64,000 nucleotides of DNA from contig NZ_JAQYWD010000004.1 of the NCBI RefSeq assembly GCF_030145145.1, positions 1 to 64,000 of the forward strand, given 5' to 3'. Under the pieces are notes generated by a model, which was given only the letters and a program-made list of their open reading frames with translations, made no database searches and was not told the origin of the DNA. Position 1 is the first letter of the stretch, and every line of letters begins with the position of its first letter. The DNA comes from Desulfobacula sp. (GTDB lineage: Bacteria > Desulfobacterota > Desulfobacteria > Desulfobacterales > Desulfobacteraceae). This document shows positions 1 through 64,000 of this stretch, in pieces. Made by a program: the position numbers and the translations under genes.

Positions 1-256
1 CGAGTTTTTCCGCCACAAGTGTAGCCCGGCATAGAGCCTGTCAACATAGCCCATCCAGCGAAGGAAAGGTAATCTGGTCTGAACGGGTATGGGATATTCA
101 TAAAAAGTTACATGCGATTGCCCTGATTTTCAGTGCCAATAAATTTATTGACACCTCCTTGATAAGGGGGTATTTCAATATAAGCAGATCCTTGGGATAG
201 AAAAATGTCAAATCATTGACACAATGAGCCGACACTAGACGTTAATGGGGTAAAAC
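1..256. other. Left-edge region, no confident gene
   Basis: No reading frame here has a convincing start. On the minus strand one frame is open from about 132 to the left edge and reads protein-like (it includes YEYPIPVQTRLPFLRW) but has no start codon next to a ribosome binding site. A plus-strand frame is also open from base 3 to a stop at 198-200. Either could be the end of a gene that continues outside the window, or a remnant. I cannot assign either. Confidence 0.3.
148..176 (+). promoter_or_regulatory. Candidate sigma-70 promoter
   Basis: TTGACA at 148-153, a 17-base spacer, and TATTTC at 171-176. It lies 80 bases before the small coiled-coil ORF. The -35 is perfect; the -10 matches only partly. 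Confidence 0.35.
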
Positions 257-565
257 ATGTTGACCACGACATCCGGCATACCTTCTGTAACTGGATACCA
301 GATTCAACTTGATACATCCACCAGCCGCCCCCCATCAACCACACAACCCCCTTTTTCAAACCGCCAGGAAACCGATGACACAGTCAATATCTCCCGCAAA
401 GCAAAAGATCTTCAACAAGACTATCAGAAAAAAAAAACCATTGTGGAACAAAATTACACCAGTGACAAGCAACAACTGGAAAGAGCCTATCACCTGGAAA
501 AAAACAAGCTGGAAAGAGAACTGAATCAAAAAAAACAGGCCCTGGAAATCAACACTTACGCCTGA
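257..565 (+). CDS. Small coiled-coil protein of unknown function
   Basis: A 102-aa protein that I do not recognise. Residues 1-45 are low-complexity and rich in Thr, Ser and Pro. Residues 46-98 form a highly charged, Lys-, Glu- and Gln-rich helix with heptad character, so a coiled coil is likely. There is no signal peptide, membrane segment or cysteine. The ATG at 257 follows a weak GGGG purine run. The charge pattern and the candidate promoter upstream favour a real gene, but it stands alone: the next features are a gene remnant and two tRNAs on the other strand. Confidence 0.5.
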   Translation: MLTTTSGIPSVTGYQIQLDTSTSRPPSTTQPPFSNRQETDDTVNISRKAKDLQQDYQKKKTIVEQNYTSDKQQLERAYHLEKNKLERELNQKKQALEINTYA

Positions 566-725
566 CAGACCCCTGCAGGGTGAGCCTTTCCTACCCTACC
601 CCCCCTTTTTTTTTTACTGCCGCCATGATATTTTTCATCAGCAAAAAGAGGCTGCTCAGAAAAAAAAATTGTGACTATCCAGAACCCAGAATAAATTGGA
701 GGTCACTATTCACCATCTCACTTAA

Positions 726-878
726 ACGCAAAACTTGGCTGTTGACGAATTGCGGGAACGAACAGATGAACGCTTTGAGATTGTTTTCTCTGTATTGGAT
801 AAACTTTTAGCAGATGATGAAAAGTCAAAAAAGAAAGTCAGAAACCCCAAAATAAAAAAGCCCTCAGAGAATCTCTGA
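726..878 (+). pseudogene. C-terminal remnant of an ORF6N-domain-type protein
   Basis: This frame opens after a stop at 723-725 and reads LAVDELRERTDERFEIVFSV, then LDKLLADDEKSKKKV. That resembles the C-terminal tail of ORF6N-domain (phage KilA-N-like) proteins, which typically end in a charged helix, a short 'LD.LL' segment and a 'KKKIGF'-like end. The N-terminal domain is absent, and the reading diverges after KKKV and runs into the tRNA terminator. I read it as a decayed fragment of a phage or island gene next to two tRNA genes. The family assignment rests on remembered family tails and is tentative. Confidence 0.35.
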
Positions 879-883
879 AAGCC
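853..883 (-). terminator. Rho-independent terminator of the tRNA pair
   Basis: On the minus strand, GCTTTCAGAGA (882-872) pairs with TCTCTGAGGGC (870-860) across a very short loop, with one or two mismatches. A run of six T follows (859-854). It lies 13 bases past the tRNA-Glu CCA end. Confidence 0.7.
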
Positions 884-895
884 TTGTTATTAAGG

Positions 896-973
896 TGGCG
901 TCCCCAAGGGGATTCGAACCCCTGTCGCCGGCGTGAAAGGCCGGTGTCCTGGACCAGGCTAGACGATGGGGAC
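896..973 (-). tRNA. tRNA-Glu (anticodon UUC)
   Basis: On the minus strand, acceptor stem GTCCCCA (973-967) pairs with TGGGGAC (906-900). Discriminator G is at 899 and CCA is encoded at 898-896. The anticodon arm reads CCGGC-CTTTCAC-GCCGG with anticodon TTC, and the T arm carries GGTTCGAATCC. This is the standard glutamate tRNA form. It is co-oriented with tRNA-Lys 16 bases upstream and shares its promoter. Confidence 0.95.
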
Positions 974-989
974 GCAGTGTTTTTATTGG

Positions 990-1065
990 TGGTGGGCCGT
1001 GCTGGGCTCGAACCAGCGACTCTCTGCTTAAAAGGCAGATACTCTGCCAACTGAGTTAACGGCCC
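990..1065 (-). tRNA. tRNA-Lys (anticodon UUU)
   Basis: On the minus strand, acceptor GGGCCGT (1065-1059) pairs with ACGGCCC (1000-994). Discriminator A is at 993 and CCA at 992-990. The anticodon loop reads CTTTTAA with anticodon TTT, closed by CTGC/GCAG, and the T arm is GGTTCGAGCC. It is the first gene of a two-tRNA transcript with tRNA-Glu. Confidence 0.95.
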
Positions 1066-1087
1066 AAGGCCAATCAAAAACAAGGGA

Positions 1088-1116
1088 TATCTATATGATT
1101 TGAAAAACAATGTCAA
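1088..1116 (-). promoter_or_regulatory. Sigma-70 promoter of the tRNA-Lys/tRNA-Glu pair
   Basis: On the minus strand, TTGACA at 1116-1111 is followed after 17 bases by TAGATA (1093-1088); an overlapping TATAGA gives a 15-base spacer. The expected start, near 1081, is about 15 bases before the tRNA-Lys 5' end. Confidence 0.5.
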
Positions 1117-1511
1117 TAGTTTTTTTAAACCCCATGAATATCCCCTATAATCTTTTGTCCATTTTACGACCCATAAACACCCTCGCTAAGCTCCCATTGC
1201 TGGGAATAAAGCGAGTATAATAGGTTTTTTGATACTATCTTTCTACAAAGGGATATCCATCCATATTATAAATAAGTTTGATTATCTTTTTATAAAAACC
1301 ATTGGTGTCTCTATGGCAGATATAAACAATTCTTCCCAAATCACAAAAGCAACGGCAATCGTTGCCCATAAAACAAAAACCTACTGAAAAATATACTGGC
1401 ATGGATATTGCTTTTTTTGGTTAAAGATGCCGAATTAAGGCCAAAGGATAGCCTTTTTTTCCGGGTTGTATATAAAATAGTCAAAGACATAATGAAAGGG
1501 GGGACGGAATC
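1117..1511. other. Intergenic region with no gene
   Basis: About 400 AT-rich bases between the tRNA promoter and the CxxC-cluster gene. Apart from a sigma-54-type promoter at 1397-1412, I see no coding frame or clear RNA structure. Confidence 0.6.
1397..1412 (+). promoter_or_regulatory. Sigma-54 promoter before the CxxC-cluster gene
   Basis: TGGCATGGATATTGCT matches the sigma-54 form TGGCACG-N4-TTGCW, with T for C in the -24 box as the only difference. The GG and GC are spaced correctly. The predicted start is near 1423, leaving an 88-base leader. The flagellar promoters at 31491, 36434, 50565 and 56442 have the same form, which suggests co-regulation. Confidence 0.6.
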
Positions 1512-2072
1512 TTGACAACAATAAACATATGCCGCAAATGTCATTCAAACCATACTTCATGTTGTACACTGGAATCCGACAACAAGGGTAAAATGCTGAT
1601 ACCGCCGGTTTCAGACGCTGAGATAGAGCGAATACTCAATTTTTCAGGGTATAAAAGAAGAAACAAATTCTTTGTAGTCAAAGATAATTCAAGCTTTTTC
1701 ATCCATCAGATGCTGAATATTTTTCCGGATATGGAAAAATCAGTCCTTAAAGCATACCCTGAAAATAAAAAGCACTTTGAGCTTAAAACAATCAATAATG
1801 CCTGCATCCTTTTAGGAAAGGACGGATGTAGGTTACCGAAAGACGTTCGGCCCCATTTCTGCAGGATTTATCCGTTCTGGTTTTTTGACGCGGAGCCCCA
1901 GATTTTTCAAGACCCTGATTGTCTTGCGCTGCGTAACAGCAAGACAATCCCCGAGGTGTTGCTTTCCCTGGGCACAAATCAGGATACGTTAAAACAGATT
2001 CATTCTCAAATTTGTCAAGACTGGGGACTTTTTCATTCCATATCACCGGTAAAAAGAAAACGTTCTTTTTAA
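1512..2072 (+). CDS. YkgJ-type zinc/iron-chelating CxxC-cluster protein
   Basis: A 186-aa cytoplasmic protein. Cysteines cluster as C7-x2-C10 and C17-C18 near the N terminus. A second set (NACILLGKDGC, then RPHFCRIYPFW, then DPDC) is typical of the YkgJ / CxxCxxCC family, thought to bind Zn or Fe-S. The biochemical role of the family is not established. The start is a TTG at 1512 with a GGGGGG ribosome binding site 8-13 bases upstream. It stands alone behind a sigma-54-type promoter, so it may belong to the motility or stress regulon, but nothing in the protein says so directly. Confidence 0.75.
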   Translation: MTTINICRKCHSNHTSCCTLESDNKGKMLIPPVSDAEIERILNFSGYKRRNKFFVVKDNSSFFIHQMLNIFPDMEKSVLKAYPENKKHFELKTINNACILLGKDGCRLPKDVRPHFCRIYPFWFFDAEPQIFQDPDCLALRNSKTIPEVLLSLGTNQDTLKQIHSQICQDWGLFHSISPVKRKRSF

Positions 2073-2246
2073 TATACATTTTAAACACTCTTTAGAATAT
2101 ATGCTGCTTGACAATAGACTATTTTTTTCGGCACCATACCTTTAAAACTTGAACTTCGTTTTCTTTGGGCACATAATATGAGCATGCAAATAAAATCATA
2201 TTTCAAAGATGCTCTTCATGGTTCACAGGAACCTGCGGACACTTAA

Positions 2247-3266
<1,020 letters not shown>

Positions 3267-3313
3267 TGCCCGATGGTGGACTGCTAAAAATTAAGATGTG
3301 AGGAAACTAACTG

Positions 3314-4207
3314 ATGGGGAAACAAAAACTTTTAGTTTTAGGATCAACAGGATTATTGGGGCGATCTCTAATCAAGGTATTGTCAGAAGATTTTGAGGTT
3401 TATGGAATGGCCCATAAAAGTGCTGATTTTAATATTGATATCACTGATGATAATGCTCTAATTAAAGTTCTCAAAAAGGTTTCTCCTACAATAATTATCA
3501 ATACTGTTGCAATAGTAGATCATTCTTATTGTGAAAGCAATCCAGCTGAAGCTTATATGGTTAACACGAGACCCATTACGATAATTAATGATTACATCAA
3601 AAACTCAGACTGTTATTTTATTCAAATTTCAACAGACCATTATTATAAAAACGATTTAAAAAAAAAACATACCGAACGTCACCCCGTCGTTCTAACAAGT
3701 GAATATTCAAAAACAAAATTTTTAGCAGAACAATTAACACTGCTTAACTCAAAAAGTTTGGTTTTAAGGACAAACATAGTCGGCTTTAAAAGAAACTTTA
3801 CCCAGGCAAGTTTTGTAGATTGGGTTTTTGACAGTCTGAGCAACCACAAACAGATTACTCTTTTTGATGATTTTTACACTTCCAGCATTCATACTGTGCA
3901 ATTGGCAAAAATATTAAAAAAAATTATTTCAAAGCGCATCCCAGGCATTTTAAATATTGCCTCATCTGAAGTTGTGAGCAAAAAAAAATTTATTGAAAAA
4001 TTTGCATCCAAATTTGAATTATCATTAAAAAACACCCTAACAGGAAGCTGCAAAAATTTTAAAGATAGTAAAAAAAAGGGAGATTCGTTGGGATTAGACA
4101 CAAGCAAAGCTGAAAAAATATTGGGTTATCCGTTACCCAATTTAGACGAGGTTATAGACAGTCTTTTTAATGAATATTTATCGCGCTTTGACAGGAGAAA
4201 GAAATGA
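3314..4207 (+). CDS. RmlD-like NAD(P)-dependent sugar-nucleotide reductase (SDR)
   Basis: A 297-aa extended SDR of the dTDP-4-dehydrorhamnose reductase (RmlD) type. The cofactor motif is GSTGLLGRSL (residues 10-19). NTVAIVDHSYCESNP matches the RmlD 'N..A.T.VD..E..P' segment, and YSKTK carries the catalytic Tyr and Lys. RmlD enzymes reduce a 4-keto sugar nucleotide to the 4-hydroxy form. It sits directly after pseB, where classical pathways have the PseC aminotransferase, and overlaps the next gene by 4 bases (ATGA). I infer that it may reduce the PseB product, giving a 4-hydroxy rather than a 4-amino sugar. The substrate is unproven. Confidence 0.75.
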   Translation: MGKQKLLVLGSTGLLGRSLIKVLSEDFEVYGMAHKSADFNIDITDDNALIKVLKKVSPTIIINTVAIVDHSYCESNPAEAYMVNTRPITIINDYIKNSDCYFIQISTDHYYKNDLKKKHTERHPVVLTSEYSKTKFLAEQLTLLNSKSLVLRTNIVGFKRNFTQASFVDWVFDSLSNHKQITLFDDFYTSSIHTVQLAKILKKIISKRIPGILNIASSEVVSKKKFIEKFASKFELSLKNTLTGSCKNFKDSKKKGDSLGLDTSKAEKILGYPLPNLDEVIDSLFNEYLSRFDRRKK

Positions 4208-5283
4208 AATTTCAAAAGGAAATATTTATTAATGACAGAAAAATAGGATTTAATTCCCCAACCTACTTTATTGCTGATATTGCAGCTAATCATGATGGAG
4301 ATATCGAAAGAGCTAAAAGCTTGATTTATCTGGTAAAAGAGATGGGGGGTGATGCCGTTAAATTCCAGCATCATAATGTAGAAAAATATGTCAGTGACTT
4401 AGGGTTCAAAAGCCTTGGAAACAAATTTAGTCACCAAAAAAGCTGGAATAAAACTATTTTTGAAGTTTATAAGGATGCAGAGGTGCCTGTAGAATGGACA
4501 CCAATATTAAAAAAATATTGCGATGAAATTGGTATCAGTTTTTTCTCAACGCCCTATGACCTTGATATGATAGATCACCTGAATCCTTATGTGTCGGCCT
4601 TCAAAGTGGGTTCAGGGGATATCAACAGAGATGATATGTTAATCAAGATGGCATTAACGGATAAGCCGGTATTATTTGCTTGCGGAGCATCTACCATGGA
4701 TGAAGTAAAGCATGCCGTCAATACGTTAAGCGTCCATACCCCTAAAATCGTTTTAATGCAATGTAATACGAACTACACGGCCAGTATTGAAAACTTTAAG
4801 TATATTAATTTAAATGTGTTAAACTCATTTAAAAAACTATTTCCCGACTTGATTTTAGGATTAAGCGATCACACCCCTGGAAGTATTACTGCGCTTGGGT
4901 CCGTTGCGCTTGGTGCCAGGGTCATTGAGAAACATTTCACTGATGACAATGATAGACAAGGGCCTGATCATAAATTTTCCATGAACCCTAAAAGTTGGGC
5001 AGAAATGGTTAAAAATGTTAAAATATTGGAACAATCACTGGGGGATAGTGTAAAAAAAGTTGAAGAAAATGAAAAAGAAACCCTAATTTTACAGAGAAGG
5101 GCTATTAGAGTTATAAAAGATCTATCAAAAGGGACAGTCATCTCCAGACAGAACATAGAATTTCAACGCCCCGCACCGTCTGATTGCTTTAGCCCCAATG
5201 ATTTTGACAAATTAAATAAAAAGCGCCTAAAACATGATATTAAAAAAGGCGACTATCTTAAATACGAAAATTTCGATTGGTAA
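4204..5283 (+). CDS. pseI: Nonulosonic acid synthase (NeuB/PseI family)
   Basis: A 359-aa NeuB-type TIM-barrel synthase that condenses a 6-carbon 2-acetamido sugar with phosphoenolpyruvate. Family motifs are ADIAANHDGDIERAK near the N terminus, DAVKFQHH, FFSTPYDLDMID, FKVGSGDI, and GLSDHTPG followed by GARVIEKHFT. The C-terminal 60-70 residues (RRAIRVIKDLSKGTVI onward) form the SAF antifreeze-like domain. Its start overlaps the reductase stop by 4 bases. PseI, LegI and NeuB cannot be separated by eye; pseB and pseF in the same operon favour a pseudaminic-type substrate. Confidence 0.85.
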   Translation: MKFQKEIFINDRKIGFNSPTYFIADIAANHDGDIERAKSLIYLVKEMGGDAVKFQHHNVEKYVSDLGFKSLGNKFSHQKSWNKTIFEVYKDAEVPVEWTPILKKYCDEIGISFFSTPYDLDMIDHLNPYVSAFKVGSGDINRDDMLIKMALTDKPVLFACGASTMDEVKHAVNTLSVHTPKIVLMQCNTNYTASIENFKYINLNVLNSFKKLFPDLILGLSDHTPGSITALGSVALGARVIEKHFTDDNDRQGPDHKFSMNPKSWAEMVKNVKILEQSLGDSVKKVEENEKETLILQRRAIRVIKDLSKGTVISRQNIEFQRPAPSDCFSPNDFDKLNKKRLKHDIKKGDYLKYENFDW

Positions 5284-5286
5284 ACC

Positions 5287-6012
5287 GTGAAAAAAATTTC
5301 GATAATAATAAGTTCGTACAATTATGAAAAATATATTGAATCTTGTGTCTTATCCTGTTTGAATCAGGAGGGTTTTGATAATTTTGAAGTTATAGTTGTT
5401 GACGATGGAAGCCAGGATGCTAGTCTTGAAATTTTAAAAAAATATGCCCATCTCATCCGGCTTTTCAAGAACTCAAATCATGGACTGGAATATGAATTAA
5501 ATTATGCCATAAGAAAAGCGGATGGGGACTATATCGTAAGGGTTGATGCAGATGACAAACTCGATAAGCGTTTTCTTAATCTCACCTATCCGAAGATCCA
5601 TGGTTCTAAGTATGCATTTGTTTATCCTGAATATTCTTTAATAAATGAACAAGATGAAATTATTTCAGACGTAAAATTGCCGGATTTTAATGACGTGGAA
5701 ATTAAAAAAAGAGGCGATTTTTTGGCAACCGGAACCTTATATAACAAAAAGCAAATAGCAAAAGTTGGGTTGTACAATGAAGCGGTAAAAAACTGTGGCC
5801 TTGAAAACTATGAACTTATTTTGAACTTGTTGTCCAATAACTGCAATGGATTGTGTATTCATCAAAAATTATTTTACTACCGGCAGCATAATACCAATTT
5901 GTCGATTAAAAGGAAGAAGGATATCATTGCCTATGGAAAAAAACTTGCTATCAAGTTTAATCTTTCAGGTTATCAAACAAATGAATTTCATCCCTGGGGA
6001 TTAACAATATGA
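5287..6012 (+). CDS. Family 2 glycosyltransferase
   Basis: A 241-aa GT-A fold transferase. The N terminus reads ISIIISSYNYEKYIESCVLSC, then VIVVDDGSQDAS. The metal-binding motif is DADDKLDKRF around residues 87-96. There is no membrane segment, so it acts in the cytoplasm. The start is a GTG at 5287, 3 bases after the synthase stop; the end overlaps the next gene as ATGA. It probably adds a sugar during assembly of the flagellar glycan, or a second glycan on flagellin. Donor and acceptor are unknown. Confidence 0.8.
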   Translation: MKKISIIISSYNYEKYIESCVLSCLNQEGFDNFEVIVVDDGSQDASLEILKKYAHLIRLFKNSNHGLEYELNYAIRKADGDYIVRVDADDKLDKRFLNLTYPKIHGSKYAFVYPEYSLINEQDEIISDVKLPDFNDVEIKKRGDFLATGTLYNKKQIAKVGLYNEAVKNCGLENYELILNLLSNNCNGLCIHQKLFYYRQHNTNLSIKRKKDIIAYGKKLAIKFNLSGYQTNEFHPWGLTI

Positions 6013-6704
6013 ATTTTAAAAAAATATTGATTGTTGCAGCCCATCCAGATGACGATATATTGGGATGTGGGGGAACCATTGCAAAATATTCAAGCCAACA
6101 AGATATTCATTTCAGAATAATTTTCATCGCAGAGGGAAGCACATGCAGATATTCATACGACAAGATTGAGTCCATTGAAGCATTAAAAGAAATTAAAAAA
6201 AGAAACACTTGTGCAAAAAGCTCTTTGGCCGTTTTAAATATTTCAGACTATAAATTTTATAATTTGCCCTGCGGCAGACTTGATAAAACCCCTTTAATTG
6301 ATTTAGGTAAAATAGTTGAAAATGAAATCAAGGCATACCAGCCTGACACCATCTTCACTCATAGCCATCGTGATGTTAATAACGACCATAAATTAGTTTT
6401 TCAGGCAGTATTGCAAGCTACCCGGCCCGGCGCACAGAATTTGGTCAAAAGGGTATATTCTTTTGAGATATTATCATCCAGTGAATGGGGCTTTATTAAA
6501 AATTTCAAACCCAATTTTTTTGTCTCATTGGACTTAGAACATGTAACGGCAAAAACAAATGCATTAAATGAATACACTACAGAAATCAAAGATTTTCCTT
6601 TTCCTAGATCCAGCGAGGGGATTTTAACGCTTGCCAAAAGGAGAGGAATGCAATCAGCAAGCCATTATGCAGAAGCATTTCAATTAATAAGGGAGATTAT
6701 ATAA
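6009..6704 (+). CDS. PIG-L/LmbE-family N-deacetylase
   Basis: A 231-aa zinc-dependent deacetylase of the PIG-L family. The metal motif AAHPDDDILGCGG is at residues 10-22, and the second metal-ligand segment, HSHRDVNNDH, is at about residues 118-127. The family removes N-acetyl groups from GlcNAc-type sugars. It overlaps both neighbours and is followed directly by a formyltransferase. The pair suggests that an N-acetyl group on the nonulosonate or a precursor is removed and replaced by another acyl group, probably formyl. That is inference from adjacency. Confidence 0.85.
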   Translation: MNFKKILIVAAHPDDDILGCGGTIAKYSSQQDIHFRIIFIAEGSTCRYSYDKIESIEALKEIKKRNTCAKSSLAVLNISDYKFYNLPCGRLDKTPLIDLGKIVENEIKAYQPDTIFTHSHRDVNNDHKLVFQAVLQATRPGAQNLVKRVYSFEILSSSEWGFIKNFKPNFFVSLDLEHVTAKTNALNEYTTEIKDFPFPRSSEGILTLAKRRGMQSASHYAEAFQLIREII

Positions 6705-7354
6705 TGAGAATCGTATGTGTAAGTTATAGAAATTGGGCATTAAAAATTTATGACACGATTGTCCAGAATACTGACCATACTATATTAATAATCCGGTCGA
6801 CCAATCAATACCATGAGCAAGCCATCAAAGATTTCAAACCGGACTTAATCTTATATTATGGTTGGAGTTGGATTGTAAGTGATGAAATGATAAACACTTA
6901 TAAATGTATTATGCTTCACCCTTCCCCCCTGCCAAAATACAGAGGTGGAAGTCCCATACAGAACCAAATAATCAATAATGAAAAAGAATCAGCTGTTACA
7001 CTCTTCTTGATGGATACGGGTATGGATTCCGGCGATATAATTTGTCAAAAAAAATTTTCATTAGAAGGTCATTTAGTGGAAATTTTTGAACGAATTACCA
7101 CTATTGGAATTGATCTTACACAAAAATTATTAGATGGGGATTACACATTAATAAAACAACAGGAAAAAAACAAAACCGTATTCAAGAGAAGAACGCCTCA
7201 AGATAGTGAGATAACACTAGATGAGCTCCAAACTAAAACCGGAGAATACCTTTTTAATAAAATCAGAATGCTCGAAGATCCATACCCGAATGCATTCTAC
7301 AAAACAATTGATAAGAAAAAGCTATTAATTAAGCTGGCAGAAATAAGTGATTGA
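6704..7354 (+). CDS. Sugar N-formyltransferase-like protein (Fmt fold)
   Basis: A 216-aa protein of the 10-formyltetrahydrofolate-dependent formyltransferase family. The core motif is LHPSPLPKYRGGSPIQNQII at about residues 71-90, followed by DTGMDSGDII. In Fmt-type enzymes the catalytic triad is Asn-x-His plus a downstream Asp. Here the His (in MLHPS) and Asp (in DSGD) are present, but the Asn position is Met (IMLH instead of INVH). It therefore either works with an altered site or does different chemistry. It overlaps the deacetylase stop (TAATG), suggesting the two are translated together. Confidence 0.75.
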   Translation: MRIVCVSYRNWALKIYDTIVQNTDHTILIIRSTNQYHEQAIKDFKPDLILYYGWSWIVSDEMINTYKCIMLHPSPLPKYRGGSPIQNQIINNEKESAVTLFLMDTGMDSGDIICQKKFSLEGHLVEIFERITTIGIDLTQKLLDGDYTLIKQQEKNKTVFKRRTPQDSEITLDELQTKTGEYLFNKIRMLEDPYPNAFYKTIDKKKLLIKLAEISD

Positions 7355-7387
7355 TATTGTAACCCATCAATCTTCGAAGGAAATAAG

Positions 7388-8083
7388 ATGTCAAAAAAAG
7401 TTGCAATCATTACGGCAAGAGGTGGAAGTAAAAGGATTCCAAGAAAAAACATAAAAGAATTTTGTGGCAAGCCTATTATCGCTTATTCAATTGAGGCCGC
7501 AATCACATCTGATATTTTTGACGAAGTTATGGTATCGACAGAGGATGAAGAAATAGCGAAGATTGCGACTTCCTTCGGAGCTAAAATCCCTTTTCTCAGG
7601 TCGCAAAAAAATTCTGATGATTATGCAATGACAAGTGATGTTATAAAAGAAGTTATTCTCGAATATCAAAAAAAAAATCAGTCCTTTGAATATTTATGCT
7701 GTATTTATCCGACAGCACCATTTGTCACAGCAGAAAAACTAAAGAAAGCAACAAAAATTTTAATTGAAAATAATGTTGAGTGCGTTCTTCCCGTTGTAAA
7801 ATACAGCTATCCGATTCAGCGGTCTCTGAAAATAGAAAATAACAGGGCGAAAATGCTGTGGCCGGAAAATTATTCAAAAAGATCACAGGATCTGGAATCC
7901 ATTTATCATGATACAGGGCAATTTTACTGCTTAAAGACAAATAGTTTTTTAGAGCAGCTGGTATTGTTTCCTGAAAACACTTTGCCGTTAATTGTTCCAG
8001 AAAGCGAAGTTCAAGACATAGATGATGATGAAGATTGGAAAATTGCAGAAATGAAGTATAAGATTTTGAAAGGAGTTATATAA
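7388..8083 (+). CDS. pseF: Pseudaminic acid cytidylyltransferase (CMP-Pse synthetase)
   Basis: A 231-aa CMP-nonulosonate synthetase. It opens with ITARGGSKRIPRKNIKEFCG, the nucleotide-binding signature of the family. YPTAPF is in the middle, followed by the PseF-type run KYSYPIQRSL, PENYSKRSQDLE and YHDTGQFYC. These central segments are typical of PseF rather than of NeuA or LegF, and support a pseudaminic-type product. The ATG at 7388 has a GAAGG site (7376-7380) seven bases upstream. The stop overlaps the next start (TAATG). Confidence 0.9.
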   Translation: MSKKVAIITARGGSKRIPRKNIKEFCGKPIIAYSIEAAITSDIFDEVMVSTEDEEIAKIATSFGAKIPFLRSQKNSDDYAMTSDVIKEVILEYQKKNQSFEYLCCIYPTAPFVTAEKLKKATKILIENNVECVLPVVKYSYPIQRSLKIENNRAKMLWPENYSKRSQDLESIYHDTGQFYCLKTNSFLEQLVLFPENTLPLIVPESEVQDIDDDEDWKIAEMKYKILKGVI

Positions 8084-8733
8084 TGCAAAAATTCAATACT
8101 GCTCAAGAAGACTTTTGGGCTGGTGAATTTGGTAATAATTATATCGAAAGAAACAAAAGCATAAAATATCTTGCCGCGAATATTGCGATGTTTTCAAAAA
8201 TAATTAACAAAACAGAAAATATTTCTTCTGTAATAGAATTTGGCGCTAATGTAGGGATGAATTTAAAGGCAATAAAGATGCTTTTGCCTGAAATGATAGC
8301 GGAAGGAATTGAAATCAATAAAAATGCGTTTAATGAATTAAGCAAAAATTCTTATATAACCGCTATAAATAGCTCCATTTTTGATTATAAAATTGAAAAC
8401 CAATTTGATTTAGCGCTTATCAAAACAGTACTCATTCATATCAATCCCGATTTTCTTCCAAAAGCATATGATATATTGTATCAATCCAGTAAAAAATATA
8501 TTTTAATAGCTGAATATTACAATCCAACGCCTGTTGAGGTAACGTATAGAGGACATAAGGGCAAGCTCTTTAAAAGAGATTTTGCAGGCGAAATGATGGA
8601 AAAATACCATGATCTTAGCCTTATAGATTATGGATTTATTTATAAAAGAGACAAAAACTACCCTCAAGATGATATTAACTGGTTTTTACTGGAAAAAAAA
8701 GCGCTCCCTGGAAATGATAATGCAAATATTTAA
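8083..8733 (+). CDS. Pseudaminic acid biosynthesis-associated SAM methylase
   Basis: A 216-aa class I SAM-dependent methyltransferase. It matches the family found next to pseudaminic acid genes (TIGR03587-like): an N-terminal FNTAQEDFWAGEFGNNYIER, then the SAM motif VIEFGANVGMNLKA at about residues 49-62. A TVLIHINPDFLPKAYDIL segment takes the place of the usual motif II/III. It probably methylates the nonulosonate or its CMP form. The stop lies 14 bases inside the next gene. Confidence 0.85.
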   Translation: MQKFNTAQEDFWAGEFGNNYIERNKSIKYLAANIAMFSKIINKTENISSVIEFGANVGMNLKAIKMLLPEMIAEGIEINKNAFNELSKNSYITAINSSIFDYKIENQFDLALIKTVLIHINPDFLPKAYDILYQSSKKYILIAEYYNPTPVEVTYRGHKGKLFKRDFAGEMMEKYHDLSLIDYGFIYKRDKNYPQDDINWFLLEKKALPGNDNANI

Positions 8734-9880
8734 CCATGAGATTGATGCTCATGGTGATTTTGAATTTTGCAGTACCAGTCAAAGAAAATTAAATTATTCG
8801 ATTACCATTCCCCCCCAAAAAACAGAAGGCCTTGTTGTTTATATTGCAGGATTCGGAGCCGATGCCGGATCCTACCGTGAGAATTTTCAAAAACACATCT
8901 CCAGCAACTATCCATTGGCCTGTCTAGCTGTTGATTACCATTGTTTGTTTGCACGGCCCCAAAATGGTGCAACTGTCAGTATAGAACCAAATATCATGAA
9001 ACTTCTACGTTCAATCACGGACTGCATGACTGATGAGACGGTTGAGGAGGTTCTTTTAAAATTAAGTAAAATAAAAGCCAACCCCACAAAACCTCTCACG
9101 ATTCCGGGAACCATATACCCTAAAAAAAACGAGTATCAAAATTTTGGTATTCTTCCGGCCCTGGATAATATTTATGCCATAAACGATGTCTTCAAAAAAT
9201 ATCCCACTATCCCTATAAAAATTTATGCCATTGGAAGCTCTTATGGTGGATATATAGCCAATTTAGTATCCAAATTCGCTCCTTCCACGCTGAATGCAGT
9301 ATTTGACAATTCTTCCTGGGCTTCACCCAATGGTAGATATCTTATTGGACATGAACTTGGATATCCAGAGTATTCCCAAGTGCATTCTCCCAACATTATA
9401 CTCGAATTGAATGTTATATCCCCCTGGTCTCATCTTCCATTCATGCCCAATGCTTTTTGCAAAAATAAAGTACTCATTCGATCTTTTCCCGAAAATCATA
9501 TAGATATTATGAGTGACATCGGAAAACAAAAAACAATTTACCGTTTTGTTCATGCTGAAAATGATCCTATTGCAAACACAAGCCAAAAGGTTGCATTTGC
9601 GGAAAAATTAAAAAAATCAGGATTCAATGTCCAGATCAAGGTATACTCCAAAGCTGATATTGACGGGGTTTATATAAAAACAGCCGATCATGGAATGGGG
9701 CTTTCCATGAGAAAATTCTTTTCAAATTATTACGGCAGTACCCAAAAGGATATAAAAAAAGATCAAATGATAGACATTGATTTTGAGCATTCAATTCATT
9801 TTAAATGTGACGCACAAAAATATACAATTTCATATAATGGAAAATCTCAGCCTGTCTGTAGCATTTCCGATTGCCATTAG
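8720..9880 (+). CDS. DUF2920-family alpha/beta-hydrolase-like protein
   Basis: About 386 aa if translation starts at the ATG at 8720, which has a GGAAA site; the frame is open further upstream (ATG at 8714), but that overlaps the methylase out of frame. The sequence has an alpha/beta-hydrolase outline: VVYIAGFGADAGSY, a nucleophile-elbow-like IGSSYGGYIANL (GSSYGG), and a late AENDPIANTSQKV followed by DHGMGLS that could hold the Asp and His. DUF2920 proteins occur in flagellar glycosylation islands, including those of Campylobacter; their role is unknown. Removal or transfer of an acyl group on the glycan is a reasonable guess. Confidence 0.7.
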   Translation: MQIFNHEIDAHGDFEFCSTSQRKLNYSITIPPQKTEGLVVYIAGFGADAGSYRENFQKHISSNYPLACLAVDYHCLFARPQNGATVSIEPNIMKLLRSITDCMTDETVEEVLLKLSKIKANPTKPLTIPGTIYPKKNEYQNFGILPALDNIYAINDVFKKYPTIPIKIYAIGSSYGGYIANLVSKFAPSTLNAVFDNSSWASPNGRYLIGHELGYPEYSQVHSPNIILELNVISPWSHLPFMPNAFCKNKVLIRSFPENHIDIMSDIGKQKTIYRFVHAENDPIANTSQKVAFAEKLKKSGFNVQIKVYSKADIDGVYIKTADHGMGLSMRKFFSNYYGSTQKDIKKDQMIDIDFEHSIHFKCDAQKYTISYNGKSQPVCSISDCH

Positions 9881-9923
9881 AATAAATCAAATAGCATCAG
9901 CATCCATAAAAAAAAATATAATT

Positions 9924-12900
9924 TTAAAGCAGACTGTTCAAATTCGCCCTGGCTTGAAAATTATCCGGCTTGAGTTCAAGAAATTGCTTATAATATAAAA
10001 TGGCTTCATCAAGCATACCAACTTCTTGGCAGGCAGCCCCAAGATTATTTAATGCGTCTGCGTAACCAGGATCGATTTCAAGGATCTTTTTATATGAATC
10101 CATTGCTTCAAAAAATCTGTTTGATAAATGATAGGCATTGCCAAGGTTGTTTAATGCATTTAAAAAGTCAGGTTTGATTTCAACCGCCCTTTTATATAAA
10201 GCAATCGCCTCATCAATTTTTCCTTGATCCTGCAGCACTATCCCCAAATTATAATACGCCGGATAATATTCAGGAACGATTAACAGGGTTTGTTCATAAC
10301 ATGAAATTGCCCTGCTCAGTGCTCCCAGTTCTTTTAATGCAGTCCCCAGATTATGAATGACATATGGGTTAGCAGCATCCAGCAACAATGCTTTTTCATA
10401 TTTTTTAGCAGCATCTTCAAATTTGCCCTGATGAAAAAACCGATCCCCCTCCCCGGTTAATTTCATACACGCTTCAGTCTTCTTTATTTCATCTGTCTTG
10501 TTGTATCTATCTCGGAGGGGACCTTTGATCTTTTTTTGATCTTCAAAAGATTGAGCAAACGCTTTATCAATTTCAAATGCTTTTTTATAATGGGAAACCG
10601 CTATATCATTTTTCCCCATATCAAAGAGCACTTCCGACAATAACAGATAATATTCGGGATTATCCTTAGAGCAGACAAGTGCCTTATGAAAATATTCAAA
10701 AGCCTTTAGCAACTCATTTGAAACTTGGAAAAATTTTCCACCGTTTTTGTAAAAACTGCCCATGGCCTGGCTGTTCAAATTATTGTACAAGTCCGGCTGA
10801 TTTTGAAATATCTGCAGCCATTGATCCATAACAGGCGAAATATCTGCAAATTTTCCAGATTCAAACCGAAAATCAACCCCTTCCATATCTTTTTTCAAGA
10901 TCTCGGATAATTCGACGTTTAACCTTGGGTGATCTGGGCAAAACCTTAACCCTTTTAAAATCATGTTTTTGGCACTGCTTTTATCCTTTTGCCAAAACTG
11001 GGTTGCATAAGCCAAGTATTCATTGCCAAGCTCAATCTTAAACCCATTGATTTTTTCTTTGAACTCTGGATCTTTATCCGCTGCTGTTTTAAAATACAGG
11101 TCTGCTTTTTCATACTCGGTATGCAGCGCTGAAATTTTTCCAAGATAAAAATTAACCTCAGCATTATCTGGATCAGAGGCAAACAGTTTCGTCAAAACTG
11201 GCTTTGCGAGGACAAAGTCACCTGATTCACAATACAGCCGGGCAAGATCCATTATCTGATCAAAATTTTCTTCCGATTGATGTATTGATTTTAAAAGTGA
11301 CCTTTCTTTTTTATGGTGCTCCACTACATTGGAAAGAATCGTTTTAAACCCTTTAATCAAATTTTTTCTTACCCGATTCACCTCCTCTAATCTTTTTAAA
11401 TTCTCCAACAGCCACTCAATATATCTGTCAGGGATATCCTGAAGTTTGTTTATCTCATACTTCATTCTCTGTGTTGCTTGAAGTGCAGTCACTGTTGCTT
11501 CATCAAAAAGACCCCAGAACCATTTTTTTTTATCTATTTTCTTGTGATATCTATCAATGTCCCCCACCTTTTTTTGAATATTTTGTGGCAAAGCATCGAA
11601 TGCTGCATACTTTTTAGGGGACGCTTTCAATTTTAACAACTGCTTGCTCAAAAAAGACGATAGATTATCCGCTTTTTTGATAAGCATATTCATCTCATTG
11701 ACCGTTTTTAAAACCGACTTGATGCTGGTAAGAAACGCATCCAGGTCGCCTATTTTGCTTTCCTTGTTACAGGTTTCCAGGCTTTTTGAAATATTAAACT
11801 CTTTTGTACAAAATTGATCCAACACTTCTTTTAAGCGCATCACATTTGTACCTTTTATGAATGCGCCACCCTCGGAGGCATTAATATATTCACCGGGTGT
11901 GGAGTGGATCATTTTTTCAAACTGATCAATATAATTAACAAATGCCCTTGAGGTTGGTACTTTCCCACCATTATTTCCGTCTACCCATATCAAACCGTCT
12001 CTATTTTTAAGAAATATAGCTGTCTGGTCATCGGATTTAAGCACGGTATGTTTGACATGATCATTCGCGCCTTCTTTTTCTGAAAAGGCAAGGTCCTGGC
12101 CTGTAAAAACAATGGGAGAGCATCCCATGATAACGGCGGCCACAAAATTAAGATGCGCCACAGTCCCCGCCCCCGGGGACACGAGATTACCCCCCAAGCC
12201 TTTGTTTATCCAATTCTCCATTGCCCCGCCCGTAAATGTCCAGTATATGTTCCGGGCCGGAAAAACCTTGGCAACTTTTTGTCCAACCCAGCTTGAGCAG
12301 ATCAAGGAAATATTTTGTGATTTTGGTGCACAGGATGCAATTTTTTCATAGGTAATATTCTGATAATCTATTGAGGTGACAAAATCAGGGGTCACCCCAT
12401 TTGCCTGCAACGCCGGCAGTGCGGCATCAACACTTATGATAACCGCCTTTTCCTTAAATTCACGTATCCGTTGAATATTCTTATCCAGAGAAGGGCCGGC
12501 AGCAACCAGTATCGCAGGGATATCCTTAAACCTGCCCTTTAAGCTGTCTATCAATGAGGTGTGATGAATCATGCTCAAAGCGCTGAGTCTGTTGGAAATA
12601 AAGGTAGCCCCATGTGACTTAAAGGTATTTGATGAAATATTCAATTGATTGGCAATGCTGTAGATGGTTTTCCCCAGTTTTTCATATCCGTCTTTATCTA
12701 AAAGACAAGAAGGGTTGTGGGTCAACATGCTGATCTCTTCAAGACGCATAGACTGTAATGCAGCAGACAGTATTTGTTCGACCTCAGGATCTGGGCCCAG
12801 ACAGATAATGACTTTTGGATCATCCAATAAACGGGAAAGATCCGTAACCCTGAGTGCCTGAAGAAAAATACCCACACAGAGTTCAAAAACAATGAGATGC

Positions 12901-13220
12901 TGGATATCTTTTCTTTTTTCTATAATTGCTAAGGGCCCGAATCCAAGCCCCATGCCTTGAAAGATGACGGTCCCTTTTGCAGTTTCAGGCACAATTCTTA
13001 AAAAATCCTGTGCATCTTTTCCAGGATCATGGATATCATGGAAAAACAATACCTGTCCGTCTTGGGTTTCAACTTTTAAATTTGGTTTCCCATTCTTCGC
13101 CATTACAATCTTTCCAACAGGCATAGAATTGACAGATTGTATTGTCTTCCAGGCATTGGGTTGGTTTTTTTTTAACAGTTTAATATTTGATTCATAAAAT
13201 TCCTGAAATTCGATCGTCAT
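9924..13220 (-). CDS. Maf-type flagellin nonulosonate transferase with C-terminal TPRs
   Basis: A 1098-aa cytoplasmic protein. Residues about 1-450 are the Maf / DUF115 (6-hydroxymethylpterin pyrophosphokinase-like) unit: FQGMGLGFGPLAII, ILVAAGPSLDKNI, ISVDAALPALQANGVTPDFV and FTGQDLAF are typical. The middle is helical. TPR-like helices follow from about 650, with clear 34-residue repeats from about 950 to the end (HNLGTALKELG, YYNLGIVLQDQG, LNNLGNAYHL, LNNLGAACQEVG). Maf proteins move pseudaminic or legionaminic acid from the CMP sugar to Ser/Thr of flagellin before export. Its position between the sugar operon and fliC fits that role. The TPRs, well beyond the usual Maf length, may hold the oversized flagellin or its chaperone. 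Confidence 0.88.
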   Translation of the reverse strand: MTIEFQEFYESNIKLLKKNQPNAWKTIQSVNSMPVGKIVMAKNGKPNLKVETQDGQVLFFHDIHDPGKDAQDFLRIVPETAKGTVIFQGMGLGFGPLAIIEKRKDIQHLIVFELCVGIFLQALRVTDLSRLLDDPKVIICLGPDPEVEQILSAALQSMRLEEISMLTHNPSCLLDKDGYEKLGKTIYSIANQLNISSNTFKSHGATFISNRLSALSMIHHTSLIDSLKGRFKDIPAILVAAGPSLDKNIQRIREFKEKAVIISVDAALPALQANGVTPDFVTSIDYQNITYEKIASCAPKSQNISLICSSWVGQKVAKVFPARNIYWTFTGGAMENWINKGLGGNLVSPGAGTVAHLNFVAAVIMGCSPIVFTGQDLAFSEKEGANDHVKHTVLKSDDQTAIFLKNRDGLIWVDGNNGGKVPTSRAFVNYIDQFEKMIHSTPGEYINASEGGAFIKGTNVMRLKEVLDQFCTKEFNISKSLETCNKESKIGDLDAFLTSIKSVLKTVNEMNMLIKKADNLSSFLSKQLLKLKASPKKYAAFDALPQNIQKKVGDIDRYHKKIDKKKWFWGLFDEATVTALQATQRMKYEINKLQDIPDRYIEWLLENLKRLEEVNRVRKNLIKGFKTILSNVVEHHKKERSLLKSIHQSEENFDQIMDLARLYCESGDFVLAKPVLTKLFASDPDNAEVNFYLGKISALHTEYEKADLYFKTAADKDPEFKEKINGFKIELGNEYLAYATQFWQKDKSSAKNMILKGLRFCPDHPRLNVELSEILKKDMEGVDFRFESGKFADISPVMDQWLQIFQNQPDLYNNLNSQAMGSFYKNGGKFFQVSNELLKAFEYFHKALVCSKDNPEYYLLLSEVLFDMGKNDIAVSHYKKAFEIDKAFAQSFEDQKKIKGPLRDRYNKTDEIKKTEACMKLTGEGDRFFHQGKFEDAAKKYEKALLLDAANPYVIHNLGTALKELGALSRAISCYEQTLLIVPEYYPAYYNLGIVLQDQGKIDEAIALYKRAVEIKPDFLNALNNLGNAYHLSNRFFEAMDSYKKILEIDPGYADALNNLGAACQEVGMLDEAILYYKQFLELKPDNFQARANLNSLL

Positions 13221-13278
13221 ACCCTCTCCTTGTCACATGCGATGATCGCAGTTTCAATTTTTCTCTTCTGGTAAAAGA

Positions 13279-13294
13279 CGCATTTTGTATGCCA
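13279..13294 (-). promoter_or_regulatory. Possible sigma-54 promoter of the maf gene
   Basis: The minus strand reads TGGCATACAAAATGCG. The -24 half fits the other sites in this window, but the -12 half has ATGC instead of TTGC. It lies 59 bases before the maf ATG. Weak candidate. Confidence 0.3.
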
Positions 13295-13335
13295 TGTTTG
13301 AATTAACTTTTTTGTCTAAATAAAAAAACTTTTCA

Positions 13336-13362
13336 TCAAGTTTTTGCGAGGAACACCGATAC
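13336..13362 (+). promoter_or_regulatory. Sigma-28 (FliA) promoter of fliC
   Basis: TCAAGTTT at 13336-13343, exactly 11 bases, then ACCGATAC at 13355-13362. The FliA consensus is TAAAGTTT-N11-GCCGATAA, so 13 of 16 bases agree. The predicted start is near 13369, giving a leader of about 150 bases before the fliC ATG. FliA itself is encoded at 40467-41225. Confidence 0.85.
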
Positions 13363-13407
13363 TAATCAATATTCACCCGTACGAAACGTTTGTGAAACTT
13401 TAACAAT

Positions 13408-13514
13408 AAGGAGGTAAGAATTCAACGAATAGTTTTGGATTAAAAAAACAAAAGTAATTTAATTTAGGCACTATCAGGGAAAGGATTCCCGATTAACAAA
13501 AAACATGGAGGAAC
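13408..13514 (+). promoter_or_regulatory. fliC mRNA leader with putative CsrA-binding sites
   Basis: Three GGA-type sites lie in the leader. (a) AAGGAGGT at 13408-13415, a perfect Shine-Dalgarno with no start codon behind it. (b) A hairpin with stem GGGAA (13477-13481) and TTCCC (13486-13490), exposing AGGA (13482-13485) in a 4-base loop, the classical CsrA target shape. (c) The fliC ribosome binding site GGAGGA at 13507-13512. Sites b and c are about 25 bases apart, as in CsrA-repressed flagellin leaders such as Bacillus hag. With csrA and fliW encoded in this window, I infer that CsrA represses fliC translation and FliW relieves it. Confidence 0.6.
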
Positions 13515-13518
13515 AAAC

Positions 13519-16500
13519 ATGGCACTTCGAATAAACACCAATGTGGCTGCATTAAATGCCCACAGAAACATGATCAAAAATGACAATGCATTGTCAAGCT
13601 CCCTGGAAAGACTCTCTTCTGGTCTCCGAATCAATAAAGCGGCTGATGATGCAGCCGGTATGTCTATTGCCGATTCATTAAGATCCCAGTCCATGGGACT
13701 GGGCCAGGCCATTAAAAATGCCAATGATGGCATCAATATTGTCCAGACAGCAGATGCGGCGCTGGAAGAATCCATCAATATCATCAACACCGTTAAAACA
13801 AAATCCATCCAAGCCGCCCAGGACGGTCAGACCACTGAATCCAGGGCTGCCATCCAGGCGGATATCGACAAACTCATGCAGGAACTGGATACCATTGCAA
13901 AGACGACATCCTTTAACAATCAGAAGCTGTTGTCCGGTGCCTTTACCAACAAACAATTCCAGACCGGCGCTTACACCGGAGAAACCACCAATATCACCAT
14001 TGGATCAGCAGAAGCCAATAAAATAGGGCATGTCACCACGTCCCAGCTGACCCTTAAAAATGGTGAGGCCGGAACCGTTGACCTGAGTATTTTCAGTAAT
14101 GTTCAAAACCAGACCTATAATGTTGAATCCGTGGAAGTGGCCTTTGATAATTCAAGCCAGCACTCCATGTCAGCTGTTGCCGATGCCATCAACCGGATGA
14201 GTGACACCTTGGGCGTTTTTGCCACCGCCCAGGTCTCCTCCACCTCGGATTTGAATATCCAGGGCGGCTCCACCAGCAAAGGGTTCAGCATTAACGGAGT
14301 GGGCATCGGCCAGGTGGCCGTACAAACCAATGATGCAGATGGGGCCCTGGTAAACGCCATCAACTCGAAATCTTCTTCCCACGGGGTCATGGCCGCTGTT
14401 GACACCCAGGGCAAACTGACCTTATCCTCCTTTGACGGCCGGACGATCAAGGTGGAAACCGGGGGGGCTGAAACGGAAGCTGTTCTCAGGAATTCCGACA
14501 TGACCACTGTGGGACATGTCTCCCTAATTCAGTATGGCGCCAGCGAGATCACGGTCAACAATGTGGGCGGCGGAGATGCAGTTGCCTTAGCCACGGATCT
14601 GGAAACTGACGGCAATACCACCACCACCATGGCATCCACCATGGCGGCAGGCTCCACCCTTGCTGAGAACTCCACTCTGGCAGCAGGCTGGACCACAAAC
14701 CAGACCCTGGGAGGTGATGCCTTCAACAACTCCACCATCACCACAACCCAGGATTCCAGTTTTGCTGCCGGCTCTGTAATCGTCACCGGTAGTACTCTTG
14801 GAGCCAATTCTGATATCACCGGATCTGTCCAGATTCAATCGACAAACACGACCACGGGTCAAAGTACGATTGCCAAGGGTTCCATTCTCCAGGGAGGCAC
14901 TGAAATCGGAGCAGGTACGATTCTTGGCGGTACGTTTCTCTTGAACGATTCAAAAACAACAAAAACTGCAGCGACAAGCCTTCTGAAGGAATCGTCCACG
15001 TTAACAGCCGGCTCAATTATTGGAAACGGTTCTACACTTGGCGTGGAAGTAACTGTTGCGAAAACCAGCAAAACAGATGCCCAAAGCGTTGTTGTAGCAG
15101 ATTCAACCCTGGCAGCCGGCTCACTGATCGCCTCAAACTCAGTAGTGGGTGGAACGGTTAACCTGAGGACCACCACAAGTCAGACAAATTCAAGCAGTCT
15201 TTTGAAGACCGGTTCCAGTATTGCCAATGGATCCACCATTGGCGCCAAAGCGGTTCTTGGCGCAGATTTCACACTTGCGGCAGATGCAACCACAACCATC
15301 TCCAACAGTCTGATCAAAACTGACTCCATACTGGGAAGCGGTTCTACCATTGGCGCTGAAACTGTTCTTGGGGGAAGAGTGGTACTAAATGCCGACGTTG
15401 ATACAACCTTAACCGATAGCTTTATAAAAACGGGCTCAGATATTGCGGCAGGATCTATACTGGGCGCTGGTACTATAGTGGGCGGCGACTTTTTGCTGGC
15501 CAGAACAAGTGAAACTGATGCAACAACAGCAGAGAGTTTCTTGGCTGACGGGTCAAAAATTGCCGCAGGAACTGTCCTGAAAGCCGGCACAGAGCTTGCC
15601 GATGGCCAGTATGTTTCAACAACCAGCGGCATGGCTTCTGGTATTCTTACCAAAGATTACACGACCGATACCTTTACGGTGCTTTCAAATGGCGGCATCA
15701 AATCCCTTGCCATGGGATCGAGTCTTGCCAGTGGATCAACCCTGGCACAAGGTTCATACCTTGGCGCCAATGCGATCACAGGCGCAAGCGTAACCCTGAC
15801 TGAAGACATGACCATGAAAGCCGGGTCTACTTTAAAGGCAGATTCTGCCCTTGAAACAGACTCTTATTTTTCAAAGGCCATTGTCAATAAATGGGGAAAT
15901 GTTATCAGTGCCGGTAAGGTTTTAACCGGTAACATTACCCTGAATGAAAACTCCAGTTATACCACCATCGATTCCAGCCTGATCTCAGGATCAACACTGG
16001 GCTCAGGATCTGTCATTGGCCAGGGATCTTCTTTTGCCGAAACAGCCATCACCCTTGAGAGCACCACCAATGCAACCTACACAACCTCTACCCTGACTGC
16101 CTCGTCTTCTTTGGGAGCCGGCACCACTTTGGGCGCCACCACAGAAATGAATGGTGACATGACCGTTACGGCCACAGCAGGTGTTACAGCCGGGACCCTA
16201 ACAGGCACCACCTTAGTTGCATCAGGTTCAACCCTGGGAGCAGGAATAACATTAACTTCCGGTACGACCCTGGGTTCCGGTACGGTCCTGGGTTCCGGTA
16301 CGACATTAGGCGCAGGCACAAACCTAGCGTCCGGTGCCACATTGGGAGCAGATACCGCCCTGGGTTCCGGTACGACTCTGGGCACTACGACTGCCCTGGG
16401 TTCCGGTACGACTCTGGGGGCCTTAACCGTCCTGGGTTCCGGTACGACTCTGGGCACTACGACTGTCCTGGGGTCCGGTACGACCATGGGTGACACAACT

Positions 16501-19500
16501 GCCCTGGGTTCCGGTACGACTCTGGGGGCCGGTACGGTCCTGGGTTCCGGTACAACCGTGGGTGCTGCCACTGTGCTGGGTTCCGGTACCATCATAGGAT
16601 CGGGTTCAGTCCTTGGCTCCGGTACTTCTCTGGGTGCAGGCACTACACTTGTGGCAACCATGACGCTGGGTTCCGGTACGGTTCTGGGAAGCGGCACAAA
16701 TTTGGGAGCCGGCACAACTGTGGGTTCCGGTACGACTCTGGGGGTCGGTACAACCTTAGGTTCAGGCACTGTGCTGGGTTCCGGATCAGTCCTGGGAGCC
16801 GGTACACTCATCGGTTCCGGTACGGTTTTCAATGCAGCCGTTGTCACGTCAGGAGATGAGACGCTTGCAGGAACTGCTACTGGTACAATTGGTGATAATT
16901 CAGAACTTCTTGCCGGCAGTTGGCTCAACAGTGGCGCTGTTATTGGTAATGGAGAACAATTTACAATTTCCGGTACTACCGGTAGTGCGCAAGTCAGTGG
17001 TGACGGAGCTACTACATTAAGGGCATTGGCCGCCGCACTTGGTACTATTGGGAACGATGCAGTTTATCGTCTTACCGCTGATACGACCCTGTCTTCAGGA
17101 AATATAACGGGTTTAGCTGCGGGTGCCATTCTTGTAAGTGGTTCAACACTTGAATCAGGCTCAACTTTATCAGAGAATAATATCAACCTCCAGACAGCCC
17201 TTACCCTTGATAACAATCAGTCTTTAACCCTGAAAGGCGGCGGTGCTTTAATCGCAAGTGGTGCCGAATTGAGAGGCGACGATTCTGCAATTGGTTCCGG
17301 AGCCTTATTGGCAGGCGCGGCAACGACGATTGGAAGTGGTGCCCTACTGGCAGGGGCCAATGCCATTATCGGCAGCGGTGCCGTAATACATGGGGCTGAT
17401 CTTACACTTATAGCAAATGCCACCCTCACATTGGTTGGGGACAGCACCATTGGAACCGGGGCCACGCTAAGCAACGGGACTACTCTTGGAACCGGGGCCA
17501 CATTGCACGGCGCCGGTGCCACCATTGGAAGCGGCGCTGTATTGCATGGGGCAGGGGCGACAATCGCAAGTGGCGCTACATTGCATGGCGCAGGAGCGAT
17601 TATTGGGAGCGGTGCCACATTGGGTGGGGCAGGAGCAACAATCGCAAGTGGCGCTGTATTGCATGGCGCAGGAGCGACTATTGGAAGCGGTGCCACATTG
17701 GGTGGGGCCAATGCCGTTATCGGAAGCGGTGCCACATTGGCCGGCGCCGGGGCCACTCTTGGATCTGATGCGGTGCTCACACTGGTCGGAGACAGTGTTC
17801 TTGGCGCCGGTGGAGCCACACTGCATGGAGCAGCCATGGACGTTGCCGGCACAACAACCCTAGCCGGTACCACAGCCCTTGCATCCGGGACCGTTCTTGG
17901 AAGCGGATCATCCATCAGCGCAGCTGTCACGCTCGCAACACTTAGTGCCCTTGGATCATCTATGGATCTTGCTGCAGGAACAGCCCTTGTCTCAGGGTCG
18001 ATACTCGGTTCGGGCTCCACATTTGGGGGTGATTATACCCTGAATGCAAGTGCTATCACACCAACTACCGGCACCACGACGCTGGCTGCCGGTTCAATGC
18101 TTACGGCTGGCTCAATACTTATAGCCGACTCCACATTTGGTGCAGCCATCACCGACCAGACAGGGGGAGCCAACTATGCAACCACCCTGACCGATGACAT
18201 GACCTTAAGGGCAGGGTCCAAACTGATGGATGGCACCAAGCTGACCAATGGATCCTACCTGGATTCCAAAATTGTGGTCAGCGGAACCAATGCCATCATC
18301 GATGACATGACACTGCAGGCCGGTTCACGGCTGACTGCAGGGTCCAGTCTTGCCAATGGATCCTTTTTTGATGCGGATATCACCTCAAGCGGTACGTCCA
18401 CCATGACGGATAATATGACCCTGGCAACCGACTCCAGGCTGGCCAGCGGATCGACACTGACCACCGGAAGCCGGGTTGAAGCAGATTTAACCCTTACGGA
18501 GACCACAGGCAGCCTTGAAAAAAATATGACCATGAATGCAGGTTCTCTCCTTGCCAGTGGCAGCACCTTAAGGGCCGGGTCTTCTTTTGATGCCAAGTTG
18601 ACACTGGCAAGTGCCAGTAATTTGACCCTGACCCAGGGGATGACCCTGGAAACCGGATCAAAACTGATCAACAACTCGACCCTGGAAGCCGGGTCAAAAG
18701 TGGCAGCAGAGGTACAGATCAAAAATGATCTGACAATGGAAAAAGCTGGAACCATTGCCACGAATTCCACCCTCAAGGTGTCAGATAACTTCTCGGTGGC
18801 TGCCGGCTCGACCATCGGGGGGGGGGTTACCCTTGACAAAAATGTTGCCGTCACGGCTGATTTTAATATTGCCAAGGATTCCGTCATTGCAGACAATTCT
18901 GTCCTCACGGACGGTTCCACCATTGGTGGCACCATGACCCTGGCCAATGATGAAACCGTTGATGACACCACGGATCTGCTCATGAAAGCCGGCTCCAGTC
19001 TTGCCGCCGGCAGTATGATTGCCCAAAATACCTACCTCACAAACGATGTCACGGGTTCTGACGGCACAGTGTATACGGTCGGCAGCATTCTGCAAGCTGA
19101 CATTACCACGAAGGGGTCAACTGCCATCACCAATGACATGACCCTGCAGAACGGTTCCATGCTGGCCAAAGGCAGTACGCTGGCGGCCAACAATGAGAAT
19201 ACCACCTTTGCCGACGCTGTTGCCGGTGAAGGCGTAATCAACCGGCTCTCAGACCTGAATGTCCTGACCCAGGAAGGCGCCCAGACAGCCATCTCCATTG
19301 CCGATGCCGCCTTGAAATCCCTGGACCAGAACCGGGCAAACCTGGGGTCCATCCAGAACCAGTTGTCATCCACCATCTCCAATATTTCAACCACCCGGAC
19401 AAATGTTCAGTCTGCTGAATCCTCCATCCGAGACGTTGACTTTGCGGAAGAATCCTCCAACTTTACCAAGATGCAGGTATTGCAGCAGGCAGGCACCTTT

Positions 19501-19554
19501 GCCATGAGCCAGGCAAATGCCAGTGCTCAGGCCGTATTGAGCCTGCTCCAGTAA
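13519..19554 (+). CDS. fliC: Giant flagellin FliC with repeat-built central domain
   Basis: 2011 aa, against about 280-500 for common flagellins. Residues 1-175 are a normal D0/D1 half (MALRINTNVAALNAHRNM, LSSGLRINKAADDAAGMSIA). Residues about 176-330 hold a Flagellin-IN-like unit (INGVGIGQVAV). From about residue 360 to 1890 the chain is built of Gly/Ser/Thr/Ala-rich repeats of several families (see repeat entries). The last 100 residues are the normal D1/D0 end (ANLGSIQNQLSSTISNI, ESSIRDVDFAEESSNF, ending VLSLLQ). I see no cysteine. Both terminal halves are intact and the frame is uninterrupted over 6 kb. It has a strong GGAGGA site, a sigma-28 promoter and a terminator, so it should be the expressed filament protein. 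The Ser/Thr density offers many sites for the Maf/nonulosonate system next door. Confidence 0.95.
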   Translation: MALRINTNVAALNAHRNMIKNDNALSSSLERLSSGLRINKAADDAAGMSIADSLRSQSMGLGQAIKNANDGINIVQTADAALEESINIINTVKTKSIQAAQDGQTTESRAAIQADIDKLMQELDTIAKTTSFNNQKLLSGAFTNKQFQTGAYTGETTNITIGSAEANKIGHVTTSQLTLKNGEAGTVDLSIFSNVQNQTYNVESVEVAFDNSSQHSMSAVADAINRMSDTLGVFATAQVSSTSDLNIQGGSTSKGFSINGVGIGQVAVQTNDADGALVNAINSKSSSHGVMAAVDTQGKLTLSSFDGRTIKVETGGAETEAVLRNSDMTTVGHVSLIQYGASEITVNNVGGGDAVALATDLETDGNTTTTMASTMAAGSTLAENSTLAAGWTTNQTLGGDAFNNSTITTTQDSSFAAGSVIVTGSTLGANSDITGSVQIQSTNTTTGQSTIAKGSILQGGTEIGAGTILGGTFLLNDSKTTKTAATSLLKESSTLTAGSIIGNGSTLGVEVTVAKTSKTDAQSVVVADSTLAAGSLIASNSVVGGTVNLRTTTSQTNSSSLLKTGSSIANGSTIGAKAVLGADFTLAADATTTISNSLIKTDSILGSGSTIGAETVLGGRVVLNADVDTTLTDSFIKTGSDIAAGSILGAGTIVGGDFLLARTSETDATTAESFLADGSKIAAGTVLKAGTELADGQYVSTTSGMASGILTKDYTTDTFTVLSNGGIKSLAMGSSLASGSTLAQGSYLGANAITGASVTLTEDMTMKAGSTLKADSALETDSYFSKAIVNKWGNVISAGKVLTGNITLNENSSYTTIDSSLISGSTLGSGSVIGQGSSFAETAITLESTTNATYTTSTLTASSSLGAGTTLGATTEMNGDMTVTATAGVTAGTLTGTTLVASGSTLGAGITLTSGTTLGSGTVLGSGTTLGAGTNLASGATLGADTALGSGTTLGTTTALGSGTTLGALTVLGSGTTLGTTTVLGSGTTMGDTTALGSGTTLGAGTVLGSGTTVGAATVLGSGTIIGSGSVLGSGTSLGAGTTLVATMTLGSGTVLGSGTNLGAGTTVGSGTTLGVGTTLGSGTVLGSGSVLGAGTLIGSGTVFNAAVVTSGDETLAGTATGTIGDNSELLAGSWLNSGAVIGNGEQFTISGTTGSAQVSGDGATTLRALAAALGTIGNDAVYRLTADTTLSSGNITGLAAGAILVSGSTLESGSTLSENNINLQTALTLDNNQSLTLKGGGALIASGAELRGDDSAIGSGALLAGAATTIGSGALLAGANAIIGSGAVIHGADLTLIANATLTLVGDSTIGTGATLSNGTTLGTGATLHGAGATIGSGAVLHGAGATIASGATLHGAGAIIGSGATLGGAGATIASGAVLHGAGATIGSGATLGGANAVIGSGATLAGAGATLGSDAVLTLVGDSVLGAGGATLHGAAMDVAGTTTLAGTTALASGTVLGSGSSISAAVTLATLSALGSSMDLAAGTALVSGSILGSGSTFGGDYTLNASAITPTTGTTTLAAGSMLTAGSILIADSTFGAAITDQTGGANYATTLTDDMTLRAGSKLMDGTKLTNGSYLDSKIVVSGTNAIIDDMTLQAGSRLTAGSSLANGSFFDADITSSGTSTMTDNMTLATDSRLASGSTLTTGSRVEADLTLTETTGSLEKNMTMNAGSLLASGSTLRAGSSFDAKLTLASASNLTLTQGMTLETGSKLINNSTLEAGSKVAAEVQIKNDLTMEKAGTIATNSTLKVSDNFSVAAGSTIGGGVTLDKNVAVTADFNIAKDSVIADNSVLTDGSTIGGTMTLANDETVDDTTDLLMKAGSSLAAGSMIAQNTYLTNDVTGSDGTVYTVGSILQADITTKGSTAITNDMTLQNGSMLAKGSTLAANNENTTFADAVAGEGVINRLSDLNVLTQEGAQTAISIADAALKSLDQNRANLGSIQNQLSSTISNISTTRTNVQSAESSIRDVDFAEESSNFTKMQVLQQAGTFAMSQANASAQAVLSLLQ
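14866..15600 (+). repeat. About 37-residue repeats in the flagellin insert
   Basis: Six to seven imperfect units of 36-39 residues (about 111 bp). Each follows the plan K-[TE]-[GDS]-S-x-[IL]-x2-GS-x-IG-x4-[VL]-GG-x-[FV]-x-L, then a Thr/Asp/Ser-rich stretch. Unit starts are seen at KESSTL, ADSTLA, KTGSSIA, KTDSILG, KTGSDIA and ADGSKIA. Units are diverged at DNA level, so this block looks older than the hexapeptide array. Confidence 0.75.
16234..16827 (+). repeat. 33 tandem hexapeptides (left-handed beta-helix type)
   Basis: Residues 906-1103 read as 33 unbroken six-residue units without insertion, mostly LGSGTT, LGAGTV or LGSGTV. They fit the [LIV]-G-x2-[STAV]-x hexapeptide rule of left-handed parallel beta-helices. 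Three units make one coil, so this would be 11 coils. At DNA level 14 bases, ctgggttccggtac, recur about nine times identically, showing recent 18-bp and 36-bp duplication. Confidence 0.9.
17482..17754 (+). repeat. Seven tandem 13-residue repeats in the flagellin insert
   Basis: Seven exact 39-bp units, residues 1322-1412, of the form [TIV]-[IL]-[GA]-[ST]-G-A-[TV]-L-[HGA]-G-A-[GN]-A. Three more units of the same period lie at 17287-17403. The 13-residue period differs from the hexapeptide array, so this is a second, independently amplified block. Units are highly similar at DNA level (ttgcatggcgcaggagcga recurs). Confidence 0.85.
18194..18740 (+). repeat. About 36-residue 'MTL..GS' repeats in the flagellin insert
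   Basis: Five imperfect units of 36-38 residues. Each starts with [DNG]-M-T-[LM]-x2-[GD]-S-[KRL]-L and continues with x-GS-x-L-x2-GS, then a D/E-A pair (DMTLRAGSKL, DMTLQAGSRL, NMTLATDSRL, NMTMNAGSLL, GMTLETGSKL). Shorter related units flank it on both sides. Confidence 0.7.
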
Positions 19555-19600
19555 GGGATGGCATCATCTTTTAACCCATAAAGGCCTCGGCCTTGAATCG

Positions 19601-19634
19601 AAAAGCCCTGGAAAATTTTTCCAGGGCTTTTTTT
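19601..19634 (+). terminator. Rho-independent terminator of fliC
   Basis: AAAAGCCCTGGAAA (19601-19614) pairs with TTTCCAGGGCTTTT (19618-19631) across a 3-base loop and continues in T. It lies 47 bases past the fliC stop. Confidence 0.9.
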
Positions 19635-19635
19635 C

Positions 19636-19663
19636 TTGAGTTTTCTATGGCATGATCCGATAA
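19636..19663 (+). promoter_or_regulatory. Sigma-28 promoter of fliD
   Basis: TTGAGTTT (19636-19643) matches the -35 box in 6 of 8 positions. TCCGATAA (19656-19663) matches the -10 in 7 of 8. The spacer is 12 rather than 11 bases. It follows the fliC terminator directly, so fliD-fliS-fliT-flaG can be transcribed separately. Confidence 0.65.
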
Positions 19664-19702
19664 GTAGAATATTAAAGCATACGCCTTAAGGGAGTCACTA
19701 TC

Positions 19703-21394
19703 ATGGCAACAGGATCAATTTCAAGCTTGGGACTGGGTTCGGGACTGGAACTTCAAAGCATACTGGACCAGCTCAAAGATGTTGAAACCGCCCCCATCAG
19801 GGCTCAGGAAACCCAGAAAGAAACCCTTCAAAAAACCATCACGGCTTTTAACAGCGTGAATGCCCGGCTGTTTTCAATGAAATCCCATGCCCTGTCCCTG
19901 TCCCTGGAATCCGATTTTTTAAAGAACAAAATAACCGTGTCCGATGAAGATGTCGTGACCGGCAGGGTGGATGACGGCATTTCCGAATCTGCCACCCGCA
20001 TTGACGTCACCCAGAAGGCCAGGGCAAATTCCTGGCAGTCCCCGGGGGTTGCCAGCAAGAGTGCCATGATATACCCGGCACCCGGCATTGCCATTGCCGG
20101 AGCTGATGTTGGTATTACAGACCAGCCGGATACCATGACCATAAAATATGGTGCGGAAGGCGCGCAGAAAGACATTCATATCAGCCTTGGTATTGACATG
20201 AGCCTCAATGAGATGGCAGATGCGGTCAATGCCTCGGCGAACAACCGGGATACAGCCGGTAACCAGCTGGTGACCGCATCCGTGGAAAAAAACTCAGACG
20301 GATTGTATTATATCCGGCTTAAGGCAACAAACGGGGGCAATACTGCGGACTCCCAGATCAGCATATCCGGATTTGAGTATGTAAAAAGCGATGCCACCAT
20401 TGCCATTGCCAAAGCCAGCGACACCACCCAGTCCGCCTACATCAGCATTGCGCCAGGTACCACCTACCAGGCGGCCGCAGATGCCATTAACGGGGCATCG
20501 GACAACCCGGGAGTGATGGCCGCCATCATTGATGACGGCAGCGCAGAGACCCCTTACAAACTGATCCTCACTGCCACATCCACCGGGGAGGACAACCGGA
20601 TCTCCATCCAGAACCTGCCCATGACAGAGGTCACCGGCCAGAACGGCGACTCGCTGAATGCCGCCTTGACCGTCAACGGCATTACCTTTCAGCGTCAATC
20701 CAATGACGGTATTGATGATATCCTCACCGGGGCCACCCTGACCCTGAAAAAAACCGGGGAGGCCACCATCAGTGTCCAGAATGATATGGACAGTGTAAAA
20801 CAACACATCCTTGACCTTGTTGAAGAATTTAATGCGCTGGTCGGAGAGATAAAGGGAACAACCCCGGAAACGGTTACGGAAACAGCGGAGGCGGAAACCG
20901 AGGCCCCCCTCAAAGACGTGTATGCGGCCAAAAAAACCATTGCCGACCTGTACACCCTTATCGGGTCCACCATTTCGACAGGGGGGGACTATTCAAGCCT
21001 GTATGACCTGGGCATGACCATTGACCGGGACGGCATCATCCACATGGATGAAACCGAACTGGACCAGGCCATTGCCGCTGATCCGGAAGGGGTTAAAACG
21101 CTGTTCCTGGGCCAGGCGGACGATGACATAAAAGGCCTGGGGGATACGATCAATGACGGTATTACCAATATGATCAGTATTTCCGGAAGTGTCACCACGC
21201 AAATCGATGCAGCAGAACAGAAAATGGAACGGCTGGACAAGGATATTGCCACCGCCACTGAGCGGTTGACCAAACGATATGCAATCATGACCTCTGAATT
21301 TGCGCGACTGGATTCCTATATCAACCAGCTCAATAATGAGGCCGCACTGTTAACCTCCATCATTGATTCTTTCAACGATGCAAAGAATACCTAA
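19703..21394 (+). CDS. fliD: Flagellar filament cap protein FliD (HAP2)
   Basis: 563 aa, an ordinary to slightly long FliD. The N terminus SISSLGLGSGLELQSILDQL is diagnostic, followed by the TAPIRAQETQKETLQKTITA coiled segment. The centre contains Flagellin-IN-like units (LNAALTVNGITFQRQSNDG). The C terminus holds a long coiled coil (about residues 490-550). FliD caps the growing filament and folds incoming flagellin. It stays ordinary in size although its substrate is several times larger than usual. GGGAG lies upstream of the ATG. Confidence 0.95.
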   Translation: MATGSISSLGLGSGLELQSILDQLKDVETAPIRAQETQKETLQKTITAFNSVNARLFSMKSHALSLSLESDFLKNKITVSDEDVVTGRVDDGISESATRIDVTQKARANSWQSPGVASKSAMIYPAPGIAIAGADVGITDQPDTMTIKYGAEGAQKDIHISLGIDMSLNEMADAVNASANNRDTAGNQLVTASVEKNSDGLYYIRLKATNGGNTADSQISISGFEYVKSDATIAIAKASDTTQSAYISIAPGTTYQAAADAINGASDNPGVMAAIIDDGSAETPYKLILTATSTGEDNRISIQNLPMTEVTGQNGDSLNAALTVNGITFQRQSNDGIDDILTGATLTLKKTGEATISVQNDMDSVKQHILDLVEEFNALVGEIKGTTPETVTETAEAETEAPLKDVYAAKKTIADLYTLIGSTISTGGDYSSLYDLGMTIDRDGIIHMDETELDQAIAADPEGVKTLFLGQADDDIKGLGDTINDGITNMISISGSVTTQIDAAEQKMERLDKDIATATERLTKRYAIMTSEFARLDSYINQLNNEAALLTSIIDSFNDAKNT

Positions 21395-21463
21395 AGTAGA
21401 CAACGGAACCGGTCGATAGATGTACACATACATTCATATACAAACAATTTCCAGGAGGTGGTA

Positions 21464-21946
21464 ATGGCACTGGCGGCGCAACTCAATTCATACCTGAACA
21501 CGCATTATGACGGGATGTCACCGGAACAACTGATCCTGATGCTGTTCAAGGGGGCCCAGGAGCGGCTCAAGCTGGTCAAACAGGGGATTGAAGAAAAAAA
21601 CATTCAAAAACGCGGGGAAAATTTGAGCAAGGTCATTGCCATCATTTCCGAACTGAACCGGTCGGTTGACCCGACAATGAAGGATGATAGCACCCTTTTT
21701 TTACGGGGGCTTTACACGGAAATGTTAACCCAGCTGCCCATGGTATCCCTCAACAACGATATCCAGATCATTACGCGAACCGAATTGTATATCTCAAAAT
21801 TACGGGACATCTGGGAAACCGATGTCATGGGAAAAGGCCGGCGCACACCGGCTCCAACCAGACCCAAACCCATGGCGATCAGCAGTTCCGGCAATGGGTA
21901 TGCCCAGGGAAATGCCCCTTCCAGACTGGGATCCATATCGGTGTAA
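21464..21946 (+). CDS. fliS: Flagellin export chaperone FliS
   Basis: 160 aa from the ATG at 21464, with AGGAGGT at 21453-21459 upstream; a GTG two codons earlier would overlap this ribosome binding site. The N-terminal YLNTHYDGMSPEQLILMLFK region is typical of FliS, which binds the flagellin C terminus and delivers it to FlhA. The tail from about residue 128 is longer than in most FliS and is Pro/Gly/Ser rich. It is the second gene of the fliD operon. Confidence 0.93.
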   Translation: MALAAQLNSYLNTHYDGMSPEQLILMLFKGAQERLKLVKQGIEEKNIQKRGENLSKVIAIISELNRSVDPTMKDDSTLFLRGLYTEMLTQLPMVSLNNDIQIITRTELYISKLRDIWETDVMGKGRRTPAPTRPKPMAISSSGNGYAQGNAPSRLGSISV

Positions 21947-21948
21947 CC

Positions 21949-22350
21949 ATGACCATGGAATACAAGCATATCACCCGGGTGATCGACAATCTGGACCATC
22001 TCCAGGCACGTCATATCGATTCTTTTGACCATGACCTCTTACCGGACCTGGAGACGCAATGCCGGGAACGGCATCTGGCCATTGAACAGCTTGAAACAGA
22101 CATCCATATCCTGACCGGGAAAGCGAAACTGGATCAGACAGAAGAATCCAATGAAACCCTCGTTTTTTTGATGACCCGGATATCGGGTCTGTTAAAACAA
22201 AACAGGGTATTGGAAAAAAAGGTCCGAACCCATAAAGACGGCATTGAGAACAGTTTAAAAACCCTGGCAACCGGCAAAAAAATCATCCACTCATACGGAT
22301 CACCGGCAATGACAGCAAACCATCCCAGAGTAATCAGCCATACAGAATAA
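21949..22350 (+). CDS. FliT-like flagellar chaperone
   Basis: 133 aa, mostly helical and charged. It starts 3 bases after the fliS stop; an ATG two codons further in (21955) is also possible. Its position behind fliD-fliS and its all-helical composition (LDHLQARHIDSF, LEKKVRTHKDGIENSLKTL) fit a FliT/FlgN-type chaperone for FliD or other axial proteins. Sequence similarity to classical FliT is weak by eye, so the name rests mainly on position. Confidence 0.6.
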   Translation: MTMEYKHITRVIDNLDHLQARHIDSFDHDLLPDLETQCRERHLAIEQLETDIHILTGKAKLDQTEESNETLVFLMTRISGLLKQNRVLEKKVRTHKDGIENSLKTLATGKKIIHSYGSPAMTANHPRVISHTE

Positions 22351-22363
22351 TAAGGAGGGTATC

Positions 22364-22717
22364 ATGGATACCACCAATATCAGCAAATCATCTGACACCT
22401 TTATTGCTTCCCCGACAACCGTCAAAAGCGTGTCCGAACCGGAAAAACGGCAGGCGAGTCAGGCAGCCCTGGAATCCGGAAAAGACACCCAGGTTGAAAA
22501 AACCAGGGAAATGACCGAAGCCTTGAACGACATCATGGGGGACATGGGAACGAACCTGGGTTTTTCCATCCGGGAAGACCTGGACAACCAGGTAATTGTA
22601 GAGGTAAAAAACCGGCGAACAGATGAATTGATCCGGCAGATCCCATCGGAAGAACTGCTGAATATAATGGAGAAAATGGAAGAATTGTCCGGCTTGATCT
22701 TTGATCGACGAATTTGA
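22364..22717 (+). CDS. flaG: FlaG family protein
   Basis: 117 aa. The last 60 residues show the FlaG domain: GFSIREDLDNQVIVEVKN, then DELIRQIPSEELLNIMEKM and a hydrophobic end. The first half is a low-complexity linker. FlaG influences filament length in several bacteria; how is not settled. An AGGAGGG site lies before the ATG. It is the last gene of the fliD operon and converges on fliW. Confidence 0.88.
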   Translation: MDTTNISKSSDTFIASPTTVKSVSEPEKRQASQAALESGKDTQVEKTREMTEALNDIMGDMGTNLGFSIREDLDNQVIVEVKNRRTDELIRQIPSEELLNIMEKMEELSGLIFDRRI

Positions 22718-22731
22718 TCAACGGATCTGGC

Positions 22732-22756
22732 GGGAGGGTTTAAAGCAGCCCCTCCC
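22732..22756. terminator. Terminator between flaG and fliW
   Basis: GGGAGGG (22732-22738) pairs with CCCTCCC (22750-22756) across an 11-base loop and is followed by TTTA on the plus strand. It sits between two convergent genes, directly next to the fliW stop, and could serve both. Confidence 0.5.
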
Positions 22757-22757
22757 T

Positions 22758-23192
22758 TTACCCAAGGACATTGTGCTGATGGGAATATGAACTGTCTGAC
22801 ATAACAACCTGTACCGCCTCGTTATTTTTAGAATTGATGATCAACGGTCCCATAAGATTGGCCGTTATCTTCTGTTCTTCCTTTCCATTGGAAATATTCA
22901 CTACTACATAAATCAGAAAATCCGACACCTGGGTATCCTTCCATCCCCGGGTGACACTAAATTCATTCAGTCCATTGACCTTATAATCGGGCTTAAAGAG
23001 CAGCGGATTCATGATCACCAGCGCCAGATCCGGCTCTGTAATGGACTGAAACCAGCTGAACGGGGCGATCTTTTCATCTTCAAGCAGCACAAACCGGTCA
23101 AAGCCGGCAAATCCCGGCAGGCCTTCGGGCATGGTAATAATTTTTGTCTCGTCAATTTCAATCTTACCAAATTTTCTGGTCTCAATTTTCAC
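22758..23192 (-). CDS. fliW: Flagellar assembly factor FliW
   Basis: 144 aa, full length. Family motifs are TRKFGKIEI, IITMPEGLPGFAGFDRFVLL, PFSWFQSITEPDLALVIMNP and NLMGPLIINS. FliW binds CsrA allosterically and is titrated by free flagellin, coupling flagellin translation to export. The ATG is 7 bases from the csrA stop, so the pair is co-translated. It is the last gene of the flgN-flgK-flgL-csrA-fliW operon. Confidence 0.95.
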   Translation of the reverse strand: MKIETRKFGKIEIDETKIITMPEGLPGFAGFDRFVLLEDEKIAPFSWFQSITEPDLALVIMNPLLFKPDYKVNGLNEFSVTRGWKDTQVSDFLIYVVVNISNGKEEQKITANLMGPLIINSKNNEAVQVVMSDSSYSHQHNVLG

Positions 23193-23198
23193 GGTTTT

Positions 23199-23441
23199 TC
23201 ACTCCTTGGGAAATTTATGTTTAACAAAAGCCGCTGCCTGGGCAATATCGGACACCTCTTTTACAACAGACTCAATATTCTTATTTTTCACCTGCTCAAG
23301 CAGCTCCATCCTCAGGATGGTCACTTCTCTGGGAGCATCAATACCGATCTTGACACTTCCTGATTCGATTTCAAGAATGCTGATGTAAACATGATCACCA
23401 ATCTTTACTTTCTCTCCTAATTTTCGAGTCAAAACAAGCAT
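23199..23441 (-). CDS. csrA: Carbon storage regulator CsrA
   Basis: 80 aa. The N terminus MLVLTRKLGEKVKIGDHVYI and the IGIDAPREVTILRMEL segment are diagnostic. The RNA-binding residues of strands 1 and 5 (TRK and the IDAPRE-V-I-R region) are present. The C-terminal extension after residue 47 is longer than the E. coli form, as usual in FliW-regulated CsrA, where FliW binds. Its likely local target is the fliC leader at 13408-13514. Confidence 0.95.
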   Translation of the reverse strand: MLVLTRKLGEKVKIGDHVYISILEIESGSVKIGIDAPREVTILRMELLEQVKNKNIESVVKEVSDIAQAAAFVKHKFPKE

Positions 23442-23452
23442 TGTCTATCCTT

Positions 23453-26400
23453 TTATAAATAATCCAGCAGGCTTAAGCTCATTACCTTTGCCGTTGAACT
23501 CATGGCGGCCTCATAGGCGGTTTGTAAATTCTGAAGGGCCATAATGGATTCCACCAGATCGGCATCCTCGATGGTGGATTTTCGTTGCATGAGGCTCAGG
23601 CCCATCTGGGTAGTGATGGTTTGCCTGACCTCGAGATGATTGTATTTCATCCCCGTATCCACAATTCTGGATGTCATATTATCATAATGGGTTCCCAGCC
23701 GCCCCAGTGTTCTTTCTATCCCATCCCTGTCATTATCCGCCAGATACGTTTTTAAATCAATCAACGTATCAAAAATTCCCCAGCTCACCGTATCGGTCCC
23801 GGACAGGGGCGTTTTGATATCATCGGATGTGCCGTCAAATCCCAGGAGGGCTCCGATACCCAATCCGGTCCCCCCCTGATCCGTGGGTGCATTCTCACCC
23901 GATTGCCACAGCAGACGGAATTCTTCCAGCCGGGTCCCGGCTTCTTTAATGGTAAATCGCTGGGTGTGGTCATCCCAGGATACGGCATAATCTATATCAT
24001 TTCCCTTGTTATGGGATTCCTGCTCCAGGGCCTGTTCAATTTCCCGGGCCAGGTCAGGATACGTGGTATAGGTGCCGGGTTCAATTAACGCCGTAAGCGT
24101 GTCAACGATTTTCCCCTTGCTGCCCTGGACCGTCTCCTGGAAATCAAGTGTATTGTTTGTTTCGTCAATATTCAGCTGAATCACGGTTTGATCGGATTCG
24201 GCAAACGCCATGACATCGTCCCGGGCCGGGTCAAACCCCAGCAGCTGAGCCGCATTGCTGTCTGAATGATTACCGGTCTTCCACAATAGGCTGAACGAGG
24301 ACAGGTCCTGGTCACTTCCCTTGATCAAAAATTTCCCCGTGTCAAAATCATAGCCCACATCATAGGCAATCTGAAGGGGGGATGCCGCTCTCAAGGCGGT
24401 CTGGATTTCCTGGGCCACCGCATCCAGGTTGGTGTAGTCGCCCTTGGGAATCTCAATGCTGACCGGGTCGGACATGAGGCCGGCACTGCTCGTTTCCTGG
24501 AAATCAATCCAGTTGTTGTCACTGCCAAAGGTCATCAGCACGGGCCGCGTGTCGCTGGTATGGGTGGTATCGCCGGTGGCGGCCAGGTCAAATCCCAGGG
24601 TCTGTTTTATGGAATCCACATCACTGTCTGCAAAAAGCCGCAATTCATTCAGCGCCCCCGGCGCACTCTGGATGGTCAGTTCGGAAACAGCGTTGTCATA
24701 GGCCACGGTATACCCCACCCCATTGGCGGAAACCGCAGCCATGGCAGTTTCAACAGTATTCAACAAATCGGTCATGCTGGTATAGGTGCCATGGGAGATA
24801 AAGGCCCTCAGGGTCCCACTGGAGACCCCGGCATTGTTCACCTCTTCAAAATCCAGGATGTCGTTTGTTTCATCAATGGTAATGGCACACTGAACCGGGG
24901 TATTATCAGTCCCGGGATAGGTTAATTCATCATCCGTTTGATAGTACCCCAGGGTGGACCCGATACTGGCATTGCTGTGGGTACCGCTTTTCCAGAGCAG
25001 ATCCAGTTCATCCAGAGAGGACCCATCCTCCCGGATATTGAACCGGCTGGTTTCGGGATCATAGGAAACCGCATAGTCCACGGTGTTAACACTTTGCTCG
25101 GCCATTCGGGTTTGGATTTCCAGACACAGGGCATCCATATCCGTATAATTGCCGGCGGTAATGACCGCGGTCAGTTCCGCACTGGTGCCGCCACCCATGG
25201 GGGAGAGGGGACTTTTCTCTATAAAATCAATGGTATCGTTCACACCGCTGACAATGGTTAGATCTGTGATAGCCGTTGCCGGAACCTCAGACACCGGAAG
25301 GGTGTACAGGCTGTTCACCCCTGAAAAACCCATCTCGTGGCCGATACTGTGATCCCCTTTTTCAAGCATAATCTCAAAGGCAACATATGCCCCTTCAACC
25401 GCTGCCGGTTGTCCCAGTTTCACGCTGATATCCGGCGCGCCGGATTCAGTCAGTTCCAGGGCAAACCCGTGGGCGGTTCCCGGTATTTTAGCCGGGATAA
25501 TATAGCCGGGATTGTTCTCAACCCGCCAGTTTTCATAACCGTCCCAGACAAAGCGCAGGGGCCCGGTCTGTTCCGTGGTCTCCAGGGTCAATGCCGAAGA
25601 ATTCAGGACCTGGATATCCAGATTATCAGGATCAATGCCGTTGCCCACGGTCATCTGATCCAGATGGGCATCCTTGCCATCCTCCCACAGAAAAGTGGTC
25701 TGGATAAATCCCGGATACCTGCCGTCTGTCTGCAGGGTATATTTTTTTTGGTCGGCATCAAAGGCCACCTGATAATTGACCTGGTATCCCGATGTTTCAG
25801 AGGCGCTGTTCAAGACGTTCTCAACCGCCTGTTCCAGGGTTTTAGCCGTATACACCCCATCCGGAACAACCGCTGTCAGCCTTTTTTCAAAGGCACTTCC
25901 CCGGCCGATGTCTTCTTGAAACACAAGGGTATTGTTCGAGGCATTAATCTGGATCGTTTGATCCCAGAACGTTTCTTCACCGTCCCTGCCAACAGCCACC
26001 CCCACATTTTTATCCGTCCGGATTTCAAAGGGTGTATGATTGCCGTTATACACCACCTGTTCCGGCTGTCCATCCTTGTCATAAGCAAACGGAATAATAT
26101 TTGAATCCGTACCCCCAAAAACATAATTCCCGTTCACCCTGGTATTGCCCAGGGTGACCATCTGCTCAATAACGCCGTTGATCCGTTCAATGGCATTGGC
26201 ACGTTCATCAGCGGTGGTGGAATCGTTGGCCAGGCGGGTCACCTCTGTTTTGACCTCAAGCATTAAATTATGAATACTGTCAAGGGCTGTTTCCCCCGTG
26301 TCCAGCCATGACTGACCCATGGCCACATTCTGCTCGATCTGTTCAAGATTGCCCATGGTATCTTTCAATGTCAATACCTGATTGAATCCCACGGGGTCAT

Positions 26401-26521
26401 CGGAAATCTCAATGATCCTTTTCTGGGTGCTGACCACCTCGTTGGCATCTTTTAACCCACTGCTCAGGTTACCCAGCAGGTAGGTGGATGTGGTATAGGT
26501 TGTAATGGTGGGAACCCTCAT
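23453..26521 (-). CDS. flgL: Hook-filament junction protein FlgL (HAP3), oversized
   Basis: 1022 aa, against about 300-450 usually. Residues 1-165 are the normal N half (RVPTITTYTTSTYLLGNL, ISDDPVGFNQVLTLKD, TRVNGNYVFGGT). Residues about 925-1022 are the normal C half (RLGTHYDNMTSRIVDTGM, DADLVESIMALQNLQTAYEA). Between them lie at least five diverged copies of a module of about 110 residues (separate entry). FlgL is the outer of the two junction zones and contacts the filament, so its growth probably matches the giant FliC. It is co-transcribed after flgK with a 14-base gap. Confidence 0.93.
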   Translation of the reverse strand: MRVPTITTYTTSTYLLGNLSSGLKDANEVVSTQKRIIEISDDPVGFNQVLTLKDTMGNLEQIEQNVAMGQSWLDTGETALDSIHNLMLEVKTEVTRLANDSTTADERANAIERINGVIEQMVTLGNTRVNGNYVFGGTDSNIIPFAYDKDGQPEQVVYNGNHTPFEIRTDKNVGVAVGRDGEETFWDQTIQINASNNTLVFQEDIGRGSAFEKRLTAVVPDGVYTAKTLEQAVENVLNSASETSGYQVNYQVAFDADQKKYTLQTDGRYPGFIQTTFLWEDGKDAHLDQMTVGNGIDPDNLDIQVLNSSALTLETTEQTGPLRFVWDGYENWRVENNPGYIIPAKIPGTAHGFALELTESGAPDISVKLGQPAAVEGAYVAFEIMLEKGDHSIGHEMGFSGVNSLYTLPVSEVPATAITDLTIVSGVNDTIDFIEKSPLSPMGGGTSAELTAVITAGNYTDMDALCLEIQTRMAEQSVNTVDYAVSYDPETSRFNIREDGSSLDELDLLWKSGTHSNASIGSTLGYYQTDDELTYPGTDNTPVQCAITIDETNDILDFEEVNNAGVSSGTLRAFISHGTYTSMTDLLNTVETAMAAVSANGVGYTVAYDNAVSELTIQSAPGALNELRLFADSDVDSIKQTLGFDLAATGDTTHTSDTRPVLMTFGSDNNWIDFQETSSAGLMSDPVSIEIPKGDYTNLDAVAQEIQTALRAASPLQIAYDVGYDFDTGKFLIKGSDQDLSSFSLLWKTGNHSDSNAAQLLGFDPARDDVMAFAESDQTVIQLNIDETNNTLDFQETVQGSKGKIVDTLTALIEPGTYTTYPDLAREIEQALEQESHNKGNDIDYAVSWDDHTQRFTIKEAGTRLEEFRLLWQSGENAPTDQGGTGLGIGALLGFDGTSDDIKTPLSGTDTVSWGIFDTLIDLKTYLADNDRDGIERTLGRLGTHYDNMTSRIVDTGMKYNHLEVRQTITTQMGLSLMQRKSTIEDADLVESIMALQNLQTAYEAAMSSTAKVMSLSLLDYL
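23828..25954 (-). repeat. Five tandem modules of about 110 residues in FlgL
   Basis: Modules begin near residues 190, 422, 545, 662 and 780. Each opens with a strand like LNIDETNNTLDFQE, then GTYT-x4-L-x2-EI-x2-A (a helix after a T-Y-T/D-Y-T turn), then YAVSYD-x-T-x-RF-x-I, then a LxELxLLWKSG-like segment and LGF. Residues 290-420 lie between the first and second module and are a different fold. Copies share the plan but have low identity, so the expansion is not recent. Confidence 0.75.
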
Positions 26522-26535
26522 GGTTGTCTCTCCTG

Positions 26536-29500
26536 TTATCTCATGGATATCAGCGTGTTCAGCATTTCATTGGATATGGTCAGCAATTTTGAAGCAGCGG
26601 AAAAAGCATGTTGATATTTGATCAGCTTGATCATCTCCTCATCCAGGGAGACAGCAGAAATGGAATCTCTCTGCTCCCTGATATTGTTTACCATAATATC
26701 GGCAAATGCTTTTGAATTCTTAATACTTCTGGAATCAATTCCCATGGAACTGACCATCTGGTTATAATAGTCATCCAGGGTGACAGTGGTGGTGCTGGAC
26801 TGGGACTGGTTTCCCCGGGTGTAGTCCCACACCCGCAGCGTCATTTCCTTGTACTGGACATCGGCCATGGCCAGGGCATTGGTATTGTCTCCTTGGCTGA
26901 TGTGTCCGGTTTGGCTGTCAATGGTGGCTGATGTGATCAAATTGGTGTTGTGCAGGTCCTCTGACACTGCCATGGTCTGGGCATCCACCCCCTTGAAAAA
27001 CGTATTGACGCCGGCTGCGGCCACCAGACCGGATGAAGCAGCGGCATCATCGGAAAAAGCAAAACCAATGTCATTGGCACTTTGTTTGCGAAGGTCAAAC
27101 TGTACAAATCCGTCACCACTGACCCGCTGGGTAAAACAAATGTCCATATCGGCTAGCCCGTCCCCGGTAAGATCCACACCGAATCCGTCATCATCACCCC
27201 CGGCCGGCAGCAGTTGCACAGTGCCGCCAGTCGGGTCATTCACTACACCCCACCCGCCCTGGGAGCGGACAAACCGAAGATCATCCACGGCAAAATCAAT
27301 GGCGCCCCAGTCGTTGACGTCCAGAGAACAATTAACTTCATTAAAGCCGTTCGCCTGGGAGTATTGAATATTCTCCAGGGTATAATAGGTATCTGAAGTC
27401 TCGAATTTCAATCGATTGTCGAAAGTGGCAGATGCTTTCAGTCCGGGTGCCTGCCGGTTGAACTGGTCTGCAAAGGAATCAAGGGTCCAGTGCCAGTCAG
27501 AGGATTTTCCGCCCGGGGACGGGTTTGAACTGTCTAAAAAAACAGGACTGCCCGTCTCACCGGTGGTGATGGTGAAGACGTCCTTGGCCAACAAGGTCCC
27601 GTTATGAAACGCCAGGTTCATCCCATCCACCGCCACCTCCACGGGCATTCCAGGGGTGGTTGGCGGGTCATGCCCTTCAATGGTAAAGGACCCGTTTTTC
27701 ACCCCATTGCGCCACTCAATCACAAGGGACGCTTCATTGGGTCCGGGCAGGTGCCCGACTTTGCCACCGGAAACAACCGTGAACTGATAGATATCATTAA
27801 TGGTGTTGGCATGGCCGGTGATCTGTAACTCCAGGGGATCAGGGTTTCCAGAGATATCGGTGTTCACCGTTAAGGTATTTCCCGCCACAAGGCTGCCCTT
27901 TGAGATATCAAAGGACAGGGTCTCCAGGCCATCTTCAACAAGGGTCACCCGGCCTTCATCCTCAAGCGTGACCAGACCGGATGCCCCGGTCCGGATCCCA
28001 TCTTTATCCAGCCGCTCCCACAGGAGGGTTCCCTGGTCATGGTAAAGAGAAGAGGTGGTAAAATTCCGGGCAGGATTGCCCGACTCCAGCAGATCTGTTT
28101 CCGGTGGATGGGCCGATTGCCCGGTGCCGGTTCTCACCGCCAGGGTCGCATTATTCCCCTCCCCCAGCCCGTTTGTTTCTGTAAAATCGGTAATCCGGAT
28201 GGGATCTTCCAACGAGACATCTTTTATGACGGAAACAGCGGTTCCTGTCCGGATGACCTGATAATCCGCCCCCACCCCGCCCGCTGCAAGATCATTATTC
28301 AAGGCCGTTTCAAGGGCCTTGGCCAGTTCAATGTCGGTGGTACTGCCGGCTGCAGACCCGATGGTAAAATCAATGGGGGTCCCGTCCAGGTCAAAAGAAA
28401 GGGTTTCACCAGCCGTAAAATTTGAAAATCCGCCCTCCCCGCCCAGGGTCAGGATGGAACTGCCTTTTTTGGCCAGCTGGCTGTCAAAGAGCCCGCCGGA
28501 TCCTGCACCGAAAACAGTGGACTGGACAGACATACCGGGTTCCAGCAGCACCGTCACCGTTCCGGTGATCACCCCGGTTTTATTGACAGCCCCTGCAGCG
28601 GATTCATGGAGGGTCACCCCGGTTCCATTGCCGGAAAAACCAAGGGTATCCGTGGTGGTGGGGGTGGCATTGTATCTGGCAGTATCCGTTGCTGCAACTG
28701 TAAAATCAAGGGTTGTTCCGCCGGCATTTCCGGCATCCGCAGTGGTGCCGGCCACTTCAGCAAGGGTAATGGTGGCATCATTCCCAATTTCATTGCCCGC
28801 ATCCCTTAACCGGATGTCGGAGCCATCCGTTGTTCGGACAAGGACAGTGTTGGTGGACAGATCATTTTCCACGGTAAAGGATTTCCCCTCCAGGGCCGTT
28901 GACAAGGCATCGCTGAATGCCAGGGCCATCTGTGCCTGGTCCGACGGATCCACGCCAAGAAGGTTGACAGACACGGCAATGCTATCTGTAACGGATGAGC
29001 CGGCCATGGCATCCATGGTAAAGGAAACAGTATCTCCGCCATCAAAATTAAAAAAATCAGTGAGCGACACCCCGGCATTCGCCTGCACCGCAAAATCCTG
29101 AACCCCCAGGGTCCGCCCTGACTGACTGGTAATGGACAGCCCGTCCACAAACAGATCATCATCTTCATTGATGGTGTTGATGGCTTCACCGGCAGACAAA
29201 AGGGCCTCTTCAAACTGCTTCTGCAGGGTTCCCCTGGCAGGGTCCCTGGTGAAGGTCTGCTGGAGAACAATGCCGTCCACATAAAGGGAAAAGCTGACCG
29301 TATCCCCCTCTTGCGCATTCACGATACCGGCGGTATCAAAAGATGCCGTGGTGTCGGATGCATGGGCCTCCACCCCGTCAAGCCGGTTCAATGCCGCGGC
29401 AATGGATGCGGCAGACCGCTTTGCATCACCGCCGGCATCCGCCACCGTCACGATACCGGTACCGGAAGGGCCGTCATAAACCGTCAGGGTTTGTTCAGCA

Positions 29501-30807
29501 ATGGCCGTATCAAGGGCCATACTCACAGTTGTGGCAGCGCCTGACCCAAGGACAAGGCCCTGGACTATAGCAAGGCCGTCTCCATCGGATTCAGTGACCA
29601 CCTGGTCACCCAGGACCGCATCCTCCACCACGGTGAGGCTGTAAATCGACTGAACCGCCCCGGGGGTGCCCCCTTGCCAATTGGAAATCGTGGCCTGGGA
29701 GATATCCATATCCATACTGATCTTTGTATACTGGGCCTGGGCATCAGTTTTGTCTTCCATCCACATGACAAAATCCTGGGCCGTGTCAATCTTGTCACCG
29801 AATTCAAAGCTGGAAAACCATCCGGTATCGTCAGTGGCATAATCCCCGATAACCGGCTCTGAAAAATACGCCAGCCCAACGCCTTGGGATGCCTGATAAT
29901 TCATGGCCCAGATCATTTCCCGGGACAAGTCGTTTATTTCTGACCGGTAGGTGGGAATAATGTCATCCCGCATTTCCAGGAACCCGCTGATTCTTCCCCC
30001 GTCAATTTTATCGGATATATCGGTCTGGGAACCCGTAGAACCATTCCAGACAATTTTTTTATCCACATGGGCCAGTGTATGGGCTTCCACCCCGTTGACA
30101 ATGCTCAGCCCATTCGCCACATTCACAATCAGCGACCCATTGGACTGTTCAAAGGAATTAATATTAATCAGCTGTCCCAATTCATCGGTCAATCGATTCC
30201 GTTCATCCCTTAAATCATTTGCGTTTCTACCGATTTCAGAGGACATGATATCCTGGTTCAAGGCTGCAATCTGGGATGTCACTGTATTTATTTGAACAAT
30301 GGCCGCATCTATATCCGACGTAATGTCCTGTACCAGTCCATCCATTTCAGACACAGTGGATTGAAATGTCGTGGCCAGAATGTTTCCGTTTTCCAGCACC
30401 GCGGCCCGTTCTGCAGACCCCTTGGGGTTATTTGACAGATCGTGCCAGGAATTCCAGAATTCGGTCATGACATTTGAAAGGCTGGTGTCAGCGCTTTCGT
30501 CAAAATACCCTTCCAGAATCCGCATATAGGATTCCTGCTCCTCAAAAGAGGCCTGGGTTGACAGCTCATTTGTCAGTTGATCTTCAATGAGCTGATCAAC
30601 GCTCTGGCGGACCTGGTAAGTGTCAACACCGGTGCCAAAAAGGAATCCGCTATAAAGTGCCGGCTTCATACTCTTTTGATCGGCATTCTGGACACTGTAA
30701 TCGGGATTGTTCACATTGGCGATATTCTGGCCGGTGATATTCAATCCATACTGCTGTGAAGCGATTGCCGTCTTAGCGATACTCAGGGTGGAGATGATGC
30801 CTGCCAT
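26536..30807 (-). CDS. flgK: Hook-filament junction protein FlgK (HAP1), oversized
   Basis: 1423 aa, against about 460-650 usually. The N-terminal flagellar basal-body rod region is clear (IISTLSIAKTAIASQQYGLN, ITGQNIANVNNPDYS), and FlgK-type coiled segments run to about residue 390. The C terminus is typical (DEEMIKLIKYQHAFSAASKL, NEMLNTLISMR). Residues about 400-1280 are inserted beta-rich modules with recurring 'GDTVSF' or 'GETLSFDLDG' strands and A-L-rich helices, like Flagellin-IN units. A Ca-binding-like DLTGDGLADMD lies near residue 1240. It follows flgN with 3 bases between genes. Confidence 0.93.
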   Translation of the reverse strand: MAGIISTLSIAKTAIASQQYGLNITGQNIANVNNPDYSVQNADQKSMKPALYSGFLFGTGVDTYQVRQSVDQLIEDQLTNELSTQASFEEQESYMRILEGYFDESADTSLSNVMTEFWNSWHDLSNNPKGSAERAAVLENGNILATTFQSTVSEMDGLVQDITSDIDAAIVQINTVTSQIAALNQDIMSSEIGRNANDLRDERNRLTDELGQLININSFEQSNGSLIVNVANGLSIVNGVEAHTLAHVDKKIVWNGSTGSQTDISDKIDGGRISGFLEMRDDIIPTYRSEINDLSREMIWAMNYQASQGVGLAYFSEPVIGDYATDDTGWFSSFEFGDKIDTAQDFVMWMEDKTDAQAQYTKISMDMDISQATISNWQGGTPGAVQSIYSLTVVEDAVLGDQVVTESDGDGLAIVQGLVLGSGAATTVSMALDTAIAEQTLTVYDGPSGTGIVTVADAGGDAKRSAASIAAALNRLDGVEAHASDTTASFDTAGIVNAQEGDTVSFSLYVDGIVLQQTFTRDPARGTLQKQFEEALLSAGEAINTINEDDDLFVDGLSITSQSGRTLGVQDFAVQANAGVSLTDFFNFDGGDTVSFTMDAMAGSSVTDSIAVSVNLLGVDPSDQAQMALAFSDALSTALEGKSFTVENDLSTNTVLVRTTDGSDIRLRDAGNEIGNDATITLAEVAGTTADAGNAGGTTLDFTVAATDTARYNATPTTTDTLGFSGNGTGVTLHESAAGAVNKTGVITGTVTVLLEPGMSVQSTVFGAGSGGLFDSQLAKKGSSILTLGGEGGFSNFTAGETLSFDLDGTPIDFTIGSAAGSTTDIELAKALETALNNDLAAGGVGADYQVIRTGTAVSVIKDVSLEDPIRITDFTETNGLGEGNNATLAVRTGTGQSAHPPETDLLESGNPARNFTTSSLYHDQGTLLWERLDKDGIRTGASGLVTLEDEGRVTLVEDGLETLSFDISKGSLVAGNTLTVNTDISGNPDPLELQITGHANTINDIYQFTVVSGGKVGHLPGPNEASLVIEWRNGVKNGSFTIEGHDPPTTPGMPVEVAVDGMNLAFHNGTLLAKDVFTITTGETGSPVFLDSSNPSPGGKSSDWHWTLDSFADQFNRQAPGLKASATFDNRLKFETSDTYYTLENIQYSQANGFNEVNCSLDVNDWGAIDFAVDDLRFVRSQGGWGVVNDPTGGTVQLLPAGGDDDGFGVDLTGDGLADMDICFTQRVSGDGFVQFDLRKQSANDIGFAFSDDAAASSGLVAAAGVNTFFKGVDAQTMAVSEDLHNTNLITSATIDSQTGHISQGDNTNALAMADVQYKEMTLRVWDYTRGNQSQSSTTTVTLDDYYNQMVSSMGIDSRSIKNSKAFADIMVNNIREQRDSISAVSLDEEMIKLIKYQHAFSAASKLLTISNEMLNTLISMR

Positions 30808-30810
30808 AAC

Positions 30811-31314
30811 TTAAACCTCAGCGTTTATCAAACGTTTTTTTTCTTTGCTCCCGGAATAGGACCCGGTGTGATTGTATTGATTCTTGTTAACGGTTTCCAC
30901 AACCGTAGCAAAAATATCACCAATCACGCCCAGCCGGTGTTGGATATACGCTTTATTTGCAACCGCCATCAGGGAGACTTCTTTCTTGCAAGCTTCCAGG
31001 GCCATCTGGTCCCTGCGAAGGCGGGATTTAACCCCCGGAGAAACCGGCAGCTGTTTAATGAAATCAGACAGGTTAACGGCCGTGCTGTCCCTGCCCAGGC
31101 CTGGGGCGTTTTGTTCAACCAGATGCTGCAACTGCCGGGTCAATTCCGATAAGGCCGCCGCCATCTGTCGTTTGTGGGCAATTGTTTCCCACAAAGAGTC
31201 AACATCCATATCAACAATGTGCTTTTTTTCCTGCTCAAGGACATCGATAAGTTCCTTGTACAAAAAAAGTGTCTCCCCCAGCAGGTTTTCAATTTTATCG
31301 GCACGTTTTTCCAT
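30811..31314 (-). CDS. flgN: FlgN-type chaperone for FlgK and FlgL
   Basis: 167 aa, all helical. The N-terminal half (LLGETLFLYKELIDVLEQEK, then VDSLWETIAHKRQMAAALSE) is typical of the FlgN family. FlgN keeps FlgK and FlgL export-competent and delivers them to FlhA. GAGGAG lies 6 bases before the ATG. It heads the flgN-flgK-flgL-csrA-fliW operon and has a sigma-54-type promoter 177 bases upstream. Confidence 0.85.
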   Translation of the reverse strand: MEKRADKIENLLGETLFLYKELIDVLEQEKKHIVDMDVDSLWETIAHKRQMAAALSELTRQLQHLVEQNAPGLGRDSTAVNLSDFIKQLPVSPGVKSRLRRDQMALEACKKEVSLMAVANKAYIQHRLGVIGDIFATVVETVNKNQYNHTGSYSGSKEKKRLINAEV

Positions 31315-31490
31315 GTTGACTCCTCGTTGTTTTTAACATCCATTATTCTATCGGTCCAAGACCACGATTCCTGGATAATTTTCCAGGCAAATGCAGCAAT
31401 GGTCGTCATTGACCAGGGTAGATATCCCCGAATTAGCGCCAGGCAATATTTTCCCGGTTATGGCTGTTTTTGTCCCTGGAGATTAAAAAT

Positions 31491-31506
31491 AGCAACAAGT
31501 ATGCCA
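31491..31506 (-). promoter_or_regulatory. Sigma-54 promoter of the flgN operon
   Basis: The minus strand reads TGGCATACTTGTTGCT, matching TGGCACG-N4-TTGCW except in the last two bases of the -24 box. Predicted start near 31480, leaving a 166-base leader. The region 31315-31555 otherwise holds no gene, and I do not find flgM there. Confidence 0.6.
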
Positions 31507-31555
31507 TATTTGAGCAATGGAAAAAAAAAGCAATACGGTTAAAGAGGGGGGGGAG

Positions 31556-31879
31556 TTAAATTTTATCTTTTAACTGGGCAGCCAGAAATTCCTTGACCCC
31601 AATGGATGTTTTGCTGTTTGACAGGTCATCGGCAAGATACTGATCATACATGGACTGATAAATCTCCATTCCGTTGGATTCCGGAAAAATGGCATTCCCG
31701 GGTAAGGATTCCCGCATGGAAGAGATCATTGTATTTAAAAAAATCGCTTCAAATCCGGCACAGGCTTCTTTCAGCTCTTTTTCCTTGAGGGTGCCAAAAC
31801 CGCCATCCGATGTGTGGCTTTTTATCTTTTCCAGACCCGCTGTTGCCGGGTTCTGGTTGATGACCCTGTCAATATCCAT
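31556..31879 (-). CDS. flgJ: Rod-assembly protein FlgJ, N-terminal domain only
   Basis: 107 aa corresponding to the rod-binding domain of FlgJ: LKEACAGFEAIFLNTMISSM, then a GNAIFP and MYDQYLADDLS segment. The C-terminal peptidoglycan hydrolase domain of the enterobacterial protein is absent, as is common outside gammaproteobacteria, so another lytic enzyme must open the wall. GGGAGGT precedes the ATG. It follows flgI across a repeat-rich gap of 223 bases. Confidence 0.88.
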   Translation of the reverse strand: MDIDRVINQNPATAGLEKIKSHTSDGGFGTLKEKELKEACAGFEAIFLNTMISSMRESLPGNAIFPESNGMEIYQSMYDQYLADDLSNSKTSIGVKEFLAAQLKDKI

Positions 31880-31903
31880 AATACCTCCCTTATGCGTATG
31901 ATA

Positions 31904-32110
31904 TACTCAATCTTCGGTCTTCAGTTTTAATGGCCACCCCCGACGGTTGCGTTATATAACTCAACTTTCGGTCTTCAGCTTTAATGGACGGGGTCAGGCT
32001 TTTTTTATTGTGCTTTTTATCATTATTTCATGACTATACGGGTAAAAAGTGCCATAAAGAAAGCCTGACCCCAGGCAGAAATGGCCAACCCCGACGGTTG
32101 AGTTATATAA
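31904..32110. repeat. Two 54-bp tandem copies, the second interrupted
   Basis: Unit: a 30-base part (31904-31933, centred on cttcggtcttcag) plus a 31-base part (31929-31959, with ccgacggttg and gttatataa). The first part recurs at 31958-31987. The second recurs at 32080-32110, where it includes the flgI stop codon. Without the 97 bases between them the copies would be in register at 54 bp. The downstream copy thus looks like a duplicated end of flgI that was then split by an insertion. Confidence 0.75.
31988..32079. mobile_element. REP/MITE-like palindromic element between flgI and flgJ
   Basis: An imperfect palindrome. Terminal inverted repeats ggggtcaggctttttttat (31990-32008) and ataaagaaagcctgacccc (32054-32072) match in 18 of 19 bases, with a second inner repeat (gctttttat / gtaaaaagt). 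It encodes nothing. AATGG flanks it on both sides (31983-31987 and 32080-32084), as a target duplication would. The GGGGTCAGGCTT end resembles REP sequences mobilised by RAYT-type transposases; no transposase is in the window. Confidence 0.65.
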
Positions 32111-33137
32111 TGTCAAGTTCTGCCTGGAGTGCGCCGGCGGCCTTCATGCTTTGCAGGATACTGATCAAATCCCGGGGTTTTACCCCCAGGGAGTTCAGCC
32201 CCCTGACCAGTTCTCCAATGGTGGAGGTGCCGGGCAGCGGCATGACACTCTTGGGATTTTGACCGGTATCATTAATGATGACGGAAAGATTCCCATGGGC
32301 AATGGCCACACTGGAAATAGTGACATCACTTCCCATAACGATGGTGCCGGTCCGTTCATTGATCACCACTTTTGCCACGGTGTCCGGTATCACGGTAAGG
32401 GTTTCAATATCGGCTATAAATTCCGCCACATTCTTTTGCCACATACTCTCCGGAACCTTTAAGCGCAAGGCACTGGCATCAATGGTCTTGGCAACACCGT
32501 CGCCAATGGAGGCGTTAATGGTATCTGTCATCCGTTTGGCCGTGGTAAAATCCGGCCGGAACAGGGACAGGATCAGGTCTCTTTTACCATCCAGTTTAAA
32601 GGGAATCTCCTGTTCAACAGAGGCCCCGCTCACAAGCCGTGCCACCTGGAGATGACTGTCCCGGTCCCCGGAACCACTGGGGATGGCAAGGGAAACCGGT
32701 CCCTGGGCCAATGCATACACCTGGCCATCCACCCCTTTTAAAGGGGTTACCAGCAATGTCCCACCTTTAAGACTTTTGGCATCCCCCAGGGAAGACGCCA
32801 TCACATCAATTCGATCACCGATCCTGGCAAAAGGCGGGATATTTGCCGTGACCATCACCGCAGCAACATTTTTTACCGTTAAATCGGCCTTATCCACATA
32901 GATGTTCATCTTTTCCATCATGTTGGCAAGGGCCTGTTTGGTAAAGTTCACCCCATCTTTATCGCCGGTGCCGTTCAAACCGACCACGAGCCCGTAACCC
33001 GTGAGCTGATTGGAACGGATTCCCTGTATGGCTGCAAGGTCTTTAATCCTTGCCGCATGGGTGGTGGCAACCAAGCCCCCCCCCATGAGGAACAGGAGCC
33101 CCCAGACAAAACAATGAAACCATCTGTTTACAGGCAT
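32103..33137 (-). CDS. flgI: Flagellar P-ring protein FlgI
   Basis: About 344 aa from the ATG at 33137, which has GGAGAG 4 bases upstream; the frame is open further upstream, but those 38 residues lie before the signal peptide and do not look like FlgI. The signal peptide is FHCFVWGLLFLMGGG with cleavage after THA. Mature motifs are ARIKDLAAIQGIRSNQLTGY, GLVVGLNGTGDKDG, and a C terminus with IGELVRGLNSLGVKPRDLI. It forms the periplasmic bushing in peptidoglycan. The stop codon lies inside a duplicated 54-bp repeat. Confidence 0.93.
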   Translation of the reverse strand: MPVNRWFHCFVWGLLFLMGGGLVATTHAARIKDLAAIQGIRSNQLTGYGLVVGLNGTGDKDGVNFTKQALANMMEKMNIYVDKADLTVKNVAAVMVTANIPPFARIGDRIDVMASSLGDAKSLKGGTLLVTPLKGVDGQVYALAQGPVSLAIPSGSGDRDSHLQVARLVSGASVEQEIPFKLDGKRDLILSLFRPDFTTAKRMTDTINASIGDGVAKTIDASALRLKVPESMWQKNVAEFIADIETLTVIPDTVAKVVINERTGTIVMGSDVTISSVAIAHGNLSVIINDTGQNPKSVMPLPGTSTIGELVRGLNSLGVKPRDLISILQSMKAAGALQAELDII

Positions 33138-33150
33138 GATACTCTCCTTC

Positions 33151-33876
33151 CTACCAGGGCCACAGGTTATCAATAATCCGGGTTCCCCAGCCTGGCCGCT
33201 GCTTGTCTGCAAGGGCACCCTTACCATAATATTCGATTCTCGAATCGGCAAGACTGGTGGATTTCACCCGGTTGGCAGCAGAAATATCCTGGGGCCTGAT
33301 GACCCCGGCCACGGTGATAAACTGGACTTCATTGTTCACTTTCATGGCCCGCCTGCCAAACAGGCTCAAGTTTCCATTGGGCAGCACTTCTGTAATCCTG
33401 GCGGCAATGGACGCCGTCACCTGGGCTGAACGGTCGCTCGTGGCCTCTCCTTCAAACGTGTTTGAAAAATCGGTACTGATCAGACTGGTATCACCCAAAG
33501 CAGCCCCAAAATTGGTTGTTTTACCCAAGATGTTGATCTTGGGCACCCCGATGTTCATCCCTGTTTTCCGGGAAGCATCCGTATTCACATCCATGCTGGA
33601 GGTTGAATTTTCAATGATATCCACAATCACCGTATCGCCCATATGCGCGGCTTTTGAATCTTCAAACAAAGAGGCGTTTTTATTCATCCATAAAGACCCT
33701 TCCTGGGGACGGGCTGATGCGAATTCCGGTTGAAGACTGGGTTGAGGGGAAGCGCCTTCGGGCATCACAAGCCCTGACGTCTTTTCTGGAGACCCTGAAA
33801 GGCAGCCCCAAAACCCGGTCAAAAATAGAAACACCATCATGCCATTGATGAGGCGACCCCTGTGTTTTAGTGTCAT
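33151..33876 (-). CDS. flgH: Flagellar L-ring lipoprotein FlgH
   Basis: About 241 aa from the ATG at 33876, 4 bases after the flgA stop; the frame extends upstream to 33954, but that overlaps flgA and lacks FlgH features. A lipobox-like VFLFLTGFWGC marks a lipoprotein signal. FlgH motifs are GSLWMNKNASLFEDSKAAHM, GDTVIVDIIENSTSS, and the ring segment NGNLSLFGRRAMKVNNEVQF with VAGVIRPQDI. It builds the outer-membrane ring and so shows that the cell is diderm. No clear ribosome binding site sits at the normal distance; translation may be coupled to flgA. Confidence 0.9.
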   Translation of the reverse strand: MTLKHRGRLINGMMVFLFLTGFWGCLSGSPEKTSGLVMPEGASPQPSLQPEFASARPQEGSLWMNKNASLFEDSKAAHMGDTVIVDIIENSTSSMDVNTDASRKTGMNIGVPKINILGKTTNFGAALGDTSLISTDFSNTFEGEATSDRSAQVTASIAARITEVLPNGNLSLFGRRAMKVNNEVQFITVAGVIRPQDISAANRVKSTSLADSRIEYYGKGALADKQRPGWGTRIIDNLWPW

Positions 33877-33880
33877 TTTT

Positions 33881-34894
33881 TTAATACACAACCTCCACTT
33901 TTGATTTTCCTTTAACAATTCCCCGGACAAGCTTACCGGAAGAAATATTTTCAACGGTTATTACCTTATTTTTAAACCCGTCTTCCCTGGAAATTCCCGA
34001 GGTAACAATCGACAGGGTTTCATTTTTGGCAATCAGCTGAATCATATCCCCTTTTTGGATTAACGGCGGATCAATGAGAAGGCTTTGTTTTAAAACATCA
34101 CCTTTCCGGATACTGGATTTTAAAATTTTTTGATCAATTTGTTCAAATGTCGTTATCCCCTTCTCGGTCAGCTCAAACATATTTTTCTTTTCCGGGTATA
34201 CGGTCTCCGGGGATATGGTTTCGCCTTTTGCGTAAGCCCTTGTGGTATGCAGCACGGTTTCATATACGGCCACAACACCGGAAATGCTCACCCGGTCCTC
34301 TTTTTCCCCCTCAATGATCACATCCAGGAAAAAGGACAGTCGTCCCTTTTTGCTGATACTGCCATCCGGGTCCACCAAAAGCCTTGTCTTTCCCCGGGGA
34401 TAAACTTCCAGGCCTCTAACATCAAAGGACGTCAATTGACAGTCTTTGTTGTTGAAAACCCGGGCAAGATATTGATCCATCACCTGGCGGATATCCTGTT
34501 TGGAAATCACCTGACCCCGTCGTTTCACATAGACCCGTTCCGGCGAACGGATCGTTATGTTTTCCGGCAGGTATCTTTGTCCCTGGATAACAGAGAGTAT
34601 TTTCTTTCTATCAAAAGACTTGATCTGATCCGGTTTTGGGGAGGATCCCAGGACGACTTTCTCCAGAGCTTCCTTTAACAGGCCATTGGCCTGTATGTCG
34701 GCGATGTCCCCCAGAAAAATATGAGCCGGCACCACAAGGCTGGTCTCTTTTATGGTAATCCGTATGTCAGCTTTGGGATCCGGGTCATCCCCTGCACCCA
34801 GGCCATTTACCCAGACCTGCTGAAGTGCCGTGATACCTACAAGAAACAGAATAATGGCTTTCCCATTGGCACGGAACATCCACATACCCGTCAT
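33881..34894 (-). CDS. flgA: P-ring assembly chaperone FlgA
   Basis: 337 aa, longer than many FlgA. An N-terminal signal or anchor segment (AIILFLVGITALQQVWV) is followed by a long N-terminal region. The C-terminal 140 residues form the SAF/FlgA domain (TRAYAKGETISPETV, IRKGDVLKQSLLIDPPLIQK, GDMIQLIAKNETLSI). It is a periplasmic chaperone for FlgI polymerisation. It lies between flgG and flgH and its start adjoins the flgG stop. Confidence 0.9.
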   Translation of the reverse strand: MTGMWMFRANGKAIILFLVGITALQQVWVNGLGAGDDPDPKADIRITIKETSLVVPAHIFLGDIADIQANGLLKEALEKVVLGSSPKPDQIKSFDRKKILSVIQGQRYLPENITIRSPERVYVKRRGQVISKQDIRQVMDQYLARVFNNKDCQLTSFDVRGLEVYPRGKTRLLVDPDGSISKKGRLSFFLDVIIEGEKEDRVSISGVVAVYETVLHTTRAYAKGETISPETVYPEKKNMFELTEKGITTFEQIDQKILKSSIRKGDVLKQSLLIDPPLIQKGDMIQLIAKNETLSIVTSGISREDGFKNKVITVENISSGKLVRGIVKGKSKVEVVY

Positions 34895-35677
34895 CTATCT
34901 TTTCAGTCCATTGGCAGTGGTGAGCATGCTGTCAGCGGTCTGGATTGACTTTGAATTGGCTTCATAGGTTCTTTGCCCGGCAATCATGGCCACCATTTCT
35001 TCAATGACACTGACATTTGAGCCTTCGAGAAAATTATTGGCCACTGTTCCTGATCCGTCTTCGCCCGGTGTTCTTTCTGTGGCATCACCAGACCCTTCTG
35101 TGGGCCGGAAAAGGTTGTTGCCCACGGCAAAAAGACCGGCCGGGTTGATAAAGGTATTGATCAGAATGTTTTCCGTTGCCAGTATGGCTTCATCTGCCCC
35201 ATGGGCGCTCAACGTTCCATTATCCTGGAGGGTAACCGTTATGGTTTCAGTGGGCAACGATATTTCCGGCTGCAACCGATCACCAGCAGGTGTGGTCAAG
35301 AACCCCTCACTGTCCAGGGTGAAGTTGCCGGCCCGGGTATATAAATCTTCATCCCCGTGACGTACCTTGAAAAAGCCTGCTCCCTGGACCGCCATGTCCA
35401 ATTGATTATCGGTCTGGATATAATCCCCCTGGGAAAAAAGTTTTTGCACACTGGTCGGCCTGACGCCCATACCGATCTGTATCCCCGTGGGGACCTGACC
35501 GCCGCCCGGGGTGGTCTGACCGGCGACCTGCATGGTTCTATACATGAGATCCTCAAAATTTGCCCTGGATTTTTTAAATCCGGTGGTACTGGAGTTGGCC
35601 AGGTTATTGGCAATAACATCTATCTGCACCTGCTGTGCATTCATACCGGTGGCCGCGGACCAGAGGGATCGTATCAT
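34895..35677 (-). CDS. flgG: Distal rod protein FlgG
   Basis: 260 aa, the standard length. The N terminus RSLWSAATGMNAQQVQID followed by VIANNLANSSTTGFKKSR is diagnostic. The middle has the usual FSQGDYIQTDNQLDMAVQGA and FFKV segment, and the C terminus ends EMVAMIAGQRTYEANSKSIQ and LTTANGLKR. It has not been enlarged, unlike the hook and junction proteins. AGGAG lies upstream of the ATG. Confidence 0.96.
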   Translation of the reverse strand: MIRSLWSAATGMNAQQVQIDVIANNLANSSTTGFKKSRANFEDLMYRTMQVAGQTTPGGGQVPTGIQIGMGVRPTSVQKLFSQGDYIQTDNQLDMAVQGAGFFKVRHGDEDLYTRAGNFTLDSEGFLTTPAGDRLQPEISLPTETITVTLQDNGTLSAHGADEAILATENILINTFINPAGLFAVGNNLFRPTEGSGDATERTPGEDGSGTVANNFLEGSNVSVIEEMVAMIAGQRTYEANSKSIQTADSMLTTANGLKR

Positions 35678-35695
35678 ATTTTATCTCCTGTTCGT

Positions 35696-36388
35696 TTATC
35701 TGAGTTTTCCAACATCATTGATGGCCTTGTTATCAATGTCATCAAATGTCATCATGGATTTTGTAAAGGTTTCAAACATCCGGTGGTAATCGATCATGCG
35801 AACCATTTCATCGACAACGCGAATATTTGATTTTTCCAGGGCTTTGTGCTGCACAACCACCCCTTGTGCCTGGAGTTCATCCCGGGTGTCCCCGGTGTAG
35901 TTCAACAAATTCTGCCCCTCCCTTTCCAGCCTGTTCAGGTCCTTAAAGGTGACGATATCAAGCGTATCAAGAATTTCACCGGCCAACAGTATTTCACCAT
36001 TTTGATTGATGGACAGTCCCTGCTCCAGGTCCTCGTTCTCAATGAGAATGGCCCCATTCTGACCCATTACCGGGTTCCCCGCCTGATCCACCAGGATGCT
36101 GTTCATATCCCGGGAAAAATTTCCATTCCGGGTATACCGGATCCCTTCAGGTGTCTCTATTTTAAAAAAGCCTTCCCCGGAAAGGGCCATATCAAGGGTA
36201 TTCCCGGTTGTCAGCAGGGCACCCTGGGAAAAATCTTTGTTTAACTGGGCTTTGAATGTCGCATCAAAACTGATGGTATCTTTCTTAAAACCGGTGGTAT
36301 CGGTATTGGCGAGATTGTTTGATACGGTTTCCAACTTTCTTTCCTGCCTCAATCCACCTTGGACCGGCCGGGTCATTTCAAGCAGCAT
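35696..36388 (-). CDS. flgF: Proximal rod protein FlgF
   Basis: 230 aa. The family pattern is clear (GGLRQERKLETVSNNLANTD, TTGFKK, then TLDMALSGEGFFKIETPEG), with the C terminus MIDYHRMFETFTKSMMTF. It is the first gene of flgF-flgG-flgA-flgH-flgI-flgJ. AGGAG precedes the ATG, and a sigma-54-type promoter lies 46-61 bases upstream, so the leader would be only about 35 bases. Confidence 0.92.
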   Translation of the reverse strand: MLLEMTRPVQGGLRQERKLETVSNNLANTDTTGFKKDTISFDATFKAQLNKDFSQGALLTTGNTLDMALSGEGFFKIETPEGIRYTRNGNFSRDMNSILVDQAGNPVMGQNGAILIENEDLEQGLSINQNGEILLAGEILDTLDIVTFKDLNRLEREGQNLLNYTGDTRDELQAQGVVVQHKALEKSNIRVVDEMVRMIDYHRMFETFTKSMMTFDDIDNKAINDVGKLR

Positions 36389-36433
36389 GGGGGTGACATC
36401 TCCTGTAAAATAATTGCTTCATAAAGAATGACT

Positions 36434-36449
36434 TGCAATATGAATGCCA
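36434..36449 (-). promoter_or_regulatory. Sigma-54 promoter of the flgF operon
   Basis: The minus strand reads TGGCATTCATATTGCA: TGGCA, correct spacing, TTGCA. Two bases of the -24 box differ from consensus (TT for CG). Predicted start near 36423. Confidence 0.65.
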
Positions 36450-36560
36450 TTAATGTTCACACCCTATCTTGACCCTTACAATGGGCCAAAAAAATTCCCC
36501 GGGACATTCCAAATCAGAAAAAATTTATTTCAAACCCTTTAATGGCAGAGGTTTTGAAGC

Positions 36561-36698
36561 TTAAGGCGAACCGATTGGCACGACTTCCAAGATCGAGGAA
36601 CCCGAACTTAAACAGAACCATCGCCAAAAATCCGACACCGAAAAGGCCCGGGTTTTGACAGGACAAAGCAATATTTTCCTAGCAGGGGCATTCCCCAT
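36561..36698 (-). CDS. Possible 45-aa protein in the fhlB-flgF gap
   Basis: A short frame with an unusually good ribosome binding site: GGAGGTG (36712-36706) is 7 bases before the ATG at 36698. The peptide contains CPVKTRAFSVSDFWRW and CLSSGSSILEVVPIGS. It has no recognisable domain, and a second minus-strand frame is open across the same bases. It could be a small gene, a decayed gene or a repeated genomic element. The rest of 36389-36779 holds only the flgF promoter. Confidence 0.3.
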   Translation of the reverse strand: MGNAPARKILLCPVKTRAFSVSDFWRWFCLSSGSSILEVVPIGSP

Positions 36699-36779
36699 CA
36701 AAAAACACCTCCCCGTCATAACTTTTTTTGAAATACACAAGGATGATCCAAGTTACATCCCTTATTTTTTAACCATTTT

Positions 36780-37055
36780 TCATTTGGGAGATCGGCGGGA
36801 ATTCATGGAATAGACAAAGGCCAGAAGCTCTGCCACGGCCACATAAATTTCTGAAGGAATTTCTTCATCAATGTCAAGGGCTGACAACACCTCAATCAGG
36901 TCGGGATCATCTTTTAAGGGAACACCATGTTTTTGGGCCAACTCAATAATTTTCCGGGCCACCTTGCCTTGCCCCTTGGCCGTTACTTTGGGTGAACTGT
37001 CTGTTTTACGATCATATTTTAATGCCACCGCTTTTTTGGGGTAAGGGGAATCCAT
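36780..37055 (-). CDS. fhlB: FhlB, homologue of the cytoplasmic domain of FlhB
   Basis: 91 aa matching the C-terminal cytoplasmic domain of FlhB after its cleavage site: AVALKYDRK, then GQGKVARKIIELAQKHGVPL, DDPDLIEVLSALDIDEEIP and VAVAELLAFVYSMN. It has no membrane part and no NPTH. In other bacteria such FhlB/YlqH proteins can partly replace the FlhB C-terminal fragment in the export switch. It starts 6 bases after the FliK-like gene, so the two may form a unit. Confidence 0.85.
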   Translation of the reverse strand: MDSPYPKKAVALKYDRKTDSSPKVTAKGQGKVARKIIELAQKHGVPLKDDPDLIEVLSALDIDEEIPSEIYVAVAELLAFVYSMNSRRSPK

Positions 37056-37061
37056 TCTATT

Positions 37062-38126
37062 TTAAATCACAATATTGAATATTGAATCATCATGGTCGTT
37101 TACCAGTGCTTCAATAAAGCAGGTTTGCTGGATATCTTCTGCTTTGGCCATGACACATTCTATCTTGCGAACCTGGTAGTCAACCGTTGCCAGACGGGTT
37201 TCCAGATCCGGGATCATGGATCGAACATAGGCACAGGACACTTCGTCCTTGAATAAAAATCGTCCGGTAATTTCGTTTTTCAATATTGAAAAATCCCCTC
37301 TCAAGGGCCCCAGACGTGTCATGTCCAGTAAAAACGAAATCCGAATCAGGGTGTCTACCGTCTTGTTCTGTTTTTTTCTTTTACGCCCTGTATCTATGAA
37401 TAATTGCCCGAAACGGAATACGGATTCATTGAAAATGGGGAAGGGCAGCAGCCATCGTCCGGTGTCCGAACTGTGGTGATTGAGCAATTGAAAGTTTTCC
37501 AGGGTTTCAGAAAAACCAACAGCACTTTTCATTGTTTCAAATTTCCCGGCATCTGCCATCAACAATTCTTTAAGGATATGACCCTTCATATCCTGTTTGA
37601 ACATCCTGTCCAATTGGACGTTGATATCGGAAGCAGATGTCTTGCCCAGCAAGGTTTGGGCCACTTTCTTTTCCCACAGCAGACCGCTTTTGTCCATTAA
37701 TTTCGGCAAAAACCGTTCCTCTGGTTCACCTGATTTTAATGCCATGTCATATAGCAGGTCTTTCACAACGGATTGCTTTATCCCGGTGACATCAGACAGG
37801 GGGTCATTTTTCGAAATAAACCGGACAAGGGAAGATATCTGTTGACGGGTCATTTTTTGAACCGGGGCAATGAGCTTTAAGACAACCGCATCCTTTTGGG
37901 CAAGAACTTTCAATTGTACTTCCTCACCGGGTTTCAGCAGCATGGATGTTTTTGCCACGACTTTTTGACCGTTTATCAGGAGCTGGGCATTCCCCGGGGG
38001 CATCATCTTCAATACCGTTGCCCGGACCTTCTGATTTTTCACAAACAAGGGCAATGGGGGTTTTTTACCCTCGTCCCGGGTAAGGATCATTTCCGAGGAC
38101 GACAGATGGATACCGGTAATCATCAC
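37062..38126 (-). CDS. FliK-like protein paired with FhlB
   Basis: 354 aa. The N-terminal third is beta-rich (VRATVLKMMPPGNAQLLING, then AKTSMLLKPGEEVQLKVL). The C-terminal third (LDMTRLGPLRGDFSILKNEI, then GRFLFKDEVSCAYVRSMIPD) resembles the Flg_hook / FliK_C domain, including the 'L-G-x-[LV]-x-[VG]-x2' start. A classical fliK is at 54811-56400, so this would be a second, smaller substrate-switch protein. It overlaps the DUF2802 gene by 4 bases and is followed by fhlB. Assignment is moderate. Confidence 0.6.
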   Translation of the reverse strand: MMITGIHLSSSEMILTRDEGKKPPLPLFVKNQKVRATVLKMMPPGNAQLLINGQKVVAKTSMLLKPGEEVQLKVLAQKDAVVLKLIAPVQKMTRQQISSLVRFISKNDPLSDVTGIKQSVVKDLLYDMALKSGEPEERFLPKLMDKSGLLWEKKVAQTLLGKTSASDINVQLDRMFKQDMKGHILKELLMADAGKFETMKSAVGFSETLENFQLLNHHSSDTGRWLLPFPIFNESVFRFGQLFIDTGRKRKKQNKTVDTLIRISFLLDMTRLGPLRGDFSILKNEITGRFLFKDEVSCAYVRSMIPDLETRLATVDYQVRKIECVMAKAEDIQQTCFIEALVNDHDDSIFNIVI

Positions 38127-38680
38127 CCCTTCTTTTCCATTGCCATAAACTTTTTTTTAAGATCAATCACCAGCTGCACTTCTCCTTTTGGAATGGCCAG
38201 TCGGTCGGCAATGGCATTGATATCAAGGTTTTGGTTATACATCCCAATAATCTGGTTCTGATGGTCCAGTACCGCGTATGAAGAGGTGTCTGGAATGAAT
38301 TGACCCTGCCGTTCTTCCAATTTTGTTTTTAATGTCTCTGCCCGGGATAGCACAAGATTCAGGCTGATAATCCGGGAATCCAATGCTGTATTTAATTCTT
38401 TTAATACCCGTTTTTTCTCTGTTATCTGTTGATCAAAACTGATGGCCGCATTTCTGGATTCCTGAACCAACGGTTCGAGCAGGCGGATAATATCCCCGGC
38501 AGATCTGCCGGCCTGCCCGGCCGCTACCTGCCCATCATCCTCATGGGTATGGGGGGGGGGTGCTTCCCCCAAATTCAGGCGATTGATCTTTTTCACAAAA
38601 ACAAATAAAAAAATAATCAGGAAAAAATTGACAAAAAAAAGAATCCCCATCCAGAATTCGATTGAAAAGATGTCTATCAT
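38123..38680 (-). CDS. Membrane-anchored coiled-coil protein, DUF2802-like
   Basis: 185 aa. Residues 8-30 form one membrane segment (FWMGILFFVNFFLIIFLFVF). A His/Gly-rich linker with PPPHTHEDD follows, then a coiled coil (residues about 65-130), and a C-terminal helix-turn-helix-like part (IIGMYNQNLDINAIADRLAI, PKGEVQLVIDLKKKF) typical of DUF2802. Such proteins occur downstream of fliA, motility or chemotaxis genes; their function is unknown. It overlaps both neighbours by 4 bases (ATGA). Confidence 0.75.
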   Translation of the reverse strand: MIDIFSIEFWMGILFFVNFFLIIFLFVFVKKINRLNLGEAPPPHTHEDDGQVAAGQAGRSAGDIIRLLEPLVQESRNAAISFDQQITEKKRVLKELNTALDSRIISLNLVLSRAETLKTKLEERQGQFIPDTSSYAVLDHQNQIIGMYNQNLDINAIADRLAIPKGEVQLVIDLKKKFMAMEKKG

Positions 38681-38961
38681 ATCATCGTATCCAGGAGTCT
38701 GCCCGTTGCCCCAGGCTCCTGATCCGTTGTTGTTCTTTTTTTTTCGTTGCGCTTTTTTTTTAACGCGTCTTTCTCTTTTTTGGCGGTTAGCTTTTCAGAT
38801 GCATCAAACTCCTGCACGGTTGTGTTTTTAACCCGTGCAGTGGCTTCCTGCTGCGCCAGGACCTGTTCCGGGGAAGGTTTGGGCGTATGGGTCTGATGTG
38901 CCAATTCCTGGACCGCCACGGACTGCTGGATCACAATATTATGCCCCGGTACGGTTGTCAT
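38677..38961 (-). CDS. Small charged protein of unknown function
   Basis: About 94 aa from the ATG at 38961, which has GGGGGG upstream and lies 13 bases after the previous stop; the open frame begins earlier, inside that gene. The sequence is hydrophilic, with NIVIQQSVAVQELAHQTHTP near the start and a very basic helix (KLTAKKEKDALKKKRNEKKR) near the end. No domain is recognised. Its place inside the fliA operon suggests a flagellar role. Confidence 0.6.
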   Translation of the reverse strand: MTTVPGHNIVIQQSVAVQELAHQTHTPKPSPEQVLAQQEATARVKNTTVQEFDASEKLTAKKEKDALKKKRNEKKRTTTDQEPGATGRLLDTMI

Positions 38962-38974
38962 GTTACCCCCCTTT

Positions 38975-40453
38975 CTAAGTGGCGCTGAAAGATTTAAAAC
39001 TGACCCGGGCAATGTCCGACCCGGGCAACACTTTTTTCAACGTGGTTTCGATACTCAGTAAAAGATCTGCTTCGGTCATCAGCTCTCTTTTTTCGAAAAC
39101 AAGATTTTTATTCAGAGAATCATAGATTAAATCCCGATAAAAGGATAAATTATTCTGAATTTCATGATACACGCGTTGATCTGCATAATCGATGGAGATA
39201 TCCGCCGCGATATAGACCATGTCGGTTGATTGATCCGATGATAATATGATAAAATCCGTTAAAACTATATTTCCCGGCTTTTTCATATCGCCTTGGGATT
39301 TGGCCGGGAGATCCACGGTGGCACGTTCACTGTTCGTTTGTCCCTTCACGGCAAATTGTAAAATGGACTCAGATTGTCCTGTTTCACGGGATTCACCTGA
39401 TGAAAAGAAAAAATACGCCGCTGGAACCGTAATTCCCAGAACAATCAGTACCGACGCACAGACTATCACACGCTTTGATCGAACCCATGGGGACCCTGCC
39501 GGTATTTTTTCCCCCAGTGGGGGTACAGCAGTTTCTTGATCGTCTCCTTCCAGGACAACCGGATGTGTCTCATCCGAAGTTTCATCCGCGTCAAAATCCT
39601 CATTTCCCAATATATCTTCGTCCGCAACTGCGTCATCCAGACTGTCATCACCAGCATTGTCCATTAAATCGCCAAGGACATCTTCATCCTCCTGATCGGC
39701 TGCCCTTAATAACGTATCAATATCATCCTGGGATATGAGAATATCCTCATCATCCTCTTCCGCCGCACCCGCTTGTTCTTTGTCGTCCTCGGACACATAC
39801 AGAAGCGCGTCAATATCGTCCTGACTGACCGCCGGGTCTGCTTCATCCAGAATGTCAGGCAGGGAAGACATCTCATCATCTGCCGGTTGCATCAACGCAT
39901 CCAGTGTTTCCTGGGCAATCAGGCTCCCCTGGATATCCACGGCTTCGGATGCCGCAATGATATCCTCATCCGTTTGGCTGTTACTGCCTTCCCCTGGTTC
40001 CGCTGTTTCCTCACCCCCTGGGGTCTGGACCATCTGATCCATACTGTCTGTTTCTATCAGCCGGTCGTCCTGGGGGTCAGGGTCCACCGTATCCCCTTCA
40101 ACTTCAGTCTCTGCCGTTTCTCCGGCAATCAGATCGTCAAGGTCATCCAAGGAAAGCATTTCAAAGTCTTCATCAGCCGAGGCATTCATGAGGCTGTCAA
40201 TATCATCCTGGGAAATAAGTTCCATATCCTCCGGGTCAAGGTCACCCTCATCCAGCAAGTCTTTTCCTTCGGACACATCTGAATTCGAAAAAAGGGCCTT
40301 GTCTTCCCGGGAAAGCGTGCCCAGCATATCCAGTGATTCGTCATCATCGCTTGATTGCTTTTCTTCAGTGCCGTCAGTGGAAGAAGAAGCGAAAAACTGA
40401 TCTAACTCATCCTGGGATAATAAATTGTCTTGTTCTAAACCTGGATCTGACAT
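38975..40453 (-). CDS. Membrane protein with six FliM-N-like motifs and a FliL-like domain
   Basis: 492 aa, not a described family that I recognise. Residues 1-320 are strongly acidic and look disordered, but hold six copies of an 11-residue motif: LLSQDELDQFF (11-21), LISQDDIDSLM (79-89), MLSLDDLDDLI (99-109), LIAQETLDALM (178-188), AVSQDDIDALL (208-218) and LISQDDIDTLL (239-249). This is the N-terminal peptide of FliM (here ILSQEEVDSLL) and FliY, which binds CheY-P in studied species. One membrane helix (329-350) follows, then a periplasmic domain (about 385-492) that resembles FliL (VYIAADISIDYADQRVYHEI, then LREL-like MTEADLLLSIETTLKKVLPG). It lies 13 bases downstream of fliA. I infer a membrane-tethered multivalent ligand of CheY or of a switch partner. 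Confidence 0.8.
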   Translation of the reverse strand: MSDPGLEQDNLLSQDELDQFFASSSTDGTEEKQSSDDDESLDMLGTLSREDKALFSNSDVSEGKDLLDEGDLDPEDMELISQDDIDSLMNASADEDFEMLSLDDLDDLIAGETAETEVEGDTVDPDPQDDRLIETDSMDQMVQTPGGEETAEPGEGSNSQTDEDIIAASEAVDIQGSLIAQETLDALMQPADDEMSSLPDILDEADPAVSQDDIDALLYVSEDDKEQAGAAEEDDEDILISQDDIDTLLRAADQEDEDVLGDLMDNAGDDSLDDAVADEDILGNEDFDADETSDETHPVVLEGDDQETAVPPLGEKIPAGSPWVRSKRVIVCASVLIVLGITVPAAYFFFSSGESRETGQSESILQFAVKGQTNSERATVDLPAKSQGDMKKPGNIVLTDFIILSSDQSTDMVYIAADISIDYADQRVYHEIQNNLSFYRDLIYDSLNKNLVFEKRELMTEADLLLSIETTLKKVLPGSDIARVSFKSFSAT

Positions 40454-40466
40454 TTGATGACCTCTT

Positions 40467-41225
40467 TTAATTAAAGTAATCTTGAAGTCTGGTTTTTAAC
40501 TTCACCAGAACCGCGGTATGAATCTGGCAGATTCGGGATTCCGTCAAGGTGAGGACTTCACCGATCTCTTTTAATGTCAATTCGTCATAATAATAAAGGG
40601 ACACCACCAGTTGTTCTTTTTGCGTTAAGGTTTTAATGGCCTTTGCCAGAACAAACTTGAGTTCCTCCCTGTCAAAACAATCGGCAGGATTCTGCTGCCC
40701 TTGAATACCGGCTTGAAAACTTATCTTTGAATAGGTATCATTTTTCTTTGTCCGGATGAATTCATCCAGGCTTAAAACGGATGCCCCGTGAATCTGGGTC
40801 AGCATATCATAATATCCCTCAAGGGAAACCCCCAGTTCCTTACATATCTCTTCATCCGTTGCCGGGGACCCGTTCTGATCTTCAATGGCCTTTACTGCCC
40901 GGGTAATATCCTGGATTTTTTTTCTCATGGACCTTGAATAGGTATCCATGCTTCTGAGTTCATCAAGAATCGCCCCTTTTATCCGGTACTGGGCATAGGT
41001 CTTTAAACTGACATGTTTGGATGTATCAAACTTATCCACGGCATCAATCAGGCCCAGAGATCCTGCAGAAACCAATTCATCAAAAAAGACACTGGACGGA
41101 AGGCGCAGGGCAAATCTTGCCGCGATATGCTTTACAAGATATGCATACTCAATAATGCTTTTTTCACGCCACAGGTCCTTATCTGTTTTTTGGGGTTGAA
41201 CCTTATTTTTCATATAGAGACACAA
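40467..41225 (-). CDS. fliA: Flagellar sigma factor FliA (sigma-28)
   Basis: 252 aa if begun at TTG 41225, which has GAGGGG directly upstream; an ATG at 41213 is the alternative. Region 2 is clear (EYAYLVKHIAARFALRLPSS, LVSAGSLGLIDAVDKFDTSK), then YAQYRIKGAILDELRSMD. Region 3 has GSPATDEEICKELGVSLEGY. Region 4 has LTLKEIGEVLTLTESRICQI. It should read the promoters before fliC and fliD. No flgM is found in the window, so its anti-sigma factor must be elsewhere or different. Confidence 0.95.
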   Translation of the reverse strand: MCLYMKNKVQPQKTDKDLWREKSIIEYAYLVKHIAARFALRLPSSVFFDELVSAGSLGLIDAVDKFDTSKHVSLKTYAQYRIKGAILDELRSMDTYSRSMRKKIQDITRAVKAIEDQNGSPATDEEICKELGVSLEGYYDMLTQIHGASVLSLDEFIRTKKNDTYSKISFQAGIQGQQNPADCFDREELKFVLAKAIKTLTQKEQLVVSLYYYDELTLKEIGEVLTLTESRICQIHTAVLVKLKTRLQDYFN

Positions 41226-41233
41226 TATCCCCT

Positions 41234-42127
41234 CTAGGTTGCAGCCTGAAACGCCTTTTGCATAAAAAACGTCAAGCTGCCATTAAAATCGGTTCTTGCA
41301 GGGCTGTTCCCCACGGTCTTTGCAATTTCGTCCAGGGCTTTTGCCGACAGTGAGTCCGGGGCCGTGTCCATGATCAATCCCCTTTTCTGAACCGCCTGCT
41401 GCAATTGTTTGTCAAACGGAATACACCCCACGTATTCCAGCACAACATTTTTCAGGAATTTATCCAGGGCCCCGCTTAAGGACGCATATACTTTTTTAGC
41501 CTCAGTATCCGAATCCACCATATTGACAATCAGTTTAAAATGTCTTGTCCCATATTCCCGGGACATGACCTTCATCATGGCATAAGCATCTGTAATGGAG
41601 GTGGGCTCTCTTGTGGCAATGACAATACATTCATCACAAGCGGCATTAAAATACAGGACGTTTGAAGAGATACCGGCACCCGTGTCCACAAAAATAATAT
41701 CCGCCTGATCCGACAACCCTTCGAACTCACTTAAAAGGTTGAGTTTTTCACCGTCATTGAGTTGTGTTAAATCAGCAAACCCCGATCCGCCGGGCAAAAT
41801 TTTAATCCCATGGTCTGATTCGACCATGACCTGGCTCAAGGTTTTCTCCGAACGAATCACATGCCGGATATTATACTCCGGTCTTAAATTAAAAATAATA
41901 TCAATGTTTGCCAGTCCGACATCCGCGTCAACGATCACCACCCGCCAGCCCATCCGGCTCAGAGAAACGGCCAGATTTCCAACGATATTGGTTTTGCCAA
42001 CCCCGCCCTTTCCGCTGGTTACTGCGATGACCCTTGGCAGATTTTTTTTATCCGATGCCATACCAGCCTGGCTCCTTGAAAGCCCTTGATTTTTAACAAC
42101 GCTTCGAAGTCCTTTTGCCTGATCCAA
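41234..42127 (-). CDS. flhG: Flagellar number regulator FlhG (FleN/YlxH), MinD-type ATPase
   Basis: 297 aa. The N terminus DQAKGLR (2-8) matches the DQAxxLR motif by which FlhG activates the FlhF GTPase. The deviant Walker A SGKGGVGKT is at 38-46. VIVDADVGLANIDIIFNL is switch I, and IIFVDTGAGISSNVL is Walker B. The C terminus is short, with an amphipathic MTS-like end (LTFFMQKAFQAA). It starts 2 bases after the flhF stop and controls flagellar number with FlhF. Confidence 0.95.
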   Translation of the reverse strand: MDQAKGLRSVVKNQGLSRSQAGMASDKKNLPRVIAVTSGKGGVGKTNIVGNLAVSLSRMGWRVVIVDADVGLANIDIIFNLRPEYNIRHVIRSEKTLSQVMVESDHGIKILPGGSGFADLTQLNDGEKLNLLSEFEGLSDQADIIFVDTGAGISSNVLYFNAACDECIVIATREPTSITDAYAMMKVMSREYGTRHFKLIVNMVDSDTEAKKVYASLSGALDKFLKNVVLEYVGCIPFDKQLQQAVQKRGLIMDTAPDSLSAKALDEIAKTVGNSPARTDFNGSLTFFMQKAFQAAT

Positions 42128-42128
42128 C

Positions 42129-43229
42129 TTAATATGTCTCCTTTGACCCCTTGCCCAGGATAATGTTTAACAACTGCCGCTTATCCGGCACCATCAAATC
42201 CTCAGGGACCCTTTGCCCATTTGCAATCAAAGAAACAGGCAATTGTATATGCTTTACCTGATCCAATATTTTACCGCACCGTTTTGTTTCGTCTATCTTC
42301 GTAAAGACAACCGTAACCGGATTAAATACTGAAAAAGCTGCTGCTGCATCCTTCATAATAGTCGATTCAGATGTAACACTCAAGACCAAATGAGTTGAAA
42401 TCTTAAAATCCGTCCGCATCAACTGCAATATCTCATCAATTTTCGGCTTGTCAAACTGGCTGTGCCCGGCCGTATCAATTAATACCATATCCATTGATTT
42501 CATTCTATCCAAAGCACTGGACAAATCCTGGGAACTAAACGCAGGAACACATAACAATCCCATGATCGAGGCATATGCTTTGAGTTGTTCAAATGCCCCC
42601 ACCCGGTAATTGTCGATGGAAATCAGGCCGATTTTCATTTTTTTTTGAAACCGCAGCAGGGCCGAAAGTTTTGCGATGGTGGTTGTTTTGCCCACCCCTG
42701 TAGGACCAACAAAAGCGGCCACATGGGGGACTCCCGACCGTCTGTCCCGATCAAAAAAATCCTGGGTCATCAGGTGATGCAGACATTGACGCATCACCCC
42801 CTTTCTCAAAGATTTAATTTTGGCATCCGGATCCCGGACGTCCGCCATTAACCCGCTGGCCTTTTGGATCATGTCGCCGGCCAGTGTTTCACTGACACCA
42901 GCCCGTAAAAGGGCCGCGAGAACGCCCACTGACTCAACATGATTACAGACCATATGGCGCATCCCATTTCCAAAACCGGCAATGGAAATCATATCTTTAA
43001 TCTCGGCAATGTCATTTTTTATGCCATGGATCATATGATCTTTCCCTATTTTTACATCCGACTTTTCCGGCAGGGCGGCTTCAACTGCAAACATTGTTTT
43101 TGCATAAGGATCAAGGGGTTTTTTAGGAATTTTTCGAGTGCTTAAGATCATGGCATCTGATCCCAGTTCTTCTTTGATGGTGGCAATGGCCAATTGAATA
43201 TTCTCAGCCTTAAAAATTTTCCTATTCAT
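42129..43229 (-). CDS. flhF: Flagellar placement GTPase FlhF (SRP54 type)
   Basis: 366 aa. The N-terminal B domain is short and starts KIFKAENIQLAIATIKEELG, with DAMILSTR. The helical N domain is around 95-160. The G domain begins VAAFVGPTGVGKTTTIAKLS (P loop 175-182), followed by the DNYRVGAFEQLKAYA, VLIDTAGHS and FTKIDETKRCG motifs. It sets the pole or site of flagellar assembly and recruits FliF. It overlaps flhA by 8 bases. Confidence 0.95.
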   Translation of the reverse strand: MNRKIFKAENIQLAIATIKEELGSDAMILSTRKIPKKPLDPYAKTMFAVEAALPEKSDVKIGKDHMIHGIKNDIAEIKDMISIAGFGNGMRHMVCNHVESVGVLAALLRAGVSETLAGDMIQKASGLMADVRDPDAKIKSLRKGVMRQCLHHLMTQDFFDRDRRSGVPHVAAFVGPTGVGKTTTIAKLSALLRFQKKMKIGLISIDNYRVGAFEQLKAYASIMGLLCVPAFSSQDLSSALDRMKSMDMVLIDTAGHSQFDKPKIDEILQLMRTDFKISTHLVLSVTSESTIMKDAAAAFSVFNPVTVVFTKIDETKRCGKILDQVKHIQLPVSLIANGQRVPEDLMVPDKRQLLNIILGKGSKETY

Positions 43230-45321
43230 TCTTCAAACTTACCTTTCCACTTGCCTGTAAATTAATATCATCCACTATTTCTGCGTGGGATACAACAAAA
43301 ACAGTGGGCAGCGACGGTTCAATCAGTTTCCTGAAATGCCGGCGCAACATTGGCGATGTCATGATGACCGGTTGCGTATTGAACGCCACCTGTTTCTCCA
43401 CTTCTTTTGACACCGCTTGAACAATTTCTTCGATCAACCGGGGGTCCAGTGCAAGATAGGATCCATGTTCCGTATGTTTTATATTTTTAGACAAAATTTC
43501 TTCCAAATTTCGATCAAGGGTCATCACCTGTAACATCTTGCCTTCCTGCAGATAGGGTGCCAGCATCCCTTTTGAAATTCTTTGCCGGACATATTCGGTC
43601 AAAAGATCCGGGTCTTTTCCCTTGGGCGAAAAATCCGCCAGGGTTTCTACAATGGTGAGCAGATCCCGGATGGAGATCCTTTCCCGCAACAGATTCTGGA
43701 GTACTTTCTGAACAACCCCGAGACTCAACAGGTTGGGAATCAATTCTTCCACCGCCTTGGGACTTGTCTTGGCAAGGTTATCCATCAGATGTTGCACTTC
43801 CTGCCTGCCCAGAAGATCATAGGCATTTTTTCTGACAATCTCCGTCAAATGAGTGGCAATGACCGTTGAATTGTCCACCACTGTATATCCGGCAAACTTT
43901 GCTTCTTCTTCACGATCCATGGGAATCCATACGGCCGGTAAGCCAAAAGCCGGTTCAATGGTGTCTATTCCCTCGATTTTCCGGGCCGTCCCACCGGGAT
44001 CCATGGCCAGATAATGATTGACCATCAACTCGGTTCCTGCTGCTTCTACGCCTTTAATCAACAATCGATACTGTGCCGGGCTTAAGTTCAGGTTATCCCG
44101 GATATGGATGGGGGGAATGATAATACCCATTTCTGTGGCAAATTGTCTTCTGATCGCCCTGATCCTGCCCAGTAAGGTACCATCCTGCTGTTTATCCACC
44201 AGGGGGATCAATCCATACCCCACCTCCAATTCAATGGTATCCAGATTTAACAGGTGATCCACATCTTCCGGGGCACCGGTTGCCTCCTCTTCTGTGTCTG
44301 CCTGGGCATCGACCTGACCGTCGTCTCCTTCCGCCTCTTCTCCCCTTAAAAAATACCAGGCAAAGGTCCCCAGGATCAGTCCCAGAGTCATAAACGGGAG
44401 AGACGGTAACCCCGGTATCAACCCCATGCAGAACACAATCACCGATCCGATAAACACCGGGGTAGAACTGGCGAAAAGGTGCTTTGCAAACTCTTTGCCC
44501 ATTTTCATGTCAGATCCTGATCTGGACACCAGAAGGCCTGCGGCAGCTGAAATCAAAAGGGCCGGAATCTGTGAGACCAGACCATCCCCCACCGTCAGAA
44601 GCGTATAGACCGTTAATGCTTCCCCCATTTCCATGCCCTGCTGGAGGACACCGATGACAAACCCGCCCACGATATTGATCAAGGTGATGACAATCCCTGC
44701 AACAGCATCTCCCCGGACAAATTTTGAGGCCCCATCCATGGCACCATGGAACTGGGATTCCCGGGCAATGGCCAGCCGCCGTTCCCCGGCTTCTATTTCA
44801 TCAATCATGCCGGCATTCATATCCGCGTCAATGGCCATCTGTTTTCCGGGCATGGCATCCAGAGTGAATCGGGCGGCCACTTCTGCAATTCGGCCGGCAC
44901 CCTTGGTGATAACCAAAAAATTAATCAGCACAAGGATAATAAAAACAACCAGGCCCACCACATAATTCCCCCCCACAACAAAGCTGCCGAAAGATTGAAT
45001 AACCCCCCCGGCTGCCCGGGGACCTTCACTGCCGTGCAAGAGAATCAACCGGGTGGACGCCACATTTAAAGAAAGTCGAAACAAGGTCAACACCAGCAGA
45101 AGTGACGGAAAAATGGCAAACTCCAGGGGAGTTGTCGTATACATGGTGGTGATCAGTACAACAATGGCAAAGGAGATGTTCAATGCCAGAAAAAAATCCA
45201 GGATAATGGGATGCAGGGGTAAAATCATTGCCATTAGAATACCAATAAAGGCCACGACCATCAGAATATCTGACGACTCTCTTTTTAACCCTGCAATAAT
45301 TCCGGTTTCACTTACTGCCAT
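43222..45321 (-). CDS. flhA: Export gate protein FlhA
   Basis: 699 aa from the ATG at 45321, with GGGAG 5 bases upstream; a GTG four codons earlier would cover that site. Eight membrane segments lie in the N-terminal half. The FHIPEP signature region is clear (LNISFAIVVLITTMYTTTPL, FPSLLLVLTLFRLSLNVAST), and GKQMAIDADMNAGMID is the cytoplasmic loop. The C-terminal domain forms the nonameric ring that docks chaperones FliS, FlgN and FliT. Confidence 0.96.
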   Translation of the reverse strand: MAVSETGIIAGLKRESSDILMVVAFIGILMAMILPLHPIILDFFLALNISFAIVVLITTMYTTTPLEFAIFPSLLLVLTLFRLSLNVASTRLILLHGSEGPRAAGGVIQSFGSFVVGGNYVVGLVVFIILVLINFLVITKGAGRIAEVAARFTLDAMPGKQMAIDADMNAGMIDEIEAGERRLAIARESQFHGAMDGASKFVRGDAVAGIVITLINIVGGFVIGVLQQGMEMGEALTVYTLLTVGDGLVSQIPALLISAAAGLLVSRSGSDMKMGKEFAKHLFASSTPVFIGSVIVFCMGLIPGLPSLPFMTLGLILGTFAWYFLRGEEAEGDDGQVDAQADTEEEATGAPEDVDHLLNLDTIELEVGYGLIPLVDKQQDGTLLGRIRAIRRQFATEMGIIIPPIHIRDNLNLSPAQYRLLIKGVEAAGTELMVNHYLAMDPGGTARKIEGIDTIEPAFGLPAVWIPMDREEEAKFAGYTVVDNSTVIATHLTEIVRKNAYDLLGRQEVQHLMDNLAKTSPKAVEELIPNLLSLGVVQKVLQNLLRERISIRDLLTIVETLADFSPKGKDPDLLTEYVRQRISKGMLAPYLQEGKMLQVMTLDRNLEEILSKNIKHTEHGSYLALDPRLIEEIVQAVSKEVEKQVAFNTQPVIMTSPMLRRHFRKLIEPSLPTVFVVSHAEIVDDINLQASGKVSLKNE

Positions 45322-45381
45322 TAATTCTCCCACTTATACGATAAAAACTTTGACACAAAGCGCCAAATTATTGTCATGTTC

Positions 45382-46455
45382 TTATCTTGTTCTTCCCTTT
45401 AATTTGTACACATATGCCAGCACTTCCGCAACGGCCTGGAACAACTCCATGGGCACTTCCTGGCCGATATCCACACTACCATACAAATTTCGGGCCAAGG
45501 GTTTATCTTCAACCAGGGGAACATCATTTTCCCTTGCAATTTTTCTGATATTTTCTGCAACCCGCCCGGCTCCCTTGGCAAGTACCTGGGGGGCTTCCAT
45601 CTTGCTGCCATCATATTTTATCGCAATGGCCAGGCGGGTCGGATTGGTGACCACCACATCTGCATCCGGAACATCCGCCATCATTCTCTTCCTGGCTGCA
45701 TCATGCTGGAGCTGCCGGATCCTTGATTTCACCTGGGGATCACCATCGGTCTGTTTGGCTTCATCTTTAACTTCTTTTTTGGTCATTTTCTGATCTTCCA
45801 GAAATTTCCATTTCTGATAGGCATAATCCAGCATGGCCACAACAATCATGATCAGGCAGACCTTAATAAAGATCCAGAACGCCACTTTTAAGATAAACAA
45901 AAGAAGTTGGCCGATACCATAATCATACAACACGGATATCTCAGTCAGTTCCCCTTTGATTGAATAATACGCCACCATTGTAATCACACTGATTTTTATT
46001 ATGGATTTAACAAATTCCACAACTGCCCGGGATGAAAATTTCTGTTTAAATCCATTAATCGGGTCAAGCCTGGAAAATTTGGGTTCAAGGGCTTTCCATG
46101 ATATGGCAAATCCGACCTGGGCAACATTTGCTAGCAATGCCATCACCATCATTGCCAGCATGGCAGGAATACAGATAAATATTATTTTCTCGGTATCAAA
46201 CGCCAGCAATCTGACCGCTTCAAGAGGGGTTAACAATGGAATTTTTTCAAAATTAAAATGGAAATAAAGCACGGCCAGCAGATTATTATACATATACGCG
46301 GCAGTGGCTGATAACGCAATAACACCGGCAAGAAGGACAAATACGGAAGAAATTTCCGTACTTTTAGCCACCTGCCCCTCTTCTCTTGCCTTGGAAAGTT
46401 TCTTGGACGACGCATCTTCTGTTTTCTCTCCGCCACTTTCAGCATCTTCGGCCAT
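45382..46455 (-). CDS. flhB: Export switch protein FlhB, with NPTR instead of NPTH
   Basis: 357 aa. The N-terminal GEKTEDASSKKLSKAREEGQ is diagnostic, with four membrane segments and then the cytoplasmic domain. The autocleavage motif, normally NPTH, reads VVTNPTRLAIAIKYDG, so the His is Arg. The Asn-Pro bond remains. FlhB switches export from rod/hook to filament substrates after cleavage. It starts 7 bases after the fliR stop. A separate fhlB at 36780-37055 duplicates the C-terminal domain. Confidence 0.95.
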   Translation of the reverse strand: MAEDAESGGEKTEDASSKKLSKAREEGQVAKSTEISSVFVLLAGVIALSATAAYMYNNLLAVLYFHFNFEKIPLLTPLEAVRLLAFDTEKIIFICIPAMLAMMVMALLANVAQVGFAISWKALEPKFSRLDPINGFKQKFSSRAVVEFVKSIIKISVITMVAYYSIKGELTEISVLYDYGIGQLLLFILKVAFWIFIKVCLIMIVVAMLDYAYQKWKFLEDQKMTKKEVKDEAKQTDGDPQVKSRIRQLQHDAARKRMMADVPDADVVVTNPTRLAIAIKYDGSKMEAPQVLAKGAGRVAENIRKIARENDVPLVEDKPLARNLYGSVDIGQEVPMELFQAVAEVLAYVYKLKGRTR

Positions 46456-46461
46456 AGCCCC

Positions 46462-47250
46462 TTATCCCCCACCTGCAAAGAAAAGCAACTGCATCAATAA
46501 CCCTTTAAAATCAGTCACATAATTTTTAGTCAGAATGGCAATGATCTGGAGTGTCAAACCAAAAAGAACCAGTCCGGCCACTATCTTTAACGGGAAGGCC
46601 ACAATCATCACATTCATCTGGGGTGAGAATTTCGCCATCAACCCAAATCCGACACTGACAAATGCCAATGAGGCAATCACTGGTGCACCGATTTTCAGGG
46701 CCAGGAAAAAGATCTGAGCCCCCAGATCGATATATTTTGCCATCAGGGCGTCATGCAGCATAAAAAACCCGATGGGGACCAGTTTAAAACTTTCAATCAC
46801 TGCCAGAAACATAATATGATGACCATTTACGGAAAGAAAAACCAACAGGCAGACCCAGTACCCCAGCTGATCCATAATGGACACGTTTGATCCGGTTTGG
46901 GGGTCCAGAACATTGATCATGGAAAATCCCATTTGAAATCCAATGATCTGTCCTGCCAACTGCACCGCGCCAAAAAACATTCGCAGACACAGCCCCATTG
47001 TCATCCCGACCAGGCCTTCAGCAAGAATCAACAGTCCGGTTGCCGCAGCACTCATGGGAAACCGCCCCACATCCACGGCTACCACGGAATAAAACAGCAG
47101 GGAGACCACCATGGCAAACCCCATTTTAAGGGTATTGGGAAAAACATTTGAAGAAAAAACAGGAAACATGAAAAAAAGGATACTGACCCGTAACAAAACC
47201 AGCAGATACGTTCTGAACTCCATGGGATCGATGACATTGAGGATATCCAT
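46462..47250 (-). CDS. fliR: Export gate protein FliR
   Basis: 262 aa with about six membrane segments (YLLVLLRVSILFFMFPVFSS, then LLILAEGLVGMTMGLCLRMF, AGQIIGFQMGFSMINVLDP). The C terminus has APVIASLAFVSVGFGLMAKF followed by SPQMNV and the KIVAGLVLFGLTLQI segment. It forms the gate core with FliP and FliQ. The start is 12 bases from the fliQ stop. Confidence 0.95.
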   Translation of the reverse strand: MDILNVIDPMEFRTYLLVLLRVSILFFMFPVFSSNVFPNTLKMGFAMVVSLLFYSVVAVDVGRFPMSAAATGLLILAEGLVGMTMGLCLRMFFGAVQLAGQIIGFQMGFSMINVLDPQTGSNVSIMDQLGYWVCLLVFLSVNGHHIMFLAVIESFKLVPIGFFMLHDALMAKYIDLGAQIFFLALKIGAPVIASLAFVSVGFGLMAKFSPQMNVMIVAFPLKIVAGLVLFGLTLQIIAILTKNYVTDFKGLLMQLLFFAGGG

Positions 47251-47262
47251 GGGCGATGCGGG

Positions 47263-47532
47263 TTACCGGATATACATGGGAATATTTTCAAATATACGGG
47301 TGGTAAAAATGGTGATTTTCTCCAGCATCCAGGGCGCTGCAAATAAAAGCCCTAAAAAAACGGCAATAATTTTGGGGACAAAGGTCAGGGTCATTTCCTG
47401 AATCTGGGTGACCGCTTGAAAGATACTGACCATGAGTCCGACGATGAGGCCGAGACCCAGCATGGGCATGGAAAGATATATGGTCAGCGTAATGGCCTGG
47501 GTGGCAAATTCAACAATAAATTCAGGTGTCAT
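47263..47532 (-). CDS. fliQ: Export gate protein FliQ
   Basis: 89 aa from the ATG at 47532, with GGAG 8 bases upstream at the fliP stop; longer versions of this frame would overlap fliP. Two membrane segments (TLTIYLSMPMLGLGLIVGLM, IAVFLGLLFAAPWML), joined by VSIFQAVTQIQEMTLTFVPK, the family signature. Confidence 0.95.
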   Translation of the reverse strand: MTPEFIVEFATQAITLTIYLSMPMLGLGLIVGLMVSIFQAVTQIQEMTLTFVPKIIAVFLGLLFAAPWMLEKITIFTTRIFENIPMYIR

Positions 47533-47534
47533 GA

Positions 47535-48287
47535 TTACACTCCAAAACTTTTTAACAGGGAACTGGATATCAAATGCCATCCATCTACCAGGACAAACAG
47601 CATGAGTTTAAACGGCAATGAAATCATGACCGGGGGAAGCATCATCATGCCCATGGCCAGAAGGACCGAAGCCACCACCATGTCAATCACAAGAAACGGG
47701 ATGTACAGAACAAATCCAATGATAAACGCCGTCTTCAGCTCACTGATCACATAGGCCGGGATCAGAACCAATAAGGACACATCCTCCCGGGTTTCAGGCT
47801 TTTTCATATCCGCCCCGCGCACAAAAAGAGCAATATCACTTTCCCTTGTATTGAGCAGCAGGAATTTTCGAATCGGCACTTGGGCCGATTCAAATGCTTC
47901 GTCATAACTTATCTGCCGTTCCAGATAAGGATTTAAGGACTGCTGATAAATATCCTGGGCCACGGGTTTGATGATAAAAAAAGTCATGAACAATGCCAGT
48001 CCCACGATCACCTGGTTGGGGGGGCTTGACTGTGTGCCAATGGCCTGGCGCAAAAAATGAAACACAACGATCAGCCGGGTAAAAGGGGTCATTAAAATTA
48101 AAATGGCCGGGGCCAGGGCCAAAACCGTCAGCAGGGCAATAATTTCCAGGACTACGGCAACCTCTTCAGGTGTTTTAGCGGTATCAAGATTCAATTGCAG
48201 AGAAGGAATGGGAAACGTCACAGCATGGGCGGCCCCGCTTGCCCATAATACCAGAAAAAAAATCAGGCAAATTCTTCGAATATTCAT
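47535..48287 (-). CDS. fliP: Export gate protein FliP
   Basis: 250 aa with a signal peptide (IFFLVLWASGAAHA). Family motifs are LALAPAILILMTPFTRLIVV, FHFLRQAIGTQSSPPNQVIV, GLALFMTFFI and IPAYVISELKTAFIIGFVLY with IPFLVIDMVVASVLLAMGMM. Five copies form the export channel. It overlaps fliO by 4 bases. Confidence 0.96.
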   Translation of the reverse strand: MNIRRICLIFFLVLWASGAAHAVTFPIPSLQLNLDTAKTPEEVAVVLEIIALLTVLALAPAILILMTPFTRLIVVFHFLRQAIGTQSSPPNQVIVGLALFMTFFIIKPVAQDIYQQSLNPYLERQISYDEAFESAQVPIRKFLLLNTRESDIALFVRGADMKKPETREDVSLLVLIPAYVISELKTAFIIGFVLYIPFLVIDMVVASVLLAMGMMMLPPVMISLPFKLMLFVLVDGWHLISSSLLKSFGV

Positions 48288-48676
48288 TCGCCTTCCTTTT
48301 TTTCCAGCACACCGGATGCCTTATGGTGAAATGAATGGCCTAATTTTTGAGTTAAAAAATCCGAAAATTTAAACCCGGATTCAGCCACATCGCTTGGCAG
48401 GTCCATCTCCCGGTCAAAGGAGGATAGTTTAGAAATCGCTGCCGGGGTAACACCGACCAGAAGAATGTCTCCCAGAACATCCAGCAGCACCAGTTTTTCT
48501 TTGGGAGAAAGGTGATGCACCGCAAGGACTTTAATAAATTGCTTTCCCCCTTTTGTCCCTTTTGATGTGGCCATTTTCTTCATCAGGTAAACGGCAATCA
48601 GCGCCACCGCCAGAACCAGAAACAGCATGGAAAACGTTCTGGCAAAGGCCACCCATATCTCGGAAGAGGTATTCAT
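48284..48676 (-). CDS. fliO: Export gate assembly protein FliO
   Basis: 130 aa. One membrane segment near the N terminus (FARTFSMLFLVLAVALIAVY), then a basic stretch and a cytoplasmic beta domain (FIKVLAVHHLSPKEKLVLLD, then ILLVGVTPAAISKLSSFD) typical of FliO. It aids FliP assembly. It overlaps fliN and fliP by 4 bases each. Confidence 0.9.
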   Translation of the reverse strand: MNTSSEIWVAFARTFSMLFLVLAVALIAVYLMKKMATSKGTKGGKQFIKVLAVHHLSPKEKLVLLDVLGDILLVGVTPAAISKLSSFDREMDLPSDVAESGFKFSDFLTQKLGHSFHHKASGVLEKKEGE

Positions 48677-48993
48677 GCTTCTGATGCCAGGGACTTGACC
48701 CTGTCAACGGGCGTGATAACATCTGTAAGCCTCACACCGAATTTTTCATTCACCACCACCACCTCTCCCCGGGCAATCAATTTCTTATTGATATAAACTT
48801 CCAGTGGCTCCCCTGCGAGTTTGTTTAACTCGATAATGGACCCCTGCCCCAGTTGCAATAGATCGTTCACCAGCATTTTTGTCTTGCCAAGTTCAACAGA
48901 AAGCTCCAAAGGGATATCAAGAATAAAATCCAGTTCCCTTTCTCCGCGTTCAATTGTCTCTTCACTGCCTGTGGTCTCTGTTTCTTCTGTCAT
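48673..48993 (-). CDS. fliN: Switch protein FliN
   Basis: 106 aa. A short acidic N terminus is followed by the SpoA domain: DIPLELSVELGKTKMLVNDL, LQLGQGSIIELNKLAGEPLE and VYINKKLIARGEVVVVNEKF with GVRLTDV. It forms the lower C ring with FliM. The N terminus has no CheY-binding LSQDEIDALL peptide; in this operon only FliM and the 492-aa protein carry it. Confidence 0.95.
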   Translation of the reverse strand: MTEETETTGSEETIERGERELDFILDIPLELSVELGKTKMLVNDLLQLGQGSIIELNKLAGEPLEVYINKKLIARGEVVVVNEKFGVRLTDVITPVDRVKSLASEA

Positions 48994-48995
48994 GT

Positions 48996-49988
48996 TTATC
49001 TCTCAAAATCTGTTGATATTATATCTTTCACCTTAAACGCCTGAAGCCCTCGTTGAACCCCCGCATATCCCGTGAGTTTTTTTAACCCGTCCACATAACA
49101 GACGAGTGGTTCATCAGCATCATTATCCAGCTGAATGACATCGCCCTTTTGCAAATAGATCAACCGTTCCCCCGTAATTTCAGTTTTGCCCAATTGAATC
49201 CTGAGATCAATCTGAGATTCCAGGATAACTTCCCGGATCATTCGGCGCCAGTTTGTATCAATTTCTTCAACTTCAGCCTGAACCCCTGAGGACAATTTGT
49301 TTCGAATGGGTTCAATCATGGAATACGGATAACAGACAATAAGGTTACCTGCGGACTGTTCAAGCTCAATCTCGAACCGGGTAACCAGCACAAAATCCGT
49401 GGGCAAAGCAATGGCGGCAAACTGGGGATTCATTTCCGACCGGATCAGGGAGGTTTTGATGGGCTCAATGGGCGCCCAGGACGATTCAATATTTTTAAGG
49501 ACTGCCACAACCGACTTTTTAATCATCACTTCTTCGATGGAGGTAAATTCCCGTCCCTCTACCCGGGCTTTGCCAAGGGCTTCACCACCGAAAAACGTAT
49601 CGATCAGATTGTAAACAAGCTGACTTTCAAACACAATCAGCCCATGTCCCCTTAAGGGCTCCATCCGGAAAACATGCAAACTTGTGGGGACCGGCAAACT
49701 CCTTACAAATTCAGAAAATTTCAATGTATCAAACGGACTGGCACTGACATCGACGTTGGTTTGAAGCAACGAAGAAAATGTAGCCCGAACTTCCCTGGAA
49801 AGTCTTTCGTTTATAACATCAAAGGTGGGCATTCTTGCCCGGACAACCTTATCCTGACTGGTAAAATCATAGGTAACAACCCCCTCAACCAATGGTGGCG
49901 AGGCAACATCTGTTTCGGTTTCCACATCACCTGAATCCAGCCCGTCTAATAGACTGTCAACCTCTTCCTGGGATAATATTTCACTCAT
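48996..49988 (-). CDS. fliM: Switch protein FliM
   Basis: 330 aa. The N-terminal CheY-binding peptide is ILSQEEVDSLL (residues 4-14). The CheC-like middle contains FFGGEALGK and the conserved VSASPFDTLKFSEFVRSLPV. A C-terminal SpoA domain follows (IDLRIQLGKTEITGERLIYL, DVIQLDN). It links CheY signals to rotation. Its N-terminal peptide is the single-copy counterpart of the six motifs in the 492-aa protein at 38975-40453. Confidence 0.96.
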   Translation of the reverse strand: MSEILSQEEVDSLLDGLDSGDVETETDVASPPLVEGVVTYDFTSQDKVVRARMPTFDVINERLSREVRATFSSLLQTNVDVSASPFDTLKFSEFVRSLPVPTSLHVFRMEPLRGHGLIVFESQLVYNLIDTFFGGEALGKARVEGREFTSIEEVMIKKSVVAVLKNIESSWAPIEPIKTSLIRSEMNPQFAAIALPTDFVLVTRFEIELEQSAGNLIVCYPYSMIEPIRNKLSSGVQAEVEEIDTNWRRMIREVILESQIDLRIQLGKTEITGERLIYLQKGDVIQLDNDADEPLVCYVDGLKKLTGYAGVQRGLQAFKVKDIISTDFER

Positions 49989-49995
49989 AAGTTCA

Positions 49996-50460
49996 TCACT
50001 GCATTATAAAGAATGTAAAATAAATATTTCTAACCGTGGCCTTGGGAAAAAGCGAATTAATCCGTTTGAGTACCATATACTTGAACATGATTTTTCCTTC
50101 CGGGGTTCTCAACGAAAGCCAGGTCATCTGTTGTACCTGCCCTGAAATAATTTCCCTGATCCGGTCCGCCATTGCATTCACCGGCTCCTTGAACCGGATG
50201 TCGATTAATTCCAGGGACAGGTTCATGCTGACCCGGCTCATTGTTGAACCGGGCCTGAGGGGGAGATGATCAAACGGGTCAAGATCAATCACATCTTCAA
50301 ATACACTCTCCGCTTCATGGGTCAATATGGCTTGAGGATTTCCCGGGTTGGAAAGGATCTCATTAACTTTTGGCACCCCTTGGGCCATGTCGTTAAAAAA
50401 GACGTGCCAGGTTCCACTGGTAAGACCGATCAACAGGACCAGGGATGCTGCCATGATCAT
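49996..50460 (-). CDS. fliL: Basal-body-associated protein FliL, start uncertain
   Basis: 154 aa from the ATG at 50460. The product is a membrane helix (IMAASLVLLIGLTSGTWHVF) and a periplasmic FliL domain (VNEILSNPGNPQAILTHEAE, then ISGQVQQMTWLSLRTPEGKI). FliL proteins normally have a basic cytoplasmic stretch before the helix. Here the frame stays open upstream to 50541 and reads LKKRFKSPKV just before the ATG, but offers no ATG, GTG or TTG. An ATT at 50538, about 16 bases after the predicted transcript start, is a candidate start. No clear ribosome binding site precedes either. It heads the fliL-to-fliA operon. Confidence 0.85.
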   Translation of the reverse strand: MIMAASLVLLIGLTSGTWHVFFNDMAQGVPKVNEILSNPGNPQAILTHEAESVFEDVIDLDPFDHLPLRPGSTMSRVSMNLSLELIDIRFKEPVNAMADRIREIISGQVQQMTWLSLRTPEGKIMFKYMVLKRINSLFPKATVRNIYFTFFIMQ

Positions 50461-50564
50461 TACTTTGGGAGATTTGAATCTCTTTTTTAGATTTATTTTT
50501 ATGGTAAAGAGTCCCTTGTCTGTTGAGGGTTTTTTAATGATTCAACATGTTTGATACCTTGAAA

Positions 50565-50580
50565 AGCAATCCTTGTGCCA
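50565..50580 (-). promoter_or_regulatory. Sigma-54 promoter of the fliL operon
   Basis: The minus strand reads TGGCACAAGGATTGCT, the best sigma-54 match in the window: only the seventh base of the -24 box differs from TGGCACG-N4-TTGCW. Predicted start near 50554. Together with the hairpin at 50778-50814, this is all I see in the 381-base gap between fliL and flgE. Confidence 0.8.
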
Positions 50581-50777
50581 AGCGTGTTCTGTTTTCATAT
50601 TTCCCCGTATTTCTGTGACCACAGACACCTTAACCACAAGGATAAATAAATCGTTTCCAATTTGCAAAGTATTTTATTTTTTCAAGGGGGCTTAAAAAGA
50701 GTGGGGGGCTTTAGATGTAATAACAGGGTCAAACAAAAAAAACCGTCAAGTGACAGGCCAAACCGTCATAAATATGA

Positions 50778-50814
50778 CAACGGGAACAAAGCGTGCACCG
50801 CTTTGTTCCCGTTG
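50778..50814. terminator. Strong hairpin after flgE, probable terminator
   Basis: A perfect 16-bp stem, CAACGGGAACAAAGCG (50778-50793) with CGCTTTGTTCCCGTTG (50799-50814), and a 5-base loop. It lies 28 bases past the flgE stop. There is no T run directly after it; on the minus strand a run of eight T comes about 40 bases further on. It may stabilise the 3' end rather than terminate by itself. Confidence 0.5.
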
Positions 50815-50841
50815 AAAGACAACTGCTGGTGAATCCCGTGG

Positions 50842-53622
50842 TTACCGTTTCATTTGAATGACCGTCTGCATCATTGCATCAACGGTTGTAATGGTTTTTG
50901 AGTTGGCCTCAAATCCTCTCTGGTTGGTGATAAGCGAAACAAACTCTTCGGAAATATCCACATTTGAGAGTTCAAGGGAGTTGGGTGCAATGGTGCCCAA
51001 CCCATTTTCACCGGGTATGTTTGTGATGGCATTGCCACTGTCCCGGGTTTCACTGAACAGGTTGCCCCCTTGATTGGACAGGCCATAATTATTTAAAAAT
51101 TTGGCAAGGCCCACACGAAACAGCGGAATCAACTCTCCATTGGAATAAATACCGGTGAGGATGCCGTCAGATGCGACGTCTACACTCTGGAGATCGCTGG
51201 CTGAATACCCGTCAGAATCTTGAAATACGGTTGATGAAGACTTTGAGTACTGTGTTGTTGACAATGAATTATTTACAAAATTAGTTCCCTTATAAGCGGC
51301 TCCCAGATCAAGGGCGATTTTATTTTCAGTGGTGCCGAATTCCCCCTCCAGAAAATCAGTTGTAAAGCTGAAATATCCGGTCTTTTCGATATCACTGGTA
51401 GAAATCTCAGTCCATGCAGTAGAGCCGACGATATCAAAATCGATTTTACTTCTATCGTTATACGGATGAGTGTTGCTGCCAAATCTCAGGGAATCCTCAA
51501 ATACAAATCGAATATCTTCATTGTCTGCCTCATTCCCCGATCCGTCAAGATCAATGATCACTTCATCTTGATCGCCCCTTAATGTGGCATTCCCATACCC
51601 TGTGGGCGGCACATCCGGGTTCACACTAAAAACGAATTTAGACCCCCCATTCAACGTGCCCCCGGCTGCCGGATCGAAGGTGATATCCCTGGTATTATCT
51701 CCATCAAAATCAAGAGCAAATCCATTCGTGGGGATCGTGCCGGATGTGATAAGTGTTGCATCCGCATACTCCCGGGGCGGTGTTGGATCCATTGCAAAGG
51801 AAAGGGATTGTCCGGCATCACTTGTCAAGGCGGACCCAAAGGTATATCGTGCGGTTGTGGCAGCGGTGATATCGTTAAAAAAAATGTCAAACGCCACGCC
51901 CATGGAATTGCTGTTTGCCGTATCAATGGTCAGGGTTGCATTGCCGATGGTATCCGTGTACAGCCCTGATGGCAGCGTCCATTCGGTTCCCGTCCAAACC
52001 AATGTCGGTGAGAGGGTTGTGGCCATAGCCCCCTCGGCTCCCGGATTTGTAATCTTCAGAGACGGGTCATTTGATGGCACAAAGTTATAGGTACTGATAA
52101 AATCTTCTTCTTTTATGGCATCATTCCAATCCCAGGCAGACGTCCCATCAAACCGCAGTTGTATGTCCGTTGCCACCATGATCAGGTCTTCAGCATTGTT
52201 AATAACCGTTGTGGCCGCTGGGGTAACCGATGTTCCATCCAGTGTTATGCCGGATACCAGCGTACCAGCGGCCTCTGCAATTGTTGGATTGCTCCAGGAC
52301 CACTTTCCCGTCCCACCGGCATTGGGATTCCATACCATGGCCAAATCGTTGGCATCATGGGTTATCACACTGGGGTCATTAATTTCCAGGGTTGTATTAT
52401 CATTTGCCGTATCCCCATAATATTGAGTTCCGGAAATATTCTGTACATGAAGATTATTTTTTCCATTAATATCAAACCCAAACACATCTGTTACCACAGG
52501 CGGCTGATCAAGTTTTATTTTAATATCCGGATCTATCTGAGTAGGAACTTCCTGGTTCATCACTATATGAATTTCCTGGTTATCGGAATACACAATGGTG
52601 GCATTGGCATAATTTTCCGGTTTTTCACCGGCATCGATGATACCATCCTGATTGACATCCACAAAATCCCATGACGACCCATCAAACACAAACTCAAACC
52701 CATATCCATCCAGCGGCATTTCGTCATGGTTAACAATCTGGTAATGAATATTTTCCGTTGTATTCAGCCCATTGGCTTGGAAATTCCCAAGCCGTCCGGT
52801 GAATTCACTCATTGTTAAGTTAAGGATATCTCCGCTGCTCTGGTTGAAGGTGATGGTTCCCCTTGCTAACAACCCCTTACTGTCCGTCCCCTGGACAGAA
52901 TTTCGGTTATCCTCTTCAGGATTACAGGTGACCGTATATTCCCACTCGGTTCCTGACTTTTTATCATAAAACAAGGTAATATCATGGGCACTTCCCAAGG
53001 CATCATACACTTTTGTAACGGTCTGATACTCATAATTATTTGCCTCCATATAGGTCTCAGCACTGCTGTCCCAATTGTTGGACAGCACCACTGCATTTCT
53101 TTCCGTATCCGCATCCAGATTGGTTATCACCGTCATACTGGAACTTTTTTTAGGCGGACTGGTAAAGGCATTTAACACAAGGTCTTTTATGGCGCCCATA
53201 TCCTCCGACGTTTCTTCATCCAGATCCCACCCCTGGACAATGTATCCTTCTGGATTGACCAATTGTCCTGTCTTATCAAAAAAGAAATTACCTGCCCGGG
53301 AATACAGCTTATTTTCAGAATTTGACTGACGCATGATGAAGAAGCCATCTCCACCAATGGAGAGGTCCGTGGTGTTACCGGTGGACTCGAACGATCCCTG
53401 CCCAAAATTCTGGGTCACGTCGCCGATGGACATGCCCCGTCCCACCTGTCCCGTACCCGCCTGGGTCGCCAGACTCTCATACAGGGTATCGGCAAAAATG
53501 GACCTTCCTTTTTTAAACCCAACGGTATTTAAATTGGAAATATTATTACCCACCACCTGTAATGCGTTTCCCATATTTTTCAAACCGCTGGTACCGGTAA
53601 AAAGTGAACTTGATAAAGACAT
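50842..53622 (-). CDS. flgE: Flagellar hook protein FlgE, oversized
   Basis: 926 aa, against about 400-450 usually. The N terminus is standard (LFTGTSGLKNMGNALQVVGN, NISNLNTVGFKKGRSIFADT, then QGSFESTGNTTDLSIGGDGF). The C terminus is standard (ELSNVDISEEFVSLITNQRG, FEANSKTITTVDAMMQTVIQ). Residues about 330-790 hold beta-rich inserts, including Ca-binding-like loops: DVNQDGIIDAGE near 330, and DFDGDNTRDITF and DLDGSGNEADNED further on. Hook cells of this size would be unusually bulky. AGGAGAG precedes the ATG; flgD is 63 bases upstream. Confidence 0.95.
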   Translation of the reverse strand: MSLSSSLFTGTSGLKNMGNALQVVGNNISNLNTVGFKKGRSIFADTLYESLATQAGTGQVGRGMSIGDVTQNFGQGSFESTGNTTDLSIGGDGFFIMRQSNSENKLYSRAGNFFFDKTGQLVNPEGYIVQGWDLDEETSEDMGAIKDLVLNAFTSPPKKSSSMTVITNLDADTERNAVVLSNNWDSSAETYMEANNYEYQTVTKVYDALGSAHDITLFYDKKSGTEWEYTVTCNPEEDNRNSVQGTDSKGLLARGTITFNQSSGDILNLTMSEFTGRLGNFQANGLNTTENIHYQIVNHDEMPLDGYGFEFVFDGSSWDFVDVNQDGIIDAGEKPENYANATIVYSDNQEIHIVMNQEVPTQIDPDIKIKLDQPPVVTDVFGFDINGKNNLHVQNISGTQYYGDTANDNTTLEINDPSVITHDANDLAMVWNPNAGGTGKWSWSNPTIAEAAGTLVSGITLDGTSVTPAATTVINNAEDLIMVATDIQLRFDGTSAWDWNDAIKEEDFISTYNFVPSNDPSLKITNPGAEGAMATTLSPTLVWTGTEWTLPSGLYTDTIGNATLTIDTANSNSMGVAFDIFFNDITAATTARYTFGSALTSDAGQSLSFAMDPTPPREYADATLITSGTIPTNGFALDFDGDNTRDITFDPAAGGTLNGGSKFVFSVNPDVPPTGYGNATLRGDQDEVIIDLDGSGNEADNEDIRFVFEDSLRFGSNTHPYNDRSKIDFDIVGSTAWTEISTSDIEKTGYFSFTTDFLEGEFGTTENKIALDLGAAYKGTNFVNNSLSTTQYSKSSSTVFQDSDGYSASDLQSVDVASDGILTGIYSNGELIPLFRVGLAKFLNNYGLSNQGGNLFSETRDSGNAITNIPGENGLGTIAPNSLELSNVDISEEFVSLITNQRGFEANSKTITTVDAMMQTVIQMKR

Positions 53623-53685
53623 AATCTCTCTCCTATTTATTTAAACTCAACAGAGTTGATCCGTATGCGAATTGATGCTGAACGG

Positions 53686-54798
53686 TTAATTAATTCCAAT
53701 AACCGACGATGGGGCAACCAGTCTTCCGGTATCCTTCAATACAAGATATTGCGACCCATTCATGACTTTAATGCCTGAAACTTCTTCAGATACGGGTGTT
53801 CGTACAAATCCGGAGTCTGCTTTTACCGTATAATAATATACCCCGTCGGACGTCTTATATCCGGAATCGCTGCCCCCATCCCACGGAACCATATTTTCTC
53901 CTTCAACCGTATCATTGGCAGCCAATGATATGGTCTTGACCTTTTCATTAAAGGCATCATACACGGTCAGGGTGATATCCGCCTGATCCTCCAGGTTGAA
54001 GGTTAATGCTGTTCCCGAAACACCGCCCTCTTCAACCAGGACAATGGGGGAAGTGGAACTGACGGTTTTGCCCAGATAGCTTAAAGCAGAATCCACTGAC
54101 CCGGATCCAATGCCCACCCCGGTATCAACCACAGCAGTCAATGCGTCGGGGTCAAGCAGAACCCCCTGGACAAACAGGTAAGGTTTTCCATCCGTATAGG
54201 TAATCCCGTCGACTGTTCCGGTGACCGTTGACGGCACGTTAACATACCCATGGCCGGTGTTGGCCATGACACTATAGGTGTAGGATCCGTCCGTAACCGC
54301 TTCACCGGCAGTATTCGTGCCATCCCATGAAATCATGTGCGAACCGGCATTCTGCTGCCCGTCATAGAGGGTTTTGATGGTATGCCCATCCGTATCTGTG
54401 ACGGCAATCATGACATCTGCCGGTTGGGAAAGTGTATAAAACCCGCTGGACACCGTTCCTTCATCCACCGTCATGGTATCAACTTTGCCCGTAACCTGTT
54501 TCCCAATATAGTTCAAAAAGTCCCCTTCCGTCGGCTGGTTCGAAGATGTGGCAACCGTTTCCAGGGTGTCATTCAGGTTAATCAATTGTTCAAGTTGAGA
54601 AAACTGGGCCAGCTGGGCTGAAAAATCCGATCCTTCCATTGGATTTAAGGGATCCTGATTCTGAAGCTGGGCCACCAGCATGGTTAGAAAACTATCCATT
54701 CCAAGGACGTCATCTTTTTGGGCTTTTTCCTGCTCAGTGGATTGATAGGCATTGGAAATGGTATCCAGCGAACTATTTCCCGAGGATATGATGGACAT
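53686..54798 (-). CDS. flgD: Hook cap protein FlgD with duplicated cap domain
   Basis: 370 aa, against about 220-240 usually. Residues 1-90 are the export and assembly N-terminal domain (LGMDSFLTMLVAQLQNQDPL, then NPMEGSDFSAQLAQFSQLEQ). The Tudor/Ig-like cap unit then occurs twice: residues 96-224 (YIGKQVTGK to FVQGVLLDPDAL) and 239-370 (SYLGKTVSS to LVLKDTGRLVAP). Both have the ISWDG or VPWDG strand and the DG-x-Y-x-Y-x-V strand of the FlgD Ig domain. FlgD caps the growing hook, so the duplication probably fits the larger FlgE. Confidence 0.93.
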   Translation of the reverse strand: MSIISSGNSSLDTISNAYQSTEQEKAQKDDVLGMDSFLTMLVAQLQNQDPLNPMEGSDFSAQLAQFSQLEQLINLNDTLETVATSSNQPTEGDFLNYIGKQVTGKVDTMTVDEGTVSSGFYTLSQPADVMIAVTDTDGHTIKTLYDGQQNAGSHMISWDGTNTAGEAVTDGSYTYSVMANTGHGYVNVPSTVTGTVDGITYTDGKPYLFVQGVLLDPDALTAVVDTGVGIGSGSVDSALSYLGKTVSSTSPIVLVEEGGVSGTALTFNLEDQADITLTVYDAFNEKVKTISLAANDTVEGENMVPWDGGSDSGYKTSDGVYYYTVKADSGFVRTPVSEEVSGIKVMNGSQYLVLKDTGRLVAPSSVIGIN

Positions 54799-54810
54799 GG
54801 TTATCTCCTT

Positions 54811-56400
54811 TCATGCGACACAATGAAGTGCGCCATCCTGGCTGAAGGCATCAAGAAGGCCGGCGGGCCCATTCACGCCTTCACCATTCACAGCGTCAAA
54901 CGCTATTTTTTTTTTGTTTCGATACCGCCTGCCGGAATTTCCGGCCTGATTCCCGGCATCTGCCATGGATTGCCTGAAATCACTGTTCATATCAACATCA
55001 AACCGTTCAAGAGTCACACCGGAAGTTGTAAGGACAGTCCGAAGTTCATTTACATTTGATGTTAAAAGGTCCTTTGCTACCGGATTTTCCGTCATGATAT
55101 TGACCTTCAGGCTGTTTCCGGTGTTGTCGATGGTCATCACAAGCCGTCCCAGTTCCCGGGGCTTTAATTGAATCCTTAAGGTACTCTCACCCTGATTGAG
55201 TGCCCTGACAAGGCTTTTCCCCACCTGGTGAGTCACATAGGTCGGCAAATTTTTAAAAGATGATGTTGATTTTTCTTTACCAGAAGGGGAAGCCGCTGGT
55301 TTTGTCTCCACCGGTGACATCTGGCTGTGATCAGAAAATGGTTTGCCGGCAGGTTTGATTTGCCTGACCATGTCGTTGGTTTCACTTTTCTTTCCATCCA
55401 GCAGGCTTTCCATTTCTTTGACCCTGAATTTTAGACTTGTATCTGCTGTTTTGTTCTCTATTTTCAATCCTTTAAATAGAGCATTCACAAGGTCCAGGGA
55501 TTTTTCATTGGCAATGGGCTTTTGATCGTTATGATTTTTCCCTTCAGCCATCGGTTGCTGCTGGGATATCTTTTCTCGCAGGTTTTCCAGAGAACGAACG
55601 ACGTCATCAAGTGTGAGGGGGGATATCCCGGATCCACCCTGTTCTATACCCAGTTGCCTGGCCACCAGCCTGAACGTATCATCCCCTTCCGGGGTTTGAT
55701 ACTGATGCTGGGTATAAAACGACTGTTTCTGAAGGGATTGAAGATGTTTGATAACGCTATCAAGGCTGATGCCGTTATGCCCTTTGTCTGCTTCAACCAG
55801 GATCTCCTGAATTCTTTCCCGGGGGATGCCCAGTGAACTGAGGATGGATTCTATAAATGGAATGGCAGAGGATTCCAGATAATTTTCCTGCCCGGTCCCG
55901 GAAGGGGACAATTCTTCAAGGGAAAGCTCAAACAGCTTATCAAAAAGCACATCCAACGTCAGGTCCCCGGCTGCCAATTCCCCGGAAATGTCGGTGATGA
56001 GGTCATTGATATCCGTCTGGGCAAACCCGGCTTTCAGCAACAATTTTTTCAGTGTATCAAGCCCCTGGGCATCTATTGAAATATTGCTTAAATTTCCACC
56101 AGAGGCCGTTAATAAAATGTTTTTCAATGCAGACACAAACCCAACCCCTTTTTCCCGGCTCAATTCTTCTGACAGTCGATTGCTCTGTTTATCATATGCA
56201 TCTGTGGCCGGATTAAGCGGGGGACAAAACCGCGATTCTTCTCCCAGCGCCTCAGCTTTCTCAAGCATTTCGATGAACCGTTCATCCCCCATCTGCTTTC
56301 GCGAATCCGCACCCTGACGATCTAACAGGATTCCCCTGGAATCATCCGGTTGAACCCTGCTTAGAAGCGAACAACCAACGTCTGCGACCGTAAAATTCAT
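54811..56400 (-). CDS. fliK: Hook-length control protein FliK
   Basis: About 529 aa from the ATG at 56400, which has GGGGGGAG upstream; the frame extends to 56493, but that part overlaps the promoter. The N-terminal two thirds are helical and polar, as expected for the molecular ruler. The C-terminal Flg_hook domain is clear: LRIQLKPRELGRLVMTIDNT, then LKVNIMTENPVAKDLLTSNV and ELRTVLTTSGV. FliK stops hook growth and flips FlhB. It starts the fliK-flgD-flgE transcript. Confidence 0.9.
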   Translation of the reverse strand: MNFTVADVGCSLLSRVQPDDSRGILLDRQGADSRKQMGDERFIEMLEKAEALGEESRFCPPLNPATDAYDKQSNRLSEELSREKGVGFVSALKNILLTASGGNLSNISIDAQGLDTLKKLLLKAGFAQTDINDLITDISGELAAGDLTLDVLFDKLFELSLEELSPSGTGQENYLESSAIPFIESILSSLGIPRERIQEILVEADKGHNGISLDSVIKHLQSLQKQSFYTQHQYQTPEGDDTFRLVARQLGIEQGGSGISPLTLDDVVRSLENLREKISQQQPMAEGKNHNDQKPIANEKSLDLVNALFKGLKIENKTADTSLKFRVKEMESLLDGKKSETNDMVRQIKPAGKPFSDHSQMSPVETKPAASPSGKEKSTSSFKNLPTYVTHQVGKSLVRALNQGESTLRIQLKPRELGRLVMTIDNTGNSLKVNIMTENPVAKDLLTSNVNELRTVLTTSGVTLERFDVDMNSDFRQSMADAGNQAGNSGRRYRNKKKIAFDAVNGEGVNGPAGLLDAFSQDGALHCVA

Positions 56401-56441
56401 ACTCCCCCCTATCCATAATTTTCTTTGTGGCCAAATAGAAA

Positions 56442-56457
56442 AGCAATGATCATGCCA
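56442..56457 (-). promoter_or_regulatory. Sigma-54 promoter of the fliK-flgD-flgE operon
   Basis: The minus strand reads TGGCATGATCATTGCT, matching TGGCACG-N4-TTGCW except T for C at one position. Predicted start near 56431, about 30 bases before the fliK ATG, which supports the short fliK start. Confidence 0.75.
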
Positions 56458-56632
56458 TGGACTTGATAGCAAAGGATTCGGATTTGATTTCAATTGGTTA
56501 TGTTTTTTTAAAATAAAAGCTTCTGGTTATTTGATGGGCTTTTGGAAGTTATTTCCCAACGAATCAATCCGCATGGGAAAATTTTACCATATCATGGGAA
56601 AAGGAAAAAATCGGGGGAGGGGCAGATGCGCA

Positions 56633-57268
56633 TTATTTTTTTTTGAAGGCAAGGCGTTCACTTATTTTAGCTGCTCTTTCACTGTCCACAAAGGCCAAAA
56701 TCTGGGCGGCGGATGCCTCCCGCATTCTTAAAAAAATTTCCTGGGCGACCTCAATGTTCATTTTGTCAACAATCTGGGCGGCATTTTTAGGTTTCATACC
56801 GGCATACATTTTGACAAGTCTACCGATCTTGGCCTCATATGCCGCTTCTTTTTCCTGCTCTTTCAGGGTTTTCGTTTTCGTAAGAGCTGCCAGGTCCGAT
56901 TCAATTTGCTGTTTTAAGTTTTTCAGACGTTCAAGTTTTTCATCAATCTGTTCTTCATATATTTCAAGTTCTTTTTTTTCCTGTAATTGAATTTTTTGCT
57001 GTTTTTCGATCATGATGCGTTTGTCTTCAAGGCCCCGCAAAACCACCTTGGCAGGGTCAGGACACTCCGGACATTCAGGGCATGGCTGTTCCCCAGTCGA
57101 TCCGTCCCCGTTTGGAGCCGGTTCATTTCCCTGGGGGTTATCTTCCTCTGCAAAGGCCGTGCTACCACTGATCACCCGGGCCGCATCGGTTGGATAAAAA
57201 ATACTGAAACACGCCGCCCCCAGCAGGCAGGCAGCCAAAACCACAAGGGTCTTTTTGTCATATTTCAT
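56633..57268 (-). CDS. MotE-like membrane-anchored coiled-coil protein
   Basis: 211 aa. A signal or anchor segment (TLVVLAACLLGAACFSIFY, residues 7-25) is followed by a low-complexity Gly/Pro/Glu linker holding CPECPEC (63-69). Next come a long coiled coil (about 75-150) and a C-terminal MgtE-N-like domain (YAGMKPKNAAQIVDKMNIEV, then LRMREASAAQILAFVD). This is the plan of MotE, the periplasmic chaperone of the stator protein MotC. motA and motB are not in the window. The start overlaps fliJ by 11 bases. The three closely spaced cysteines are unusual for a periplasmic protein. Confidence 0.8.
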   Translation of the reverse strand: MKYDKKTLVVLAACLLGAACFSIFYPTDAARVISGSTAFAEEDNPQGNEPAPNGDGSTGEQPCPECPECPDPAKVVLRGLEDKRIMIEKQQKIQLQEKKELEIYEEQIDEKLERLKNLKQQIESDLAALTKTKTLKEQEKEAAYEAKIGRLVKMYAGMKPKNAAQIVDKMNIEVAQEIFLRMREASAAQILAFVDSERAAKISERLAFKKK

Positions 57269-57713
57269 CGGATCGAGTCCTTGCTGTTTTTATGAATGAA
57301 ATTTCATCTAATTCTTTTTGTTCTATTTTCATAACATCCTGAGTGTATTCAGTTTTCAATCGTTCACGGTAAAGCTCCATTACCTTTTTATCCACACTTT
57401 TTTTCTTTAATTCCAATAATTTTTCTTTGAGGCCTTTGTCTAATTCAATTTTTCTTGATGTTTCCTCTTTTATCCTGCTTTCAACCATATCCAGATAATA
57501 ATGGTGCTGCCTGAATTCAGACGCACCCACCCCTTTTGTCACCAGGGCATCAATCTTTTTTGCTTTTTGATCATAGGTCTGTTTTAAATGGGTGATTTGC
57601 TCCTCACACGCTTTAACCGCCATGTTTGCCCGGGCTGTATTCTGCTGGGCAATCCGTTCCAGATATTCTCTGTAATTCAGCAGCGGCTGCAGTTTAAATT
57701 CAAATCGCTTCAT
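57258..57713 (-). CDS. fliJ: Export chaperone-escort protein FliJ
   Basis: 151 aa, a single long coiled coil. The N terminus RFEFKLQPLLNYREYLERIA is the family pattern; the C terminus ends in a basic and acidic helix. FliJ fits in the centre of the FliI hexamer and activates the export gate through FlhA. It begins 3 bases after the fliI stop. Confidence 0.92.
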   Translation of the reverse strand: MKRFEFKLQPLLNYREYLERIAQQNTARANMAVKACEEQITHLKQTYDQKAKKIDALVTKGVGASEFRQHHYYLDMVESRIKEETSRKIELDKGLKEKLLELKKKSVDKKVMELYRERLKTEYTQDVMKIEQKELDEISFIKTARTRSDEI

Positions 57714-57716
57714 TGA

Positions 57717-59051
57717 TTATGCTTTTTTTATGCCCAGGGCTTTTTTTAACCCGCTGATACTGGACGACATATCGACTTTTCGCACCATGTCCTGCCGTAA
57801 AAATTGAATGACCCCCGGCATCAAGTGCTTGGCTTCATCAACATCCGGGTCTGACCCGTCTATATACGCCCCGATGGTAATCATATCTTCCGCATTTCTA
57901 TAGGCGGACAAGATGCTCACCGCTTTATCCCTTAACACCACATGCTCTTTGTGACTGACATCCCGCATCACTCTTGAGACACTGGCCAAAACATCAATGG
58001 CCGGATAATGACCCCTGTTAGCCAGGTCCCTTGACAGAACAATATGCCCGTCAACAATGGATCGAACCGTATCCCCCACCGGATCATTTAAATCATCTCC
58101 CTCCACCAGAACCGTATATATCCCTGTAATGGATCCCCCGTTTTCCATATTCCCGGCGCGTTCAAGGAGAATGGGAATCTGCACGAAAAATGACGGGGTA
58201 TACCCCCTGGATGTGGGCGGCTCGCCTGCTGCAAGCCCTACATCCCTCGAAGACATGGCAAACCGGGTGATGGAGTCCACCATCAATAAGACATTTTTCC
58301 CCTGGTCCCTGAAATATTCAGCAATGGTCGTGGCCAGATACGCCCCTCTCATCCTCACCAGCGGGGGAGAATCTGACGTTGCCGCAACCACCACCGCTCT
58401 TTTTAATCCTTCTTCTCCCAGGGTATCCTTGACAAAATCCTTTACCTCACGGCCCCTTTCTCCGATCAAACCAATGACGACCACGTCCGCACTGGTATGT
58501 TTGGTCATCATTCCCATTAAAACACTTTTACCCACCCCTGAACCGGCCATGATGGCAACCCGCTGACCTTTGCCCAGGGTTATCATACTGTTGATGGCTG
58601 CCACCCCCACATCCAGCGGTTCTTTAATCTGTTCTCTTTCCAGGGGACTGATGGGTTTTCCATACAGATTATACGCCTGGGTGTGTTCGATCCGGCCCTT
58701 GCCGTCTATGGGGGTTCCCATGCCATCAACCACTCTTCCCAGCAAAAGGTCTGAAACCCCCACCGTCTGAGATGCTGCAACGGGAATGACCCTGCTGCCC
58801 AGACGGATACCACGGATATCACCATAGGGCATAAACAGGGCTTTTTCCTTTTTAAATCCCACAACTTCAGCTGTTATTTCCTGACCATAATCATTGACGA
58901 TACGGCAGAGACCGCCAATGCCCAGTCCTAAACTATCCCCTTCCGCAATCAGGCCGACAACCTGGGAAATCCGTCCTGTGGGCTGCATCGGGACACATTG
59001 ATCCACTGCCCCAGCATATTTATCAAAATCAATATGTAAACGGTCTTTCAT
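57717..59051 (-). CDS. fliI: Flagellar export ATPase FliI
   Basis: 444 aa. The P loop is GSGVGKS (170-176), with the AIMAGSGVGKSVLMGMM context. VVIGLIGERGREVKDFVKDT and VLLMVDSITRFAMSSRDVGL (Walker B) follow, then AGEPPTSRGYTPSFF, typical of FliI and F-type beta-like ATPases. It powers and orders substrate unloading with FliH and FliJ. It overlaps fliH by 4 bases. Confidence 0.97.
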   Translation of the reverse strand: MKDRLHIDFDKYAGAVDQCVPMQPTGRISQVVGLIAEGDSLGLGIGGLCRIVNDYGQEITAEVVGFKKEKALFMPYGDIRGIRLGSRVIPVAASQTVGVSDLLLGRVVDGMGTPIDGKGRIEHTQAYNLYGKPISPLEREQIKEPLDVGVAAINSMITLGKGQRVAIMAGSGVGKSVLMGMMTKHTSADVVVIGLIGERGREVKDFVKDTLGEEGLKRAVVVAATSDSPPLVRMRGAYLATTIAEYFRDQGKNVLLMVDSITRFAMSSRDVGLAAGEPPTSRGYTPSFFVQIPILLERAGNMENGGSITGIYTVLVEGDDLNDPVGDTVRSIVDGHIVLSRDLANRGHYPAIDVLASVSRVMRDVSHKEHVVLRDKAVSILSAYRNAEDMITIGAYIDGSDPDVDEAKHLMPGVIQFLRQDMVRKVDMSSSISGLKKALGIKKA

Positions 59052-60184
59052 CCTGCAGTGCCTGCGGCTTTAATGGCTTCGAAGATGACGTCAAGCCTGG
59101 ATTCGACATCTGCTGAAACACAAGCCGTATTGGTCTCAATTTTACAGCCGCCCTTTTTAACGGAAGAATCTGATTTTATGGTCACTTTGTTTAAAGAATC
59201 AATTTGTTCAAAAAAATCATCCTTTATCATTTCAATATATTCATAATCATCTAAAGACACGCTTAAAACCACTTCCTCCGGTTGAACAAGCATTTTTAAC
59301 GCTTCCAGGATCATGGGCCTGACAATTTCATTATCAATGTCCACCTGGGCCATGATAACTTTTCTGGTAATCTGTTGAATCAAAGAAATAATCCGTTTTT
59401 CATATTTTTCAACCAGTAGATCCAACGTCTGATCGACGGCCTTTAAAGATGCTTCAAGGGGTTCAAAAATAGTGTCAACCCTTTCCCGGCTTTTCTCCGT
59501 CTCTTTGGCGACTCCCTCGTCAAACCCCTGCTTAAGACCCTGCTCAAGACCCTGCTGATGACCTTTCTCACGCCCCTGCCGGTCCCCCCGTTCAAAACCG
59601 GTGATCTCTCCGGTCTTGAATCCTTCATCGTAGCCCTTCTTTTGTCCCTGGGCCATCCCCGTTTCAAGGCCTTGTTCAACCCCCTCCAGATACCCTTTTT
59701 CTTCAGATATTTCCCCAGACGTTAACGGTGGTGGGGGATCAAATGGTGGCAGACTTTCCATGTCCTGCAATTCTTTGCCCACCGCATTTTCTTGAGAAGG
59801 CAGGACTTTTTCTTGGGCAGGAGGCTTTTCCGGGTCGTGCAGTCCTTTGCTCCCGTCTTTTTTTTCAGAAGGCACCACTTTTTCATTAGAGCGCGATTTT
59901 CCCGAATTTTTCAGCGCTTTGTTTACCTCCTTTTTTTTAGAAGGCATCACCTTTTCTTTATTTATGGCGTTGAAACCGGTTTTTCCATTTTCTCGTTCAG
60001 CATCATGACGGATGTCGAATTCAGTGAATGCTTCTTTCTCAAACCGGGGTTTTTCATACAACAGCTGAAACCGATCAAAATCCGGCTTAGATGTATCGGT
60101 TTTATTGGAATGTTCTTCACCAAAATTCTGTAAAGAGGTCAACACCAGCGGCTGAAACTGATCCGTATCAGACAAGGACATCAT
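59048..60184 (-). CDS. fliH: Export ATPase regulator FliH, long N-terminal region
   Basis: About 378 aa from the ATG at 60184 (a second ATG is at 60181), with AAGGA 4 bases upstream; the frame also has a TTG at 60199. The first 150 residues are low-complexity and carry three related Lys/Glu-rich segments (KVMPSKKKEVNKALKNS, KVVPSEKKDGSKGLHD, KVLPSQENAVGKELQD). A glycine-repeat helix follows (about 165-225; GYLEGVEQGLETGMAQGQKK onward, with Gly every 4 residues), then the C-terminal FliI-binding domain (about 245-378). FliH usually has about 220-270 residues. Confidence 0.9.
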   Translation of the reverse strand: MMSLSDTDQFQPLVLTSLQNFGEEHSNKTDTSKPDFDRFQLLYEKPRFEKEAFTEFDIRHDAERENGKTGFNAINKEKVMPSKKKEVNKALKNSGKSRSNEKVVPSEKKDGSKGLHDPEKPPAQEKVLPSQENAVGKELQDMESLPPFDPPPPLTSGEISEEKGYLEGVEQGLETGMAQGQKKGYDEGFKTGEITGFERGDRQGREKGHQQGLEQGLKQGFDEGVAKETEKSRERVDTIFEPLEASLKAVDQTLDLLVEKYEKRIISLIQQITRKVIMAQVDIDNEIVRPMILEALKMLVQPEEVVLSVSLDDYEYIEMIKDDFFEQIDSLNKVTIKSDSSVKKGGCKIETNTACVSADVESRLDVIFEAIKAAGTAG

Positions 60185-61184
60185 CTTTTCCTTTGCCAAG
60201 GGTTACCGTTCCGTCTGCTTCAAGCTCCTTTGCTGCACGCACAACCGCCTGTTGTGCTTCCTCGACTTCTGCCAGGCGGACAGGCCCCATGGCATCAAGA
60301 TCATCTTTAAGCATTTCACCGGCTCTCTTGGAAAGATTGGAAAAAATCTTTTCTTTCATTTCATCTGTTGCAGTCTTGAGGGCATAGGTCAACTGACGTC
60401 CCTCGATCTTTTTGAGAATTTCTCTCATTGCCATATCATCAATCCCGGCCAGATCTTCAAACACAAACATTAACTTCCGAATATCATTGGCCATTTCAGG
60501 GTTGCCCTCTTCGACAAATTCCATGACGGAATCTTCTGTTGTCTTGTCCACCCCATTGATAATATCCACGAGCACCTTCAATCCGCCCGCTTTTCCCCCC
60601 GGTCCCACAGCACCGCTGAGTTCAAGTCTCAAGGCCTTGTCAACTTCCCTGACAACATCTTCGGAAATCTGGCCTAATTTTACAATTCTCATGGCAATCT
60701 CCCCTTTTAACTCATCAGGGAGGGTCATCAATATTTCGGATGATATTTCAGGGGGCATATGGGCAAGGATCATGGCAATGGTTTGGGGATGCTCGCCCAC
60801 CACGTAGCCGGCCAGGGTGCCCACATTCACATTCCGACTCCACACAAAGGGTCTGTCCCGTTTTTTCCGCTCAAGGTTCTCAAGAATGGCTATGGCTTTA
60901 TTCTCTTTTAATGTCCGGTTAACCACATTTTTAACAAATGAATCACTCTCAATGATCATTTTTGACTCCCCTTCAAAGTGTCCCACAAATTCCAGGGAAA
61001 TCGATTTTAATATTTCCGGGGTAATCTGATCAATCAAAGACATTTCAAATGCCAGGTCACCAATTTCCTGTTCATTCATTTTTTCAAACACCCGTGTGGT
61101 ATATTCCTCTCCCATGGCCATCAGGAAAATCGCGGCTTTCCGGGGACCGGAGATGCGCGCAAGCGCTGCACCATCAGCCATCAT
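60168..61184 (-). CDS. fliG: Switch protein FliG
   Basis: 338 aa. The N-terminal domain binds FliF (SGPRKAAIFLMAMGEEYTTR). The middle contains EHPQTIAMILAHMPPEISSE (EHPQ motif), and the C-terminal torque domain holds FEDLAGIDDMAMREILKKIE and MKEKIFSNLSKRAGEMLKDD with the charged torque helix. Translation begins in the fliF stop (ATGA); a second ATG lies 3 bases in. Confidence 0.97.
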   Translation of the reverse strand: MMADGAALARISGPRKAAIFLMAMGEEYTTRVFEKMNEQEIGDLAFEMSLIDQITPEILKSISLEFVGHFEGESKMIIESDSFVKNVVNRTLKENKAIAILENLERKKRDRPFVWSRNVNVGTLAGYVVGEHPQTIAMILAHMPPEISSEILMTLPDELKGEIAMRIVKLGQISEDVVREVDKALRLELSGAVGPGGKAGGLKVLVDIINGVDKTTEDSVMEFVEEGNPEMANDIRKLMFVFEDLAGIDDMAMREILKKIEGRQLTYALKTATDEMKEKIFSNLSKRAGEMLKDDLDAMGPVRLAEVEEAQQAVVRAAKELEADGTVTLGKGKDDVLV

Positions 61185-62890
61185 TCTTCCTCCTCTTCTT
61201 CGCTTATCCAGTTTTTAAGGATATTGACTGTCCTGTAAATATCTTTTTGGGCATAATATTTTGCTTTTTCATTCACTGGCAGGTTCTTCAGATAAGATAC
61301 CCGCTCAGGGGCACTCATGTTCATTACAAAAGTTTCTTTTTGTTCTTCCGTCATCAAGGACAGGTATTCTTTTTGCTGTTTTTCATCCATTTCAATGAAT
61401 GCGAGCTCTTTTTCCTCTTCTTCAAGCAAAGCCATTTCTTCAGGTCCGGGTAAGGCCTCCTGCTCAACCGTTGTCTTGATTTCTTTCACGGTTTTAATGA
61501 TGGGCCGGATGATAAAAAAGAACAATAACAATACCAGAAGCAGGTTCGCGATGGTTCTGCCATACTCTTTCTGAACCTTTTTCCATCCTGCGACAACCGG
61601 CTGTGACTGGATGTCCGCAATAGAGGCAAACGGGAAACACTCCATGGACACCTGATCATTTCTTTCTTCATTATACCCCATGGACTTGATAACGATATTT
61701 TCAAATTGTTTCATTTCTTCCATTGACCTTGGTACATACACTTTTTGTTGATTACCCGTTTCATCGGTCTTGATTTCATATTTCCCGTCAATGACCGCAG
61801 CAACCGAAAGACGGGTTAAAACCGCCATGGGCTTTCTGGTCTCCCGAATCCGTTTGCTGATTTCATAATTAAAGGTATCATCCCTTTTATCGGTCAATTC
61901 ATTGTTCTGTCGACCGGAGAGGCCTTCTTCTCCCATAATGGGATTCACACTGGATGGTGTCGGGATTTCCTCGGCAGTGGCTGTGAGTTTTTCTGCCCGA
62001 TTTTTCCGGCTCCGGATAAACTCTCCTCCCCGTTCAAACGGATCATAAATTTCCTCATTCATATCGTTTTTCGAAAAATCCATTTCAGATGTCACCCGGA
62101 CAATGGCCTTATCCTTTCCAACAATTCTCTCCAGCATGGTCTGGATTCTTTGGGTAAGATTTTTTTCAAACCGGACTTTATGCTGATATTGTACATCCGC
62201 CAGGTTCTGGGCCTGTATCTTGGCATCTTCTTCTTCGGATTTCCCCTCAAACAGAATTCTACCGGCCGTATCAACGATGGTCACCAGTTCCGGAAGTAAA
62301 TCCTGAATGGAACTGGCCACCAAATGGGCAATGGCCGTGACTTTATCGCGTTCAAGATCCGAATTTAACTCCAGCAAAATAGAGGCAGACGGTTTTTTCA
62401 CTTCTTCCACAAACACAGAATCTTTGGGCAGTACAATCATTACACGGGCCGTTTTCACTTCATCAAAGGCAGAGATGGTTCTTGCCAGCTCTCCTTGAAG
62501 GGCCCTTTTTTTATTAATCTTCTGCACAAACTCGGTGGTGCCGAATTCTGTCTTATCAAAGATTTCAAATCCGACATGTCCCCCTTTGGGGATTCCCTCT
62601 TTTGCCATTGAAAGCCTGACATCATAAACAATGGCCTCGGGAACCAAAATGGTGGTACCATCCCCGGTCAATTGATAGGACGTATTAGACTCCTTGAGTT
62701 TGTCAACCACCATTGCGGCATCTTCTTTTGAAAGCCCGCTGTAGGCTGCCTTGAACTGGGTCTTGTTGGTCCAGATAAACAGGGTGGTAAAGCCGGCAAC
62801 CATGACCATTGCGAAAAGACCCAGGCCAATTTTTCTGGAAAGCGGCACGGATTTAAATGTGGTAATTATTCTGTCGAAGACGGGATTCAT
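61181..62890 (-). CDS. fliF: MS-ring protein FliF
   Basis: 569 aa. The first membrane segment is at about 20-42 (KIGLGLFAMVMVAGFTTLFI). The ring-building motifs are present (DAAMVVDKLKESNTSYQLTG, ARVMIVLPKDSVFVEEVKKP). The second membrane segment (ANLLLVLLLFFFIIRPIIKT) is at about 455-475. The C-terminal FliG-binding tail ends in a run of Glu. It is the scaffold for the C ring and export gate. Confidence 0.97.
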   Translation of the reverse strand: MNPVFDRIITTFKSVPLSRKIGLGLFAMVMVAGFTTLFIWTNKTQFKAAYSGLSKEDAAMVVDKLKESNTSYQLTGDGTTILVPEAIVYDVRLSMAKEGIPKGGHVGFEIFDKTEFGTTEFVQKINKKRALQGELARTISAFDEVKTARVMIVLPKDSVFVEEVKKPSASILLELNSDLERDKVTAIAHLVASSIQDLLPELVTIVDTAGRILFEGKSEEEDAKIQAQNLADVQYQHKVRFEKNLTQRIQTMLERIVGKDKAIVRVTSEMDFSKNDMNEEIYDPFERGGEFIRSRKNRAEKLTATAEEIPTPSSVNPIMGEEGLSGRQNNELTDKRDDTFNYEISKRIRETRKPMAVLTRLSVAAVIDGKYEIKTDETGNQQKVYVPRSMEEMKQFENIVIKSMGYNEERNDQVSMECFPFASIADIQSQPVVAGWKKVQKEYGRTIANLLLVLLLFFFIIRPIIKTVKEIKTTVEQEALPGPEEMALLEEEEKELAFIEMDEKQQKEYLSLMTEEQKETFVMNMSAPERVSYLKNLPVNEKAKYYAQKDIYRTVNILKNWISEEEEEE

Positions 62891-62924
62891 AACCTTATAT
62901 CACTCCATTTGACCCTTACAAAAA

Positions 62925-63215
62925 TCATACCTGCATGCGCATGATTTCATTATATGCAGCCATGACCTTATTTCTGACCTGGGCTAGAATTTTTAAAGAT
63001 GTCTCAGCCTTTCCAATGGTCATCATCCCCTCATGAATCCCCATTTCCCCCTTGATCACATGTTCAATGGCATCATCTGCCACCTGCTGTTTTGTATTCA
63101 CATCTTTGATAGCCGCTTCCATACGCATGGCAAACTCAGGGGTACGCCTGCTGATTCTATCGGGCAGCGGCTCAGTATGTAAAGAAATTTTATGGATAGC
63201 CTTTATCCCATTCAT
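62925..63215 (-). CDS. fliE: MS-ring/rod junction protein FliE
   Basis: 96 aa, the normal size. The C-terminal half carries the family motif KAETSLKILAQVRNKVMAAY followed by NEIMRMQV. AGGAG lies 7 bases before the ATG. It joins the export gate to the rod. Confidence 0.95.
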   Translation of the reverse strand: MNGIKAIHKISLHTEPLPDRISRRTPEFAMRMEAAIKDVNTKQQVADDAIEHVIKGEMGIHEGMMTIGKAETSLKILAQVRNKVMAAYNEIMRMQV

Positions 63216-63230
63216 GATGATCTCCTTGTA

Positions 63231-63728
63231 TTATTTACCGATTTCAAGTGCTTTCATCACCATATCCTTTGTGGCGGAAAGGGCTGTGGCACTCGCCTCA
63301 TAACTCCGTTTGGCCACCAGCATGTCGGCAATCTCCGTCAAGTGATCCACATTGGGCATTCGCACATAACCCGTATCCGGATCCGCATCCGGGTGCGCCG
63401 GATTATGAACCAGCCTGAAATTTTCCTGGGAGTTTACAATCTGGTCAACACTTACACCCGTAGCGGTATTCTGTTTTTTTCCAGCATCAAATTCAATGGG
63501 AGAAAACCGTATTCCTGACGACTGTGTTTTTAATTGCTGTGTCTCCATCACGCTTTTAAACGAATCAATATCCTGGCCTTTAAACACAACCATTTTTCTT
63601 CTATAGGGGCCCCCCTCTCTGGTTCTTGTGGTATCCACATTGGCAAGATTTTCTGCAATGACATTCATCTTGGTTCGGTGGGCCGAAAGAGCGGTGCCGC
63701 TTATTTTTGATGCCGTTAAAAGATCCAT
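63231..63728 (-). CDS. flgC: Proximal rod protein FlgC
   Basis: 165 aa. The N terminus ISGTALSAHRTKMNVIAENL followed by ANVDTTRTREGGPYRRK is diagnostic. The C terminus has VRMPNVDHLTEIADMLVAKR and SYEASATALSATKDM. It is slightly longer than the common 135-150 residues. It follows flgB with 3 bases between genes. Confidence 0.96.
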   Translation of the reverse strand: MDLLTASKISGTALSAHRTKMNVIAENLANVDTTRTREGGPYRRKMVVFKGQDIDSFKSVMETQQLKTQSSGIRFSPIEFDAGKKQNTATGVSVDQIVNSQENFRLVHNPAHPDADPDTGYVRMPNVDHLTEIADMLVAKRSYEASATALSATKDMVMKALEIGK

Positions 63729-63731
63729 CCC

Positions 63732-64000
63732 TTATTTCCCTCCCTCATCAATGGAATAATGCAAGATTTTCATTTTTCTCAATAACAATTCTGTTGTTGT
63801 CCGATATTTTAAATTATTTTCCATAAGGTTCATCATCTCCGTATCAATATTCACGGAATCCAGGTGATAGATATCCACATCTTCACTAGGGTTACCGCGC
63901 ATGGCAACGTCATCTCCATCCTCTGTTGACAAATGCCCGGGGTGAGTCTTGTCCAGACCATCAGGCTCGGTTTCCCCCATTGCCCGATCAAGCGTTCTGT
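63732..64000 (-). CDS. flgB: Proximal rod protein FlgB, cut by the window edge
   Basis: Only the C-terminal 88-89 residues lie in the window; the frame stays open to base 64000. The end YHLDSVNIDTEMMNLMENNL followed by KYRTTTELLLRKMKILHYSI is the FlgB C-terminal pattern, and flgC follows directly. The start, N-terminal rod motif and operon promoter are outside the window. Confidence 0.9.
   Translation of the reverse strand, partial: RTLDRAMGETEPDGLDKTHPGHLSTEDGDDVAMRGNPSEDVDIYHLDSVNIDTEMMNLMENNLKYRTTTELLLRKMKILHYSIDEGGK

Follow-up and report, generated by a model that had tools for sequence, protein, structure and literature searches.

Switching of the flagellar motor is usually described as a direct meeting of phosphorylated CheY (CheY-P) with the N-termini of FliM. 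The EIDAL peptide of FliM is itself also the site to which FlhG binds, and we know of no partner of a FliM-N-like peptide other than CheY and FlhG. HubP, a membrane protein, gathers ParA-type ATPases by means of a long cytoplasmic tail that is acidic and contains repeats. In published accounts, the N-terminal EIDAL motif of FliM is identified as the CheY site (PMC6946799), and FlhG is reported to interact with FliM/N via the FliM N-terminus (PMC12826062). A third account describes FipA, a DUF2802 protein that recruits FlhF in polar flagellates and is encoded in Vibrio just downstream of the flhF-flhG operon (PMC11620751).

In a 64,000-nucleotide stretch of DNA from Desulfobacula sp. (the window), we identified a protein in which known parts are joined in a combination without a description in the literature searched. 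The titles and abstract openings covered, which leave most subscription journals outside reach, describe no protein with several FliM-N motifs, and the six motif peptide strings gave no literature matches. The array protein (P0001) is encoded by a 492 aa ORF at 38975-40453, as the original prediction had it, and the gene lies on the minus strand, like all features of its locus described below. The protein comprises an acidic tail, then one helix and then a C-terminal domain. The tail (residues 1-325) is acidic, with 109 D/E versus 9 K/R. The single transmembrane helix covers about residues 323-352 (39398-39487), where an AlphaFold2 helix coincides with a hydrophobic stretch in the sequence. 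Residues 393-492 (38978-39277) form a FliL-fold domain in the predicted structure, which is probably periplasmic. The acidic tail, the one-helix anchor and the FliL-like domain had all been proposed from the window alone, and each is borne out.

Six FliM-N-like segments had been reported in the tail, starting at residues 11, 79, 99, 178, 208 and 239. All six occur at these positions, but the pattern written for them is matched letter for letter by only three: LLSQDELDQFF (residues 11-21, 40391-40423, predicted helix 14-24), LISQDDIDSLM (79-89, 40187-40219, helix 82-91) and LISQDDIDTLL (239-249, 39707-39739, helix 242-256). The fifth, AVSQDDIDALL (208-218, 39800-39832, helix 211-218), departs from the pattern at its first residue only. 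The other two are degenerate: MLSLDDLDDLI (99-109, 40127-40159, helix 102-110) begins with M, lacks Q and ends in I, and LIAQETLDALM (178-188, 39890-39922, helix 181-188) has A in place of S and T in place of D/E. We also found a seventh, decayed copy, TLSREDKALFS (46-56, 40286-40318, helix 50-56), which in the alignment stands opposite GELSQDDIDSLM-type segments of orthologues. In the AlphaFold2 model (19 sequences, mean pLDDT 54.6) the tail is of low confidence except for short helices, and these predicted helices, also at low confidence, overlap all six motifs. Directly after the last motif is a second conserved peptide, AADQEDEDVLGD (residues 250-262, 39668-39706), which is nearly invariant across the 19-sequence alignment.

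The motifs exceed chance expectation under both patterns that we used. The core pattern, [ST]Q[DE][DE][ILV][DN]x[LIMF], occurs four times in the window tail, whereas 50,000 shuffles averaged 0.0027 occurrences and gave at most one, and a looser pattern occurs six times, as compared with a mean of 0.09 in 5,000 shuffles of the tail. A position weight matrix (PWM) built from 15 distinct FliM motifs was dropped, as it separated the tail poorly from its own shuffles (mean maximum 6.5, 99.9th percentile 20.7); we think that this was due to the richness of the tail in D, E, L and S and to the uniform background. It was replaced by the exact patterns with shuffles and by a PWM from 313 array motifs with tail background, which at threshold recovers five of the six window segments and misses that at residue 99. 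In the genome of the window the motif pattern has five matches, three in the array gene and one in fliM; the fifth, inside an ORF that by eye resembles a glycyl radical enzyme, was discarded as chance.

Absence of conservation in homologues had been set beforehand as grounds for abandoning the prediction, and the motifs proved to be conserved. Among 56 array-family proteins the core motif count has a median of 6 and a maximum of 12 and is zero in three, and the looser count has a median of 8 and a maximum of 18, the motifs lying a median of 35 residues apart. Across relatives, copy number ranges from 1 to 18. The 19-sequence alignment has 32 invariant tail columns, of which 15 fall in the 66 motif residues and 17 in the 259 linker residues (p 0.0003). 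The array has a sound basis and is more general than the window alone could reveal. It shares with the EIDAL peptide of FliM and FliY the core S-Q-x-[DE]-[IV]-D-x-L-L, and one array copy lies near the N-terminus as in FliM. It differs in its setting, as a single membrane protein outside the C-ring bears as many as 18 copies, and in sequence: the residue that precedes the aliphatic one is D in 301 of 313 core motifs, whereas 59 of 60 FliM stretches fit a pattern demanding E at this place. By sequence the array motifs form a distinct dialect (DDID as opposed to [DE]EVD), which may reflect a tuned affinity or a different partner.

The FliL-like character of the C-terminal domain emerged from structure rather than sequence. 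A Pfam scan of the protein returned unrelated weak matches only, with no match to FliL (PF03748), and the NCBIfam FliL model scored E = 0.0028, under its cut-off. PF03748 is matched weakly by 9 of 27 family members (best E 0.00045, under the Pfam cut-off), and a phmmer search of the array protein against PDB sequences gave nothing relevant. However, a structure model of the C-terminal 170 residues (m9ccb2b42b422, mean pLDDT 71) matches FliL of Helicobacter pylori (7sgn) with a Foldseek E of 8.4e-5 and a Z of 11.3 (2.4 A across 95 residues). Two further FliL entries, 6ahq and 6ahp, follow at Z 11.0 and 10.9, and the next match is stomatin, at 8.5. In its predicted structure the domain therefore has the FliL (FliL/SPFH-like) fold.

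The genome also has a canonical fliL (49996-50460), which adjoins fliM (48996-49988), and the array gene is instead placed after fliA; the array protein is therefore a paralogue. It resembles FliL in fold, in its one transmembrane helix and in being encoded in a flagellar operon. It differs in the addition of an about 320-residue acidic cytoplasmic tail with motifs, in occupying its own slot after fliA while coexisting with canonical FliL beside FliM, and in scoring under the Pfam cut-off. The family profile also picks up short ORFs that resemble ordinary FliL in many genomes across the phylum; in G115 and G002 such an ORF immediately precedes fliM. As originally reported, FliM of the same genome, which starts MSEILSQEEVDSLL, carries one N-terminal motif, ILSQEEVDSLL. 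The Pfam scan detected neither a FliM nor a SpoA (FliMN_C) domain in the array protein, both of which are present in this FliM, and gave no LysM match.

The placement of the gene in the fliA-flhG-flhF operon was correctly predicted. Directly upstream, with 13 bases between, is fliA (40467-41225), followed by flhG (41234-42127), for whose product the closest solved structures are FleN and FlhG-type site-determining proteins, and by flhF (42129-43229), which encodes an SRP-type GTPase. Downstream are a conserved 94-aa ORF (38677-38961) without a Pfam or NCBIfam match and a gene for a membrane protein (38123-38680) that we call FipA-like on the basis of position and weak similarity; it passes the DUF6115 cut-off and matches DUF2802 only at E = 0.0018, under the cut-off. 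FipA shares with the array protein its operon neighborhood, with the same flhF/flhG surroundings, but is a different protein. We examined 51 array loci, which are not independent genomes (L037-L062 largely repeat genomes already represented by L003-L031, and L059 and L115 both belong to a single genome). A homolog of the DUF6115/DUF2802 gene is downstream of the array in all 51. In 44 of the 45 loci that reach so far, fliA is the next named gene upstream, the exception being L046, in which flhG is next. In all 44 loci reaching so far flhG is upstream, two named genes away (one in L046). A tblastn search recovered the 94-aa ORF in 41 of these 51 loci, L046 not being among them. The cheY of the window's genome (C39:69487-69858) is ~29 kb from the array gene. 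Its product is canonical, with matches to solved CheY structures at about 1e-41, and CheX adjoins it. The two are grouped with a PilZ-like ORF, named by eye, beyond the flagellar cluster (L117:5487-6794 on C39, outside the window); the CheX has a Pfam E of 4.7e-24.

Within its own family, the protein has matches in 61 of 86 genomes, and the C-terminal alignment matches 56 of 241 genomes of the class (at least 90% completeness), motif presence having been checked for part of these genomes. A contig scan gave 26 loci, from Desulfobacula, Desulfobacter, Desulfospira, Desulfotignum, other Desulfobacterales and Deltaproteobacteria MAGs. We then chose 20 relatives of the order that have a DUF2802 match but no array match, and in 19 of them there is no motif in the slot. 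Six of these 19 slots have nothing between fliA and the DUF2802 gene, five have a FliL-like protein (by eye) without motifs, and the remainder have small ORFs or were not resolved. The twentieth relative (G129) has a few degenerate motifs in the slot. Outside the order, cheY follows fliA in 12 of 19 readable genomes and is not found there in seven. The products are 64-73% identical to the flagellar CheY of the window's genome, and a FliL-like protein is encoded next to or near the cheY. None of the FliL-like proteins examined outside the order has a motif. In this sample, a FliL paralogue in the slot after fliA, often beside cheY, seems to be older than the arrays, which among the sampled genomes were seen only in the window's order. 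The gene had been called part of the core regulon; it does belong to a core flagellar operon, but in only part of the order.

We surveyed CheY in 60 of the 77 genomes matched by the family and class searches. A flagellar CheY ortholog (E below 1e-50) is present in 54 of the 60 array genomes, and motifs were counted in 56 of them, as the array gene is truncated or split in G048 and G035, has an unclear start in G243 and is split in G021. CheY-positive genomes (n = 51) have a median of 8 motifs (range 5-18), and the five CheY-negative genomes have 5, 8, 1, 1 and 5 (one-sided Mann-Whitney p 0.002; shared ancestry was ignored, and the CheY-negative set was drawn after a gap in E-values had been seen, between 1e-30 or worse and 1e-52 or better). 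A sixth CheY-negative genome, G021, was added by hand and has three motifs in a frameshifted array gene. Its flagellar cluster (L250, L251) is seemingly decaying: flhA and the array gene are each split over two frames, and flhB is broken into two parts separated by more than 1 kb. Thus, its short array gives no independent support for CheY. The CheY-negative genome with eight motifs is G018, an assembly in 1180 contigs.

Of 49 array genomes, 48 yielded a CheA. Genomes with more CheA tend to have more motifs (Spearman 0.51, n = 47, p 0.0003), and with genome size partialled out the correlation is 0.46 (n = 47), shared ancestry being ignored in both cases. The 47 exclude G243 and also G241, in which the array runs into a contig end and the motif count is therefore a lower bound. 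Within the window's family the correlation is 0.36 (p 0.037; partial 0.29, permutation p 0.057), which is weak, and in this family the number of motifs follows genome size (0.61). Outside the family it is 0.49 (p 0.076; partial 0.47, permutation p 0.055). With the number of CheY-like response regulators the correlation of motif number is weaker, 0.31 overall and 0.19 outside the window's family. FliM was found in 46 of the 49 genomes and not in G044, G074 and G241. The last of these (L092), rated 97% complete, has the array-type gene at a contig end and gave no match to FliM or FlhA. Genes can therefore be missed in such assemblies.

The reading that we favor, at somewhat less than an even chance, is that the FliL paralogue serves as a multivalent antenna or buffer for CheY-P at the motor. 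Anchored by its one helix, the protein would place the FliL fold in the periplasm and the acidic tail in the cytoplasm and, by analogy with FliL, would lie near the stator and the basal body. Each motif would act as a FliM-N-like peptide that folds into a short helix on its partner. Several weak sites beside the C-ring would then hold a local pool of CheY-P, which would feed the FliM N-termini or compete with them, with motif number setting the capacity of the pool. Binding, location at the motor and an effect on switching are all steps that we infer. CheY-P is the best-supported putative partner of the tail, though we hold even this identification tentatively. In its favor are the motif itself, the flagellar CheY of most array genomes, the fewer motifs where CheY is missing and the correlation with CheA; we also count the helices over all six motifs (low confidence), the enrichment of invariant residues and the position of cheY after fliA outside the order. 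Counted against it are G018, the seven of 19 outside genomes without cheY after fliA, the ~29 kb between cheY and the array gene in the window's genome, and the genome G049. With D for E, the affinity of the motifs for CheY may differ from that of FliM.

For the role in CheY-P binding put forward in the original prediction, the motif counts provide an indirect link to CheY and CheA. The prediction did not include FlhG as a candidate ligand, and FlhG also interacts with the FliM N-terminus according to the account cited above. The tail could mimic the FliM N-terminus and bind the MinD-type ATPase FlhG, holding it at the membrane or basal body, where it would compete with FliM/FliN delivery and with the other partners of FlhG and so help to set the number and place of flagella. 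We consider this rather unlikely. It would fill the part of HubP in bacteria with a FipA-like gene, and it accords with flhG upstream in 44 of 44 loci, with the DUF6115/DUF2802 homolog downstream in 51 of 51, and with the reported position of FipA, the FlhF recruiter, in Vibrio. Like HubP/FimV, the array protein sits in the membrane and has a long, acidic tail with repeats on the cytoplasmic side, here proposed to gather FlhG. Unlike HubP, which has a periplasmic LysM domain, it has a FliL fold with no LysM match in the Pfam scan, and its tail is N-terminal, in the opposite orientation.

Against CheY as the sole ligand speaks G049, a 97% complete MAG. Its intact array gene encodes five motifs, most of them weaker. 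Searches of this genome recovered no CheA, MCPs or FlhA and no flagellar CheY (best match 3.7e-19), and the CheY/CheX pair of the window's cluster is absent from the corresponding place. The cluster (L203:5277-16005; also L046) is a single run of open frames, FliF-FliG-FliH-MotE/FlbB-like-FliL-FliM-FliN-FlhF-FlhG-array-FipA-like. In the 60 kb of contig that were read, fliI, fliJ, fliOPQR, flhA, flhB, fliA, flgD, flgE, downstream flg genes and flagellin were not found. The cluster could possibly encode a rotor without export apparatus or filament, and it hints that a flagellar rotor may be retained without export genes. The retention of these genes together with the array is what would be expected if the array served FlhG or the rotor and had lost its part in CheY signaling, though this is a single genome and genes can be missed in a MAG. 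We had read G049 as proof that CheY is irrelevant, and withdrew this in view of the smaller arrays in genomes in which no flagellar CheY was found and the CheA correlation. Binding of FlhG does not predict that copy number tracks CheA count and CheY presence, and the few, mostly weaker motifs of G049 also speak against it. Moreover, 19 of the 20 order relatives have a DUF2802 match and, as read, flhF, flhG and fliA without an array, and the binding of FliM-N by FlhG has been reported only from other bacteria. The two roles may also both apply.

Less probable still, and in our view improbable, is that the motifs bind another part of the rotor or export apparatus (e.g., FliN, FliG or FliH) and neither CheY nor FlhG, acting as spacers or as an assembly tether between the stator ring and the C-ring. 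The retention of the array in G049 together with MS-ring and C-ring genes, the DDID dialect of the motifs and the conserved AADQEDEDVLGD peptide are consistent with such a scaffold. However, it does not predict the CheA correlation, and it requires a partner beyond the two known for this peptide.

The array of one relative (L022) contains a 66-base unit in 8.5 copies at 94%, a recent tandem duplication, and motif copies can therefore multiply in this way. Neutral expansion of a motif-bearing unit by replication slippage in an acidic disordered tail, with no dedicated function, would be in line with these copies and with the variation from 1 to 18, but it is already made unlikely, and we consider it very improbable, because the window gene has no such DNA repeat left (save a 2.4-copy 9-base match at the lowest score) and its motif copies use differing codons while the peptides persist, because motif residues are enriched among the invariant columns, and because most of the distant members, whose anchor domains are only 15-25% identical to that of the window, keep the motifs (core pattern absent in 3 of 56). 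The array is thus a short linear motif that evolves in copy number while its sequence stays held.

Under the CheY-P antenna reading, the arrays are a conserved second set of peptides (5-18 per chain in the 51 CheY-positive genomes) on a protein with a stator-associated fold. If correct, this changes how the CheY-P concentration at the motor is set or, should FlhG be the ligand, how FlhG is held at the flagellar base. A fuller version, possible though somewhat doubtful, is that a membrane-anchored multivalent CheY-P antenna forms an extra layer between the kinase and FliM. Duplication of FliM-like peptides would let its capacity evolve along with the number of chemosensory systems, and the same peptides might also hold FlhG, so linking the control of flagellar number to chemotaxis.

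Elsewhere in the window we noted several large ORFs, all named by eye. A flagellin-like ORF at 13519-19554 (plus strand) encodes 2011 residues, and its long middle part is repetitive, with units such as LGSGTTLGAGT; ordinary flagellins are far smaller. Others are FlgK-like (1423 aa), FlgL-like (1022 aa) and FlgE-like (926 aa).
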